This document shows positions 1-64,000 of a DNA stretch of 64,000 nucleotides, one piece after another; within the stretch, counting starts at the first letter, position 1; each line of letters begins with the position of its first letter. The DNA is from Isoetes taiwanensis. Taxonomy: Eukaryota; Streptophyta; Lycopodiopsida; Isoetales; Isoetaceae. The stretch lies in assembly GCA_021234155.1 (NCBI GenBank), contig JAJEKV010000001.1, forward strand, positions 26,401,189 to 26,465,188, given 5' to 3'. The position numbers were made by a program, and so were the translations under genes. The notes under the pieces are model-generated. The model worked only from the letters and a program-made list of their open reading frames with translations, was not told where the DNA came from and made no database searches.

Positions 1-745
1 AAAAATGCCCACATGAAATTTCTATATGGTTTATGTGACCAGATGAGTTTTGTGCCGAATTTAGATAGCCAGGATTCAAAGCATGAATAGGTGCAGATCT
101 ACAGACCGAAAAAGAATATAACAGATCATAACACGTTCACACGGTCTCCATCTCACCCACACCACCACTTCAAAAAATCCTTCGAACTATAGCGGCGGCA
201 ACGCCGCCGCAAAACTGTCTTGTACATATAATATTATGAAAATGCTTATTCCTAGATGTTGAAAGCGACAACAAGAAACATGCATTTTTATATAAAACAT
301 ATAATTAACCTAACTATATTGTCAACCTTTCTCACTTAACAGTTATGTTAGTGCTTAACTGAGTTAAGTGTACCTCTCCTAGATTACTTAACTTCTAGTT
401 TAAAATAAGGGGACCAGTTAAAGTTTTAATTAAACTTAACTTAACTATTGTCGGTATGAAAATGACCTTGTTAAGTTATCCATAGTTAAAATTTAACCAA
501 ATCCTAACTTAACTAGTAGTAACTTAAGTGTTAGTGTGAAAGCAAGTTTCTATTATTTGCCACATTTAACCTAACTTAACCGCCAGTGGGAATTGACCCA
601 TAACATCATTTTGTTACAAGGATCACATATTTGATGCAAGGCATATACCTGGAGTTTGAGAAGTTTATGATAGTAACATGTTAGTAGCATCTATACATAT
701 TGGATTAAAAAATGATCAAAATCCTCAATTGTGAACCTCATTTAG
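1..745. other. AT-rich intergenic DNA with TTAACTTAAC-like repeats
   Basis: I see no convincing gene here. From about 320 to 600 the sequence is dense in short motifs such as cttaacttaac and gagttaagt on both strands. A similar composition recurs at 8150-8640, so both may be remnants of one decayed repeat family. This is inferred from motif density only; I did not find a clean alignment or terminal repeats. Confidence 0.35.
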
Positions 746-1267
746 ATGCTAAAGCTATTAATGCAGGGAAATTACCAGCCTAGGTTCAGTGAGAAAGATA
801 TGCCAACAAAAGGAGAGAACTCCCAAGGAGACGAAACTATTATATTAATAGATTATGAGGATATGTCATCAGAGGAGCAACACTCAGGAGGTCATGCAGA
901 AGAACACGAAATTGAGAAGCCGGAGCAACTACAAGAATAAGTAGAAGCAGAGGAGCGTAGAAAAATGAAGAAGAAGGGAAAGGTTAAAATAGGGGAGGGC
1001 AACGAACACATGCGAAAGCGCCACTCCAAGATGATGCTCGACCAATAGGGGATGCAGGGTTGCGGATTCAAGAGACAGGAGAAGAGAGAACTGAGGGGCC
1101 CTAGGAAGTGGCAATAACAACACCTCAGTTGTCTTTTCTAGAATGGCCCAGATGAGACAAGATGGAGAAGATATACACCTCCCCTCCCCCCTCCCCCTCC
1201 CCCCCAACTGAAGAATCAAGGAAGCCAGCTCACTATGGACTGAATTGGAAGCATTGTTGTGGCTTAA

Positions 1268-1525
1268 GAACAATGCATAAACCTCTTGATTCAAAGGGTC
1301 CCCTTTGGAAGATTGATTGGAGAGATTATGCAGATCAAGACGAACAATAGGGTCACACACATGAGCCTGAGTGTTTGTCTAGAAGGATCAGAGGCGGAGT
1401 TGTGCCAGTTGTTCAAAGCATCCAACCTGTGTGTTATTCTTGCAAAGCGAGTCGCTATAACACCGAAGGATGTGAACCTGGCAAGGAAAATCCGACGAGA
1501 AAATATTTTAGAATACTTTTAAATA
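1268..1525 (+). pseudogene. Histone H3-like (possibly CENH3-type) histone-fold relic
   Basis: One frame reads NLLIQRVPFGRLIGEI, then EGSEAELCQLFKASNLC, then AKRVAITPKDVNLARKIRRE. This follows the H3 fold in order: the end of helix N (LLIRKLPFQRLVREI in ordinary H3), helix 2 (EASEAYL...LFEDTNLC) and the C-terminal [21 protein letters not shown]. Loop 1 is one residue shorter than in canonical H3. The usual H3 tail is absent: upstream (746-1270) is a Glu/Lys-rich stretch broken by stops, and a possible helix N start (about 1225-1264) lies in another frame. No intron is seen across the fold, which could mean a processed copy. The strong divergence fits a CENH3 or other variant H3 source, but the source is not established. 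Stops and a frame change make a functional gene unlikely. Confidence 0.6.
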
Positions 1526-1637
1526 GAGATAGTTAATTAATTTTAGACTTGTAACTTAAATTAGCTAAATAAACATGCTATAATTATAAGTACAGAGTTT
1601 TTTTTTTTTTTAAGTTACACATATGAGAGCAGACTCA

Positions 1638-1905
1638 CTCCGCATCCCAGACCCCAGCGAGACTCTCTCCTGGCTCAAATGCGCGGGGTGAGGAAGTCCC
1701 TCATAAGTAGATAAATTAATCTTGTTTTAAAAAGTTGAACGCATTTTTTAAAGGGGATTTTTTTAATATAGCGGAGTAACCCCAACAGGATCAAGAATTT
1801 ATCCCTAATATCTTAGTACAAAGGACTGGACTGGACTCAAGCCATACCTAGATCTCAAGTGAGACTCTTGCTTGGCCCAAATGCACGAGGTGAGCGCAGT
1901 TTTGC
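1638..1905. repeat. Two diverged copies of a ~55-bp repeat
   Basis: The segment around 1645-1700 (gcgagactctctcctggctc, then aaatgcgcggggtgag) has a diverged partner around 1848-1900 (gtgagactcttgcttggccc, then aaatgcacgaggtgag). Nothing between or around them codes for a recognisable protein. They may be SINE or LTR debris; the family is unknown to me. Confidence 0.4.
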
Positions 1906-3590
1906 ATAGAAGTACTTTAACATTTCAAGATTTAATGAAATAAATTACAAAATTGACTTTCTGAGCTTGTCTCTAGTTGATTTTATATGTTAAAAAAAGC
2001 AAATATACATTCTATTGCCTTAGAAAATTTATGGTTGTGGCATAAAACCCTAGGAATACCTGTCTATATATATACAAAAATGGACTCTGGTGTTCCTTTA
2101 TGTCAGGAAGATGGTAATCATCCCGCTTCTAAATGACATCTAACATGGCCACATCTCCAACTCCTACTAGCTATGGCTAAACTCTGTACATTGATGCCTT
2201 TTGTAATCATTTCACTCGAGATAGGCGATGCATGGCATGACATCAATATACTAGATTGTTCCATGCTTTTTTAAGCAATTCTTACATCCGACATCACCAA
2301 ACACTTCTATCCATTGTCACCATTGCAACCCGTTGAGATCCATTTGAGTGGTGATTTTGAGTGTCGGTCATGCCATCAATCTGCATCACACATACCACCA
2401 TCAGATGAGACCATACCACGACATCCATGAATGCCTCCAATGTCTTGAAATCATTGCAGTCACGATAATAGCTCAAATGGCATTGAATGATCTAGTGTAT
2501 TCGAATTTCATTTGTCTTTATCACCGTTGGTGGTTCGGATCTGTTGACATCATAATTCCAGAGGAGGCATCACTGCCGACTCATGTCATAGAAGTTGTTC
2601 ACTGGGAATTGCATAAACTTTCATCTTACGTTGTTCAAAGATTACATGATAGAAGAACCACAGTCAGTATATTCTTTTACAGCACTCAATTCAATCCGGT
2701 TAGTATCCCATTCAACTTTCACATCAGCAAGGCTGAGATTCTTTCTTTTACTTATACCAGCCTCCGAAATCTTAGCAGATCTATGCCGTAAAAGATGACA
2801 GCTTACAGAATCCCCAATCGTGACCTAGATTCCCTCCACCTTCTTAGAATACCATCAAAGGATATTTCATTATATCCTCAATCTAAACCATTAGGAATTC
2901 AGTTAAGGGGATGGTATGATGTTGCAGTTGGACACATGGATGGGGATTTTATCATATTGAACGTCACAGAGGACTGCAATCAGACAATGAAACAAACAGA
3001 GGGTTCGGCAAGAAAGTACATTCTATTGCAGGTATGGCTAATGGTGCAGCCCAAATGGAAGCCTTTTAGCACAAACACCGAGGATCCTGTCTATATATTT
3101 TTTACTGGAATCGTCATAATAAGGATGGTAGTATCTTAAGAAATTTAGCTTACTCTATGCAATCGATCCACGGTCAAAGTCGATCCACGGTCAAAGGCGA
3201 CTAAAGCAAGATTTAGGGAAATTTATGATTTTCTAGGATTCAAAAATATAAAATCTAAAGGTAGGCATTATGCTACATCATTTTGGGCATGATCTGGTAG
3301 TATATGGACATAAGATAATTCAAGGAAATCGTATAGCTTGGTGCATACAAGTTTTCTTATAAAAATAAAAAGAAAGGAAAAAAACTTTGTTGGTACCAGA
3401 TGGCTCGGTGCTAACAGAGCCAATAGAACTCAAGCAATATCTGCATAACTACTTTCAGACTTTTTTCGCTGAGAAACATCTTCCCTTTCAATAAAAAATG
3501 CGAGATGCTATTTTGTCTAGGATTTCCCCCATCATTTTTTACGAGCAGCATGTGTCAATAGAGGCGATGATTTAGGTTCGACAGTCTTTG
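1906..3590. other. Unassigned intergenic DNA, no recognisable gene
   Basis: Open frames at 2348-2791 and 2795-3139 (+) have no domain I recognise and no splice structure I can support. They may be decayed transposon coding sequence. A 16-bp unit (cgatccacggtcaaag) is repeated directly at about 3164-3196. Confidence 0.3.
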
Positions 3591-3609
3591 AAATGAAAAG
3601 AGGCAAATG

Positions 3610-4115
3610 CCCAGGTTTTTTTAATATAACACTCAACATACAACTACCATTGACATCCTTAACACAAACCATTGCATTCAACACATTTAAATTAAAATCC
3701 CCCTTAAACCCCCTTTGGTTTGGGTGCATATTCACACGGGGGGTTACTCCGGGCAACGAGAGCTGTCGGATGGGCATATTTGCCCTTTATTCCAAGATCT
3801 GGACCGTACATAGCGATCCTCGTTTGTGGGGTATGCATGTACAAGTTTTTGTATACTGTATATTAAGGTTTTCAAAATACTATAAGGTTTGAGAGAATGT
3901 ACTTAATTGTGTTAATTTTGTACATGTATTATAAATATATTTTTGGGGCTCTCGCTGCCCTACGTAACCCCCCGTGTGAATATGCACCCAAACCAAAGGG
4001 GGTTTAAGGGGGATTTTAATTTAAATGTGTTGAATGCAATGGTTTGTGTTAAGGATGTCAATGGTAGTTGTATGTTGATTGTTATATTAAAAAAAAATTT
4101 GGGCCCTTCGGGCCC
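3610..4115. mobile_element. MITE-like element with ~150-bp terminal inverted repeats
   Basis: The left arm (about 3612-3764) and right arm (about 3946-4100) are near-perfect reverse complements. Both contain tttggtttgggtgcatattc or its complement, then a run of G or C, and end inward at gagagc/gctctc. The central spacer is about 180 bp of AT-rich DNA. Just outside the right arm is a 15-bp palindrome, gggcccttcgggccc. No transposase is encoded. Long arms with a short spacer are typical of foldback or non-autonomous DNA transposons. I could not fix a target-site duplication, so the outer ends are approximate. Confidence 0.7.
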
Positions 4116-5173
4116 TAACTAAAGCAAACATAGATAAACTTTATGGGCCAGTTAGCCTGTTTATGTAAGTATGTAAGTGCCAAGAAATGTACATTATAGA
4201 GGTTGTTTATGTAAGTACATAAGTGCCAAAAAATAAACAACTGTAAGAATATGGTGATTTGGAAGTATTAGAATAAAGATAAACAGATAAAGAACATATG
4301 GAAACAATAAAGGGAACCATAATATAGGAGTTTTAAATCCATATCGACATGCGTTTTACAACATCTTTGTATCTTACGTCTATGTAAATCTCTTGTTCAG
4401 CCCTGAGCATGGCAACTATATTCTGCCATAGGTCTGTACTGTATATTTAACTACATTGTTCTTGTGTGTTTGCTACTGCATCATTGGAGTCGTTGTACGG
4501 AACAAGGAGAGATACATATGCCCGTGATGTAATCAAGCTCTGCAAGTTGAGTATAAAGGAAGACATCAATAAAGTTAGTTCCTGACAATTAGAACAAGGA
4601 AAAAAAAAACAGCTTGTTAAGGATTTGATGGACAGAATATAGGCATACCATAGAATACTCTTTAGGATTAGGACTTCAAGGACAACGAGGAAGCTAGTAA
4701 TGATAAAGAGAACCATTGCTAAGATGAACGAAAATTGCAGAAGTCGGCAATGCAGTAGAGAAATATTGCCAAGGTTTCTATGGTCTCATAAGAAAGGGAA
4801 CATGGAAAGCTTCCTGCTGAGCAACATGCCTTACTGTGAACAAGAGCCAAGCGGAGCATTTATGCAAAAATGCCAAGCAGTTGCAGACTAACCTGTAACA
4901 ACCAGCATATGAAATGCAAGGAGGAGCATCAAAATGATTCTCACAGCAACAAATTGTCACATTCCTTTTCTTTCTATCTGAAATCAGAAAAGAGTGGGAA
5001 CTGGATATGCAATAAGAGATGATCAGATTATGGATCTCATAACAGATCTCAAAACAACACTGCCTTCTCATAGTATAGTTCCAAAAGAAAAAATGACATG
5101 AATCTCACCCTAACGCCTTCCCAAAAAAAGGGAACACAAACAAAAGACAGAGGTGCAAAGCCATGTCACATAC

Positions 5174-5501
5174 TTGGATTGAAAGGAGAAGCGGGTTTGA
5201 TGTGCCACCCGTGGAGAAAACCGGTATTGCATGTCCTCCAAATTGGGTGCTAGTCCAAACGGATTCATAAGGTTCTGTTTCCATTTGCATAGCAATCGCC
5301 GAGCCCTGTTGCATTGCAAATTACATATTAGGCAACGACCCAATTGATGATTTCGCAGCCCACGCAACTCTAGAGCAGTTTGCACGCATATCAAATGTAA
5401 AAATGATTTGGGTTAGATCAACGCAAGAATATGAATTCAAACTACCTGATGCAAAAATCAGCAACCGGGATATTTGAGGGGTACTGTGCTTGAACTGCCA
5501 T
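5174..5501 (-). pseudogene. Possible 5' fragment of a BOI/SBP-type gene
   Basis: On the minus strand an ATG at 5501 opens MAVQAQYPSNIPVADF, followed by a good donor (CAG/GTAGTTTG) at 5446/5445. The N-terminal words MAVQAQYPSN are, from memory, common in plant BOI-related / S-ribonuclease-binding RING E3 ligases. A possible later exon (about 5306-5174, read GSAIAMQMETEPYESVW and on) ends at a GTATGTG donor. Farther downstream on the same strand (to about 4440) I do not find the basic helix or the C-terminal RING finger expected for this family. It is therefore either a truncated copy or a gene whose other exons I cannot recognise. The assignment rests on one short motif. Confidence 0.3.
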
Positions 5502-6131
5502 TATCTCCTGCCTTCTTGATTCCAGTTCAACAATTTCAAAATTTCCAACGAAGTACTTTCGGTTTTCCTCTCCACCGCATCGATTAAAAAGAAACAATAA
5601 GAGAAGGAAGAGATGAAAACAGCGAATCTCCAAATTAATTCGCAAGAACGTGGGATATGGATGTAGTTTTAAGATAAAAACGAATCCAAATCCCAACTAC
5701 CATGTTGTAAATCGGATGGAAAAAAATCATGGAACCTTACATAGATTTTCTAATACGCCTTTCGATATCGGATTAGCTATAACCGTAGCAAACAAGAAAC
5801 CACAACTCTGTTCTTCAAGAATTTCTCTATTCGGGAAACCAAATGATGAATTTCGATTGATAATCCAACTTATGGTTGCACAATCCCGAATCCTTGAATC
5901 TCCTCGCCCGGATTGAAAGCACAATTTTCTTGAGCATTCCTATCGATTTAGAACAAAACCCATTTGTCGCATGCAATCATCTGATGTACTCCACCTCTGG
6001 AATCAAACAAACCTATGCAGAGAGCAAGATATAGCATCCGAAATATTCACACCAAGCGTCTGTGCTGTATAAACTTCTCAAGAATCAACCCACTACGAAC
6101 GTTTCAGGCTTCTTCTCGATCAAGGCCTAGG

Positions 6132-6404
6132 TTACACAAATCCTACCAATAATAATGGCTCTTCTTTTCTTTCTTTGTTCCTCCCTCCGCTTCGTCTAGT
6201 CCTATAACTCACTGCTTTCTTGCCCTTCGCCTTTTCGATGCCCCACTTAATTGACCCAATACAAATACCGGTCTCTTCTTCTCGGTAAAACCACAACCCA
6301 CTACAACCTTCACGACCCCCGATGTTGAAAACAACATTCCATGGCCTCGAGAAGTTTTTGGCATCCAACACAGCCTCAAAGGTCCCATCCTCAAGCGGAT
6401 TCAA
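6132..6404 (-). CDS. Unrecognised 90-residue open frame
   Basis: A minus-strand frame of 90 residues starts MNPLEDGTFEAVLDAKNF and contains NVVFNIGGREGCSGLWFY before a basic tail rich in Arg, Lys and Glu. Composition is protein-like, but I recognise no family, and there is no obvious splice partner. It could be a remnant of a transposon-encoded protein. Its right end abuts a dispersed repeat (6425-6645). Confidence 0.2.
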   Translation of the reverse strand: MNPLEDGTFEAVLDAKNFSRPWNVVFNIGGREGCSGLWFYREEETGICIGSIKWGIEKAKGKKAVSYRTRRSGGRNKERKEEPLLLVGFV

Positions 6405-6424
6405 CTAAGACTTGGATTATGGCC

Positions 6425-6645
6425 CTAATCCACACAACCCTAAAAAAACCCTAAAAATAATGGGAGGATATTCACACCCACCACAAAAGAAGCCTCCACC
6501 ACAGGATTTGCCCCCTTTTCTAAAATCAACGGCTAACAAAAGGGTGCACTCTAGAAATACTATTTAGTACACCTGGATGAATACGACCACCAAATCATAT
6601 GAAAACCTTAGAGAAAACAGTACAAAAACAGAAAAAAAACCCCCT
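6425..6645. repeat. Dispersed repeat, copy 1 (partner at 43645)
   Basis: This stretch shares long near-identical blocks with 43645-43830, in the same orientation. Shared blocks include atccacacaaccctaaaaaa, cttttctaaaatcaacggct and accaaatcatatgaaaacct. The 6425 copy has about 40 extra bases near 6465-6505. It lies directly in front of the LINE fragment at 6660. The family is unknown. Confidence 0.7.
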
Positions 6646-6659
6646 GTTATAATGCTAGA

Positions 6660-8051
6660 TATTTAAACTCAGGTGCCATCTCACTCATCCCCAAGGTCAA
6701 AGATCTTCAGACTATTTCAGACTGGCGGCCCATCACCTTATTGTCATCTATATATAAGATCTTTGCCAAGGTTTTTGCAGAGCGGATGAAGGACATCTTG
6801 GCAAAGTCCATTTCAACAACCCAACCAGATTTTCTTCCAAAACGATGCATTTTGAACAATGTTGTTGCTGCTTATAAGGAAATCTATTGGACAAGCAAAA
6901 CCTTCCAGTTGTGTTGCTTATGAGGGAATCTATTGGACAACCAAAACTCCCAGTCGTGTACCTTAAGCTTGATTTTGCGAAGGCTTATGACAGTGTTAGT
7001 TGGGAATTCATGCGTCGATGTATGCCAAGACTGGGGTTTGGGGAACAATTCACATCAAACATTATAAAGTTGCATGTCTCTGCTCGTGCGACTGTTATGT
7101 TCCATGGTGAGCCCTCAAATGCCTTCTCACTTGGTCGTGGTATTTGGCAGGGATGCCCTTTAGCGCCACTGCTTTTCACAGTTGTCGCAGTTATTCACCG
7201 TTGCAAACACAGAGGGACTTCTCCATGGTATGGCAATGGAGGATGGCACATAAGAGGTTTGCAATCAATATGCAGACAACACGTTCCTCTTCCTGGTCAC
7301 TAATGTTGAGAATCTAGAAGCTGCCAAATTGCTCTTAGACACTTTCTCACTGGCTTCTGGTGTCCTTGTGGAATGACAAAAGTGTGCAGCTTTATGGACA
7401 TTGGATACTCCGACTCCCGCGTGTGTTCATGATTATTCATGGAAATTACTTGCTCATGGATAGGCCATCAAGTTGCTGGGGATTCCAACTGGCATCCACG
7501 TTACTACTGGAGCTGCATGGGAGGAGATCATTAAGGGTTTGGAGAAGCACTTGTTCTGGTGGTCCATGGCAAAGTTGTCTCTTGCGGGTCGCATTACAGT
7601 GGCCAAGTCAGTCCTTAGTAGTACCCATGTCTATATGGCATTCTTACTGCTAGCCCCACAGATCAAAGTACGTGAGCTCATTGCAATAGTTTGAAACTTT
7701 ATATGGGCGGGTACTGAGGAAGGTGTTGTGATTAAGGTGGTTTGGTCGAAGTGCATCCTTCCAAAATGGGCAGGTGGTCTGGGTAGGATGGACTTCATTT
7801 GGAGACTCATGAATGGTGAAGATGACTCTCCTGTTTTACGCCTTCTTAGACAAGCTCTTGATCACTGTATCCTTCTAAGCAAGAAGGCAGTCAAACCAGT
7901 CCTATCTTGGGCATTATTTCAGCCTTTGCAGCCTTTTCCGAGTGCTTCTTCATTTCTGCGTGGATTGTTAACAGTATGGAAGACAGTCAAACACCTTTTT
8001 TGGCCATGCCCTTCCATCCACACCCTATTGGAGAGAGACTCCATGGTGATG
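6660..8051 (+). pseudogene. LINE reverse transcriptase fragment (5' part)
   Basis: Plant L1-type reverse transcriptase motifs appear in order, in several frames. SLIPKVKD followed by WRPITLLSSIYKIFAKVFAERM opens the domain. LDFAKAYDSVSWEFM marks catalytic motif A, then GEPSNAFSLGRGIWQGCPLAPLLF. Next come AGRITVAKSVLSSTHVYMAF and WSKCILPKWAGGLG. The expected YADD box is lost in a frame break near 7250-7290. A 44-bp unit around ctattggacaa is duplicated in tandem at 6877-6960. The endonuclease half is absent, so the element is 5' truncated. The coding line resumes at 9934 after an insertion. It cannot encode an active enzyme. Confidence 0.85.
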
Positions 8052-9921
8052 GACACCACTGCCCATGTGATGTTCCATGTATTTATATGGTATACATATA
8101 CATACTATAACACGTCACCAGGGTATAATTAGACCCTTATGGGTTAATAGGGGATAACTTGGGCTAACCTAAAAGGTTTTTTATTAGCTATGCTAAAATG
8201 TTAGTGAGTAAATAACCTAATTAAGCTAAGTCTCTTGTAGTTAATAGAAGTCTCTTGTGGTTAATAGAAGTTTTAAAACTGAATGAAAAAAAAAAATTAA
8301 CTTAATGAAGGATGTGCGAAGAAGTACTCACCGTTAGCATTAAGTTAGCGCTAACTTAACAAAACATATGTGAAAGAATTGCCGTTAGCTTTAGGTTAGT
8401 ACTAACTTAACTAAGGCATGTGCGAACCCCTTCTTTTGTTTGCCATTAAGTTAAGAAAAATAACTCAACTTTTTTTGGTGCGAACGGATTTAACTAGTTT
8501 CCGTTAAGTTAATATCTTAACGGAAAGTTAAATTATTCTTTGGTGCGAACATAAAGATCTTTTATTAGTCTAACTAGGCAGTTAAAATTTTTAACTCAAT
8601 TCTAACTTAAAGGTGGGTGCGAAGGCACCCTAATTAGGTTATTATTAGTAAAAGTTAGCCAACTAGGCAGTGCCACCTGGCCCAAGTCGATTGGCCAGGG
8701 AGAACCTACTAAGTTTGGAGAGCAAATTGGGGCCCTACCCTCAATTCTGCCCTATATCGATTTGGGGAGAGTTGGAGGAAGGAGGAGCTACCAGCTGTTG
8801 TAATCAGACTTGAAGAATGGAAGCCTTTCGTGACAATGACTCTAGCCAAAAGACGGATTAGTCCGTAGATTGTCTATGCTTCAGGTAACCCTTTTCTGAT
8901 TAGATGGAATGGTTAATTTCTCTTTAAAGTATTACTAGGATGATGATGGATACTTTGATTATGATTGTGTTCTCTCTTTTTGTTTCTCCTGTGTGTCTGA
9001 GGTTAAGGGAGGGTAGAGACCTGAAAGCTTCCTAGATGTAGAGATGTCTCTAGTTAGAACCCTTAAGACCCAGTAAATATGGCCTGTTCACAAGAGCCCA
9101 CCTGGATGTGGATGCTATATCGTGATTCAGCACCAGATAACGGCTACGACGGTGAAACAGGGGTGGGGTCTTGCTTAGCATAGCTACAGGACTCCTACAG
9201 TGTACTAGGCATATAGTCGGTCCTCGCGTTGGGGCCAGGTATGGGTCCGACACCTCCTGGGTCGCAGGAAATGTGCCTATATGGACGTCTTGGGCTCGAT
9301 GGGTGCGCTGAGGCGGCCCATGGATTTTGGGGGGTTCAAGTCGGGTACGGATGCGGGGGTCGCTAAGGAGGCACACATTCTCGTACACCCAGGGATCCAT
9401 CGTGGTCGGAAAGGGGACGCCTCCTTGACTTGCCTCATTGGAACCCGGAGATGTAACCTGGAGTAGTCTCATAGGGTGACTCTATGGGATTGCGTTCCGA
9501 AAGGCTACAATCACGCTATAACATGTTTTATCCTATCTGCAAAGTGTGCACAGGAGGGGCGGATGGAGTGGACTACCCTAGTCCTTGTTCTATGCCAGCC
9601 AATGCCATGTTATACCTATGTCTGCTAATATCTTGAGGCCTGAACCGTCAGTCTACCCCATGGAGTCTGAACCCAGGGTAGAGCCTTATTTATAGTATCT
9701 TGCCTATGTTATCTTGTGCTTGTATTGCTGTTTAGTTGATGACGATGGATGGGTCACCCTTCGTAGTGGTATATTACATTGAGCATGATTGCTGTGTGCT
9801 AACATGTATGTACGCTTCAATTGTATAGAATTCCCATAGAGGACGTGGGACGAATGACACCTCCATGTTCCTCGCCTGGACACTTGGCCATCCCAAGTGG
9901 ATTGGGTCAGACGGGGGCCCT
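8052..9921. mobile_element. 1870-bp insertion in a LINE, flanked by a 12-bp duplication
   Basis: The 12-mer tccatggtgatg occurs at 8040-8051 and again at 9922-9933. Removing one copy with the sequence between them joins the LINE in one frame (ERLHGD to VVATKGELRW). The inserted DNA has no recognisable coding region. Its first 600 bp is rich in ttaacttaac-like motifs; the remainder (8700-9920) is GC-richer and resembles LTR or non-coding transposon DNA. I find neither terminal inverted repeats nor a TG...CA frame at the ends. A 12-bp duplication is too long for an LTR element (4-6 bp) and would suit a MULE-like or retroposed sequence. The class is unresolved. Confidence 0.55.
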
Positions 9922-9933
9922 TCCATGGTGATG

Positions 9934-10715
9934 TAGTTGCCACGAAAGGGGAATTACGATGGGAGCATCGTATAAATTATGGGAGGTCATAGCCCAACCC
10001 CTCAGCACCTTCACTAGCAGCATCAGTTCATCCCCTTTCACAGAGACAATGGGTTCTTGCAAGTGTTGTCTCTATTCAAGCATGGTATGAAGCCGGTCGC
10101 CTACTGTCTTATCTTGAATTTCAGGCAAAGTTCTTGCTCTCTCGTTGGGATGTGCCTATATGGGAGAAGGTTGCAGAAAGTATGCCTCTTATGGTGCAGG
10201 TTGGTGTTACCCAAAGGGTGCCTTGGACTGTCATGAAAATATTCACAGTTTGGGAGGAGGTCGCAGAAAATTTGCCTCTTATGGTGCAGGTTGGTGTTAC
10301 CGAAAGGGTGCCTTGGGACTGTCATGAAAATATTCACAAAGGCAAGCACTTTGTCAAATCAATATATCGCCTTCTTTTAGCACCACAACCCCTCCAGTTT
10401 CCAGATGGGTGGCACCTACAGGTTCCACAACTCACTTTGCGTCGTACATGGCGATGGCTTTGGGATAAGTTGCTCCACCCTAAAGTTTATGTACTATGGT
10501 GGCAGGTTATCCACATGTGCCTCTGTGTTAATGCCTTCCGACATCGTTATCTGCCACTTCTTGTGATGACAACTGACATGGAAAAGATTCCTTGGACTTG
10601 CAATGAGTCAATTTATAGAAACCAGAGCTTTGTTAAGTCTGTATATCGTCCCCTTCGAGCACAGAGTTCCATGCCAGTGTCAGTTAGATGGCAACTACAG
10701 ATTCCACATGAGTAT
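9934..10715 (+). pseudogene. LINE C-terminal fragment with zinc-binding RVT-like region
   Basis: This continues the LINE from 8051. It contains LRRTWRWLWDKLLHPKVYVLWWQV in two parts, resembling the zf-RVT region that ends many plant LINE and RT proteins (W...LHPKV..F.W...H). A unit of about 100 bp starting near gagaaggttgcagaaagt is tandemly duplicated at 10160-10340. A second, more diverged duplication relates GKHFVKSIYRLLLAPQ to NQSFVKSVYRPLRAQ. It is non-functional and its 3' end runs straight into a gypsy fragment. Confidence 0.65.
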
Positions 10716-11255
<540 letters not shown>

Positions 11256-12280
11256 TGGCGAGTACTTATGCAGGAGGGCATAGTTGTGGCATACTGACTC
11301 CAAAAAGATGAACGAAGATAGGGATAGCCTAGAATAGGCCATTACGGCCCCTTAACGTCCTTGGCCTCTGCATTTAGCCGTAGGATTAAATCCCAGCCGT
11401 CTATTCTAAGAGGTTATATCCAGTAACAATTTGGGCCAAAACTGTTATGACCATAACAAGAATGTTATGACCATAACATTCTCTGCTCCACTGTTTTTCT
11501 TGGCACTCTACCGTCGTCGATCCATGCATGCGAAACATGCGAAATGAATCTTTCAAAACGTAGCACCCCTGATAGCCGAATCCAGATAGCAATGCCCCAT
11601 TCTTGATGATATGTCTTCTTTGAGATTAAACGAAAGATCCCGCCGCGGGCGCCGCTTCCATTCGCAAAAAATCGTCGGAAGGGGAAAAACCTGTCAAAAA
11701 AGTAGAGCTTTGATGGAGATATGAACAGGAAGTGCCGGAGTATTGCCGCATCTCAACAATACCTCAAAGCCGGTACCAATCCTTGGCGATAAGCCCCATC
11801 CTTGGCGATAAGTCACGGAGAAAAAAATAGAAAGATTAGTGACTAAAATGGAAAAATGCCAATCGATTGCAAGCCCGATTGCTTGATCGCCTTCATCCGA
11901 CCTTGGACCCCGGCATATCAAAGAAATGTGTTAAGATTTAAGTTTTTTTTTTCCCTAAATCAGATCGGAAGTTAAACAATCGAATCTCCGCCATAACCGT
12001 GGTCGAATCTTCCGCCATGGCCTCTGCCATAGCCAAGGCCTGTGAAGAATCTTATCAAGAATCCGGCTGTTGGAGCTTGAGCCCATTCCGGCTGTTGCCT
12101 GCTGCAGAGTCTATTTCTTCATCTTTGGGTGAGTCTTCTATCTTAAGAGAGCCACAAATGGGTGCTGATCCTTCAAATCTCCTGTTGTTCTGTGAGTTTT
12201 TTTTTGTTCTCGCCGCCTCGATGCTCTAATAATACGCTGCCCAAGCTGACTATGGCGCCACTCGCTAAATGCCTCTACCA

Positions 12281-12482
12281 GGACGCATAAAGGCCGATAA
12301 CGTCCTCCCCTCGGAGTTATGGGCCAAGAAAATGGCCTCATGGCCATGTGGCCAGGAAATCCCTCGGCCGTACTGCCGTACGGCCTCGGAATTTCCTGGC
12401 CACATGGCCACTCGGCCATTTTCCTGGCCCATAACTCCCATAACTCCTCGGGAGAGGACGTTATCTAGCCCTTATATCGTAT
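12281..12482. mobile_element. Palindromic foldback/MITE element, ~200 bp
   Basis: The two halves fold back on each other around ccgtactgccgtacgg (about 12368-12383). Outer arm words are gataacgtcctc on the left and gaggacgttatc on the right; inner words are atggccatgtggccaggaaa and its near-complement. Small asymmetries, such as an extra ccataactc in the right arm, break perfect symmetry. It has no coding capacity. It lies upstream of the PPR gene and could lie in its 5' region. Confidence 0.75.
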
Positions 12483-12615
12483 ACCATTACCCAAGGGCAA
12501 CCGTACATTATTTCTTTTATCTGTTTTTGACTTATAAGGGACAACGAGGGTTGTAGCAGCCATTGTTGCAAGGTTTGGACGATGGGCTGCCGAATACTGC
12601 GGCATTGTTCCGGAT

Positions 12616-15600
12616 GGCAAGCTCAGCTACGTTATCTAAGTAAGCTTTGGATCTCTAGCAGCTTCTAGCTTGTAGAAATGTACTAAAGGATTTCTATGCA
12701 ATTTGTGAACGCGGCATCCTTTCTCAACTTCAAACATTCGAAGTAGGTGAAGAGTTCATCAGACTCAAAATATTTTTTCTATTCTGACGTGCAATGTTTA
12801 GATGACAACGAACATGGCAGCGGTTTAAGAAATAGCAAATGTAAATGTTGCATTGTCCAATATGCTAGTTTATGCTAACATTAAACCCTCTTCTTTGATT
12901 GTCTAAAACATTACTCATCGATATTCAATCAAGTGATGGATGGGTAGCCCGTAGTTCCTCCTATGCCATTGACATGGTTGACTTGTTAGACGGCATTTAA
13001 AATCCTTGAATTGAAGTTAATTTTTCACTTGTTTGTTATCAGGCTTACAGTCATTGCAAAATGCACCTGGACATCGAGCAGATGTGGCTTTATATTCCAC
13101 CATGTCAGCAAAGATAAAAGAGAATAGCTATGCTCATGACCTTGAATCGTACCATAGGGTTCTCCATGCGATTAATTGGCAGCGGAGGTATGAGCTATCA
13201 TGATACGTTTCAATTTGTTTACATCTGTTGATACATTTGGTTTGTATGGCCTTGATTATTGGATACTGCAGACATTACTTTTTGCGTATGGTCTATGAAG
13301 ATATGATATGTGATGGCGTGCAGCCAATGCGAGAAACATTCCACCACCTTTTAGGAGGATGCATGAAGGCTGGCCGCTTGCAGGATGCTATGTTCTTTTT
13401 TGAAGAAATGAAGTCTATGGGTATCGTTCCTGATGTACGTGGAAATTACTAGTCTCTATGTATAGTATTCTGTGGTCTGTGTTTCCTTGTCCTCAGATGA
13501 GTTGCTTCTGGTATATTAGATCAAACAATGGCATCTGACTTGTTAGTTGGATTTCATTAATGCTAGCCAGTGACCGGATTGTCTATTATGCTAATAGAAG
13601 TTGGTGATTTAATAAGCATAACATCATAAGTCAGTAAACTTTGGTTTAGAGCTTAATCCTGAGTATTTAGTGGGATTGTTACCTCGACAGCCCAGGTTGA
13701 ACAACAAGAGCTTACCATCTATCCTCAGTGGAATTTTTAACATATGGCATTAAACGTGAACTTGCCTGTCCATTTTAACCAGTGCTAACCTACTGCGAAG
13801 TCATTGTAATTTGTATGGATATATAGTTATTAGAGTTAGGCAAGTATAACTTGAAAAAAGGATCCCTTCGAGTTCCTGAGAATGTGAAAACCAGCTTTAT
13901 AGCACTGTGAAACATCCCAACCTGAAAGTCATGTTATCAATCTTTCTTATCTTCCCATTCTTCTTGTGTGCCACTCATCAGATGAATTCTGTCAAATATG
14001 TACAGAAACTAATTTGACAGTTTTGACAGGTTCTAAGATGGATGGTGCTGAATGTGCGTCCCACAGCCTATAGGAAACCAAAATGCAGTAATATTACCAA
14101 GATTTCTATCTTCTGATAATAAAATCCAGGATAAACATGTGATCCAGCACGTCTATGCTCTGCTACATAGATTGTAGAATCATGCATCTACGAAGAAGGT
14201 GAAGCAGAATGATAGCAGATGAAGCAGAATCAGATCATGAAAAGGCAGAAGAAGGCTTTCTATAAAAACAGGTGAAGCCCATGACAACGGAATTGTCATG
14301 ACCCGCGATGCCAGTTTCATGAGAATTTTAGTATAACATAGCATAATGCTAAAAATGGTTAGAGAATAATGAACTGCTCCATGAGGACTGGTGGTAGAGG
14401 TAAATGTGAACATGCCAAGGTTAATGCTTATGAAATGAAATGAAATTTTCTATTCTTTTTTGTGTGGAACTTTTTGCAAAGCAAATTTCTTGATGTATCT
14501 TAATTTTAATTTTGTGCTTTTCTTTTGTTGTAACAGACACTGCTTTACAACATTCTCATCATGGTTTGTGGCAAATGCAACCAATTTGCACGTGCATTTA
14601 GGGTGGGATCAACTTAACTTTTCTCCTTCATGTGATTAACTTATGATGGTCTGGTTTATGCATTCGGATGAGCAAAATCACTTTAATCCAAGTTATGGTA
14701 TGATTGTATAATCTGTATACTTGAAGCCTTCATCCAGCATACTCTTGTCTCATTTACTCGACAGCGAGTTGATGAGTTTATGCAACTTGTGTTTCATATT
14801 TTCATAGCAAGATGCTTAACGAGATTACTGTCCAGAGTATATGTATTAGCTCAACTTTTGTTGTAAAACATTGCTCCGCCAATGCGAGAGTATGAAGCTG
14901 TTACCAAGGCATATGACATTTGCACTCATGCCGCTACGCAATTACCTGTCTGTGCTGCTTATGCTCATCAGAAATGGTGTTGATTGAAGATTGAACATTT
15001 AATGTCTATCTTTTCTAGGTGGAGAAAGATATGGAAGCTCTGGGTGCCCATCCAAAGCTGGAAACTTTTCTGGCTCTTTTGCACGCTTGCGCTGTTGCTG
15101 GTGAAACTGATAAAGCGTATGTACTTTTTACACAATTTCAGTTTCATTTCACTCGTGTTATTTTTTTATCTCAAGACAAAAGTCCATACATGCACAGCGC
15201 TATTTTGGTGGTGCGTCTTTTCTGGATAGTCAAGTTTATAGCTAACGAGATTGTGTCTGTGGCTCTTCCTGCACAAGTACTCGTCTGCTGCATAGAAAGC
15301 ACATTCCTTGGGTTCTTTATAGTAAAACAAAGGATGCAATTATTGTCTTCACTTATATGTGTCTTATCGATTTGATCTTTTTAACGTGCGGATCTTTAAC
15401 AAGATTATTATGCTACAATTTTTTTAGATTTTAAATTTGAAGTTCATGCATCTGATGCATGATATTTTGCTTTGGAAATGTGTTGCGACAGGTATGAAGT
15501 TCTTCGAAGGATGACATCATCGGGCATAACTTTCAATGATCACTGCTACAGTGCCCTTATAATGGCCCACAAAAATAAGAAGCCTACCACTGAGCAAACA

Positions 15601-18126
15601 TACAGGAAGGTTGGTTCCTGCATAATATTTAGCCAAATCAATCTCGTCTCATGTTGATGAAGAAAGAAAGCACATTTGGATGCCCACATTGATTTTGAGC
15701 ATAGATGATGATAATTTGGGACATGCATTTTAGTGAAAGTAAGCTATGTGATTCAATTTGGGATCCAGTAAGAAGTTTGAGTATATGTACATACATTAAG
15801 CTAGTGTTCTCTTTTTCCTGCTATGGACACTATAGGCATTGTTTGTGAAATGCAGATCATTGAATATTTACAACAATCAAAACAACATGTAAGTACAGAC
15901 TTCAAAGCACGTGCTGTTACAGGGGAGCAAGAGTTATCTACCGAGCTGCTAGAAGAGTTTGCCAACCTTGTGCTGGGAGACATGCCCTTTAGAAGGGGTA
16001 CAATTAATCGCCGTTTGACAGTTTATCATGCTGCTTTGCGAGCATTTGCTGATCTGAAAAACCTAGAGGTATTGTTTACATTGTAGGCAAGCATGATGCC
16101 ACTTGGTTTGGTTATGAAGTGGCTCTGTTAAAGTCAGGCATTGAAGAAAGTTATCGAGATGCTAGAACAGGATGGTCATGATCTTGATGCTTTTTGCACA
16201 GCCCAAATAACCAGGTATATATTCCTCATTACTCATCATCACTTACCGTTGTTGTCAAGGATTTAGGTTTCACTTTTCTAAACAATGAAGTAATTGGTTG
16301 GATGGAGCACTTTTAGAGGACCATGATAACCATGTGTTCTACACATCATGGTAAAGAGATACCTCATTATACATGAGTGGAATATTAGGGAGCTCTTCTC
16401 GAGCGAATCTATGTTCGTTTTTAGTATCTTAAGTAGAAGACAAAGGCAATCGCGGGATATCACAGGTCTAGGTATCCATGCACCCATGGAGAGTAGAGCT
16501 CTGCAGCTAAGAAATGCCTAGGCCTTTCTTTTGTTTTTGTCTTCCATCTAAACCGTGCTATGCCCTATATGCGAGAACTATATTCATATCTAATCTTTTC
16601 AAATTAAGTATATGTTAGCGCAGGGATGGAACCCCTACAGAAGGAAATTTTGCCATGCAATAACATTGGATTATGTTTGCTTATTTGTATTCCATGTAGT
16701 TTGGAAATTCACAATGGTATTATGGAAACTACTATCAAAGTAGTTCTTTTACCAGAAATGTTATCCCTTGTTATAAGGTATTCAAAAAATTCTATGAGAA
16801 ACTTCAAAATGCTGTTCATGCACAATATTTCTGAGAAGACGGCATCTGGAGAAAATCTTGAGCAGAGAAATAACTTAATTTGGTGCTGGAAAAGCTGCAG
16901 AAATGAGCAGCCTTTTATATAAAAGCAGGAGAGCATTTCGAGGCAATTCAAGAAAGCCATTCCTTTCAAGCAGATGCCTAAAAGAAGGCTTAAGTATTTG
17001 ATCCAGCATGAGGACTAAGAGGATCCAATAAGAGCTTTCATTTGGGCTGGTTTGCACTGTTGCTATAGTCATTTTGTTCAAAAATATGGGTCTTAAACAT
17101 CATGGTAATTTTCCCTCACTGATGCCCTCCAGCAAAAAGTTTCAGATAAATCCTTTACTAGGTTGTCCTTGTCTTTGAAAACTTCAGAATATAATTGGGC
17201 ATGTTGCACGTGGTTCTCTTACTATGTTCGGGACTGTTTTTTGTATCTTAGAGGCTTTCTTGATCATGGAGAATTTAACACTGCACTGGCTACTTTTGAT
17301 GGTTACATGGCATCGGGCAAACCAGCAACGGTTGAAATGTTTTCTGTGAGTTCATAGCTCATTCTTCCCAGCTTTCAGAATTTAGTCAACGAACATTATT
17401 TTTATAAGCTTCTTATGAAAAAGGATTATCTAGAACCTTCTTGTTCACATTGTTTGATTTTATATATCTGATTATTGACATATTATCTGCGTTTTCAGAT
17501 AATGATAAAGGGTGCCCTCTCAAAATTTACTCCAGTGAATATGGCAGCGGCTAAACGACTTTTGGTAAAGCTATAAGGTTTGTTGTTTTGAAAGTTGTTG
17601 ATCGTTTTTAATTATTGTGCTCTGGCCTTTGAATTTTACAGCGTCAACTTGATGAGAAAGGATATTTTCTAAACTTCAAAATTGGGGGAGAACTGCTGTT
17701 AGCTGCATCAATGGAAAAGGTAATGTCCTAAGTCTTAAGAAATTATTTGTTGGTTAACAAATTTTGTGAATGTCCATGTTGCAGGGGGGAGATTTCTCTA
17801 CTGCAAACCTCATATGGGATATGATGCAAAAGAGGAAATTAAGGCCTCCAAGAAAGGCCTGCATGACATATTTGGATGGTCTTAAGGTATTGTCTTAGAT
17901 CCCTGCTTTGTAAGTAAATAGTATTGCTGTAACTTTGTGGAGTCATTCCTGGCAGAACCGTGAAATACCTGACACTGATCCTCGCTTGGCGGCGGTAAGC
18001 GAAGCAATTGCTTTCTATGACCGGCAATTTAGGCAGGGTGGACAAGATAATGGAGGACAAAGTGAAATTGAGAATGATACTGAGGAACAAGACCATATAC
18101 CAGCAGCAAGTAACAATGATGGATGA
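12616..18126 (+). CDS. P-type pentatricopeptide repeat (PPR) protein, multi-exon gene
   Basis: Exons with good GT-AG borders: 13043-13187, 13272-13434, 14537-~14602, 15019-15116, 15492-15609, 15856-16068, 16138-16214, 17252-17345, 17499-17564, 17642-17719, 17785-17886 and 17956-18126 (stop). Reading phase is kept at the junctions checked. PPR-like helical pairs are clear: DGVQPMRETFHHLLGGCMKA, GRLQDAMFFFEEMKSMGIVPD, TLLYNILIMVCGKCNQFARA, HPKLETFLALLHACAVAG and YEVLRRMTSSGITFNDHCYS. No DYW or E domain follows, so it is P-class, and probably acts in organelle RNA metabolism, as the family does. The C-terminus is acidic and low in complexity. The first exon is uncertain: MASSATLS at 12616 is one candidate, and an ATG-led frame at 12017 is another. 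One exon near 14880-14960 is possible but not placed. I cannot name the orthologue. Confidence 0.85.
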
Positions 18127-18779
18127 AAGGAACAGCATGGAAAGGGTTGAATCTCTGTTGTGCTGGTTCAACTGGGTGCAGCCTTGAGGTCAATGAGATC
18201 TCATCTTAATACTTCTCCTTTTTGTTGATCCTCCTTGTCAGGCCATCCTTCATGTCATCATTCATGTAAAATTCAGCATCGGTACTAGAGCCCTTGAAAC
18301 TACTTAGTTTCTCTTGCCTTCTAGCCGACATCCAGGGTCATGTGATCTAATCTGTTTGCCATGGCGATTACTGGAATTGTAGTTGGAGGCTAGAAGGATG
18401 CTGGAATTGAAGGCAGAGAGAGCAAGGTTAGCTGGACCTAAGGCCTCTGTGGCATAGAATGGCATCAATTGTCTTCCACTGTCTCAAGCACAAAAATGCT
18501 CTCCGGTAGTATTTATGGTGCAAAAAAATTTCCTTTTACAGCATTTAGAAGACAAAACCAACATGTAAAAATTATGCATGAATTCAACGCCAAGCTCGTG
18601 CTCACTTGATAAATGTTCACATGTGGGCATGTTTCTCTTGTTTTGTTTGATGAACAATAAAAATGGCCTCTAACAATGTTTTCAACGCCAGATTTCGATT
18701 TCTTGAATTCGTTTATCGAACATGTGGCGTTCTGCTGTTTAGTGTGTAAATTATTTTATTTTGGTCGCCTCAAAATTTC

Positions 18780-19060
18780 GCTGTGAAATTTCCTAGCGCC
18801 GCCAGAAAATTTCACCGCGAAATTTTCAGGCGGCGAAAATTCCCTAATGGAAAAACGGGGGCTTGAAATTTGCCCCCCGATATTTTTACGGCAGATTTCC
18901 GGCAAGTTTTCTGTGGCGGCGCCGCTTCACAGGGGAAGGTCAGTTCATCGCAGAGGAGCATTGCAGCGAGGGGCGAATCGACTGGCGATCGATTCAAGTT
19001 TCGCTCTGAAAAAACAGGTTGTTTGGGGGCGAAATTTCAAGCCCCCTGTTTTTTCGTTTT
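18780..19060. mobile_element. Foldback element with cgggggcttgaaattt arms
   Basis: The arm at 18850-18878 (aaaaacgggggcttgaaatt, then tgcccccc) is the near reverse complement of 19025-19055 (gggggcgaaatttcaagccc, then cctgttttttc). The interior is GC-rich with further small inverted repeats around gaaatttc and ggcggcgccgcc-like words. There is no coding capacity. It is 650 bp downstream of the PPR stop codon. Confidence 0.6.
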
Positions 19061-19064
19061 TTAC

Positions 19065-20030
19065 TTGCAAGTCGGTTGTTATTTTATTTTTACTCGTTAT
19101 TTTTTCTAGTTGGTTGATTACAACTTTCAATATTTGTATCGCCTAATGATGTTCATAATACTTGCATGATTGATCTTCTTTGGTTAGTTTTAGTAAGTTG
19201 AGGACTTCCAACATTGGGAGTACCTTGCCTGAAAGAATCCTTGATCTGCTTCTACACCAGCTCAATTAACAGTTGAGGTAGTAGGGGGTTCGATGCCCGG
19301 GCTTCATTAAGTGCAATTTGAAGGTCGCAATTTGGAGGTTATGCCCATGCCTCATCGAGTGCAAATGTTATCATTTTCAGGCAACATAGCCAACTTGATG
19401 TGGACATTACAAGAAATTGTACCATTCTTTGAAAGTAGTTTGTTTCTACGTGTGCAACTAAGATGTACTTAAAAGGGGAAGGCTATTTCTTCAAAACCCT
19501 ATAGTTGGATTTGGCCTTCAATGTCATGTTCTTATTGGATATATATATATAGTGTAAGATATATGTGGTGAGAACTGGCAAGGTCCCAGTCTCCATGGAA
19601 TCTGTGCACCAAATAAATGTAGTGAGACCCAGGTAAGGGACATCCCCATTAGGAGATTGCTGCAACCTTCTTTCCTTGCCATGTCATCAAAGCCTGGGAT
19701 GCATTTTTGCGCACATTCCCATTGCCTCAATTTTGATAACATAGATCAACAACAAGATTAGCATATAAAGACAAAGAAGCGCAGGAGAAGACAAAGACAG
19801 ATGAAGCCAGATGCTATCTCAAAGCATCCAAAAACTCTGAGATCTGGTTGTGTCATGTAGGCATAGCCCAGTTCGTCCAGGAAAATGGAAACACTCATTT
19901 TCATGTCTGGGTTTGCCACGAAGCACAACAGAATACGCTAATGGGGAAGGGCTCTAAGCATGGTTGGTCCGACCTGTCGATCTGCCCTACCTGCCGACCT
20001 AGGTGGGAACAGGTGGGTAAAGGTGGGAAG
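19065..20030. other. Intergenic DNA without a recognisable gene
   Basis: No open frame here shows a known domain. Near 19965-20060 there is a cluster of related words (ctgccgacct, gacctgtcgatctgcc, aggtgggaacaggtgggtaa) that read as short direct and inverted repeats. They may be an edge of a DNA transposon, but I could not define ends. Confidence 0.3.
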
Positions 20031-20369
20031 TTTTAGCCGACCTGCCGACCTTGTTGGCTAAAATTCAAACTTGCCATTTCTTGCATATACAACCTGCATT
20101 TACTTCTACAACCAAGAAAACAATCTAATTGATGGATCAAAGACAACATCAACTTAGAAAGCTTGTATTTATTATAATTATAATATAAAAGAATAGCCAA
20201 ATCAGGCATAAAACTATAAAAATCCAAATTCCATAAATTCAAACAAATAGCAAAACCGTTAGAATTCAACAAATAGTGAAAATTAACAAGTATCTGCAAC
20301 AATAGAAAAATCAGCAAGTTGTAGACATGAAAGAGTAGAAAAAAATCAGCAAGTACCATACCATTAAAC

Positions 20370-20636
20370 TCATTCCATAATATAATCATCTTCTTCATCT
20401 TCCTCTTCACATTTATCTTCATCTTTGTCTTCCACTCTATCTTCATCATTGGACTCTTCGTCATCTTTCTCCTCGTCTTCGACATCATCCGATTCACTAT
20501 CTTCATCCCCCTCTTCCCCTTGCTCCTCCACTTCCATAGTTTCCTCATACAATGCATTAAAAGCACGTACGCAATTGCGATGACGACAAGAAGATAATTC
20601 TTTCTTGCTCAATCCGCTCCACTTCCGCTTGCACAC
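20370..20636 (-). CDS. Unrecognised ORF with a highly acidic C-terminal half
   Basis: An 88-residue minus-strand frame begins MCKRKWSGLSKKELSSCRHR, then becomes almost entirely Glu, Asp and Ser from about residue 35 (EEQGEEGDEDSESDDVEDEE). The first part has two Cys and a His but no zinc-finger spacing I recognise. It could be an exon of a transposon-derived gene or random coding in a GAA/GAT-rich tract. Confidence 0.2.
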   Translation of the reverse strand: MCKRKWSGLSKKELSSCRHRNCVRAFNALYEETMEVEEQGEEGDEDSESDDVEDEEKDDEESNDEDRVEDKDEDKCEEEDEEDDYIME

Positions 20637-20821
20637 TTAGCAACCTTGCCTCGTAGTACAAAAAGTAGGATGTTGGAGATGGCATTTAAAATAAATGTCA
20701 ACGGACAACAGAATAAAACTCAAAATCATAGGGTTGAATGGTATTGCATGACAGTCCCTGATTGGTTGGAGAATAACATTGGCTTTCCAGAAACACAAAG
20801 TTTTGCATGGAATGCCAGAGA

Positions 20822-21184
20822 CTATCCGTCCAACATAACCCTTGCATAGATGACATATAGTGGAACATAAGGATCCGAAAAAATATCCTCAACTTTGTTC
20901 AAGAAATCATATTGTTTAATGTTTCCATCAAAGCGTAAAGCAGGAGTTCTAGCTTTTTTAATCTTCCTCCTGATGTCTTCCTGAAGAGCAGATATCTTGG
21001 CTCCTAAATCGGTTAAGTGCTCATTCCTGGAGCTAGAAATCCTCAGTTCCATGGCTTTAGCCCAAGCTGGTGTTTCCAAGTCATTTGGCATGGCCTGCTT
21101 AGAGTTCTCAGGTGCAGCAGTAGCTTGAGCAATAGCTTCAGCAACAGGTCTTTTACAGAGCGACATTCTGTACAAGATAGTCAA
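20822..21184 (-). CDS. Unrecognised ORF, helical, possibly transposon-derived
   Basis: A 120-residue minus-strand frame carries a helical central part (LTDLGAKISALQEDIRRKIK) followed by RTPALRFDGNIKQYDFLNKV. The second segment resembles a short module found in some eukaryotic transposon-associated proteins, but I cannot name the family. The frame ends abruptly beside the left flank of a MITE-like element. Confidence 0.25.
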   Translation of the reverse strand: MTILYRMSLCKRPVAEAIAQATAAPENSKQAMPNDLETPAWAKAMELRISSSRNEHLTDLGAKISALQEDIRRKIKKARTPALRFDGNIKQYDFLNKVEDIFSDPYVPLYVIYARVMLDG

Positions 21185-21261
21185 GGTGGTGAGGAATTCT
21201 TAAAAGAACAAGGAAAAATACTGTGTGCAAGGCAGATCCAACTAGACACGCAAGATGGTAA

Positions 21262-21482
21262 GGATGACATAAAGGACGGGCAGGCTGTATTCAGCCTTGT
21301 CCGCCAATGAGACCTCGACATGTGGCAAAGATTCTTTTTGAGGAACTCCCCTGATGTTGTTGTTGGTCTACATTCTGTGTTTTACTTCGTCGCTGCTCTC
21401 GATTCTGCCACAAATCAATCTGAACCATCCAACTGGCAACGATCAACGGCTGAATACAGCCTGCCAGTCCTTCACGTTAAGA
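21262..21482. mobile_element. MITE-like element with ~25-bp inverted termini
   Basis: ggcaggctgtattcagcc at about 21279-21296 is the exact reverse complement of ggctgaatacagcctgcc at about 21449-21466. The arms extend outward with fewer matches (aaggac / gtccttcac). The interior of about 150 bp does not code. A second palindrome begins immediately after it. Confidence 0.65.
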
Positions 21483-21590
21483 GAATGGCCCGGAGGGCTG
21501 TTTTTTGGGCCTATCAAACAGCCCTCTGCCTAACGGCGTCGGGCCATTTTCCAGGCCCAGAAAACAGCCCTCAGGGCCATTCCCCTATAC
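21480..21590. repeat. GC-rich imperfect palindrome
   Basis: Left-half words gaatggcccggagggctgtt and gggcc are answered on the right by aacagccctcagggccattc. The centre is around gccctctgcctaacggcgtc. The design (ggcc-rich foldback of 100-200 bp) resembles those at 12281-12482 and 59930-60022, though the sequences differ. Confidence 0.6.
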
Positions 21591-22439
21591 ATAATCAATC
21601 AGTGCTAAAGGAAACAATTATATCCAAAAATCAGGCCAAACTGGTATGCAATTACAAAAATAAAGAACATTCAAAGGGGATTTAAAAGGTAGACTGTGAA
21701 AACGTGCATCAGCCAAGAACTCTCAAGCAGAATTTAATGGTGTCAGTTAACAGAAAGAAAGACAAGGCAATGAATCTACGTTATAGGAGAATCTAAGATT
21801 ATAGCTTAGCCTGAGCAGCAAGACGGTGGCCTGAGCAGGCGATTCAAGGGAGAAGAACATCTCGGACGAACCTGAAGCGATCTTAAGGCAGTACTGAAGA
21901 GAAAAATAGAAAGTGATACGAATGGTGTGAGAACGAAACGAAGGCGGAAAAACCTAGTGCAGAGAAGCTCGATGGCTGATGGGCACAAATGAGGGGTGGA
22001 AGGCTTTAAATAGGGGAAAATCCTAGTATTTACACCGCCTCTAGAATTTGTTTTAATTTCTTAATCTTAAATTAAAATTAAAATATTAAATGATGACATG
22101 ACACTAAAATGAGATTGCCACAATATGGAAAAAAGGAAAAAAATCCATTTTGAAGCACGGGGGTGATTGTTGTTATTTTCTGAAGCCGGTTGCTAAAAAG
22201 AACATCTCCGATTTATATTTTATGTAGGCCATTTAGTTTGCCGAAATAGCAGAAGAATTCCACGGGGTTTTCTTGAAAGATGCCGAGATAAAAGGATGGG
22301 GAGAAATTTGAAAATCCAGGTTTGGAGGATACAATGCAAAGACAATTAAATAGAGCTTCTTGTAGGACAGATTCCAGTAAATTGAAACCATCAGGCCAAT
22401 TTCTGCAGCTAGTTCTCATACTTAGACCAGACTGAAATA

Positions 22440-22680
22440 ATGCAAGATCTTAAATTCCAAAGCTGATATATGGCAAGGACGTGGACTTTTTTGGGCCATA
22501 TGGGCCTTTGAGCCTTTGGGCCTTTGGTCCAAAAGAGGACTAAAGGGGTATGCATGCTATATAATTGGCCGGGAAAGAGCTCTGGGATAGCTGTTTTCTA
22601 GCTGAGAGCTCGTGGTTGGGTGGTTAGATAGCGTGCGACTTCAAAAGTCTTTTTAGTGATATCAGAACAACAAGTTTCAA
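22440..22680 (+). other. Probable 5' LTR end and primer-binding site of a Ty3/gypsy element
   Basis: Just before the gag start, tgatatcagaac (about 22656-22667) resembles the usual initiator-Met tRNA primer-binding site (TGGTATCAGAGC) of plant LTR retrotransposons. Upstream is a promoter-like ctatataattgg (about 22557). I could not find the matching 3' LTR after the integrase, so the LTR borders are not established. Confidence 0.45.
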
Positions 22681-23730
22681 TGGCCAATTCTGTTACCAAT
22701 GTTGACTTTGAAGATGAGGAACTCAAGGAGAAACTTTTTGAGTTGGGGAATGATAATTCGCTCATGAGAGAGAAACTTCCAGCGGTCGAGGCTCGAATTG
22801 CTAAGCTGCAAGAACTGGATTCTCTTCGAGCGTAGGTGGTGTAATTGCAGCACACTGCAGGGCGTCCACCTAGTGGCATCAAAATGGGTGCCAATGTCAA
22901 AATTGAATTCAGAATGTATTCTGCTGCTAGTAGTGATGCGGATGAGCTTCTTGCATGGCTACGGGATTTGGATTCATGTTTTGCTAAAACTACGGATGAC
23001 GAAGACACTCGATTATATTTTGTTGAGCGTTATCTAGATGGTCTTGCAAAGGACTGGTGGCTGGATGTCCAAAAGAACCAGCCAGTCGATCAACCTATTA
23101 ATACCTTTGCGGAATTTGAAAAGCAAATTAAAAATCATTTTTTGGGTCATAATTGGGAACGAGATCTTCTCCTGAGTGGAATAAATTGAGCCAACAAAAC
23201 ACGAAAACTGTTTGAGCCTTCGTCGCCCGAGTTTTAATTAAAGAACTCCAGCTTAGTAAAAATGATACTGAGAAGTCTAAAAAACTCATGGGTGGAGTTC
23301 ATCATTGAGTATGTGCGAAGCTCAATCTTCAAGTTGTCAATCTTTCTTTTGGCGAGCTTTATAAAATGGTAGAGAAAGTAGAGGAGGAGGGTCTGGCCCT
23401 CATGAAGCCAGTAATGCTTAACGCGGTCTCAAGGTATCTATGAAAGAGGCGAATGGCTTTCGGGAGAAACCAATGGAGTCTGCTCCAGAGTCTGGGGATC
23501 AAATGCCTATATGCAGACGTTGCAGATAATGAACCTGTTGGGGCCAAGGAACTAAAGGAATCTTATCAAGTACGTAAGAAACTGCTAATGCGGGAGAATA
23601 AGTGTTTTGTATGTTATTCTACATACCATGAATTTTATGAATGTCCTACTTATCTTGAGAAGAAGAAAGGGGAAAGAAAAGACATTGCGCCTGTTCTTAA
23701 ATCTGGGGTTAAGAAAGAGGACTGTTAGCC
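22681..23730 (+). pseudogene. Ty3/gypsy gag polyprotein, degenerate
   Basis: The reading begins MANSVTNVDFEDEELKEKL at 22681. It shifts frame near 22830 and continues with ADELLAWLRDLDSCFAK, then DGLAKDWWLDVQ and FAEFEKQIKNHF. This order is typical of the retrotransposon gag (capsid) domain. A zinc knuckle follows at about 23602-23643: CFVCYSTYHEFYEC (C-x2-C-x4-H-x4-C). Several stops and frame shifts, around 23190-23450, make it inactive. It belongs with the pol sequence split between 24640 and 33.8 kb. Confidence 0.85.
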
Positions 23731-24480
23731 TAAAACCTGGCTCTGGCCAACATTCAGAAGGATGATATGGTGAGAACCTCCAGATCTAATTAGAGGGAAG
23801 ATCAACCCCAAACTATAAGGAAATAAAGTCTAAGAACTAGAACATAAAGGAGAACATCTTGCTATCAATTCCAAATAGTAAACATTTTCTTACAGTGGAT
23901 TAATTTTTCTTTTTCTTTTCTTGGAAGGAAATACAACAGAACAATAATTTTGAGAAGAATACACAATAGGTCTTTGCTTGATTCAGGAAAACAATACACC
24001 TAAGAACAGCTTGAATCAACCATAGTCATCAGCTTAATGGAAACCGAAAATAGAACACAATCAGAATATATCTTGTTTTTGAATTCGGCAAATGCACATA
24101 TATCATATGCTGCAGAGAGCAAAATCGGCTTCCTCTTCTCTTTAAACATCTTTTGGATCCCGCCAAGAAATGGTTAGATCCATACCTTTGCATGATATCG
24201 GCAGATTTGGAGCAGAACTTCATGATAACAGTTCGTTGGAGTTTCTTCGAGTTCGTCCAAAAAGGTAAAATGGTCGTTTAGGGTTTTCTTGAGATAACTA
24301 TGCCAACAAAATATCCTAAAGGTTTAAGGTAACATCATGATTTTTTGTTGTATGTAGAAAACCACCATATGCGTGTCTGCAAATTTCTCCCTACAACTCA
24401 GAAGATACCCTCCTGAAGTAGAAGTCCTGGGAAATCTATTGTAGCCCATATTAGGCTTCAGCACCAGAACGTGTAAAAAT
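23731..24480. other. Non-coding stretch inside the gypsy element
   Basis: Between the zinc knuckle and the protease start I find no retrotransposon coding motifs for about 700 bp. The strand is A-rich and unlike the flanking gag and pol, so it may be another small insertion. No terminal repeats or target duplication were recognised. Confidence 0.3.
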
Positions 24481-24629
24481 GATGAAAAAATGGTGTTGCC
24501 TCTAGGGGAGGCAACAAGGACAAAAGTAAGAAAGTAGCTTCTGTTCGAGGAGATGGAAAAGGGAAAAGGATGGCTACTGTCTGGAAGAAATCGGATACAG
24601 ATTATGTTGAGAATAGTAGTCTCTTATGA

Positions 24630-24726
24630 TTTTGGGCTACTATTTAAGATCAAAAAATACATATCCTATTCGATCTCGGTAGTCAGTTTGATTTCATTTT
24701 TGCTAGGTTGGTAAAGGAACTAAAAT
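24630..24726 (+). pseudogene. Ty3/gypsy aspartic protease, first half
   Basis: HILFDLGSQFDFIFARLVKE matches the protease active-site region of Ty3/gypsy elements (normally LFDSGSTHSFI); the motif here is DLGS in place of D[ST]G[ST]. The frame is cut after codon LK at 24726 by the Helitron-like insertion. It resumes in phase at 31559 with LTSIPLS when 24727-31558 is removed. Confidence 0.8.
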
Positions 24727-25278
24727 TCTGGGAAAGGACTCGCAAGAGACACAAAACCGGCTAGATAGGCTTGTCATTCATCACAGCAGTAGTATACAAT
24801 GTTTTGAAGAATAGAGAGGGGTAGCCGACCATAGGAACAATATCGGACTACCCCGTAAAAAGAAATGTGCACAGGCAATATAGAAGGGTAATGGCGACAA
24901 CTTCTCATCGGGATAAAAAACCCCGCCCTTTCGGGTTTTCGAGGAAAACCCTAACGAGAAATGGTCGCCAACAACCTTGAATGTGTTGCCTGAAAAACCG
25001 AAGGAGATGAGTTGATGGCGAACACAAAATATAGCAGGACCCCAGAAGACGGCGGAAGCCTGCAAGCAACACAAAAAACCCCTAAAAGCACCCGTGAATG
25101 GTTAGAGAAAAGCAGTCTCATGCCCCCACGCAGCAGGGCGGGAAGGGAGGGAAGCAACGAGAATAGAAGAAGAGCTGCTGTGAGAAGACGCCGATAACCG
25201 GTCCGAAAGAGGAAATAGCCTTATATAGTAGCTCGTCCCTTCCCAGAATGGCGATCCGATGGCTCGGATCGATGCTAT
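24727..25278 (+). mobile_element. Non-autonomous Helitron2/Helentron-like element, copy A (552 bp)
   Basis: The 5' end starts tctgggaaaggactcgc. Near the 3' end an inverted version, gctcgtcccttcccagaat (25231-25249; 16 of 19 positions agree), precedes a hairpin with an 8-bp stem, cgatccga-tggc-tcggatcg (25252-25271), and a 7-base tail atgctat. This is the asymmetric terminal inverted repeat plus 3' hairpin plan of Helitron2/Helentron elements. The left flank ends in T, and the element is joined directly at 25278/25279 to a second copy. There is no helicase, Rep or other coding sequence, so transposition would need a helper element. The outer flanks and the in-frame empty site support the ends. 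Confidence 0.75.
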
Positions 25279-25435
25279 TCTGGGAAAGGACTCGCAGGAG
25301 ACACAAAACCGGCCGACTACCAGAGAACTTCCTCAACTATAAGCCAATGGCGTAAAACCTGTAAGCAACACAAAGAACTCAAAAAAACACCCGTGAATGG
25401 TTAGAGAAAATCCAACATGTAGCAGAAAAAGAGAG

Positions 25436-25860
25436 CATCACCCAATAGGGTGGAGAACAGCATCACCCAACGGGTGGAAAACAATTACATAGAAAGAAAT
25501 ATGCGTCACCCTCGAGGTGGAAATAAACAGCATCACCCGCAGGTGGAGATAGCATCACCCAACGGGTGGAAAACAATTATGCATCACCCAACGGGTGGAA
25601 AACAATTACCTAAAAAGAAATATGCGTCACCCTCGAGGTGGAAATAAACAGCATCACCCGCAGGTGGAGATAGCATCACCCTTATGGTGGAAAAAGCGTC
25701 ACCCAACGGGTGGATAACAATCATGTAAAAAGAAATATGCATTGCAAAATAATGCTAGACAATGTTATTTACAACATCATTAAACATGATAAATAGAAAT
25801 GAGCATCACCATCACGGTGGAAATAAACAGCACCACCCAACAAAAAACGGTCCATAAAAA
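25436..25860 (+). repeat. Minisatellite of short hairpins (cacc...ggtg), ~12 units
   Basis: Units of the type gcatcacc-x-ggtggaaa recur irregularly. Examples are atcacccaacgggtggaa, gtcaccctcgaggtggaa, atcacccgcaggtggaga, atcacccttatggtggaa and atcaccatcacggtggaa. In each, cacc can pair with ggtg while the middle 4-6 bases vary. Spacers contain acaattacatagaaagaaat-like words, and higher-order repeats of about 120 bp are visible. It lies inside Helitron-like copy B. Confidence 0.85.
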
Positions 25861-25899
25861 AACGCGACATCTAGAGAAAGATAAGCATCAATGTAGAAC

Positions 25900-29423
<3,524 letters not shown>

Positions 29424-29424
29424 T

Positions 29425-31430
29425 AGGTATAGCCAGAAGCAAGGCATGATGCGCACAAAGGCATGTCGTTGAAGCTGGGAGGTCAAGTGGGTTAAGATTG
29501 TCGAAAATGGGAGGTCAAGCGGGTGAAGATCGGGGTGGAATGCAAGGAGGTTAGTTGGATGATAAAGTGAGGAAAATCGCAAATGAAACATAATGCAAAA
29601 TGACATATGATACATAGGGTATGCAATATGAAAGGAAAATAAAACAAAATGGCATATGGTTAGCGAAGCAATGCTGCAAAAAATGGGTTTGAATCAAGAT
29701 CTAAGGAGAAGGTAAGGTGATGACCAAGGATAGGGAAAGGAACACCGTCATGAGGATAAATCGACTTGAACAAGGGCAGATGCATACAGTCAAAAGGGCT
29801 AAGTGACATGGACTAACCCAGAGCCTCGGACCAAGTTCATCATTAGAATATCAAATGCAAAAAAGGTGGAAACACAAATCGGGAAGGAAAGACAAAACCT
29901 TGAAAGACAGAAAAGGTAGACCGAGGTGAAGGCGAGGAGGTGGTATGCTAACGCAGAAACAAGTGGAAACAGTTAAAAGTAAGATGAAAATGTTAAAAGT
30001 CAATGTCAGAAGAAACAAACTAGGAGGGATACCAAGTAAACGTAGCCCTCTAATGAAGAAAGGCACGAAATGGCCAAAGGAGTAGGCCGGCCGGATCAGG
30101 ACAAGAGATCGGAGATGGCAGAACCAGTTCGAGCTCTGCAAACAGACCAACGGTTTTGGGCTGATGTCTTACCTTCAAATAGAGTTGCAGACTCTCCTAT
30201 CCAGCTGCAAAAGAAGATTGACGCATGTCTGGAATCGCATCCAAGTATTTGCCATAGTCCCGCATAAGGCAGATTTCATTCAAATCACAGTAGCAAAGAA
30301 ACACAGAAGCAATAAAAGTTGATTTCTTCATTCATGCAGATCATTCCTATGTGAATCATCCTGGAGACAAACTGTGTCCGATCATAATCTCTGTTGTCAA
30401 GCTAATGTAAGGCGATAAACCACGGTGAAGAGGCATTTGCTAAGCATGCACAGGCAGAAAAGGAAGACAAAAAAAGGCTTCAAGCCATGCAAATTTAGCT
30501 ACATGTGATCCCAAACTAGAAGAGCCCAATGCAAACGGCCTGCCAACGCTGAAATTCAGAGAAATACTGCAGATTCATAAGAGAGAAGACCCAAACGTGA
30601 ATGCAGCCAAAAAAGCCCGAATCAAAGCTGGCTGATGCTCTAGCGTTCAAATCGAGGGAGCAGCGGCAAAAAATCAATAGAAAAGAAGAACAAGAAGATG
30701 CCCGGCTTAACAGTGCCATTGTACCTCCTTGCTTGCTGGAAAAGCCAGACCGTCCACAACAACTTGCATGTTAGATTAGAAACTGGTACAAAGTGGCAAC
30801 AGTAAAAAGAGCCCAGAGAATTTTTGTATGATTTACACAGGCTGGATAACAACGATCTGATCCTGCTTTCATATCTGGATTCACCATGCACAGCCCGAAT
30901 GCATCAAAACAGAAGGATAACATACTTCAAAAAGCAATAGCAGATTGTGGAAAATTTACAATAGAAACTAAGAATGTTGAAACCATAAACTGCAAAACAC
31001 AACGAAAGATTGTTGAAAAACTGATGTAATCCACACAGGCCAGTAAAAAAATTTTGCATCCCATTTTTGGGGATTCACCAATGCGAACTCAAAGCATTAA
31101 ATGGAAAGGAAACTAACGAATCTTAATGATTTGATCACTCCCTTTTCTGTGTAGATGCATGAATATGCACAGCTTGAAGGTATCAAATTGAACAAAATAA
31201 CAAATCCCAAACAAGGAAAGAGACCACCATGCATGCCTTACCATCCCACCATAGGGACGAGAAGGAGGTAGCAACTGATGAAATATAACATGGTGATGTC
31301 AAGAGGAGGCTGTCGAAGGGGAAGACGAAGAAGAGTCATTGAAAAGAAAAGAAGGAGAAACAAAGGGGAATGAGAAGATTCATGGAAAAGAAGTGAGGAA
31401 ACAAAGAGTGGGTGTAATGGAGGGAACCAG
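29425..31430. other. Right interior of Helitron-like copy B, no recognised gene
   Basis: Composition becomes less purine-biased after about 30060. Frames such as 30070-30267 (+) and 30640-30891 (-) look protein-like in part but show no domain I know. A captured host-gene fragment is possible in this class of element, but I cannot identify one here. Confidence 0.35.
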
Positions 31431-31558
31431 GAAGCAACGAGAATAGAAGAAGAGCTGCTGTGAGAAGACGCCAATAACCGGTCCGAAAGAGGAAATAGCC
31501 TTATGTAGTAGCTCGTCCCTTCCCAGAATGGCGATCCGATGGCGCGGATCGATGCTAT

Positions 31559-31935
31559 TAACTTCTATTCCTTTATCAAATGATGTAGAATTGTCTTTTG
31601 CTTTCTTGAATGTTTCCCCTCCGCCTTCTTCATTCATGGTTAAGGATGTTGAATTTCAACTGCAGGGATATAACTATAAATGTTCTTTTATGGTTTCTAA
31701 TCTTAGAGGTATGGATGTTATAGGAATGCCGTGGCATAAGGCTATTCGATCCTCTTATAGATTGGAAAGGGGGGATCATTATGTTATCTTTAGAAGAGGG
31801 GTAAAAAAGACCTTCAAGTTTATGAAGGATGATATTGTTTTCCTGCTTCCAACAATTTCTGTTGTACAGTTTAAGCATTTGGCAATGAAAACTCATTATG
31901 TGTATTTGGTAGTTTTGTGTCCTAACTAGTGCATC
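31559..31935 (+). pseudogene. Ty3/gypsy protease, second half
   Basis: In phase with the piece ending at 24726. It reads LTSIPLSNDVELSFAFLNVS, later QGYNYKCSFMVSNLRGMDVI and GMPWHKAIRSSYRLERGDHY. The last parts match the IxGMDWLxxxxA...W motif found after the gypsy protease. It ends at a stop near 31928, after which fragments of the protease-RT linker follow in other frames. Confidence 0.8.
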
Positions 31936-33890
31936 CCCATTGAATGAGCGTCAAACAGTCTTTTTGCAATATTATCATGATGTCTTTTCGAATGAAATTC
32001 CACAAAATTTTCCTCCCCAATGCCTAGAGGACCACATGATTGATCTTCTTTCTAGGTAAGAACCTCCTAATCAAGCTCCTTATCGGAGAATGCATGGCCA
32101 ACAAGATGGGATTAGGTACCCAACTTGATGAGTTACTTCAAGCTGGATTGATCCGCCATAGTTCTTCACCTTTTGGTGCTCCTGTCTTGTTGATTAACAA
32201 AAAGGATAATTCCTGGCGCATATGTATAGATTATCGCGCGTTGAATAAGATAATTTATAAAAAGCAGGTTCTCTATACCAAGGGCGGATGATTTATTTGA
32301 TCAACTCCAAGGTGCCACAGTTTTTAGCCGTCTTGATCTTAGGTCAGGATATTGGCAACTTAAGGTTGGGTCTGAAGATGTTCATAAGATTGCGTTTCAG
32401 ACAACTTTTGGATATTATGAGTTTTTGGTCATGCCATTTGGACTTACAAATATGCCAGCCTCTTTTGCGAGGCTAATGAGGCGAATATTTGAAGATGTGC
32501 ATGGTGCTTATGCTGTCACTTTCTTTGATGACATATTAGTTTTTAGTAAGTCTGGGAAGACCATTACTTGCATTTGCGAGAGGTTTTTAGGTTGAGGAGT
32601 CCATTACTCTTAATTCTAAGAAAAGTACCTTTTTCCAATGAGAAATTGAATATTTAGGTCATATTGCCTGTGCTGAGGGTCTTAAAGTGGATCCCAATAA
32701 GGTACAAGCAATTATAGATTGGCCAGCACCTACTTCGGTTGTTGCATTGCGTTCCCTTTTGGGCTTATGCAGCTATTATAGGAAGTTTGTGCAGAATTTT
32801 GCTTAGTTAGCTTCAAATTTAAATTTCTTGCTATGAAAAGATGTTGCTTTCCAATGGAATTATAATCATTAGTTCGCTTTCCAAGTTTGAGAGGATGCCA
32901 TAGTTAATTCTCATGTTTTGCATTTGCCAAAGTTTGATCTACCTTACTTGTTATGTGTTGATACAAGTGGTATGGCTTTGGGGACATGTTTTGATGCAGG
33001 ATGGTCATCCTATTGCTTATCAAAATTGGAAGTTTTTTGATATAGAAGTTAGATATTTATGATAAAGATAAAGAATTTTTGGCTATGATTCATGCTTTGA
33101 AAGTGTGGCGACACTATCTTTTAGGATCAATGATTCATATTTTGATTGATCACCAAAGCATTAGGCACATTGTCTCGCAGAAAACATTATTGCGAAGGCC
33201 ATTGAAATGGGTTGGTTTTATGCAGCAGTATGATTTCTCCGTGGACTATCGTCCCGGTAAAGAGAATGTTGTGGCAGATGCTTTAAGTTGAGGTTATGCA
33301 GTTTGTTCTTTTTCTATAGCACAATCCAACCATTTGGAGGAAATGAAGCCGTCGTATGCCACTGACCATAATTATAAGGATATTTGGTTATTGGCTCAAA
33401 GTGGAATGCATATAGATATAAGATCGTTAATGGGTTCTTATTATATAAAGGTCCAAAGCTATGCATTGTTCGTGACTTTAGACCACTTAATTCTTAGAGA
33501 GGTCTATGATGCACCTACTGCAGGTCATCGTGGCGTGGGGGCAGCTTGGCAAAGCTTGAACCATACTTTGTTTGGCTTGGATTGCAGAGAGATGTCTTGG
33601 TTTGTATTCGTCCTTTTGTCACTTGCCAATGAATAAAGAAAGCGAACAAGAAGCCTCATGGTGTTCCTTTTTTCTTACCTATTCCGGAAGCAAAGTGGGA
33701 GCAGATCACTATAGATTTTATTGTTGTTCTTCCCGCAAGTTTTTTCGCAAGAATCTTCAAATGTTGAAGCTCATGATTGAAGCATAAAGCCTTATGGCAT
33801 TTTGTCATATCTGTAAATATTGTACATGGCTTTTGCCTATGGATGTGAGGCTCTAAAATGGCGTGATTAATCAATTTCAATTCATTATGC
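31936..33890 (+). pseudogene. Ty3/gypsy RT, RNase H and integrase, degenerate
   Basis: [22 protein letters not shown] and [13 protein letters not shown] at about 32150-32250, then FFDDILVFSKS (active-site DD) near 32521, LGHIACAEGLKVDPNKV at about 32650 and a GLCSYYRKFVQNFA-type end at 32810. RNase H: MIHALKVWRHYLLGS, HILIDHQSIRHI, then VDYRPGKENVVADALS at 33085-33290. Integrase: an ILREVYDAPTAGHRG zinc-binding entry at 33490, then a KWEQITIDFIVVLP core start at 33690. Multiple stops and frame shifts show it is dead. The domain order protease-RT-RNase H-integrase is that of Ty3/gypsy, not Ty1/copia. Confidence 0.9.
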
Positions 33891-34779
33891 CTTTGACAAA
33901 GAGTTATAAGACAAATTTTTGTACATAGATCAAAGGGATTGGTTATCAAACTAGTTTTTGGATACAATAAAGTTTGGTTGGAAAATAAAATGGAGTCATG
34001 TCAAACTGGAATGGAACTTTGTGTAAATAACACGAATGCTTCTAAGACCAAACTCATGCGCCACCATCAAGCTGCAAATTTAAAATGGAAAGGATTAGGA
34101 AAAAAATGGAAGCAAAGACTATAATAATCAAAATAAACCAACCTGATGATCATAGTCCTTGCCTGATTCTAGTACTGTCTAGAAGGGCCAAAAGGTGGAT
34201 TCATTAGAGTATCTAAGAACGGCCAAGATGGAAGGATGACAACATACCACAAATAGTTTGGCACTAAACTAGTTCTGTATGTGTCACATGTCATTTGCGC
34301 TACATCTAATGGCCTGAAATGCGCACACTCTATTGGCTCCCCCTAAATGACATATAGGGACGGAGGATTCTAGGCTCGGTCGGGGCCCATAATTCCATGG
34401 ATTTTGGGCCTCGAATCCATAGAATCCGTGGGATTCCAACCATGGATTGTAGGCCCAGAATCCATTACAATTTTTTTAAGGGTGGACTTTTTTCGATGGC
34501 GGTGGGCTCAGTGCGCATGCGCATGCATGCTATATTTACAAGGAATCCAGAATCCTTTGAATTCTAGGCCCGAAAAATCCACTTGTCTGCAAAGTCCTTT
34601 ACGGGAGCCTTTCGAAGCACCGCCCAAATTGAAAGTTGGAAAACAATCATCCAGAAATCCTTTTAGTTGATGTGTAATGGTAAAAGGACTTTTCGTGAAT
34701 TACTATGAAATTACACTACTTTTAGATCATATAAAAGTATGCCACTATAACATATCATAATTTCTACAAAAGCCCCTTT

Positions 34780-35665
34780 TATGTGCTAGGTAACCGGCCG
34801 GAAACCCCGAAATCCGGCCGGCTACCAAGCGTAAACCGTCACTTGGTGGAAATTCCGGCCTTGTTTTCCGGCATATATTTGCAAGCAAAGAGAGATTCTT
34901 GCAAGCCCAGAAAGAGAGATTTCTTGTTTCATGCCTTGTTGAAAGAGAGATTTGAAAGAGATATATTTGAAAGAGAGATTTCTTGTTTCATGCCCTGTTG
35001 CCCAGAAACTAGCAACTTGCAAATGCCTTATCGGCTGCATTACCCTAGAAACAGACGAATCTGCCCCAGAAGCACACTGATCTGGTTCTTGATCCGCCAC
35101 TGTTTTTATCTGATGTTTCTTGAGCCACTGTTTCTTGAGCGCACAGATAAATCCCTGCAGAAATAGCCAGTTATTTTACATCTGTGTTTTTCTATGAAGT
35201 ACCCAGGCTTGCCTCAAAGAAAAATCGATGAGACTTACCTTTGTCCTCCCGTAACCATTTCCTTGGCGCAATTCTTGCAAAACATTCTCAAGGCTCCGCT
35301 TCTTCAAGGCTCCATCCCTGCATCTTCAAGGCGCTGCTGCTTCTTCTTCACGGCCGCTGCTTCAAGGCGCCGCTGCTTCTTCTTCAAGGCGCTGCTGCTT
35401 CTTCTTCACGGCCGCTGCTTCAAGGCGCCGCTGCTTCTTCATCAAGGCGCCGCTGCTTCTTCAGGGCGACAAAGAAAGGCGACGGAAGCGATGAAGCTCT
35501 GCGAAACTCTGTTCTGTTCAGGGCTGAAACTCTGTTCTGGCGGCGATGTAAGCGGCGCCACCAAGATCCCCTTAAACCAAAAATTACCCATAATAAACAT
35601 TTGGGGAATATTCGAGGAATTTCCACCAAGTGACGGTTTACGATTTATAAAAGCCTTTTGCCGCT
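34780..35665. mobile_element. Foldback element with ~27-bp subterminal inverted repeats
   Basis: cgtaaaccgtcacttggtgg followed by aaattcc (about 34830-34856) is exactly reversed at about 35615-35641 (ggaatttccaccaagtgacg, then gtttacg). Weaker similarity (aaaagcc / ggctttt) extends outward. The interior holds a GCTGCTTCTTCTTCA-type minisatellite (about 35320-35465). Open frames across it are Leu/Phe/Arg-rich by-products. It ends 300 bp before the GILT gene, so it may supply promoter-proximal sequence. Confidence 0.6.
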
Positions 35666-35966
35666 AAAACACGTCAGTAGGCGCGGTGCAAGGCTCAATA
35701 GTGGAATGACTCTGGGGCTCACTCACGAGCTCACCTTGCACCTCACCCTCCCGAATGGATGATAAAAGCCCATTCAATTCAATTCAATTCAATTCTCACA
35801 AACATTAAACCTACCTCCACTCCAAATCCATCACATTTTACTGGACACGTGGTGCCACCAAAATGTTGTTGACTGCATAAATATACTGATTAGCTCTTGA
35901 ACGTATGGTCGTTCTACAGTTTGTTTACTGGAGAGATTGCATGGATTAACTGGACCGTAAGTGACC

Positions 35967-37914
35967 ATGAAGCTGGTATTGACGCTGTTGCTGGCTCTCC
36001 CCTTGCTTGCCGATTTAGGTTCTTGAGATTTTGTGTTAAGACCTTTGAATTCAGAACTGGGTTTCATACAATCTGACCTGCATCTTTTTTGCAGGGCAAG
36101 TGGTACAAGGGCAAATTTATGTTCCTGAATCAACAGGAAATGTTCAAGTCACTATGTATTCAGAGTCATTATGCCCATATTGTTCAAGATTTATCGTTAA
36201 CCGCCTTCATGGCTTTTTTGCAAACGGGCTTATTGAAATTGTGGATTTGCGTATAGTACCCTATGGTAATGCCCATGTTGGTCCAAACGGAACAATCATT
36301 TGTCAGGTTAACATCTCTGCATTCAATCATGTTTTTTGGATATGATTTTAAGTTCAAAGGCGTTGAACTGAATTCAATATTTGACGGAATATATAGGTTT
36401 TAGCCTATTCATCATTTACTGACGTCATTAAATGCTGCAGCATGGTCCAGGTGAATGTAAACTAAATGTCATACAGTCTTGCGCTATCAAGTTGTGGCCG
36501 AATGTGGTATGCATCCAAATTTGTGAAATTTTAGATGCAGCTATTAGTTATTAGACCATCAAAAGGTATGAAAAGTACAGCCTATTTCCTCTGCCCCTCG
36601 ATATGATTTTGGTTGAAAAATATGTGCATGGGGATTATGCTTTAGATCCTGGATCAACCAGATAAAATCATCGCTAAATATAATAGTATGATAGAAAAAA
36701 ATTGCCAACAAATCAGTTGACAAATGTGTCCTTGGGACTCTACATGTATAGTACCTAAACTAGAGCAACAAGTGGAAGGTACATGGCACTAAATTGCAGT
36801 TTTCTATATTCACAAATTATGAGTTGCATTGATAAAGCTCAATATTACATGCTGCAGCGGCAATGGTTTCCGTTCATCTATTGCTTGGAGTCACTGCCAC
36901 AGTCTACTGCAGCTGCAACTTGGACGAACTGTATTGAACCATCTGGTCTTGGTCTCGATCCTATTAAGAAGTGCTATGAAGGGCCGCTAGGTGATAAGGT
37001 AACGTTTCTAGCATTTAACTATTATGGAAGTATTAAGTGGTTGTATCAAGATTGTAGTGCCTGGCATATATTAGTATGATTCCATGTACTGTCCATGTTA
37101 TTGATTCTGTCTATATACAAATATAAATGAAATAAAAGCTCATTCTAGTGTACTGTTAAGAAGTGAAAGGATCTTCTGAAAATAATAAGTTCCTGCCAAC
37201 AGCTTTGGTTGACATGCGAATGACTGATTGCTCTATTTTTATGGGATTCCGGATTTAATTAGAGGAGTATTTTGCACGTAGCCATAATTAGTTGTCAGTG
37301 TTCTTCAGATTGTGAGAGAATTCAAATCAGAGACAGAGTCGTTACAGCCACCTCACAAATATGTTCCTTGGGTGCTTGTCAATGGTCAACCACTTTATGA
37401 GGTTTGTATTGAATTTTTGTTTCCTGGTCAACCACTTTACGAGGTTTGTATTGAATTTTTGTTTCCTGTGGTTAACCTACAAAAAGGCTCGGACTAATGT
37501 TCCCCTAATTTGCATTTTCGTCTGGAATTTCTAGATTAACTTTGTCAATATATTTATGCTGTACATGTCACAAGCCTGTACTTATCATCAAATTTCGTTT
37601 GCAAAGCTTGTTGCTTGCAAATCTCACTCTATTGGCAAGCATTTACTTTTTCAGTTTTTGCAAAGTCCCATTTCCTTTACTGTCCTGCTCTTTTGATGTA
37701 CTATGAAGAGTTTTTATCTCAGCATTTTGTACTGTGAATGGTAGTGCATGATTCTGATATTCTTATTTCTTTTGCTGTTTAGCATTTTGGCTTACTTGTG
37801 TTTTAATGTTAACAGGATTATTATTCAGTAGAGAAATATGTTTGCAAGGCATACAAGGGTCCGAAGGCCCTACCTAATGTTTGCAAAGACAACACTAGTT
37901 TAACAAAGTTGTGA
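35967..37914 (+). CDS. GILT-family thiol reductase (gamma-interferon-inducible lysosomal thiol reductase-like)
   Basis: Six exons keep phase and total 663 nt (220 residues plus stop): 35967-36018, 36095-36306, 36441-36506, 36858-36998, 37309-37401 and 37816-37914. Residues 1-17 (MKLVLTLLLALPLLADL) form a signal peptide. The active-site pair is CPYC in YSESLCPYCSRF. The family signature CQH-G-x2-E-C-x2-N-x4-C is present as CQHGPGECKLNVIQSC, joined across the exon 2/3 border. Further paired cysteines follow (FIYCLE, TNCIEP, KKCYEG), then PWVLVNGQPLYE. GILT enzymes reduce disulfides in the secretory or lysosomal/vacuolar route; the plant role is less known. A 42-bp tandem duplication at 37384-37467 repeats the end of exon 5 with its splice donor. 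The start was chosen because it gives the signal peptide and correct phase. Confidence 0.93.
37384..37469 (+). repeat. 42-bp tandem duplication containing a 5' splice site
   Basis: ggtcaaccactttatgaggt and the following bases to tttcct occur twice, with period 42 and one clear mismatch (tat/tac). Each copy carries the exon end gag and the donor gtttgta. Use of the second donor would add 14 in-frame residues to the GILT protein (VCIEFLFPGQPLYE). Confidence 0.92.
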
Positions 37915-38214
37915 GACCATGGAGCATTCATGCAGTGCTGCAGTGTATAGGTGTTCATGCTGATCCCCTTTCTTCACTTTTCAGTGAGTGAGTGAGTGAG
38001 TGTGTTCATTGGGAGTCACCTAACGACTTCAAGAGAGCTTGTTCATTGAGAGTCATGTAAGGACTTCAAGTATGTATATTAATATATTTTCTCTCATATC
38101 TGATCAGGTAAGTTATCACGTGAGTTTGTACCTTTGCCTCGGAAGTGTTAATTTATTGCTTGAAAGGATGATGATGGTGGATCTACATTAAGAGCTAATA
38201 AGTCATGCATTCTT

Positions 38215-39075
38215 AGATTTGGTTTAAAGGGGAGTGGCCATTTTAAGCAGAATGACAATTCCACGTTCTAATGTGGGTTGTACTTGATTGATTTAGAAAT
38301 TCGAGCTTCTTGAATGTATTTGGATGAAAGGAGAGCGGCCATTTTAAGCGAATGATGTGTGATGTACTTGATTGATTTAGAAATTCTAGCTTCTTGAATG
38401 TGGGTCGTGCATGCTTCCACATTTTGGGGTCAGCATCGCATCATTCATTATATGATCTATGCGATTCCAAACTTGTGAGGTTAGAATCTAGTGTTTTTAA
38501 TTGGATTTGTGTTTGTCATAATGGGCTTAATGCTAAAAGATAACTTTGTCTCCCTCTAAAGTGGGCTGGAGGAGATTTTACGTTTGCAACTTTGTCTTCC
38601 GCTAAAGTGGGCTGGAAGAGATTGCATGTTTGCATGTTATGTAGAATGGCATGGGGGCAGCAAGAATGGCTGATCCCATGCCATTTCTACTACGTCAAGG
38701 TAAGGCAGACTGGATTCTACAGGTTTCGGAGGGCGATTTGCCATTCTTGACAAGAATGGTTCAAGAAGATGCAAGAACGGTGATCCACTTACCTTGACGT
38801 AATGTAAGAGGAAATGTGCACTTCTAAGTTTTTTCTAGGACTAAACAAGGGATTTAAATTTTCCTTTCTAGTTTAGGTTTAGTGTTTTGGCATTGCAAAC
38901 AATAATTAATGCTCAAGACTAAACTACCCAAAGCGTGCTATGGATTGGACACCATGTACATCGTCGTATGGCCTTTGCAGGTGTTTTAAAATGTTGGAGG
39001 TTCATTATGGATATAGAGCTCAACAACTTAAGATGTTGGAGGTTCATTATGGATATAGAGCTCAACAGCTTAAGA
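38215..39075. repeat. Cluster of three short tandem duplications downstream of GILT
   Basis: (1) About 38225-38410: a unit of 100 bp or more containing ggccattttaagc and cttgattgatttagaaattc is present twice. (2) About 38542-38630: ataactttgtctccctctaa...gggctggaggagatt is doubled with about 15% change. (3) About 38992-39073: a 42-bp unit, gatgttggaggttcattatg and on, is doubled with one change. Near 38691-38805, ctacgtcaaggtaag and cttaccttgacgtaa also form a MITE-like inverted pair. Confidence 0.8.
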
Positions 39076-39468
39076 ACCAATGTACCAATGTACCAATACA
39101 GTTTGCCCGATCAGTTTGCGTAGATTTATAACATAAGATTATCAGTGGTTTTTTAATGTATTCGTAGGGAAAAGAGTAGAACGCTGACGGTGGCAGTTGA
39201 GTTAGGGCAGAAAGCGTATTCTTGTGTTAGGGGATGGTTTGATTTTGGATAAGAGCGGGCATGGCTGGTGCACATGTAGTAGCTGGGTAGCGGTTGGCCA
39301 ATCGGGCCTGTTGCAGGTGGCGAGGTAAGGGCGATGGTGATCTGCTGCGCCTGGAGCTGGGTCGTTTGCTTGGAAGTGGTTGGGTTGTTTCGGCAGCGGC
39401 TTGTAGGCCAACGTTCTTGTTCTTGTTCAGGTGAGACAAGCTTGTTCTTGTTTTATTTCTTTGGTACT

Positions 39469-39990
39469 ATGTCATTGAGGAGAGCAGCTCGGAGGCCTAG
39501 GGGTGCAGCAGGTGAGTCTGCTGTCCCTCCTGCTTGCCCACAGTTCAGTCCCTTAGGGCATGCTAGCTCAATGCATGCCGCTGGTAGGAGAAATTCCAGA
39601 CGTTCTGGCACGGCCATGCCGAACAGCTGCAGCTCTGGCCAAACCCAGCAGGCCCCTACCATGCCCAATTCATCCTCGTCTTGGGGTGCAATTGATGTGT
39701 CTGTGACATTAGGATTGTCAGGGGAGGATGTTCCGCTGAGTTTCTATGAAGCTTTGTGTTGTTTCTGTGATAGAAATTGCATAGCAGGTGCAGTTGCATT
39801 GGAAAGAGGATCATCAGCAGATCACCTGCATGTTCAGAGCGTTCTTAGAGGACGCTTTAGCTCTCCCAAAGCCATGAACGAAGCAATTAAAAAGGATTTT
39901 AATTGGCCATCCAAGCCTGCAGGCGTGGTCCTGGTGTGCAAGGCATTAAAAAACACCAGGCTCCATTGCTTCGAGGGGATGGTCGGTTAA
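39469..39990 (+). pseudogene. Replitron-type HUH (Rep) transposase, N-terminal part
   Basis: From ATG 39469 the protein starts MSLRRAARRPRG, a basic and possibly nuclear-targeting segment; the open frame extends upstream to 39334, but that part looks non-coding. After a Ser/Gln-rich linker comes the Rep-like fold: strand 1 (IDVSVTLGL) as motif I, then AVALERGSSADHLHVQSVLR, where HLH is the HUH metal-binding motif in the usual E-x-G-x4-HLHxQ setting. LRGRFSSPKAMNEAIKKDF and KALKNTRLHCFEGMVG follow. The frame stops at 39990. HUH enzymes nick single-stranded DNA through a Tyr and drive rolling-circle-type copying. Geminivirus-like Reps share the fold, but the sequence after this point does not carry a superfamily 3 helicase. 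Confidence 0.65.
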
Positions 39991-40555
39991 CATTGGCAAG
40001 GTACATTACATGTGCCATCTGCATAACATCAGTGAGACAATGATTCGGCAAGGGAAAGACCTGTATCTGCGTTGGGGCGCTGGAGACACAAAGGGACTTT
40101 GTGTGCTTGATAATCGTAACCTCTTGAACAAGGCCGCTCTCTATGTTTCATATCATGGTGGTCGCCGTGCCACACCAAGCCTGATTTTTACCTTGACCCG
40201 AATGATCAGGAGCGGGAAGTTCACTTTGTCCAGCAGTTGGTTGATCCCCTCTAACACTGCTCATGTGAATGAGCATAGGATTCGTGCTGCCTGGAGAGTT
40301 CTCCTAAATCCTGCCCGCTGCATGCCTTCAGATATTAGAACGATCTCGTATGGGTTGCCTGCTGGGTATGTGCCAGTGGAGAGGAATGGCCCAGGAAGGC
40401 GCAGATATTGGGATGATTCCATCCCTGCTGATGAGGCGGACGAGAACTTCACTGATTTGTGTGATCCTACATTCAGTCCAGAGATTGAGATAGCTGAAGA
40501 GGGTGCTGATTATATTCCAATTCATACGGGCGACCATACCTTGGCCGTTGGCTAG
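39976..40555 (+). pseudogene. Replitron-type transposase, C-terminal part (shifted frame)
   Basis: A second frame, open from about 39974, carries IGKVHYMCHLHNISETMIRQ, then GKDLYLRWGAGDTKG, NKAALYVSYHGGRR, FTLTRMIRSGKFTLSSSWLI, ARCMPSDIRTISYGLPAG and an acidic end. It continues directly from the N-terminal part after a frame shift in 39974-39992. A motif III Tyr region (a G-Y-C-x-K-D-like element in my memory of the family) would be expected exactly at the break. No helicase or DDE motifs are present, consistent with a Replitron and not a Helitron. The start at 40010 (MCHLHN) is only the first ATG after the break and not a real start. Confidence 0.6.
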
Positions 40556-40610
40556 CCCTGGTAGCTGCTATCACATTGTACAGTTGTCTTTACTTATTTC
40601 TTTTGTTCTT

Positions 40611-40674
40611 GCAGGTCTTGTGCAAGATGCCGTCATCGTGGCCGTCCGATGACGGCATCTTGCACAGGACCTGC
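40611..40674 (+). promoter_or_regulatory. Long perfect-type hairpin 3' of the HUH transposase (28-bp stem, 8-nt loop)
   Basis: The left arm 40611-40638 (gcaggtcttgtgcaagatgc, then cgtcatcg) pairs with the right arm 40647-40674 with a single mismatch. The loop is tggccgtc. It starts 55 bp after the transposase stop. Terminal or subterminal hairpins mark the ends of many HUH-type transposons, so this is a candidate 3' end signal. A transcript hairpin is the alternative. Confidence 0.85.
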
Positions 40675-40744
40675 GTGGATTCTATGGCGTGGAGGCCGAG
40701 TTCGTGAGTTACAGGCCGCCTCTGTAACCTGCATGTTATAGGTT

Positions 40745-43350
40745 TAAAAGAAAATAAAAATAAACAGTTAGTTCGAAATAGTTAAATGGAGTTAACACTA
40801 GAGTCGTCACATGATGTACCAGAAAAGGTGCATTTGCACTGTTTACTTTAAAATTCATATAAAATCAAAGGTTCAACAATCAGTCAAACCCTTTTTATAT
40901 GTTAATATATAGCAGTCACATTGCATGGGAAAAATATCTAAAAATCTATTGGTCCCCGTCAATGAGAGTTACACCTAGGTAAACGCCATGGGGTCAAGTC
41001 TGTTTTGCTTTATGTTTAGATAAAGTAAAACTGTCTCAGCAAGAAGATTTTTATGAATTTTTTCATTATTTCTGTATTTTTTTTCACGAGTTAGAGAATA
41101 GAATAGAATAGAATAGAATAGTTTTTTTAACGTTCACGGAGACCAATAGGTCATGGGACCCATACAATGGGCTAGTACAATCATTACACAAAAAAACACA
41201 AAAAACACAAAAAAAACACAAAAAAACACAAAAAACACAAAAAAAACTGCATCTCAATCCGAGATCTGAGAAGGGAGATAGGGTTGTTTGAATATGACAG
41301 GGTCAAAACTGTTGTCTGTCTTCTGTGAACCAATACTGGTTTCTAGAATGCTGTTCACAAATCAAATCTCCAACTTTTGTAAGGAAATGAATTTTGACCT
41401 AGAATTTTGAATACAAGTGATAGACAACTTGCTTTATCTAAGAAAAATGTCCATTAGCCTTAATGATGAAGTTTTGATTTTCTTTTATTTTTTCATTTAC
41501 AAGTGACTGATAACTTATGTCTATTATAGGAGTAAAATAATTCAAATTCATCCTCCAAAAAATCATATTATGAAAGGTTACCATAATATGGAATCATTCT
41601 AAAAAAAACACGTTAAAAAAACAAAGCTTTTGTTCACAAGAAATCAAGAAAGGTTTGTTTTCCTGGGACCATTACTGGTCCACCTTCTTTTTAAAATTAA
41701 GAACTTAATCGATTTCAGTTTGAATTATGGGGTATAAGCACCTCATGAACCACTCTATTCATTAAAAATAATCAATGCTCATTATCTTGAGGTTTAGAGT
41801 AAACTTTCTAGTGTCCATTCCAAGTTATCTGTTAGATTACGCATTCCATGGATTTCATAAACCTATGCATTGAATGGTGAACTCAAAACTTGTATTTTCA
41901 AACTTCTCAAGTTGTGGAAGTAATGCAAAAGAATGAAGAATAAATATAAAAAACTATAACTATGAAAAATAAAGTTAGAACTGCTACGTCTGTTTTCTAC
42001 TGTTGGTCCACATGGCTTAGGATCATTCAAAAAGCCAGAACATCATCATCTTAATCGGTTTTAAACTCGTCTTAAGAATACATAGATTCCATGTATAGCA
42101 TTCTATTTGAAAAAATTAGTTGATTGCTAGAATTGCCTTATTTAATGGTAATGTTGAAGCACAAGCAGATTGAACCTATATGAATCTCCACTTTCTTTAA
42201 AAATTGTGTTAGAGAAGGTAGAAAATCACCATATCATTGTATAAGTGACAAATGAACAATAAATATAATTGATAATGATACTTACGGAGATTTACTTCTA
42301 TACCCAATTCATCTAATTGTGGACCATAATGGTCCATGCCTATTTATATTCATGTCTTACATATAATAGTATGTTATTTTTAACATCAAATTGGAAATCT
42401 ATGTTGCCAATGAAGCTTAAGTCCATAAAAATTATAGTCTATCATGAAAGACAAGCTAAAGTTACTATTATTATACCTAAAATAGGAACTCCTAAGTAGC
42501 AAACACGTGTCCTAAGTTTATGATAGTAAAAAATAAGAAGATTTCATTGTATGTTTTGCACTAAGATGATACAAACTATATTTTGTACTTCTATCACATG
42601 TTTTGTCAATCATGAGTTGAAAAAGAATGCTATCTTGCTTTAAAATATGGCAAGCCTAAATACAAACTAGAAATGGTCCATTTCTATTTTAAATCAAATC
42701 TTCTACATAATGTGTTACTTTTAACATGAAATTCATGTCTATGTTGTGAAGCAAAGGTCGCATTCATAAAAAAAATATTGCCTATCATAAAAGATGAGTT
42801 TTTTGTACTATTACCTTAACTAAGCTCCAATTTTGTGTACTGACAACCACTTCTAAATATAAAGAATACATAGTTATTCACCATATCTAAGTTGATAAAA
42901 TTCTTTATTATGTAAATGCATGGAATGCATCATTTATTGCCCTTAGAAAGCTTATATATGAGTTTAGTTATACCATTTTAGTTCTATTTTTGTCCTAGAT
43001 TCTGTGTCAAATCTTCTTTCATGAAAATTGAGATCAAAGTGACTTATGGAGACTTCAAAAAATTACTGGATTACAGCTCTTAGAGTCGACAACTTATGGC
43101 CACAAATCTCACGTCAAAACTTGTTATAGTAAAGGAGAAACAATTCACAACCTCAAACAGCTTTTTTGAGCTAAATATGGTTTGACGACTTCATATAATG
43201 TCATCTAATAGCAGCGACACATGAAAACATGCAAATCAACATGTTTTATAATAAAACATCAATTACTTTCAATTTTAGAAACATTTGGATCCCTTTATGC
43301 TAGAAAGTTTAGAAAATGTAGTTCTGGCCTGGCGTAAAAACTGTTGAATT
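40745..43350. other. AT-rich intergenic DNA, no gene seen
   Basis: About 2.6 kb of AT-rich sequence with no open frame showing a domain. It contains a gaatagaatagaatag run (about 41097-41120) and an acacaaaaaaacacaaaaaa run (41190-41247). I found no long terminal repeats or transposon coding motifs. Confidence 0.5.
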
Positions 43351-43644
43351 CTATAAGGTTTGGGCAATCGCCATAACATATCAGTAAACCCATTGGCCCT
43401 AAAATTCTCGGTAGCCATAAAGAATCAAGTGAAGATTCCAAAAGTGGTGGTATCTTATGAAATGGAAATTTCTTTTGTTAGATATCTAGGTTTAAGTGGC
43501 AGAGGGTATGCTGGACCAATTCTGGTGGATGAACCCTGGATAGTTCCAGTGACAACTCTAGTTAACACATGGGATTTAAAAAAAGTCAAGTTAAAATGGT
43601 CATGTTAGTGGATGAAGATTACCTAAAAAAAACCAGACCAGACC

Positions 43645-43830
43645 CTAATCCACACAACCCTAAAAAAAAACCATAAAACTAACAGGAGGATGCCCCCTTT
43701 TCTAAAATCAACGGCTAACAAAAGGGTGCCTCTAGAAATACTATTTAATACACCTGGATGAATAGGACCACCAAATCATATGAAAACCTTAGAGAAAACA
43801 GTACAAAAACACAAAAAAACCCCTGAACAA
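43645..43830. repeat. Dispersed repeat, copy 2 (partner at 6425)
   Basis: Near-identical in blocks to 6425-6645 in the same orientation, but lacking the cattcaccc-type middle segment of that copy. It is followed by a short (CT)n stretch at 43859. Confidence 0.7.
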
Positions 43831-44141
43831 AAAATGGATGGAAAGAAAGAAACAAGATCTCTCTCTCTCTCAAGAAAGGGAAATCAACCACCCCCCGATA
43901 TTCTCGTTAATTTGAATTTCCCTCTTCCCATAATACTAAAAAATAGTGCTAATTTGGGTGGACAAAAGGACACTAAAAATGAGACATCGTAAGATGCAAG
44001 GACCCCAGACTACTAATGAAATAAAACAAGTCTGTTATAAAAGAATACATAACGAGGTACAAAATTAGGGCCACGAAGGCCTGTGGTTTTCCTCTTCCTT
44101 ATCTCTTTCTTCATGACTATAAATCTCGTTGGTGAGAAAAT

Positions 44142-44217
44142 GCAAAATCAGAACATTCTATACACAATAATAGACAAATTTTGTCTAATATTATATATAG
44201 AATGTTCTGACTTTGCA
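44142..44217. repeat. 37-bp-arm hairpin, MITE- or miRNA-precursor-like
   Basis: tgcaaaatcagaacattcta and the following bases pair with tagaatgttctgactttgca at the other end. The arms are about 37 nt with around five mismatches and a loop of 2-4 nt. Size and pairing are compatible with a small MITE or a young hairpin RNA. Nothing else supports transcription. Confidence 0.6.
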
Positions 44218-44363
44218 CATATTAATCATGAACATTCATCTAACATATTAACTAACATATTTCTCTCTTTTACTTACTGCAAACAATGTTATCATTGGCT
44301 CTGTTCATATTCTAGGGCCTAGCAACACACACAGAATAGTAATAAAAAATAATCTGCATTTTT

Positions 44364-44574
44364 TTTTGTTGAAGGACGTCAGACTTTATTCAATCAAAGA
44401 GTCAAATACAAGTATAAATGCAGAGACAGGAATAAAATCTCAGCGGATAAGCGGAGACCCACCGAGTGAAGCAACCTGCCTAAGCATAAGAGTGCACATC
44501 CAGCAACTCCTCAAAAATCAATCGCCTCTTGCGAGGGGCAAGTGAAGAACAATGATACGACTTTACAATGTAAC
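44364..44574 (-). mobile_element. 5'-truncated poly(A) retroelement 3' end, inverted
   Basis: On the minus strand the segment ends gattgaataaagtctgacgt, then ccttcaac and an A run (the T run at 44360-44367 on +). ctgcatttt occurs on both sides (about 44354 and 44575), a probable 9-bp target duplication. AATAAAG near the end serves as a polyadenylation-like signal. About 210 bp remain, probably a truncated LINE tail, with no coding motifs left. Confidence 0.55.
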
Positions 44575-45955
44575 CTGCATTTTTGGAGCTTCATAGTTGT
44601 CCAAGAGGTCCTTTTTTTTGTTTTCTGATATTTTCCTCTCTGTCTTTGATCCTAGAGGAGCTCCATAGCAGCCAGCCACTAACTAGAACCAAAGAAAAAG
44701 AGGGAAATATGAGGAGATACAAAAAGCAAAGCATTGCTGCTATCCCCGCCATCATAAAATCTGCCGCCAGCTCCAGTCCTTGTTAAAATCGATTATTAGA
44801 TCAGCTTTTTCAATGAGGGTGGATGCTGCCTTAGCCGCCAATAATGAAAGCGTAGGAACAAAAAACCCTAAAATAAAAAGGCATAGAAAAAAGTCCTAAA
44901 ATAAAATGTAACATTAAACAAAAAAAATCCGTCTCCTTCCACGTGAGGTCGGATTTTTCCCTTCCCCGTTGCACCATGTAATGAACATTTGCCTCTATTT
45001 TTTTTTTTCTTTAGAAGGAACTAGGTTCCGACAAAATTTAAAAAGGAAGGATTTTTCTTTGATTGGCCAGATTTTTAAGAGTGGTACCCCCCAATTTCGA
45101 ATCCTGACTCCTTTAGGCCATGATATTACATTGTTACCATTTTTTATGAGAATTATGAAGTAAAAGAGCTACACTAATATTTCCCAAAAGCATGGTCTAG
45201 AACAGGAAGGCAATGGATGCCTGCTCAATCAATTGCTTTAAAGATGCAACTATTTCCTCATCTTCAGTTAGTAGTAATGAAGCAATTTGAAGCAACAAAT
45301 TCACAATGGCACCAAAAAGCTACAAGCAGGTGGAGCCAATGACCGCCAATAATCTATGTCGCATCCTTTGATGTTATTCAATATCCATTGTCAGAGCAAT
45401 GGAGAATAGTGTTGCGTCTTAAATATAGAACAATGGAGAATATTGGATTATCACTCTGTATGATGAATATGAGCCAAACGTGGCTTGTACACAGATATAG
45501 GTAAGTACGTACAAAAGGACACGTCTCTATACTAGAGGACATGTCTCTTCACATGACTAGGATTGCCACCTAGGCGTGGTCATATGGCACTTGCCATGTC
45601 ATCAATCCTTGATCTATATGATCACTAATATTATATTCTAACATTGCGAAAATAGGGATTCTTCGAGCAGATGAAATGGCCCTGTGATCATTCGACCATA
45701 TGAGATGATCCGATCAATCAATCTGGCCCCGATCTCCTCTGTGGCATTCATACAAAGTGACGTAGCAGCATCTTGTTGACATAAACATGTGATCCTTGCA
45801 TTTTGCAAGGGTCTATGTCGACATGAATTCTACGAGGTCGAGATCTTAATGTGACCTTAACCTTAAAATAAAACTTTTGAGAAAACCAACATACAAGAGA
45901 GAGAAGAATCCTTGAAGTATTGGTTGTAGAATGATCGTTTGCTCGTCCTATCTTT

Positions 45956-46617
45956 TTGATGGGGGGTCCTATCTTTTTGATGGGGGGTAATATCACTGAC
46001 ATATATCATGCTCGTCTCAAAGTTATATGGCTGGGTCATATCTTTCTGTTGGGGGGAAAGGACGACAACTCAATGCCTTACGGTGGAGTTCTACATTCCA
46101 CGTGTCTTCTCACTTTCAATATCAGGTTGGTTCTGTCACCCATATGGAGGCTCTTGAGATATTCCAGCAACATCGACATATGGAAGGTGTTGCCCCTATG
46201 GGACACCTTGGCACTTCTTTGCACTTTGGAATTTCTTCATAAAAGGCCAAAGAAGTGCCCATTATCATACTCCTCCTCTCTATATACGATGGAAGCTATC
46301 AAGGGGGGGTTCCATATAGTTTTCCGTATTTCCAGAGGGTTTCCCCCCTTGTGGAATAAAATGGCACTCTTTCCATTAAGGGCCTATTGGGGTACCTCGA
46401 GTTGCCCCTTTTCAGCTTATCTAAAGGGGCCCATATACAAAGGGACACCCCTTAAACATTTACCCTCCTTTGTTTCCAAAGTCTTACCTCCCCTAATAAG
46501 GGAATCTCCTAGGTGCTGTCCCACTTGGTACCTGGTGAGAAGGTGTGCAGGGGGGGAACATAATTACATCCCTGTACTTAAGGTTGGAAGATTACCTATA
46601 GTCATAACCACTTCAGG
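45956..46617 (+). pseudogene. LINE 5' region / ORF1 remnant
   Basis: An open frame of 221 residues runs to 46621, overlapping the ORF2 start by the ATGA at 46618. I do not recognise the gag-like DUF4283 or zinc-knuckle domains typical of plant LINE ORF1, and its composition (Leu/Pro/Trp-rich) may not be coding. It occupies the place of ORF1 and the 5' UTR. Confidence 0.4.
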
Positions 46618-47178
46618 ATGATCATTGTTTCTTGGAATCTGCGTGGCATCAAAGGAGCACTCAAACGTGCTAGGGTATTAGCGGCAATTAGATCAATGAA
46701 GGCAGACATTGTCATGCTGCAGGAACATAGGCTCCCTGACTTTGAGGCTAGCTCTCTCGGCAGTTGGATGGGCAATGGCTATTCTTCCTTTAGCTGTGCA
46801 GCTTATGGAACTAAGGGAGGTACTTGTATCCTTTGGAAAGGTCAGGCTCAGAAAAACCAGTTCTCAGGACTGGGGGGCAGATGGCAGTCAGTTATATTTG
46901 AAAACAATAACTGTCAGTGGGGGCTTATTAATGTTTATGCCTCCAATAAACCTGCTGAGAGGGCAACTATGTGGAATAATATTGAGAGTTGGATTTCCCA
47001 GCACGAGAACGTGGTTGATAACTGGATACTTGGGGGTGACCTAAATATGACTGACACGTGGGATCAAAAAGTGGGTTTGCATAGGAATCTGCAGGAGGAG
47101 GAAGAACGTGCCTGGCTTTCTCTAATCAACGGTGCAGGCTTCTCTCTGGTTCCTCCTATCTGGCCAACAAATCTGTAG
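46618..47178 (+). pseudogene. LINE ORF2 endonuclease domain (EEP/APE type)
   Basis: Residues 1-187 show the apurinic-type endonuclease of LINEs. MIIVSWNLRGIKGALKRARV supplies the catalytic Asn, IVMLQEHRL the metal-binding Glu, GLINVYASN the central strand and WILGGDLNMT the GDxN motif. The frame stops at 47178. The end of the domain (about THWDHVP, the SDH-type motif with Ser replaced) is in another frame at 47184-47411. Shifts before 47178 and after 47370 compensate each other, since the RT resumes in the original frame. Confidence 0.9.
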
Positions 47179-47370
47179 AATTTATGGACAAGTCTTATGT
47201 TGAAGGAGATCTTGCATTCACTCATTGGGATCATGTTCCACAGAGGCTTACTCTTGAGGATATCCCCTCTGCCAGGAAATCAGGTTATATTCCTTTCAAG
47301 TTCAACGTCTCATGGTTAACCAAAGACGAGTTCTGCAACCCTTTTAAGGTTTTTCTCGGCTCACTAGAAA

Positions 47371-49752
47371 ATGGGGACAACCCCCCCCTCCATGAAGGCT
47401 TGGGCCCATAAGCTCAACCTCATGAAAGCTTGGATCAAGAAATGGGGAAGAAATAGGGCTCTGAGCTTCAAAAAGGAAAAGGATCTTGTCTACAATAGTC
47501 TCCGGATTATTAAGCAAGAACTCTTTAGTGACCCCTACAACCGAGATAAACACGCCTTGGAGGAGGAGCTCGAAAGCAAAGCTAAAGCTATAGAAGAGGA
47601 AGAAGCAAGGGGTGCTGCTATACGCTCCAAAACTAAATGGTATGCTGAACTTGATCATGAGAATTCTAAATGTTTTTCTAGATTGGCTGGGGCTAGATTA
47701 GCAGAAAATAGCATTACCTCTATCAAAGATCAAAATCAGGTCCTCCTAACAGATCAGGATGAAATCAAACGCTTTATTAGAGGAAGCTTCCAGGACCAAT
47801 TTAAAGAGGAACCGCTTCCATCCACTTACGGATCAGAAATTGCTAGATGGCTGCCAAAGGTTGACTGGGGGCACTTGGTTTCGGAGGCTGACAATCAATC
47901 CTTACTTCAACAGTTAGGGGATGAAGAAGTTTATAGAACTCTTTGCTCCTTGGCAGCTGGTAAATCCCCTGGTCCAGATGGATTTCCCCCGGAGTTTTTT
48001 AGGGAGTTTTGGGAATTCTTGGGGCAGGACTTCCTCAGGGCTATTAGGGGTGCATGGAACTCCCAGCTTTTACATCCTTCCTTGGCAGTTGGATTCATCA
48101 CTCTCGTCCCTAAAGTGTCAAGACCTCAGGTTATTAATGAATGGAGACCTATTGCTTTGACCAATGTCCTATATAAGGTCATCATGAAAGTTCTGGCTAA
48201 CCGTCTGAAACCTATCCTAAATAGGATTATTGGCAGAGAACAATCAGCCTTTCTCCCTGGAAGAAACATTCTGGATAATTACTTGGCAGCAAGGGCAGGG
48301 TTACATTGGTGTAGGGTATCAAGACAGAATTGTGTGCTGATAAAGATGGATTTCAGGAAGGCTTATGACTCTCTTAGGTGGGAGGCTCTGCAAGAGGTGA
48401 TGGATCATATGGGTTTCCATAGGCAGTTTGTTGATATCGCTATGGGCATGAACAAATTAGCATCAGCATCGGTGCTTGTTAATGGGGAACCATCCGGCCT
48501 CTTCGATCTCCGAAAAGGTATCAGACAAGGGTGCCCTTTGGCTCCTTACCTGTTTCTTATTATGGCAAATCTACTGACTAGGATGGTGAAACTCAAAATT
48601 TCAGAAGGTTCAATGAGTGGTCTCTCTCTATCAGGTGGTGCTGACGAGCTCACAATTATGCAATATGCTGACGACACCTTCATGTTCCTCAGATTTGATG
48701 ATGGTAGCTTTCAGGCATTTCGGGACGTTCTCCTGGCTTTTGAGATCGTATCCGGGATTGGTCTTAACCCTAACAAATGTTCCACTCTATGGGCACTAGA
48801 GACTGCGCTTGATCCTCGAGCTAGTATGCTAGGGTTTCCGGTGGTGAAAGTAGGTGAATCAATTACTCTTCTGGGCCTTCCACTTTCCTTATCTGATAAC
48901 ATCAAAGGACTCTGGTCGCCTCTGTTGGATCATCTTCGAAAGAAGGTTGCCCTATGGTCAGCCAAAGGTCTTGCAGTGTCTGGGCGTGTAACTGTGGCCA
49001 ATGCTGTCCTTGCTGCCTCTCACATTTTCTTCTCGTCTGTGATAGTGGCGCAGAAATTTGTGTACAATCAGATCCAGGTCATAATCAGGAAATTTATCTG
49101 GGGAGGTATGGCTAAGGTTGGCTGGTCAGAATTATGTAGAGATAAGAAAGAAGGTGGTCTTGGTTGCAAAGACCCCTTCTCTCAGGCTCAGGCATTAGCA
49201 GCCAGGTACGTATGGAGACTACTGCAAGGTGATACTTCCCCTGCCCTGGTATTTGTCAGATATTGGTTTCAACGTTGTAAACTCAAAAGGAAGCCTTCCC
49301 TCCCAAGGGACGATTTCGGAGCTGCCTTTAGAGACTTCAAGATAGCCCCAGGTACCTCACCTGTTATGAGAAGAATACTCCAAGCATGGGCGAAGGTGCT
49401 ACCATTATGCTCTCCTGCTAAGCTACCCCCACATGCTGGTAAGATCAATCCTTTCTGGAATATTAGGGTTTGGGGATCAAGGAATCTTCCTCTTGCACTT
49501 GTACACCCCCGGATCTATAGTAAGTGGAAAGTTCATGGCATCTCCAGGCTATCTCACCTTTGGGAGAATGGCAGATGGATCTCTTGGTCCAAACTAAAAA
49601 GGCTGGTCCCAAATGCTGGTGAGGGTGATAGGAAGATCCTAAGGGAAATCCAAGCTAATATCTCTGATCTTTCTGGACTGGAGGGTCCTGAAGAAAGATG
49701 GGAGTGTGTGGAATCCCCTTCCTACAAGGTAGCTAAGGTATATCGAGCTTAG
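47371..49752 (+). CDS. LINE ORF2 reverse transcriptase, long intact segment
   Basis: A 793-residue open frame. RT motifs in order: KSPGPDGFPPEFF (about residue 200), GFITLVPKV, INEWRPIALTNVLYKVIMKV, FLPGRNILDNYLAARAGLHW, LIKMDFRKAYDSLRW (motif A), GEPSGLFDLRKGIRQGCPLA (motif B), MQYADDTFMFL (YADD, motif C), then LGLPLS, GRVTVANAVLAASHIFF and KFIWGG. It copies its RNA at a nicked target in the nucleus. The frame closes at 49752 (KVYRA), before the C-terminal zinc-binding part. The catalytic core itself has no visible break; the enzyme as a whole lacks a continuous endonuclease. Confidence 0.93.
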   Translation: MGTTPPSMKAWAHKLNLMKAWIKKWGRNRALSFKKEKDLVYNSLRIIKQELFSDPYNRDKHALEEELESKAKAIEEEEARGAAIRSKTKWYAELDHENSKCFSRLAGARLAENSITSIKDQNQVLLTDQDEIKRFIRGSFQDQFKEEPLPSTYGSEIARWLPKVDWGHLVSEADNQSLLQQLGDEEVYRTLCSLAAGKSPGPDGFPPEFFREFWEFLGQDFLRAIRGAWNSQLLHPSLAVGFITLVPKVSRPQVINEWRPIALTNVLYKVIMKVLANRLKPILNRIIGREQSAFLPGRNILDNYLAARAGLHWCRVSRQNCVLIKMDFRKAYDSLRWEALQEVMDHMGFHRQFVDIAMGMNKLASASVLVNGEPSGLFDLRKGIRQGCPLAPYLFLIMANLLTRMVKLKISEGSMSGLSLSGGADELTIMQYADDTFMFLRFDDGSFQAFRDVLLAFEIVSGIGLNPNKCSTLWALETALDPRASMLGFPVVKVGESITLLGLPLSLSDNIKGLWSPLLDHLRKKVALWSAKGLAVSGRVTVANAVLAASHIFFSSVIVAQKFVYNQIQVIIRKFIWGGMAKVGWSELCRDKKEGGLGCKDPFSQAQALAARYVWRLLQGDTSPALVFVRYWFQRCKLKRKPSLPRDDFGAAFRDFKIAPGTSPVMRRILQAWAKVLPLCSPAKLPPHAGKINPFWNIRVWGSRNLPLALVHPRIYSKWKVHGISRLSHLWENGRWISWSKLKRLVPNAGEGDRKILREIQANISDLSGLEGPEERWECVESPSYKVAKVYRA

Positions 49753-50370
49753 TGGAGAAGTTCCCCTAAAAGCCGAGCTCATTCCCCGGGGTCAATAGAC
49801 CAACTACTATTCAACTCCTTGCCAACTCCCGAAGACCATGTGTTCTCGAAGAATCCAGGTTTTTTTAAAGTGGACAGCCCTTCAAGGTGGTATTTCCTCC
49901 AATGCTAAACTCTTCCTAAGAGGTATCTCAAAGTGAAGTGAACTGTGCCCTCTAGGTCATCAAGCCCGGTGAATCCACTGCACACGTGTTCTTTTGCCCT
50001 AGGCTTTCTGATTTTTGGAGGTGGGTTACTCCTATTCTAGGACTTGACTTACACCAACTCAACTGGCCAGGTATTATAATTTCATCTGGGAGCTGCAAAA
50101 TTACTACTTCTCTGGTATCAATTGTCCTTTGGGTGGTCTGGAAGCATCGGTGCCAGGTTGCTTACGGGGGGCAAGAAGTTAGCATTGACAAAATTAAAAG
50201 CCTCTTCAATATGGAGGTGGCCTTAATGGCGCTAGCCCATCACAGGAAGATGGGTAGGAATTATAACAAGGAACTTGACAGAATTGGCAAGCTTGAAGGC
50301 TTTTACACGTTCTTCAAGTGTAACTGGGTTGACAGAGATGAAGGCAATCATCAATGAAGAAGGTAAATTC
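49753..50370 (+). pseudogene. LINE ORF2 C-terminal remnant
   Basis: After the stop, another frame (49986-50357) carries MFFCPRLSDFWRWVTPILGL, later IVLWVVWKHRCQVAYGGQ, typical of the zf-RVT tail of plant LINEs (CPxxxxFW, then LWxxWKxRN). Stops and shifts separate it from the RT. The 3' UTR and A tail follow to 50632. Confidence 0.75.
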
Positions 50371-51336
50371 TTGTCTAGATCTAAAAGTGAACAACCCCAA
50401 ACGGCAAATGATGGTGGAAGTGCACAGCCCTATCTATAGTACTCGCTCTTGTGGTGAAGAAGGTGCTTTGCCTATAGTACCTACATTAGTGGGGAAGAAG
50501 AACTAGCTGGGCCACTAGTACACCTTCAATTGTCTTGGGTCTCCGGATTTCAATTCTCTATCTGTCCCGATGAGGGGACCCAATGTACTCTATTCTAAAC
50601 TAATAAATTGAACTCTTACCCTCAAAAAAAAAAGAATGATCGTTTGCATCAAGCAGGTGGCTTTGGAGCTCCAACTCTTCAAGCTGCATTGTTATCCTTG
50701 ACCAGGCAAAAATTTCTGATTTGGGTCTGATTTTTGCAAATTGGGTCTACAAATTAATTGATTGTGTTTTTCAAGAATTGGAGGTGGAAAAGGATTAGAT
50801 TACAAATTTGAATTGGATTAAGGAATTAATTTCAGAAATTGGGTTTATGATCAGTTGGAGAAATGGGTCTTGCAAACTGAATTCTTGAATTAGGCTGCAA
50901 TTGGGTCAAAGATTTGGTTTCTAAATTGAATGTGGGTCAGCGACTTTGTATCTGGACTTTCGAATTGATAAGTTTGTACCTAAGATTTGCAAATTTGGAG
51001 TTTGAGTGTGTTTGGATCAGCCGAATTGGATCTCCAACTAGTTTGTTGTTTGTATCAAATTTTACACGTTTATGTATGCAATTCTGATTTGGGTTCATAG
51101 AATCAATTTAGGCATATATACAGGTCAGAAATTTGATCAAGAAAGCCAAATCGAATTCTTAGTTTCAACTTGTTTTTGTGCAGAATGAATTCTGATATTT
51201 CGATTTTCCTAAAAGTCTTTTGATAAATGTTTGGTTTTTTTACAATTCTTTTTCTCGTGGTTTTGTTTCTTCTATTGACATTGCAAAGATCTAGATATAA
51301 TCATGGCGGGTTGATGGTTATGATGCATATGGCTAC

Positions 51337-51588
51337 ATGTTTCAAGATGGATACCCACCATTTCCTTACACACAAAGCCTTGAGGACTCTTTCTCTGAAG
51401 AAATACCTTCCTCCCAACCTAATGTGTTACCATCACCACTATTTCTTTTTCCAATATGGTCTCGTGCAGTTCGACAAAGGTTAATTGCAAGAAGATCACC
51501 CATTCCACCCATTCTTGCACCTCCCGCTTATTCTTGTCCACCTATTCTAGAAAACACTGAAAATGCTCAACCCTTAAACCCCACATGA
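51337..51588 (+). CDS. Unrecognised Pro/Ser-rich ORF next to a Harbinger transposase
   Basis: An 83-residue frame starts MFQDGYPPFPYTQSLEDSFS and ends just before the transposase fragment at 51585. No domain is recognised. It might be part of the second (Myb-like) Harbinger protein or of a displaced 5' region, but no SANT motif is visible. Confidence 0.2.
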   Translation: MFQDGYPPFPYTQSLEDSFSEEIPSSQPNVLPSPLFLFPIWSRAVRQRLIARRSPIPPILAPPAYSCPPILENTENAQPLNPT

Positions 51589-51953
51589 AATTTGAGTCTG
51601 GTGAAATAAGGAATTATTGTTTGCTTGATGATGCCGGATACACTTCAAGGCCTTATTTGTTAACCCCATTTATCAATAAAGGTTCTGACTTCAGTGCAAC
51701 TGACAAGCATTGGAATTCCATTCAATCAAGCACCAGGATGGCTGTTGAACGTGTTTTTGGCATATTGAAGGCACGATGTACAAAGACACATCTACAGCAT
51801 GTACCAATGGTTGTAGTTGCTTGCCTGGTCATGCACAACTTATGCATTATATATAATGAATCTTTTGATCAAACTTGGGTCAGTGAAGCAGCAATGGAGT
51901 TAGAGGAGGTGGGTAATGACGAAGAAGGTAATGAGGCGAGCGAAACATCATGA
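51585..51953 (+). pseudogene. PIF/Harbinger transposase, C-terminal DDE_4 fragment
   Basis: CLLDDAGYTSRPYLLTPFIN holds the second catalytic Asp region (D-x-G-Y) of the PIF/Harbinger nuclease. SSTRMAVERVFGILKARC holds the third acidic residue (VE..FG.LK), and ACLVMHNLCIIYNE is the conserved end. The acidic tail (EEVGNDEEGNEASETS) is usual for plant copies. The first Asp and the helix-turn-helix part are missing, so this is a 5'-truncated, inactive copy. Confidence 0.85.
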
Positions 51954-52199
51954 AATGAGGCAAGGGAAGCCTTACGAGAAGATGTGCTACGTGAACATCA
52001 TAATGAGAACCAAGACATGAAAATGGTGGAGGAGGAGACAATAGAAATGAGGGTCATGTGGAAGCACAGATGGTGGAGGAACAAATAATTCTACAGAGCA
52101 TTGCAAGGAGGGATGCTTTGGCAAGGGCCCTATATGATGCTCGTAACTCCTTGGGCATAGATGAATCATAAAAATCTTCTTTGACAAATAAAATTCATG

Positions 52200-52410
52200 T
52201 TTTATTATAATGTTGAAAAGAGACATGTCTAATTTTAATAGAGTGTGAAAACCATAAATATAAGACCTGTCTTATATAGATAAGACGGGTCTTATTTGTA
52301 GTAATGTGAGAACTTCTTTGTTAAGACACATCTTATACATGATGTGGAGGGTGTCTTAACAAAATGAGACAGCCATAAAATAAGACTATAGTGTAAAGAG
52401 CCCCTATCGA
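52200..52410. repeat. Probable 3' terminal region of the Harbinger element
   Basis: Short inverted repeats cluster here: ataagacctgtcttatatag, agataagacgggtcttattt, and gttaagacacatcttat answered by ggtgtcttaac. The block ends with actatagtgtaaagagcccc. The words are the kind found in subterminal regions of DNA transposons. I could not locate the opposite terminus. Confidence 0.45.
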
Positions 52411-52777
52411 TGTTCTAATTCTAAAATCAATATAAGCACGTTAAACTATCGATTGTCCATCGAAATCATCAACAACAATACGTTAAACTATTTATCCGCT
52501 CCATTCCATTTCAATTCCCTTTCTTTCTATTATGGACGGATAAAGTTTGCAGTTTTATGGCCTGTGGCATAATCGGCCACATAAAATAGTCAACTTAAAC
52601 CTTACAATTGGGTTTAGGGTTTAGGCTTGCAGATGTGAGAATACAGAAAGTCATATCATGATGTCTATCTATTTCATGTAGTCTGTAAGTTTATTCTTTC
52701 AGGATCTCCCATATTCTCTATTTGTTGAATACAAGTCAGTGTAACATTGGGTCGCACATTAACGCATTAAAAATGCA

Positions 52778-55009
52778 TCATTGTTGATCTGGCATATTTT
52801 CAGTGAAAACCATGTGTAAGTTGTGTTTCATCTGTTCATCAACAAATGCAAAGTTTATTGCTGCTTTTGAAAGACGTAGCAACTCCTTTCGCGAAAGCTC
52901 TAGAATAAGAAATAGAAATACCTGCGGCATTAGGGACGAAAAAAGCCAGGAATGCATATTTTCACATAAATGGCTCAAATTGTACAACTAGCAGAGTAGG
53001 GTAAACTTTACCTGTCCTAAAGGACATCATATGATAAACAAATAATGCAAGACTGCGTAATGCCCATGGTTCTCAACGGTAGAACTAAGTTGGCCTTTAT
53101 TTTTGGCATGATTACTAATCCTCAGAAGGGAAGGATAGTTTGCTATAAATCATTACTTCCTTTGAAAAGAAATTTATGAACGTGATTATGAAGATACAAC
53201 TTACCAAACGAGTCCCCAGCTAATGCATACTCATGTGAAAGTTTGGTAGCAAAAACACCTGGATCATCCGTGCATATGACCATTGGGTGGTTTCCTTCGT
53301 ATAGCATAGCTACATTAGAGCAGCACAGTTATCATCAAGAAATGTCTTCACCAAAGAATTAATTCAAAAACAGGCACTAACTGCTGGAAGCCAAACATAG
53401 AAGACCTAACTGAAGTGATGGTCGTCAATAGATTGAACACTCTTAGTTCGAACATTTGATGTTAGGCAGACCTCCACCTAGTGAACATAATCACACCTGC
53501 TTTATGTGTCCTATAAACAGCTGAATTCTTTGCAACGCCATTATCAAATATGCCTTACAGGTACTTTCGAGGCCAGCAAAGCATCCCACTGGATATCCTC
53601 AAGATAGCACATATGACCAAATCTGTCAGGCTTGAAATCTAGCATTGCTTGGATCTCCTTAGTATTGTTCACCTAAAAAAAGAAGTTGATATGAACAAGA
53701 GTGTTTTCAAACAAATAATACGGGAAAAAAAAAAAAAGGGTGAATGTGAATGTTCAGTGTGTGCACATGCAGTGCTGCTGACACTACTTTGGCTAGCTAA
53801 TAATGGCAGTGGAGCAAAATCATCAATGCTGTAAAAGATAGGGAAGCAGAGAGTAACATTTAGACAAATCAGCTAAATTCAATGAAGCATCCACCAGCAT
53901 GGTATCCTTATTCTAACAAAGGGGAAATAAATTTTGCATCAATTGAGCTTAAAAGGATATTATGTGATTCTAACCTCTCCACAATGCAAGGTTATCCGTA
54001 TTGATTGCTCTCTTGCCCAGGTCAATGCAGGTAAAAAAGTTGCCCTGGCAAGAAAAGGACCGAAAGAGAATTAGCTAAGAACTGTTGCATGATTTTCCAT
54101 CAATAGTAAATGAACCGTAAGCTTTTGAAATACCACTCCCCAACAATAGGATTCCCCGATAAGTCAATTCCCACAACACCACGATTTCTCAATTCCAATG
54201 CCAGTCTTGCGGTTTCCATAGCTGCATCTGTGCTTTCGCGTCTATCAATGCTGAGTAATAAGCGGACTTCTACCTGTGACTTGCCTCTTTGTTGTGAAGA
54301 TAAACTAGTGTTTGCAGCATCTAGACCAGCAAGAACTGCTTCCATGTATGATCTTTTGCTCATTCCAATTGCTTCATTATGCTGTGGTTGTAATATTCAA
54401 ATTGTGTTCATACAGCTTGATAAGAAAGGTATAAAAGAGTGGGCTAGATACCTTGGGTGTAGTTCTCAGTTCCAAATAAATTACGTTGTCTGCTGCAAAG
54501 TCTTCAATCACCTACAAAACTGCGAGATAACGCACATAATGCACACGTTGTTCAAGAAAAGGGTTTAAGGTACCTCTTTAGTAATTCTAGTTATGATACT
54601 GTGATCAGTTGTAAGTAGATGAATCAGGTCAAACAGCCTGAAGCATTCTGATAAGGTACGTTCCCCTGAAATGCAAAATGACCATGCATTAGAAAGAAAA
54701 GACTAGAATTGTTTGTCTGAGTACTACAATACTAACCAACCTTTTAGGATAATGGTTTTAAATTCAGAAAAAGAAATGACGCCAAGATCTTCTGCAAGCT
54801 CTCTGTGTTTTCCGAAAGATAAGCAGGTAAACAGAGACGGAACGGCAGATAAATACTGATCTATGTCTAAAACACAAATGATCAAATTTAAAGGGAAAAA
54901 CAAGTACTTACAGAAGGGTGGAATCCCGGATGGAACCATTAAGATGAGCATGGAGCTCAACCTTAGGGAGTTTCTTACACCATTGCAGAAGCTGCTGATC
55001 CTGCGCCAT
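52778..55009 (-). CDS. MAPDA: N6-methyl-AMP deaminase (adenosine deaminase-like protein)
   Basis: Ten exons on the minus strand keep phase and give 345 residues: 55009-54912, 54802-54741, 54665-54574, 54511-54452, 54381-54134, 54044-53975, 53672-53559, 53477-53411, 53309-53205 and 52899-52778. Hallmarks: MAQDQQLLQWCKKLPKVELH, then AHLNGS (HxH metal site), SRGVVGIDLSGNP-type core (RNRGVVGIDLSGNP), ITLHCGE (HxxE-type catalytic site), RFGHMCYLE (metal His), VPVEVCLTSNVRTKS and MVICTDDPGVF (catalytic Asp pair). The family removes the methylamine group from N6-methyl-AMP, giving IMP in the cytosol and clearing a by-product of m6A RNA turnover. The start is the only ATG giving the family N-terminus. 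All catalytic residues are present, so it is probably functional. The length is near the usual size for plant MAPDA. Confidence 0.93.
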
Positions 55010-55144
55010 GACTGCTACCATTGGCGAAGAGCACTATTTAGTGCGGGAAAAAACACGGCCAAATTTGTGGGCAAGTTGAGAGCGTTGATCTTGTTTTGGG
55101 GCGATGGTCGGGAATTTCTTGGCTACCTATATATTTATTGACAA

Positions 55145-57450
55145 GTGTCAGGCCCTCCGTGAAAACGAAAGATGTTTGCTGGCAGTATTTTATTGAAAGC
55201 CGCAAAATGCTTTGGCTTTTTTTAATTTTGGCAGAGGATAACCTTCTGAACAGGTACATTAATAATTTCGTGGGCCCAAATTGTTAGATAAGATCCAAAA
55301 GCTATTTACGTAGGGTGCCCCCTTTTTCTCGTACTTGAGGGGCAATAGGAAGGAATTGTGACGAAATCTGCCAGCGTTGGCTCCATTGGATTCCTGACGA
55401 GATGCGCTGATTAAAATTTTTTGACCAACTCACATGGGATGCACCAATTCACAGTGTCTCTAACTAAGGGGAGTCAAGGAGCCACATTCGTATCACCGTG
55501 GCAGAAATTGCCACCTCCTGTGCTCGGAGATTGAGGGGGAGGCTATGCTCTAAATCCCCTCTACCGAATTAGAGGCGATTTAGAGCATAGCACATACAAA
55601 TTCGAGAGTTCTGGTTCAAATTCAAATATGTTGAAGATTGAGGGGTAATACATGGCCCAATTCAAAAATTTTGGAGCAAGATTGGGCAATTAATAAAAGG
55701 GTATGGACATCTAAGTTCGAAGGGTGCCCAAAAACATACTGATCTTTGGAAGCTAATTTAACCCCTAAAGTATATATTTTGCCCCAGATAATGACAAAAA
55801 AAACCCCTAATGGTAAGTGTACAAATACGAAATGGTAAAAAAAAAACCCCTTTATTGCATGCACATGTCCCGTACTGCAAAGAATACTGAATCCCTCATG
55901 GGGCAATCACTTTACTCCAATCTTCTTGCCTATCTAAGTGAGGCAAATGATTCATTGCACTTCCCATTCTGCTATTTTTATTTTTTTTTTGAGGGCAAGA
56001 TATTTTTATATTTATTAATAATATGTAATAAATACATTTATTCAAGGCTCTGTGATAGCCAGATAACCTACACATATCAGCACACATGCTCAGATCCCTT
56101 AATGGATCAAATATAGCAATCCCGCACTTCCCATTCTGCTATGGGAATGCTTAAGTTAAGCACCACAATTTTCTATATGTTTTCTGTTCTTTCGAAGTCC
56201 AAATTATTTTAGGCTTAAATCTTCGGATTTTTTCTTGCGAATTATTGGGCTGGGATCAGTTGATTTTCCGACCAAATACCTCACATATAGCAACCGAGAG
56301 ATGGATCAAACACCATGAAAACGGAATGATTAAGCCTTATCGGGCATTCCGCATGGACGCCCTCTTCCAAGTTCCCGATAAAGAGGTCAAGGACACAGAT
56401 GTCATCTAGCGATACCAACTTCAATGTGCCTATGCCAACATCTTCTGTGACATTCTGCAATGTCCTCATAACCAAAGAGAAAGAAGTGCAGTGTGAGGTG
56501 CGGATCTTCGAGAAGGATCCGTCCTCCTGAAGAAGGATGATTGAAGCCTCCTTTCTTGCATCTGCCCTCCAAACAATTTTTTTAAGGGTTTTATTTTTTT
56601 TATTTTTTATTTTTTTAGCGCAACAACCCAACCCTTGGTGTCACCTTACCTTGAAGCCTAGCCTATCCACGTGTCCTAAAAATTTAGATGGACTTATCCT
56701 AAACCGTCTTGATTTAAGAAATTGTGGGGCTGAGAAAATTAAACTGGAACCGTTGCCTCACCCGTTCGTGCTATTCCTTACTCTGCGACTTTTTGTTGAC
56801 TGGTCGTATAGTCGTATAGGATTTGGGGCAAAAGGTCTTGGGTGGGACTTCATTTGGGCACCCCTGTGGAAGCCATTTCCAGCAAATGCCTCTCTACTTA
56901 TGTTATTCGATTCAATCTACAGCCGGAGCCTCCTACAATTCGATTCTCTTTGTTAAGAGATTAGTTTTTTATGGTATAGGTTAGTTTTTAGTTTTCTTTC
57001 GCCTCTGAGTCTTGAGAACCGAGCAAGCAGAACAAGAATAGACTGGGGATGGAAGATTCTAGCAAATGCTTCAATCTGGCTTCAATCCTAAACACCCAAT
57101 TACAGTATTAAGATATCTTGAACATCGGATAAAGTCTAAAATATTCGTTAGTGACAACCCTGATTGCGTCAGTTGCATTTCCTCTGTAAGATTTTGGAGC
57201 AACATTTCGTCTGTAACATTCCAGTTTTGTAGCACATGTACAATGAAAATGGCACATATAATAAATGTGCATATCTCAACGCTGCCTTGCCTGATACAAA
57301 ACATAAACCATCTGCTTTGGCACAAGCTTCACACAAAAAATAGCAACCCATGATTGTACAGGATTTTGTTCCACGCTTGACCTGCAGTTCAAAACAGAAG
57401 ACATTGTCACTAATAATGATAAAATTTGCATGCATTTGTATGATTAGACT
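55145..57450. other. Intergenic DNA, no recognised gene
   Basis: It includes the second copy of a dispersed repeat (55695-55860). A minus-strand open frame at 56281-56631, in part DARKEASIILLQEDGSFSKI, looks protein-like but matches no family I know. Nothing else is supportable. Confidence 0.35.
55695..55860 (+). repeat. Dispersed repeat, copy 2 (diverged partner at 27720)
   Basis: Word order gggtatggacatctaagttc, aagggtgcccaaaaaca, aatttaacccctaaagtata, ttgcccca, aacccctaatggtaagtgta, aaatggtaaaaaaaaaaccc parallels 27735-27905. Confidence 0.55.
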
Positions 57451-57487
57451 ATTTGTTAGGTTTTGTTGGCCGTTTGAAACTTGGAAT

Positions 57488-57866
<379 letters not shown>

Positions 57867-58119
57867 TTCAAAGCGATAATTTAACCAACTAAATTCTTGT
57901 TCTTAACAGACGGGAAAGTTCAAGCAATATGCCTTTATTGAATTCTGATAAGCTAAGGTGCAGTATTTGATGATTTACGTGCATCTTATATGCCCAGATT
58001 TGACTTATGCAGGTGGTTGCTATTGTCACCAACTGCATCAATTTATAATGTTCGGATTTGACTCATGTAGGTGGTTGCTATTGTCACTGATGCACAATTA
58101 TCTTATGTTTGGTCAATGT

Positions 58120-59695
58120 TACAAATGAAGCTTGTCCCTATAGAGAAACTTCATCCTGAATTGTAAGCTGAAGCGTAAGCTGAATTGTAAGACGATTTGC
58201 CATGATTTTGCTATGTATGTAGTGTCCTTACCTTTCCGTCAATTTGCAGGTGAAAGGGCGCATTAATTTATCCTGCCCTGCCCATTAACTTATGTCTTTC
58301 CGACGTCGGGATCGACGGGATACTCATCGGCACATCACTGTGGCATCAGCCTTGCTTTACATTAACTTGCCTCGTATCTCAAAACACTCTGCAGTTGCTC
58401 CAAATTTATGCCTTTTATTTTTGAAATCCTTGACATTAGTTATGCCGCCCCGCAAACCTATCTCTGTTGAGCTAATCCTTCCTGGGAATTACTGGGATTC
58501 TAGAATAAATATCAAGGTTTGGAAATGATTAGGGCCATTTGTTCTAATGAAACAGACCCTGTTTCAGTTCGATTCCACTCCAATTTAATCTTACTCAAGT
58601 AAGAATAGAATACGATGATATACATGGGTCTTATATTTTGTTAAGAGTGAGTTCTTAGATTATTAATTTGTGGCATGAGCTTGATCATTACTTATTAAAT
58701 AGATAGTTTTGGTTGAGTTGTTTTATTGAGACTCGACTTATTTTCGAACAGGATGCGTTGGCTGAGCCATTTTCTTTCTCAGTATATGTTAGAACCATGG
58801 CATTTTCAACGCCACGTCCTCTGCTTAGTTGAAGCTATGGAGCTTGATACCTACCTCTTTCCATCTGCATGGTATTTGTTTTGGACCCATTATGTATTTA
58901 TTCATCTGCTATAATTTCCTCTTTTCTGTTTTTTTCTTGCATCGTGTCTCACCAATTATCCGAACATTTATGTTTAAGCATTAGGACTGAATATGCAGGC
59001 ATTTACAAACGATAGCTATGACAAACAAAGCGATTAGCATTCAAGATAAGCAGATTATGATTGCTCCCCAAAAGACAGAAAGAAGTGAGCCACAAATGAT
59101 CTAACTGTGAAAGGCAAGGTAAGCCACACATTCTCAAACTTATTGTCTATTACAATATTACAACAAAGTTTTATTTTAAACATCTTAATAGATTATCAAA
59201 GCTCTTTTCAGGTCTGTGAATCAAAGCCTATTGGAGCTCTAGCCATGCATGTCTGTTGGACAGTTGGACACTGCAACTGTTTGTCACATCCCTTTAGCGT
59301 ACCTCAAGCATTAGGTTAGCAGCATCGCTTCACAGGTGATTGAGTGTGACTTCTTCTGGGCCGAGATTAAAATATTACTTTGAGAAAATTAATGAAATGC
59401 CGCACATGTCCAATGTAATACAAGCATCAACATTGCATTTTTAACAGTCCACATTTCACACTTGGCAATAATGCCCCACATCATTGGCACTTGACTTTTA
59501 TAATATTCTACTTGCATATTAACATTGTGTTTTAATAAGGTGCACAACTTGAAATGTCCATTTTCACCTAATTGATAACCACATAGTTTTGCACATGTTT
59601 AACAAATTTATGAAAATAATTTAACATTCAAAGATATATAGTTTCAAGTAATTAGTAATTACAATATTATGTCCTACTTTTCAAAAGGATATAAC
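58120..59695. other. Intergenic DNA, no recognised gene
   Basis: Short open frames at 58292-58528, 58726-58914 and 59107-59319 show no domain. Base composition is AT-rich after 59340. Confidence 0.4.
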
Positions 59696-59700
59696 ACTTA

Positions 59701-59922
59701 TGGAAAGACTTCTTACCTTCAATTATGCAATCGCGTCCAATAGGGATTTGACACATGGCGGTGTTTCTTTTCATGCATCTCGTGTGCCGCCGTTCTACAG
59801 AGATTTTTACTCTGCTTTCTGTTGTTTTTACCCGCATCCGATTGTTTCTACCATGCATTCCTCTGATTCTACTCTGCATTTTGGTCGCAGAATTGAAGGT
59901 AAGAAATCTTTCCGGTAGGACA
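59701..59922. mobile_element. MITE-like element with ~23-bp terminal inverted repeats
   Basis: ggaaagacttcttaccttca plus att (59701-59723) is the reverse complement, with one mismatch, of aattgaaggtaagaaatctt plus tcc (about 59892-59914). The 170-bp interior has no domain. A second palindrome follows within 15 bp. Confidence 0.65.
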
Positions 59923-59929
59923 AAGTCCC

Positions 59930-60022
59930 CCGGCCTGTTTTCTGGCCGGTCAAGCAAGCCTCCGTGCTCTGCACGTGGCCATCTTTCCCGGCCAGAAAAC
60001 AGGCCATGGGGCCTTTCCCTTA
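59930..60022. repeat. GC-rich palindrome (ggcctgttttctggccgg)
   Basis: ggcctgttttctggccgg (about 59935-59952) is exactly reversed by ccggccagaaaacaggcc (about 59989-60006), with ccccc and gggg extending the arms. It is similar in design to the one at 21480-21590, which also carries gctgttttttgggcc / ggcccagaaaacagcc. The two may belong to one family. Confidence 0.7.
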
Positions 60023-61164
60023 TTCAAAGTTGCTAGCACCCCAACGAGCAATGCGGTTTCAACAATCATGTGCTTACACTTGATCATGCAACACCCATTG
60101 ACTCCTAATGATGAATTAAGTATTCGTATCTATTGATCAAATGTTGCATGATATAATGAATATCCATATTCCATTTGGAGATATTATGATTCAAATAAAT
60201 ATTATTTGTTATTAGGCTGTAAGTCACCAATCAATCTTGCATCAAAAGACCATATAAGCACACGTCTCTACCTAAGCTGGCAATGCCGGGCACATGTTTA
60301 CTAGAAGAATAGGACATTGAAGGGTAGATCCAACAACATAAGTTTCCTATGATTGGACACATATCTATTTACTTAAAAGGTTTTTGCCCTTTCTCGCTCA
60401 TGTCGGAGTGATGCCAGAAAAAGCGTGAGCAGCGTGAGTTTTGAAACTAGAAAACGCGTTTTCCGGCCTATTTGCCTATTTTTTGGTATTTTTAGCCTTT
60501 TCCGACATTTTTTTTCTCTCATCAGTGGCCGCCATTACGCTAGACATGCCCAAGCTACTCTATTTATGTATTTAGCATGCAATAAAAATAAGCTTCTTTA
60601 GTTATCCGAGGCCATTCCCTACTACCAGGACCAAAATGTGCAGATCATATTATTTAGGGAAAGTTACTGAAATGCCCTTGCAAAATGGACAAATTACACA
60701 ATTGCCCCTATCAAATCGGAAATCCCCAAACTACCCTTCGGGCAGGCAACGGGCAGGCAACGGGCAGAACGAATATTGCCGATAACAGAAACGAGGGAAA
60801 TTTTCTGGATTTGGCGGTGCTGTTGGAGGAGACGTCCAGCGATTTAGTGTCGTCCAGCCTCCCCATACAAGGCAGCGATTTGTAAGGTAAGGAGAAGCAC
60901 AGAATAGATCGATTCTGGCAATTCATGCATGCATTCTGTGTTTCTTCTTGTTCCAAAGCCTCTATGTGTTTCTTCTTGTTCCAAAGCCTCTATATGTTTC
61001 TTCTTCTTCTGAATCTATGGCAAATTCTGCTTCCATAAGTTCCTTCTTTCAAAGCTCAAAGCTCAACTTTCTTTTCTTTTCATGAATTTCTTTGTATCTT
61101 TAGTACTGGCTATGAGAATGTTAACTGATTCTGTGTCCAGCACAGAAAGGTTCTATGTCCAGCT

Positions 61165-61635
61165 ATGGAACTGTGTAAGGGTGCTAAATTTGATTCAATT
61201 GAAGAATGCAAGGCTGCAGTACGAGATCAAGCCGTCAAAGATCATGTGGAATTATCAGTGATTAAGTCTGATCGTTCTAGATACAGAGTAAAGTGTGCTG
61301 CTGAAGGTTGTGCATGGATGATCCACGCTTCTAAACTTCCGGATAGTGCTGAGGTTACAATTAAGAGCATAGGTGGTGAGCATTCTTGTGGTGGGGTTAA
61401 TCAGAGAAACAATAAGGAAGCCAACTCAAAGTGGGTGACGGAAAAATATCTTGGGAAGTTCCTTGAGCACCAAAGTTATAAACCTTCAGACCTTGTTGCT
61501 GATGTCCGAAGAGAGCATGGAGTAGAGATAAGCTACCGTGTTGCATGGTTAGCAAAGGAAAATGCAATGGCTGAACTTCACGGTTCACATGAAGAAGCTT
61601 ATCAGCGATTGAATGACTACTGCTCTAGCGATTGA
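61165..61635 (+). pseudogene. MULE (MuDR-like) transposase N-terminal DNA-binding part, unit 1
   Basis: 156 residues with the plant MuDR zinc-binding region: FDSIEECKAAVRDQAVKDHV, SDRSRYRVKCAAEGCAWMIH (C-x4-C) and GGEHSCGG (HxC). Then comes NSKWVTEKYLGKFLEHQSY, and the linker to the catalytic domain, HEEAYQRLNDYC. In family members the DDE nuclease starts right after this point. Here the frame ends in a 23-bp duplication and the nuclease is absent. A good 3' splice site (tgtccag) lies about 20 bp upstream of the ATG. Confidence 0.9.
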
Positions 61636-61720
61636 ATGATTACTGCTCTAGGTAGATGATGCGATCAAAGTTGCTACTGCTCGTGCACGTTATTACAGGG
61701 TTCTTCCATCCACTGAATTT

Positions 61721-62110
61721 ATGTTCAAGATTGTAACTGCAAAACATGAGCATGTGGTCGATGTGCAAGCTGGTACATGTTCTTGCTTAAGATGGCAGAA
61801 GTCTGGAATTCCTTGTGCCCATGCTGTTGCATCAATTCTATTCAAGAAACAGCAAGTGCAGATGTACACCTATGAGGCATATCGGTTGTGCGTGTACTAT
61901 GCAACTTACAAAGGGGTTATCTCTCCAGTGATTCATAGTGGTGAAGTTGCTGGAGCCACAGATATGCTTCCTCCACAGACATCTCGATTGCCAGGGCGAC
62001 CTAAGAAGAGGGGAATAAGATCGTCTACTGAGGATGATAAGAAAGCAGTAAAATGTTCAAGATGCAAAAGTGTCGGTCACAACCGCAGAACTTGCAGGAG
62101 TACCAATTGA
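61721..62110 (+). pseudogene. MULE transposase C-terminal SWIM and zinc-knuckle part, unit 1
   Basis: The coding line begins at about 61652 (VDDAIKVATARARYYRVLPS) and includes this frame. A SWIM zinc finger, CSCLRWQKSGIPCAHA (CxC...CxH), is followed by a GRPKKRGIRSS basic motif and a CCHC knuckle, CSRCKSVGHNRRTC. About 300 residues of DDE nuclease expected between this and the N-terminal part are missing. The product could still bind nucleic acid if spliced to the upstream part, but could not transpose. Confidence 0.9.
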
Positions 62111-62833
62111 AATTGCAGGTATTTTATGGTTTGTGACTTCTTTTTTGATTTATGAGATTTCTTACTATTACATGCTGAACATGAATATTGGAGCAGTATC
62201 TATCTTACGAAGACTAGCATTGTTAATTAAGTAGTTCTTTAAGACTAGCATTGTTAATTAAGTAGTTCTTTCTGTAGCATTTCTTGCAATGGAGCAGGTA
62301 ACAGTTCGAAGTGAAGAACATTCATGGGAAAGTTACTGAAATGCCCTTGCAAAATGGGCAAATTACACAATTGCCCCTATCAAATCGAAAATCCCCAAAC
62401 TACCCTTCGGGCAGGCAAGGGGCAGGCAACGGGCAGAACGAATATTGCCGATAACAGAAACGAGGGAAATTTTCTGGATTTGGCGGTGCTGTTGGAGGAG
62501 ACGTCCAGCGATTTAGTGCCGTCCAGCCTCCCCATACAAGGCAGCGATTTGTAAGGTAAGGAGAAGCACAGAATAGATCGATTCTGGCAATTCATGCATG
62601 CATTCTGTGTTTCTTCTTGTTCCAAAGCCTCTATGTGTTTCTTCTTGTTCCAAAGCCTCTATATGTTTCTTCTTCTTCTGAATCTATGGCAAATTCTGCT
62701 TCCATAAGTTCCTTCTTTCAAAGCTCAAAGCTCAACTTTCTTTTCTTTTCATGAATTTCTTTGTATCTTTAGTACTGGCTATGAGAATGTTAACTGATTC
62801 TGTGTCCAGCACAGAAAAGTTCTATGTCCAGCT

Positions 62834-63304
62834 ATGGAACTGTGTAAGGGTGCTAAATTTGATTCAATTGAAGAATGCAAGGCTGCAGTACGAGATCAAG
62901 CCGTCAAAGATCATGTGGAATTATCAGTGATTAAGTCTGATCGTTCTAGATACAGAGTAAAGTGTGCTGCTGAAGGTTGTGCATGGATGATCCACGCTTC
63001 TAAACTTCCGGATAGTGCTGAGGTTACAATTAAGAGCATAGGTGGTGAGCATTCTTGTGGTGGGGTTAATCAGAGAAACAATAAGGAAGCCAACTCAAAG
63101 TGGGTGACGGAAAAATATCTTGGGAAGTTCCTTGAGCACCAAAGTTATAAACCTTCAGACCTTGTTGCTGATGTCCGAAGAGAGCATGGAGTAGAGATAA
63201 GCTACCGTGTTGCATGGTTAGCAAAGGAAAATGCAATGGCTGAACTTCACGGTTCACATGAAGAAGCTTATCAGCGATTGAATGACTACTGCTCTAGCGA
63301 TTGA
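62834..63304 (+). pseudogene. MULE transposase N-terminal part, unit 2
   Basis: The predicted residues are identical to those of the unit 1 copy over all 156 positions, including the zinc-binding Cys/His set and the premature end after LNDYC. The shared internal deletion shows that loss of the nuclease came before the tandem amplification. Confidence 0.9.
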
Positions 63305-63389
63305 ATGATTACTGCTCTAGGTAGATGATGCGATCAAAGTTGCTACTGCTCGTGCACGTTATTACAGGGTTCTTCCATCCACTGAATTT

Positions 63390-63779
63390 ATGTTCAAGAT
63401 TGTAACTGCAAAACATGAGCATGTGGTCGATGTGCAAGCTGGTACATGTTCTTGCTTAAGATGGCAGAAGTCTGGAATTCCTTGTGCCCATGCTGTTGCA
63501 TCAATTCTATTCAAGAAACAGCAAGTGCAGATGTACACCTATGAGGCATATCGGTTGTGCGTGTACTATGCAACTTACAAAGGGGTTATCTCTCCAGTGA
63601 TTCATAGTGGTGAAGTTGCTGCAGCCACAGATATGCTTCCTCCACAGACATCTCGATTGCCAGGGCGACCTAAGAAGAGGGGAATAAGATCGTCTACTGA
63701 GGATGATAAGAAAGCAGTAAAATGTTCAAGATGCAAAAGTGTCGGTCACAACCGCAGAACTTGCAGGAGTACCAATTGA
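63390..63779 (+). pseudogene. MULE transposase C-terminal part, unit 2
   Basis: Same SWIM and CCHC fingers as unit 1. One residue differs (EVAGATD in unit 1, EVAAATD here). Conservation of both open frames between units is expected from recent copying and is not evidence for selection. Confidence 0.9.
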
Positions 63780-64000
63780 AATTGCAGGTATTTTATGGTT
63801 TGTGACTTCTTTTTTGATTTATGAGATTTCTTACTATTACATGCTGAACAGGAATATTGGAGCAGTATCTATCTTACGAAGACTAGCATTGTTAATTAAG
63901 TAGTTCTTTAAGACTAGCATTGTTAATTAAGTAGTTCTTTCTGTAGCATTTCTTGCAATGGAGCAGGTAACAGTTCGAAGTGAAGAACATTCATGGGAAA

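Follow-up and report, generated by a model that had tools for sequence, protein, structure and literature searches.

A truncated, dead Replitron and its relatives with two open reading frames under selection in Isoetes taiwanensis

The locus at positions 39469–40555 of the window, by which we mean the whole analysed stretch of 64,000 nucleotides from Isoetes taiwanensis, raises the question which kind of element left two overlapping reading frames there and whether it still possesses a terminus of its own. The first-pass annotation had described it as the relic of a Replitron-type HUH transposase in a plant nuclear genome, lacking a helicase or superfamily 3 (SF3) ATPase and with a possible terminal hairpin; a profile search of the two frames and a search of the genome for further copies with intact ORFs had been proposed. 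The described motifs were found where they had been placed: VSVTLGL, E-x-G (as ERG) and HLHVQ lie in frame 39469–39990, and HNIS...GKDLY together with the C-terminal part lies in the shifted frame 39950–40555. The proposed profile search revealed a match of piece 1 to the Pfam family Replitron_HUH (PF21859) with an E-value of 1.9e-9 and 38.3 bits, above the cut-off of 28.5, and the same profile scored 71.5 bits over positions 1–127 of 128 with two relatives from the same genome, L010 and L017. Replitron_C (PF21860) stayed below its cut-off of 27, with 16 bits in piece 2 at about 40190–40321 and 14.9–16.1 bits across the window, L010 and L017. No other Pfam family was matched at E ≤ 1 by either window piece. 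Positions 39469–40555 thus contain a single Replitron HUH transposase split into two pieces, and the assignment to a Replitron-type relic in a plant nuclear genome is borne out by the Pfam match and by the relatives in the plant's own genome.

Structure and wider protein searches gave little beyond the profile match. A fold model of the window piece alone, calculated from the single sequence, had a mean pLDDT of 46.4, and Foldseek returned no match for it at E ≤ 0.001. Among 5.8 billion predicted proteins, a set assumed to be poor in plants, no homologue at E ≤ 0.001 was detected with window piece 2 (71 candidates) or ORF1 of L010 (3527 candidates) as queries. Searches of the PDB with one sequence and two profiles yielded chance-like matches only, and the best PHROGs match of ORF1 had an E-value of 0.003 over 34 residues.

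The limits 39469 and 40555 are those of the ORFs; alignment with relatives extends the remnant from about 39096 to 40616 (Table 1). Nucleotide comparison with 40 fetched copies showed homology over about 39101–40616, ending at 40616 in the window copy and continuing for a further 0.9–1.1 kb in fuller relatives. The start was set at 39096 because the relatives read ATAAT immediately before the homology begins, where the window reads ATACA. Over 1527 alignment columns, the window copy and L010 are 96.7% identical at the DNA level. Relative to L010, the window has one 11-base deletion near 39989, which removed the codon of the catalytic tyrosine, introduced a stop and shifted the frame. As this deletion destroys both the tyrosine codon and the frame, and about 1 kb of the 3′ part is missing, we regard the window copy as dead.

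Table 1. Features of the Replitron remnant and of its immediate surroundings in the window.
Feature	Position	Strand	Evidence or remark
Replitron remnant	39096..40616	+	from the 5′ end through the leader and the disrupted HUH transposase gene into the spacer ahead of ORF2; lacks about 1 kb at the 3′ side
Element 5′ terminus	39096..39155	+	ATACA in the window versus ATAAT in 13/14 other listed copies and TTAAT in 1
Candidate 5′ splice site CAG/GTGAGAC (cut after CAG), upstream of ORF1	39428..39437	+	exact in 9/12 listed clade-A copies
ORF1 piece 1, with the HUH domain behind a variable N-terminus	39469..39990	+	domain match 39700–39987, PF21859
HUH motif His-Leu-His	39823..39831	+	sequence; also in 8/8 relatives of alignment A3
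11-base deletion site	39989..39990	+	pairwise alignment with L010
ORF1 piece 2: transposase C-terminal part	39989..40555 (frame 39950–40555)	+	98% identical to L010
T-rich tract and 3′ splice-acceptor-like TTGCAG (precedes ORF2 in relatives)	40596..40614	+	ORF2 lost in the window
28-bp hairpin at the break	40611..40674	unstranded	derived by fold-back from the 3′ subterminal sequence of the family
Unrelated-repeat fragment adjoining the hairpin	40676..40798	+	other copies share about 310–470 bases

The window copy is one of many. A first look at the genome gave 3515 candidate places, and all 150 that were scored matched piece 2 with E ≤ 5.5e-88, which sets the number of relatives at 150 or more. 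Forty of these 150 places were fetched, beginning with the top of the list and continuing mostly with open frames, so that the counts within this sample give no rate. The further copies with open frames that had been looked for do exist: 15 of the 40 carry an ORF1 frame of at least 339 aa with the tyrosine motif, and 6 of these 15 additionally carry a second frame, ORF2, of at least 116 aa (29 and 9 instead of 15 and 6 under a looser rule). By pattern, the tyrosine motif is present in 33/40 and the HUH motif in 29/40 fetched copies. A tree of the 40 copies has three main groups, with L032 apart from them; the window copy clusters with L010 and L012 (97/98) in the largest one. Several old lineages are likely, since between groups dS could in most cases not be calculated, as happens under saturation. 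The nearest others to L043 share 98% and 97% identity on the same contig and at most 95% elsewhere (40 of 3745 candidates scored), and these values do not point to a very recent burst around L043.

A single catalytic tyrosine located behind the HUH motif is characteristic of Replitrons. The HUH, glutamate and tyrosine motifs are all present in each of the eight open relatives of alignment A3, the tyrosine motif reading GYCMKD. For ORF1, dS was usable in 12 of 45 pairs, and dN/dS was 0.07–0.15 in 11 of them; the sole exception was the pair L033–L034 with 0.79. Inside this genome, selection acts on ORF1 and, as described below, also on ORF2.

The termini of the family were placed by comparison of copies. 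ATAAT prevails at the 5′ end (Table 1) and forms the 3′ end in 15/16 listed copies, L015 being the exception; L044 and L045 within this list share one duplicated flank. The relatives are thus bordered by direct repeats, and the window copy, having lost its 3′ end and reading ATACA at its 5′ end, is not. Many copies contain a repeated terminal unit consisting of ATAAT, 10–20 bases and again ATAAT. Terminal inverted repeats were not found in the three copies tested, in each of which the ends agree in only 7–8 of 20 bases. The full length is 2.31–2.71 kb for the 13 clade-A copies whose two ends were located and 2.43–3.20 kb for three copies of other clades. Near the 3′ end, a GGGTC/GACCC stem of five pairs is unbroken in 12/12 aligned ends, and a GCCGTC/GACGGC stem located about 30–35 columns before the end has single pairs broken in up to 3/12. 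Covariation in this 3′ structure is weak, with two-sided changes in 2/31 pairs and an unfavourable term of +1.63. Comparison of eight copies from three clades revealed an identity of 0.54–0.68 in the first 120 bases (0.68 in the first 60), 0.44–0.57 in the last 140 bases or so and 0.00–0.36 between ORF2 and the 3′ end; the main part of ORF1 and ORF2 are likewise of high identity.

Two arrangements at other loci concern neighbouring ends. In L021 (1652–6035, joined with L050) two Replitrons stand tail to tail with their 3′ ends 25 bases apart and are 90.7% alike where compared, and in L024 an inverted fragment lies about 131 bases past the 3′ end. Fold-back duplication was considered as the origin of both arrangements and rejected: the partner in L024 is nearer to L017 (91.5%) than to L024 itself (83%), and the likeness in the L021 pair does not reach into the flank, so that separate insertions are more likely in both cases.

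Target sites were examined by joining the flanks of 11 insertions, five of which were searched in the genome. Junction-spanning empty sites were found for 5/5 of these, altogether 17 loci, of which 13 were aligned edge by edge; the other four, all sites of L010, read like L061. ATA stands at the junction in 10/13 aligned loci, and the three without it (L066–L068) account for three of the four empty sites of L019. The empty sites of L014 contain a single ATAAT (3/4 exactly, the fourth with one additional A), and two ATAAT are present when the site is occupied. For the four other insertions, occupied and empty sites share at most ATA or ATAA. In L010, L011 and L019 the occupied site differs from the empty one over about 4–8 bases beyond the 3′ ATAAT, which leaves the precise position of the 3′ end uncertain. 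The empty sites thus define ATA or ATAAT as the target core; at the 3′ side, cutting is either imprecise or extends into another terminal unit. An empty-like unit within the tandem flank of L042 was too diverged to be read.

These termini bear on the terminal hairpin that the first-pass annotation had considered possible. A hairpin of 28 bp is indeed present at 40611–40674, with −35.4 kcal/mol compared with −10.7 kcal/mol for shuffled sequences (z −10.85), but it is located at the break, whereas the family ends in direct ATAAT repeats and its conserved 3′ stem-loops are located, in full copies, about 1 kb downstream. Its right arm (40640–40667, minus strand) is identical in 28/28 positions to the 3′ subterminal sequence of L013 and aligns with that of L010 and L012 over 34 bases at 91%, and its left arm (40619–40638, plus strand) agrees with L013 in 20/20 positions. 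The strong fold and its derivation from the family's own 3′ subterminal sequence are what one would expect if it served as the functional terminal hairpin of the window copy or of a short derivative. Against this, the element body stops at 40616, two bases beyond the splice-acceptor-like site in front of ORF2, no ATAAT end stands beside the hairpin, and a fragment of another repeat directly follows it. Moreover, no second copy of the hairpin appeared in a genome search with 40605–40800 (40 of 71 candidates scored, common words skipped): the hairpin part was matched only in the window, and 39 matches elsewhere begin at or beyond 40676, within a 123-base piece of an unrelated repeat. A terminal function of the hairpin is therefore very improbable. 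The simplest reading would be a scar of repair or template switching, in which the body was broken at 40616, the element's own 3′ hairpin was folded back and foreign filler followed; the hairpin begins with six bases, GCAGGT, that are part of the element body, an overlap as would be expected of a microhomology. At gathering scores, no Rfam family was matched in the window. Close to the relic, at 40946–41149, two 17-base arms in inverted orientation, separated by 170 bases and complementary at 88%, may belong to a small MITE-like element.

The part missing from the window copy contains ORF2. In fuller copies it encodes about 133 aa (130–136 aa in ten complete examples; 3134–3532 in L010) and starts 64–100 bases past the ORF1 stop where both could be placed. 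Among ten uninterrupted copies chosen from the 40, dN/dS was 0.06–0.22 in the 30 of 45 pairs with usable dS, several of which are near saturation. In close pairs changes fall mainly at third positions, in 37/47 cases for L010–L013 and 56/77 for L010–L018; the bias is weaker in distant pairs such as L010–L020 (77/155). The choice of open frames could lower dN/dS somewhat; it would not produce the third-position pattern. ORF2 is under purifying selection, with 47/136 invariant columns in the alignment of the ten copies. ORF2 had no match in Pfam or PHROGs and no credible one in the PDB, where a recA hit with an E-value of 0.00019 is confined to 24 residues within repeated fusion chains.

The position of ORF2 suggests how it may be expressed. 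Its ATG follows 5–7 bases behind a T-rich tract and TTGCAGG in 16/18 listed relatives and TTGTAGG in 2. The donor-like CAG/GTGAGAC in front of ORF1 is exact in 9/12 listed clade-A copies. Because ORF2 stands directly behind the conserved acceptor-like site, removal of ORF1 by splicing is predicted, and splicing from leader to acceptor would probably yield ORF2. The model is weakened by the other clades, in which only 4/10 listed copies show a plausible donor by pattern. One may tentatively go further and propose that Isoetes Replitrons are two-gene transposons, in which the unreported ORF2 product of about 133 aa is made by alternative splicing with ORF1 as the intron and is required for transposition, either binding the ends or acting as a partner of the nuclease; we consider this possible, though rather doubtful. 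A second Replitron gene is not mentioned in the listed titles and abstract openings of papers on Replitrons, HUH endonucleases and Isoetes transposons, which is no proof of its absence from print. The proposed nesting would have a parallel in tnpA and tnpD of En/Spm, where one gene lies within the intron of another; the En/Spm transposase is unrelated, and in the Isoetes family splicing is only predicted.

Two other sources of an HUH domain have to be weighed against a Replitron. A RepHel fragment of a Helitron from which the helicase has been lost would have the HUH motif, a eukaryotic host and AT-rich empty sites, and Helitrons as eukaryotic HUH transposons also resemble the Isoetes family in their AT target and 3′ hairpin. 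However, no Helitron family, and thus no Helitron Rep, was matched in Pfam at E ≤ 1 by the window pieces, L010 or L017. A Helitron combines Rep with a Pif1-type helicase, and L010, the fullest copy, contains beside ORF1 no ORF large enough for such a helicase; direct ATAAT ends and the Replitron_HUH score of 71.5 bits likewise separate the two, and we judge a Helitron origin very improbable. The statement that neither helicase nor SF3 ATPase is present also holds with respect to Pfam, where no such family was matched. An endogenised Rep from a virus of the geminivirus or CRESS type would share the order of HUH motifs, but at E ≤ 1 none of the same four sequences matched a viral Rep or an SF3 helicase family, and dispersed copies with defined ends, empty sites and two ORFs under selection fit a transposon, which leaves a viral source with a negligible chance. 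The IS200/IS605 Y1 transposons are alike in outline, having a single-tyrosine HUH enzyme, hairpins near the ends and a short target motif kept at the flank; Y1_Tnp was not matched at E ≤ 1 by the window pieces, L010 or L017, and the Isoetes family is eukaryotic and not a member of this group.

We therefore return to the Replitrons, for which Craig 2023 (PNAS) is reportedly the paper cited. The features excerpted from PMC10741241 include direct terminal repeats of 5–11 bp, no terminal inverted repeats, target site duplications of 2–8 bp and a length of 0.9–4 kb, and lycophytes are listed there among the hosts. According to these excerpts, the Isoetes family agrees in its HUH domain as identified by Pfam, its direct terminal repeats, the lack of inverted repeats, a size within 0.9–4 kb and a lycophyte host, and it adds a conserved ORF2 behind an acceptor-like site and a repeated 3′ terminal unit. 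It is very likely that the window copy is a dead, 3′-truncated member of a Replitron family of I. taiwanensis. This judgement applies to the explanation as a whole, from profile membership, ends, empty sites, break and selection on both ORFs as observed to the single-strand mechanism, splicing and repair origin of the hairpin as inferred.

HUH enzymes are established to cut a single strand, to form a covalent joint between tyrosine and DNA and to rejoin the strand at the target. Such a single-strand mechanism fits the direct ATAAT ends, the lack of inverted repeats, the stem-loops near the ends and the empty sites with ATA or ATAAT. ORF1 of the fuller copies encodes a single-tyrosine HUH endonuclease that would nick ATAAT-type ends with the help of the subterminal hairpins. 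The enzyme would stay bound through its tyrosine while the element is carried as single-stranded DNA, and joining into an ATA/ATAAT target would leave ATAAT at both ends without inverted repeats. In the window copy, a small deletion took the catalytic tyrosine, and the 3′ part was presumably lost in a rearrangement that left the fold-back hairpin.

Replitrons and their occurrence in lycophytes were already known, and the window copy adds one dead member. The value lies in the family, a large and diverse lycophyte Replitron population in which both genes occur as open copies, the ends are defined and a target motif is visible in empty sites. The conserved second gene with its testable splicing model is the part that merits more work, and the family offers a concrete route to the study of Replitron cleavage, Replitron movement and the production of a second product.

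Elsewhere, the window also carries reverse transcriptase and other transposase genes. A LINE-type element with long open frames, an endonuclease domain followed by reverse transcriptase, occupies 46582–49749. A DDE_Tnp_4 transposase fragment, which we take to be of the Harbinger type, is located at 51561–51950. The ORFs at 61129–62107 and 62798–63776 are tandem copies with a period of 1669 bases, identical in their first 90 listed residues, and the MuDR transposase domain was recognised in the first of them.
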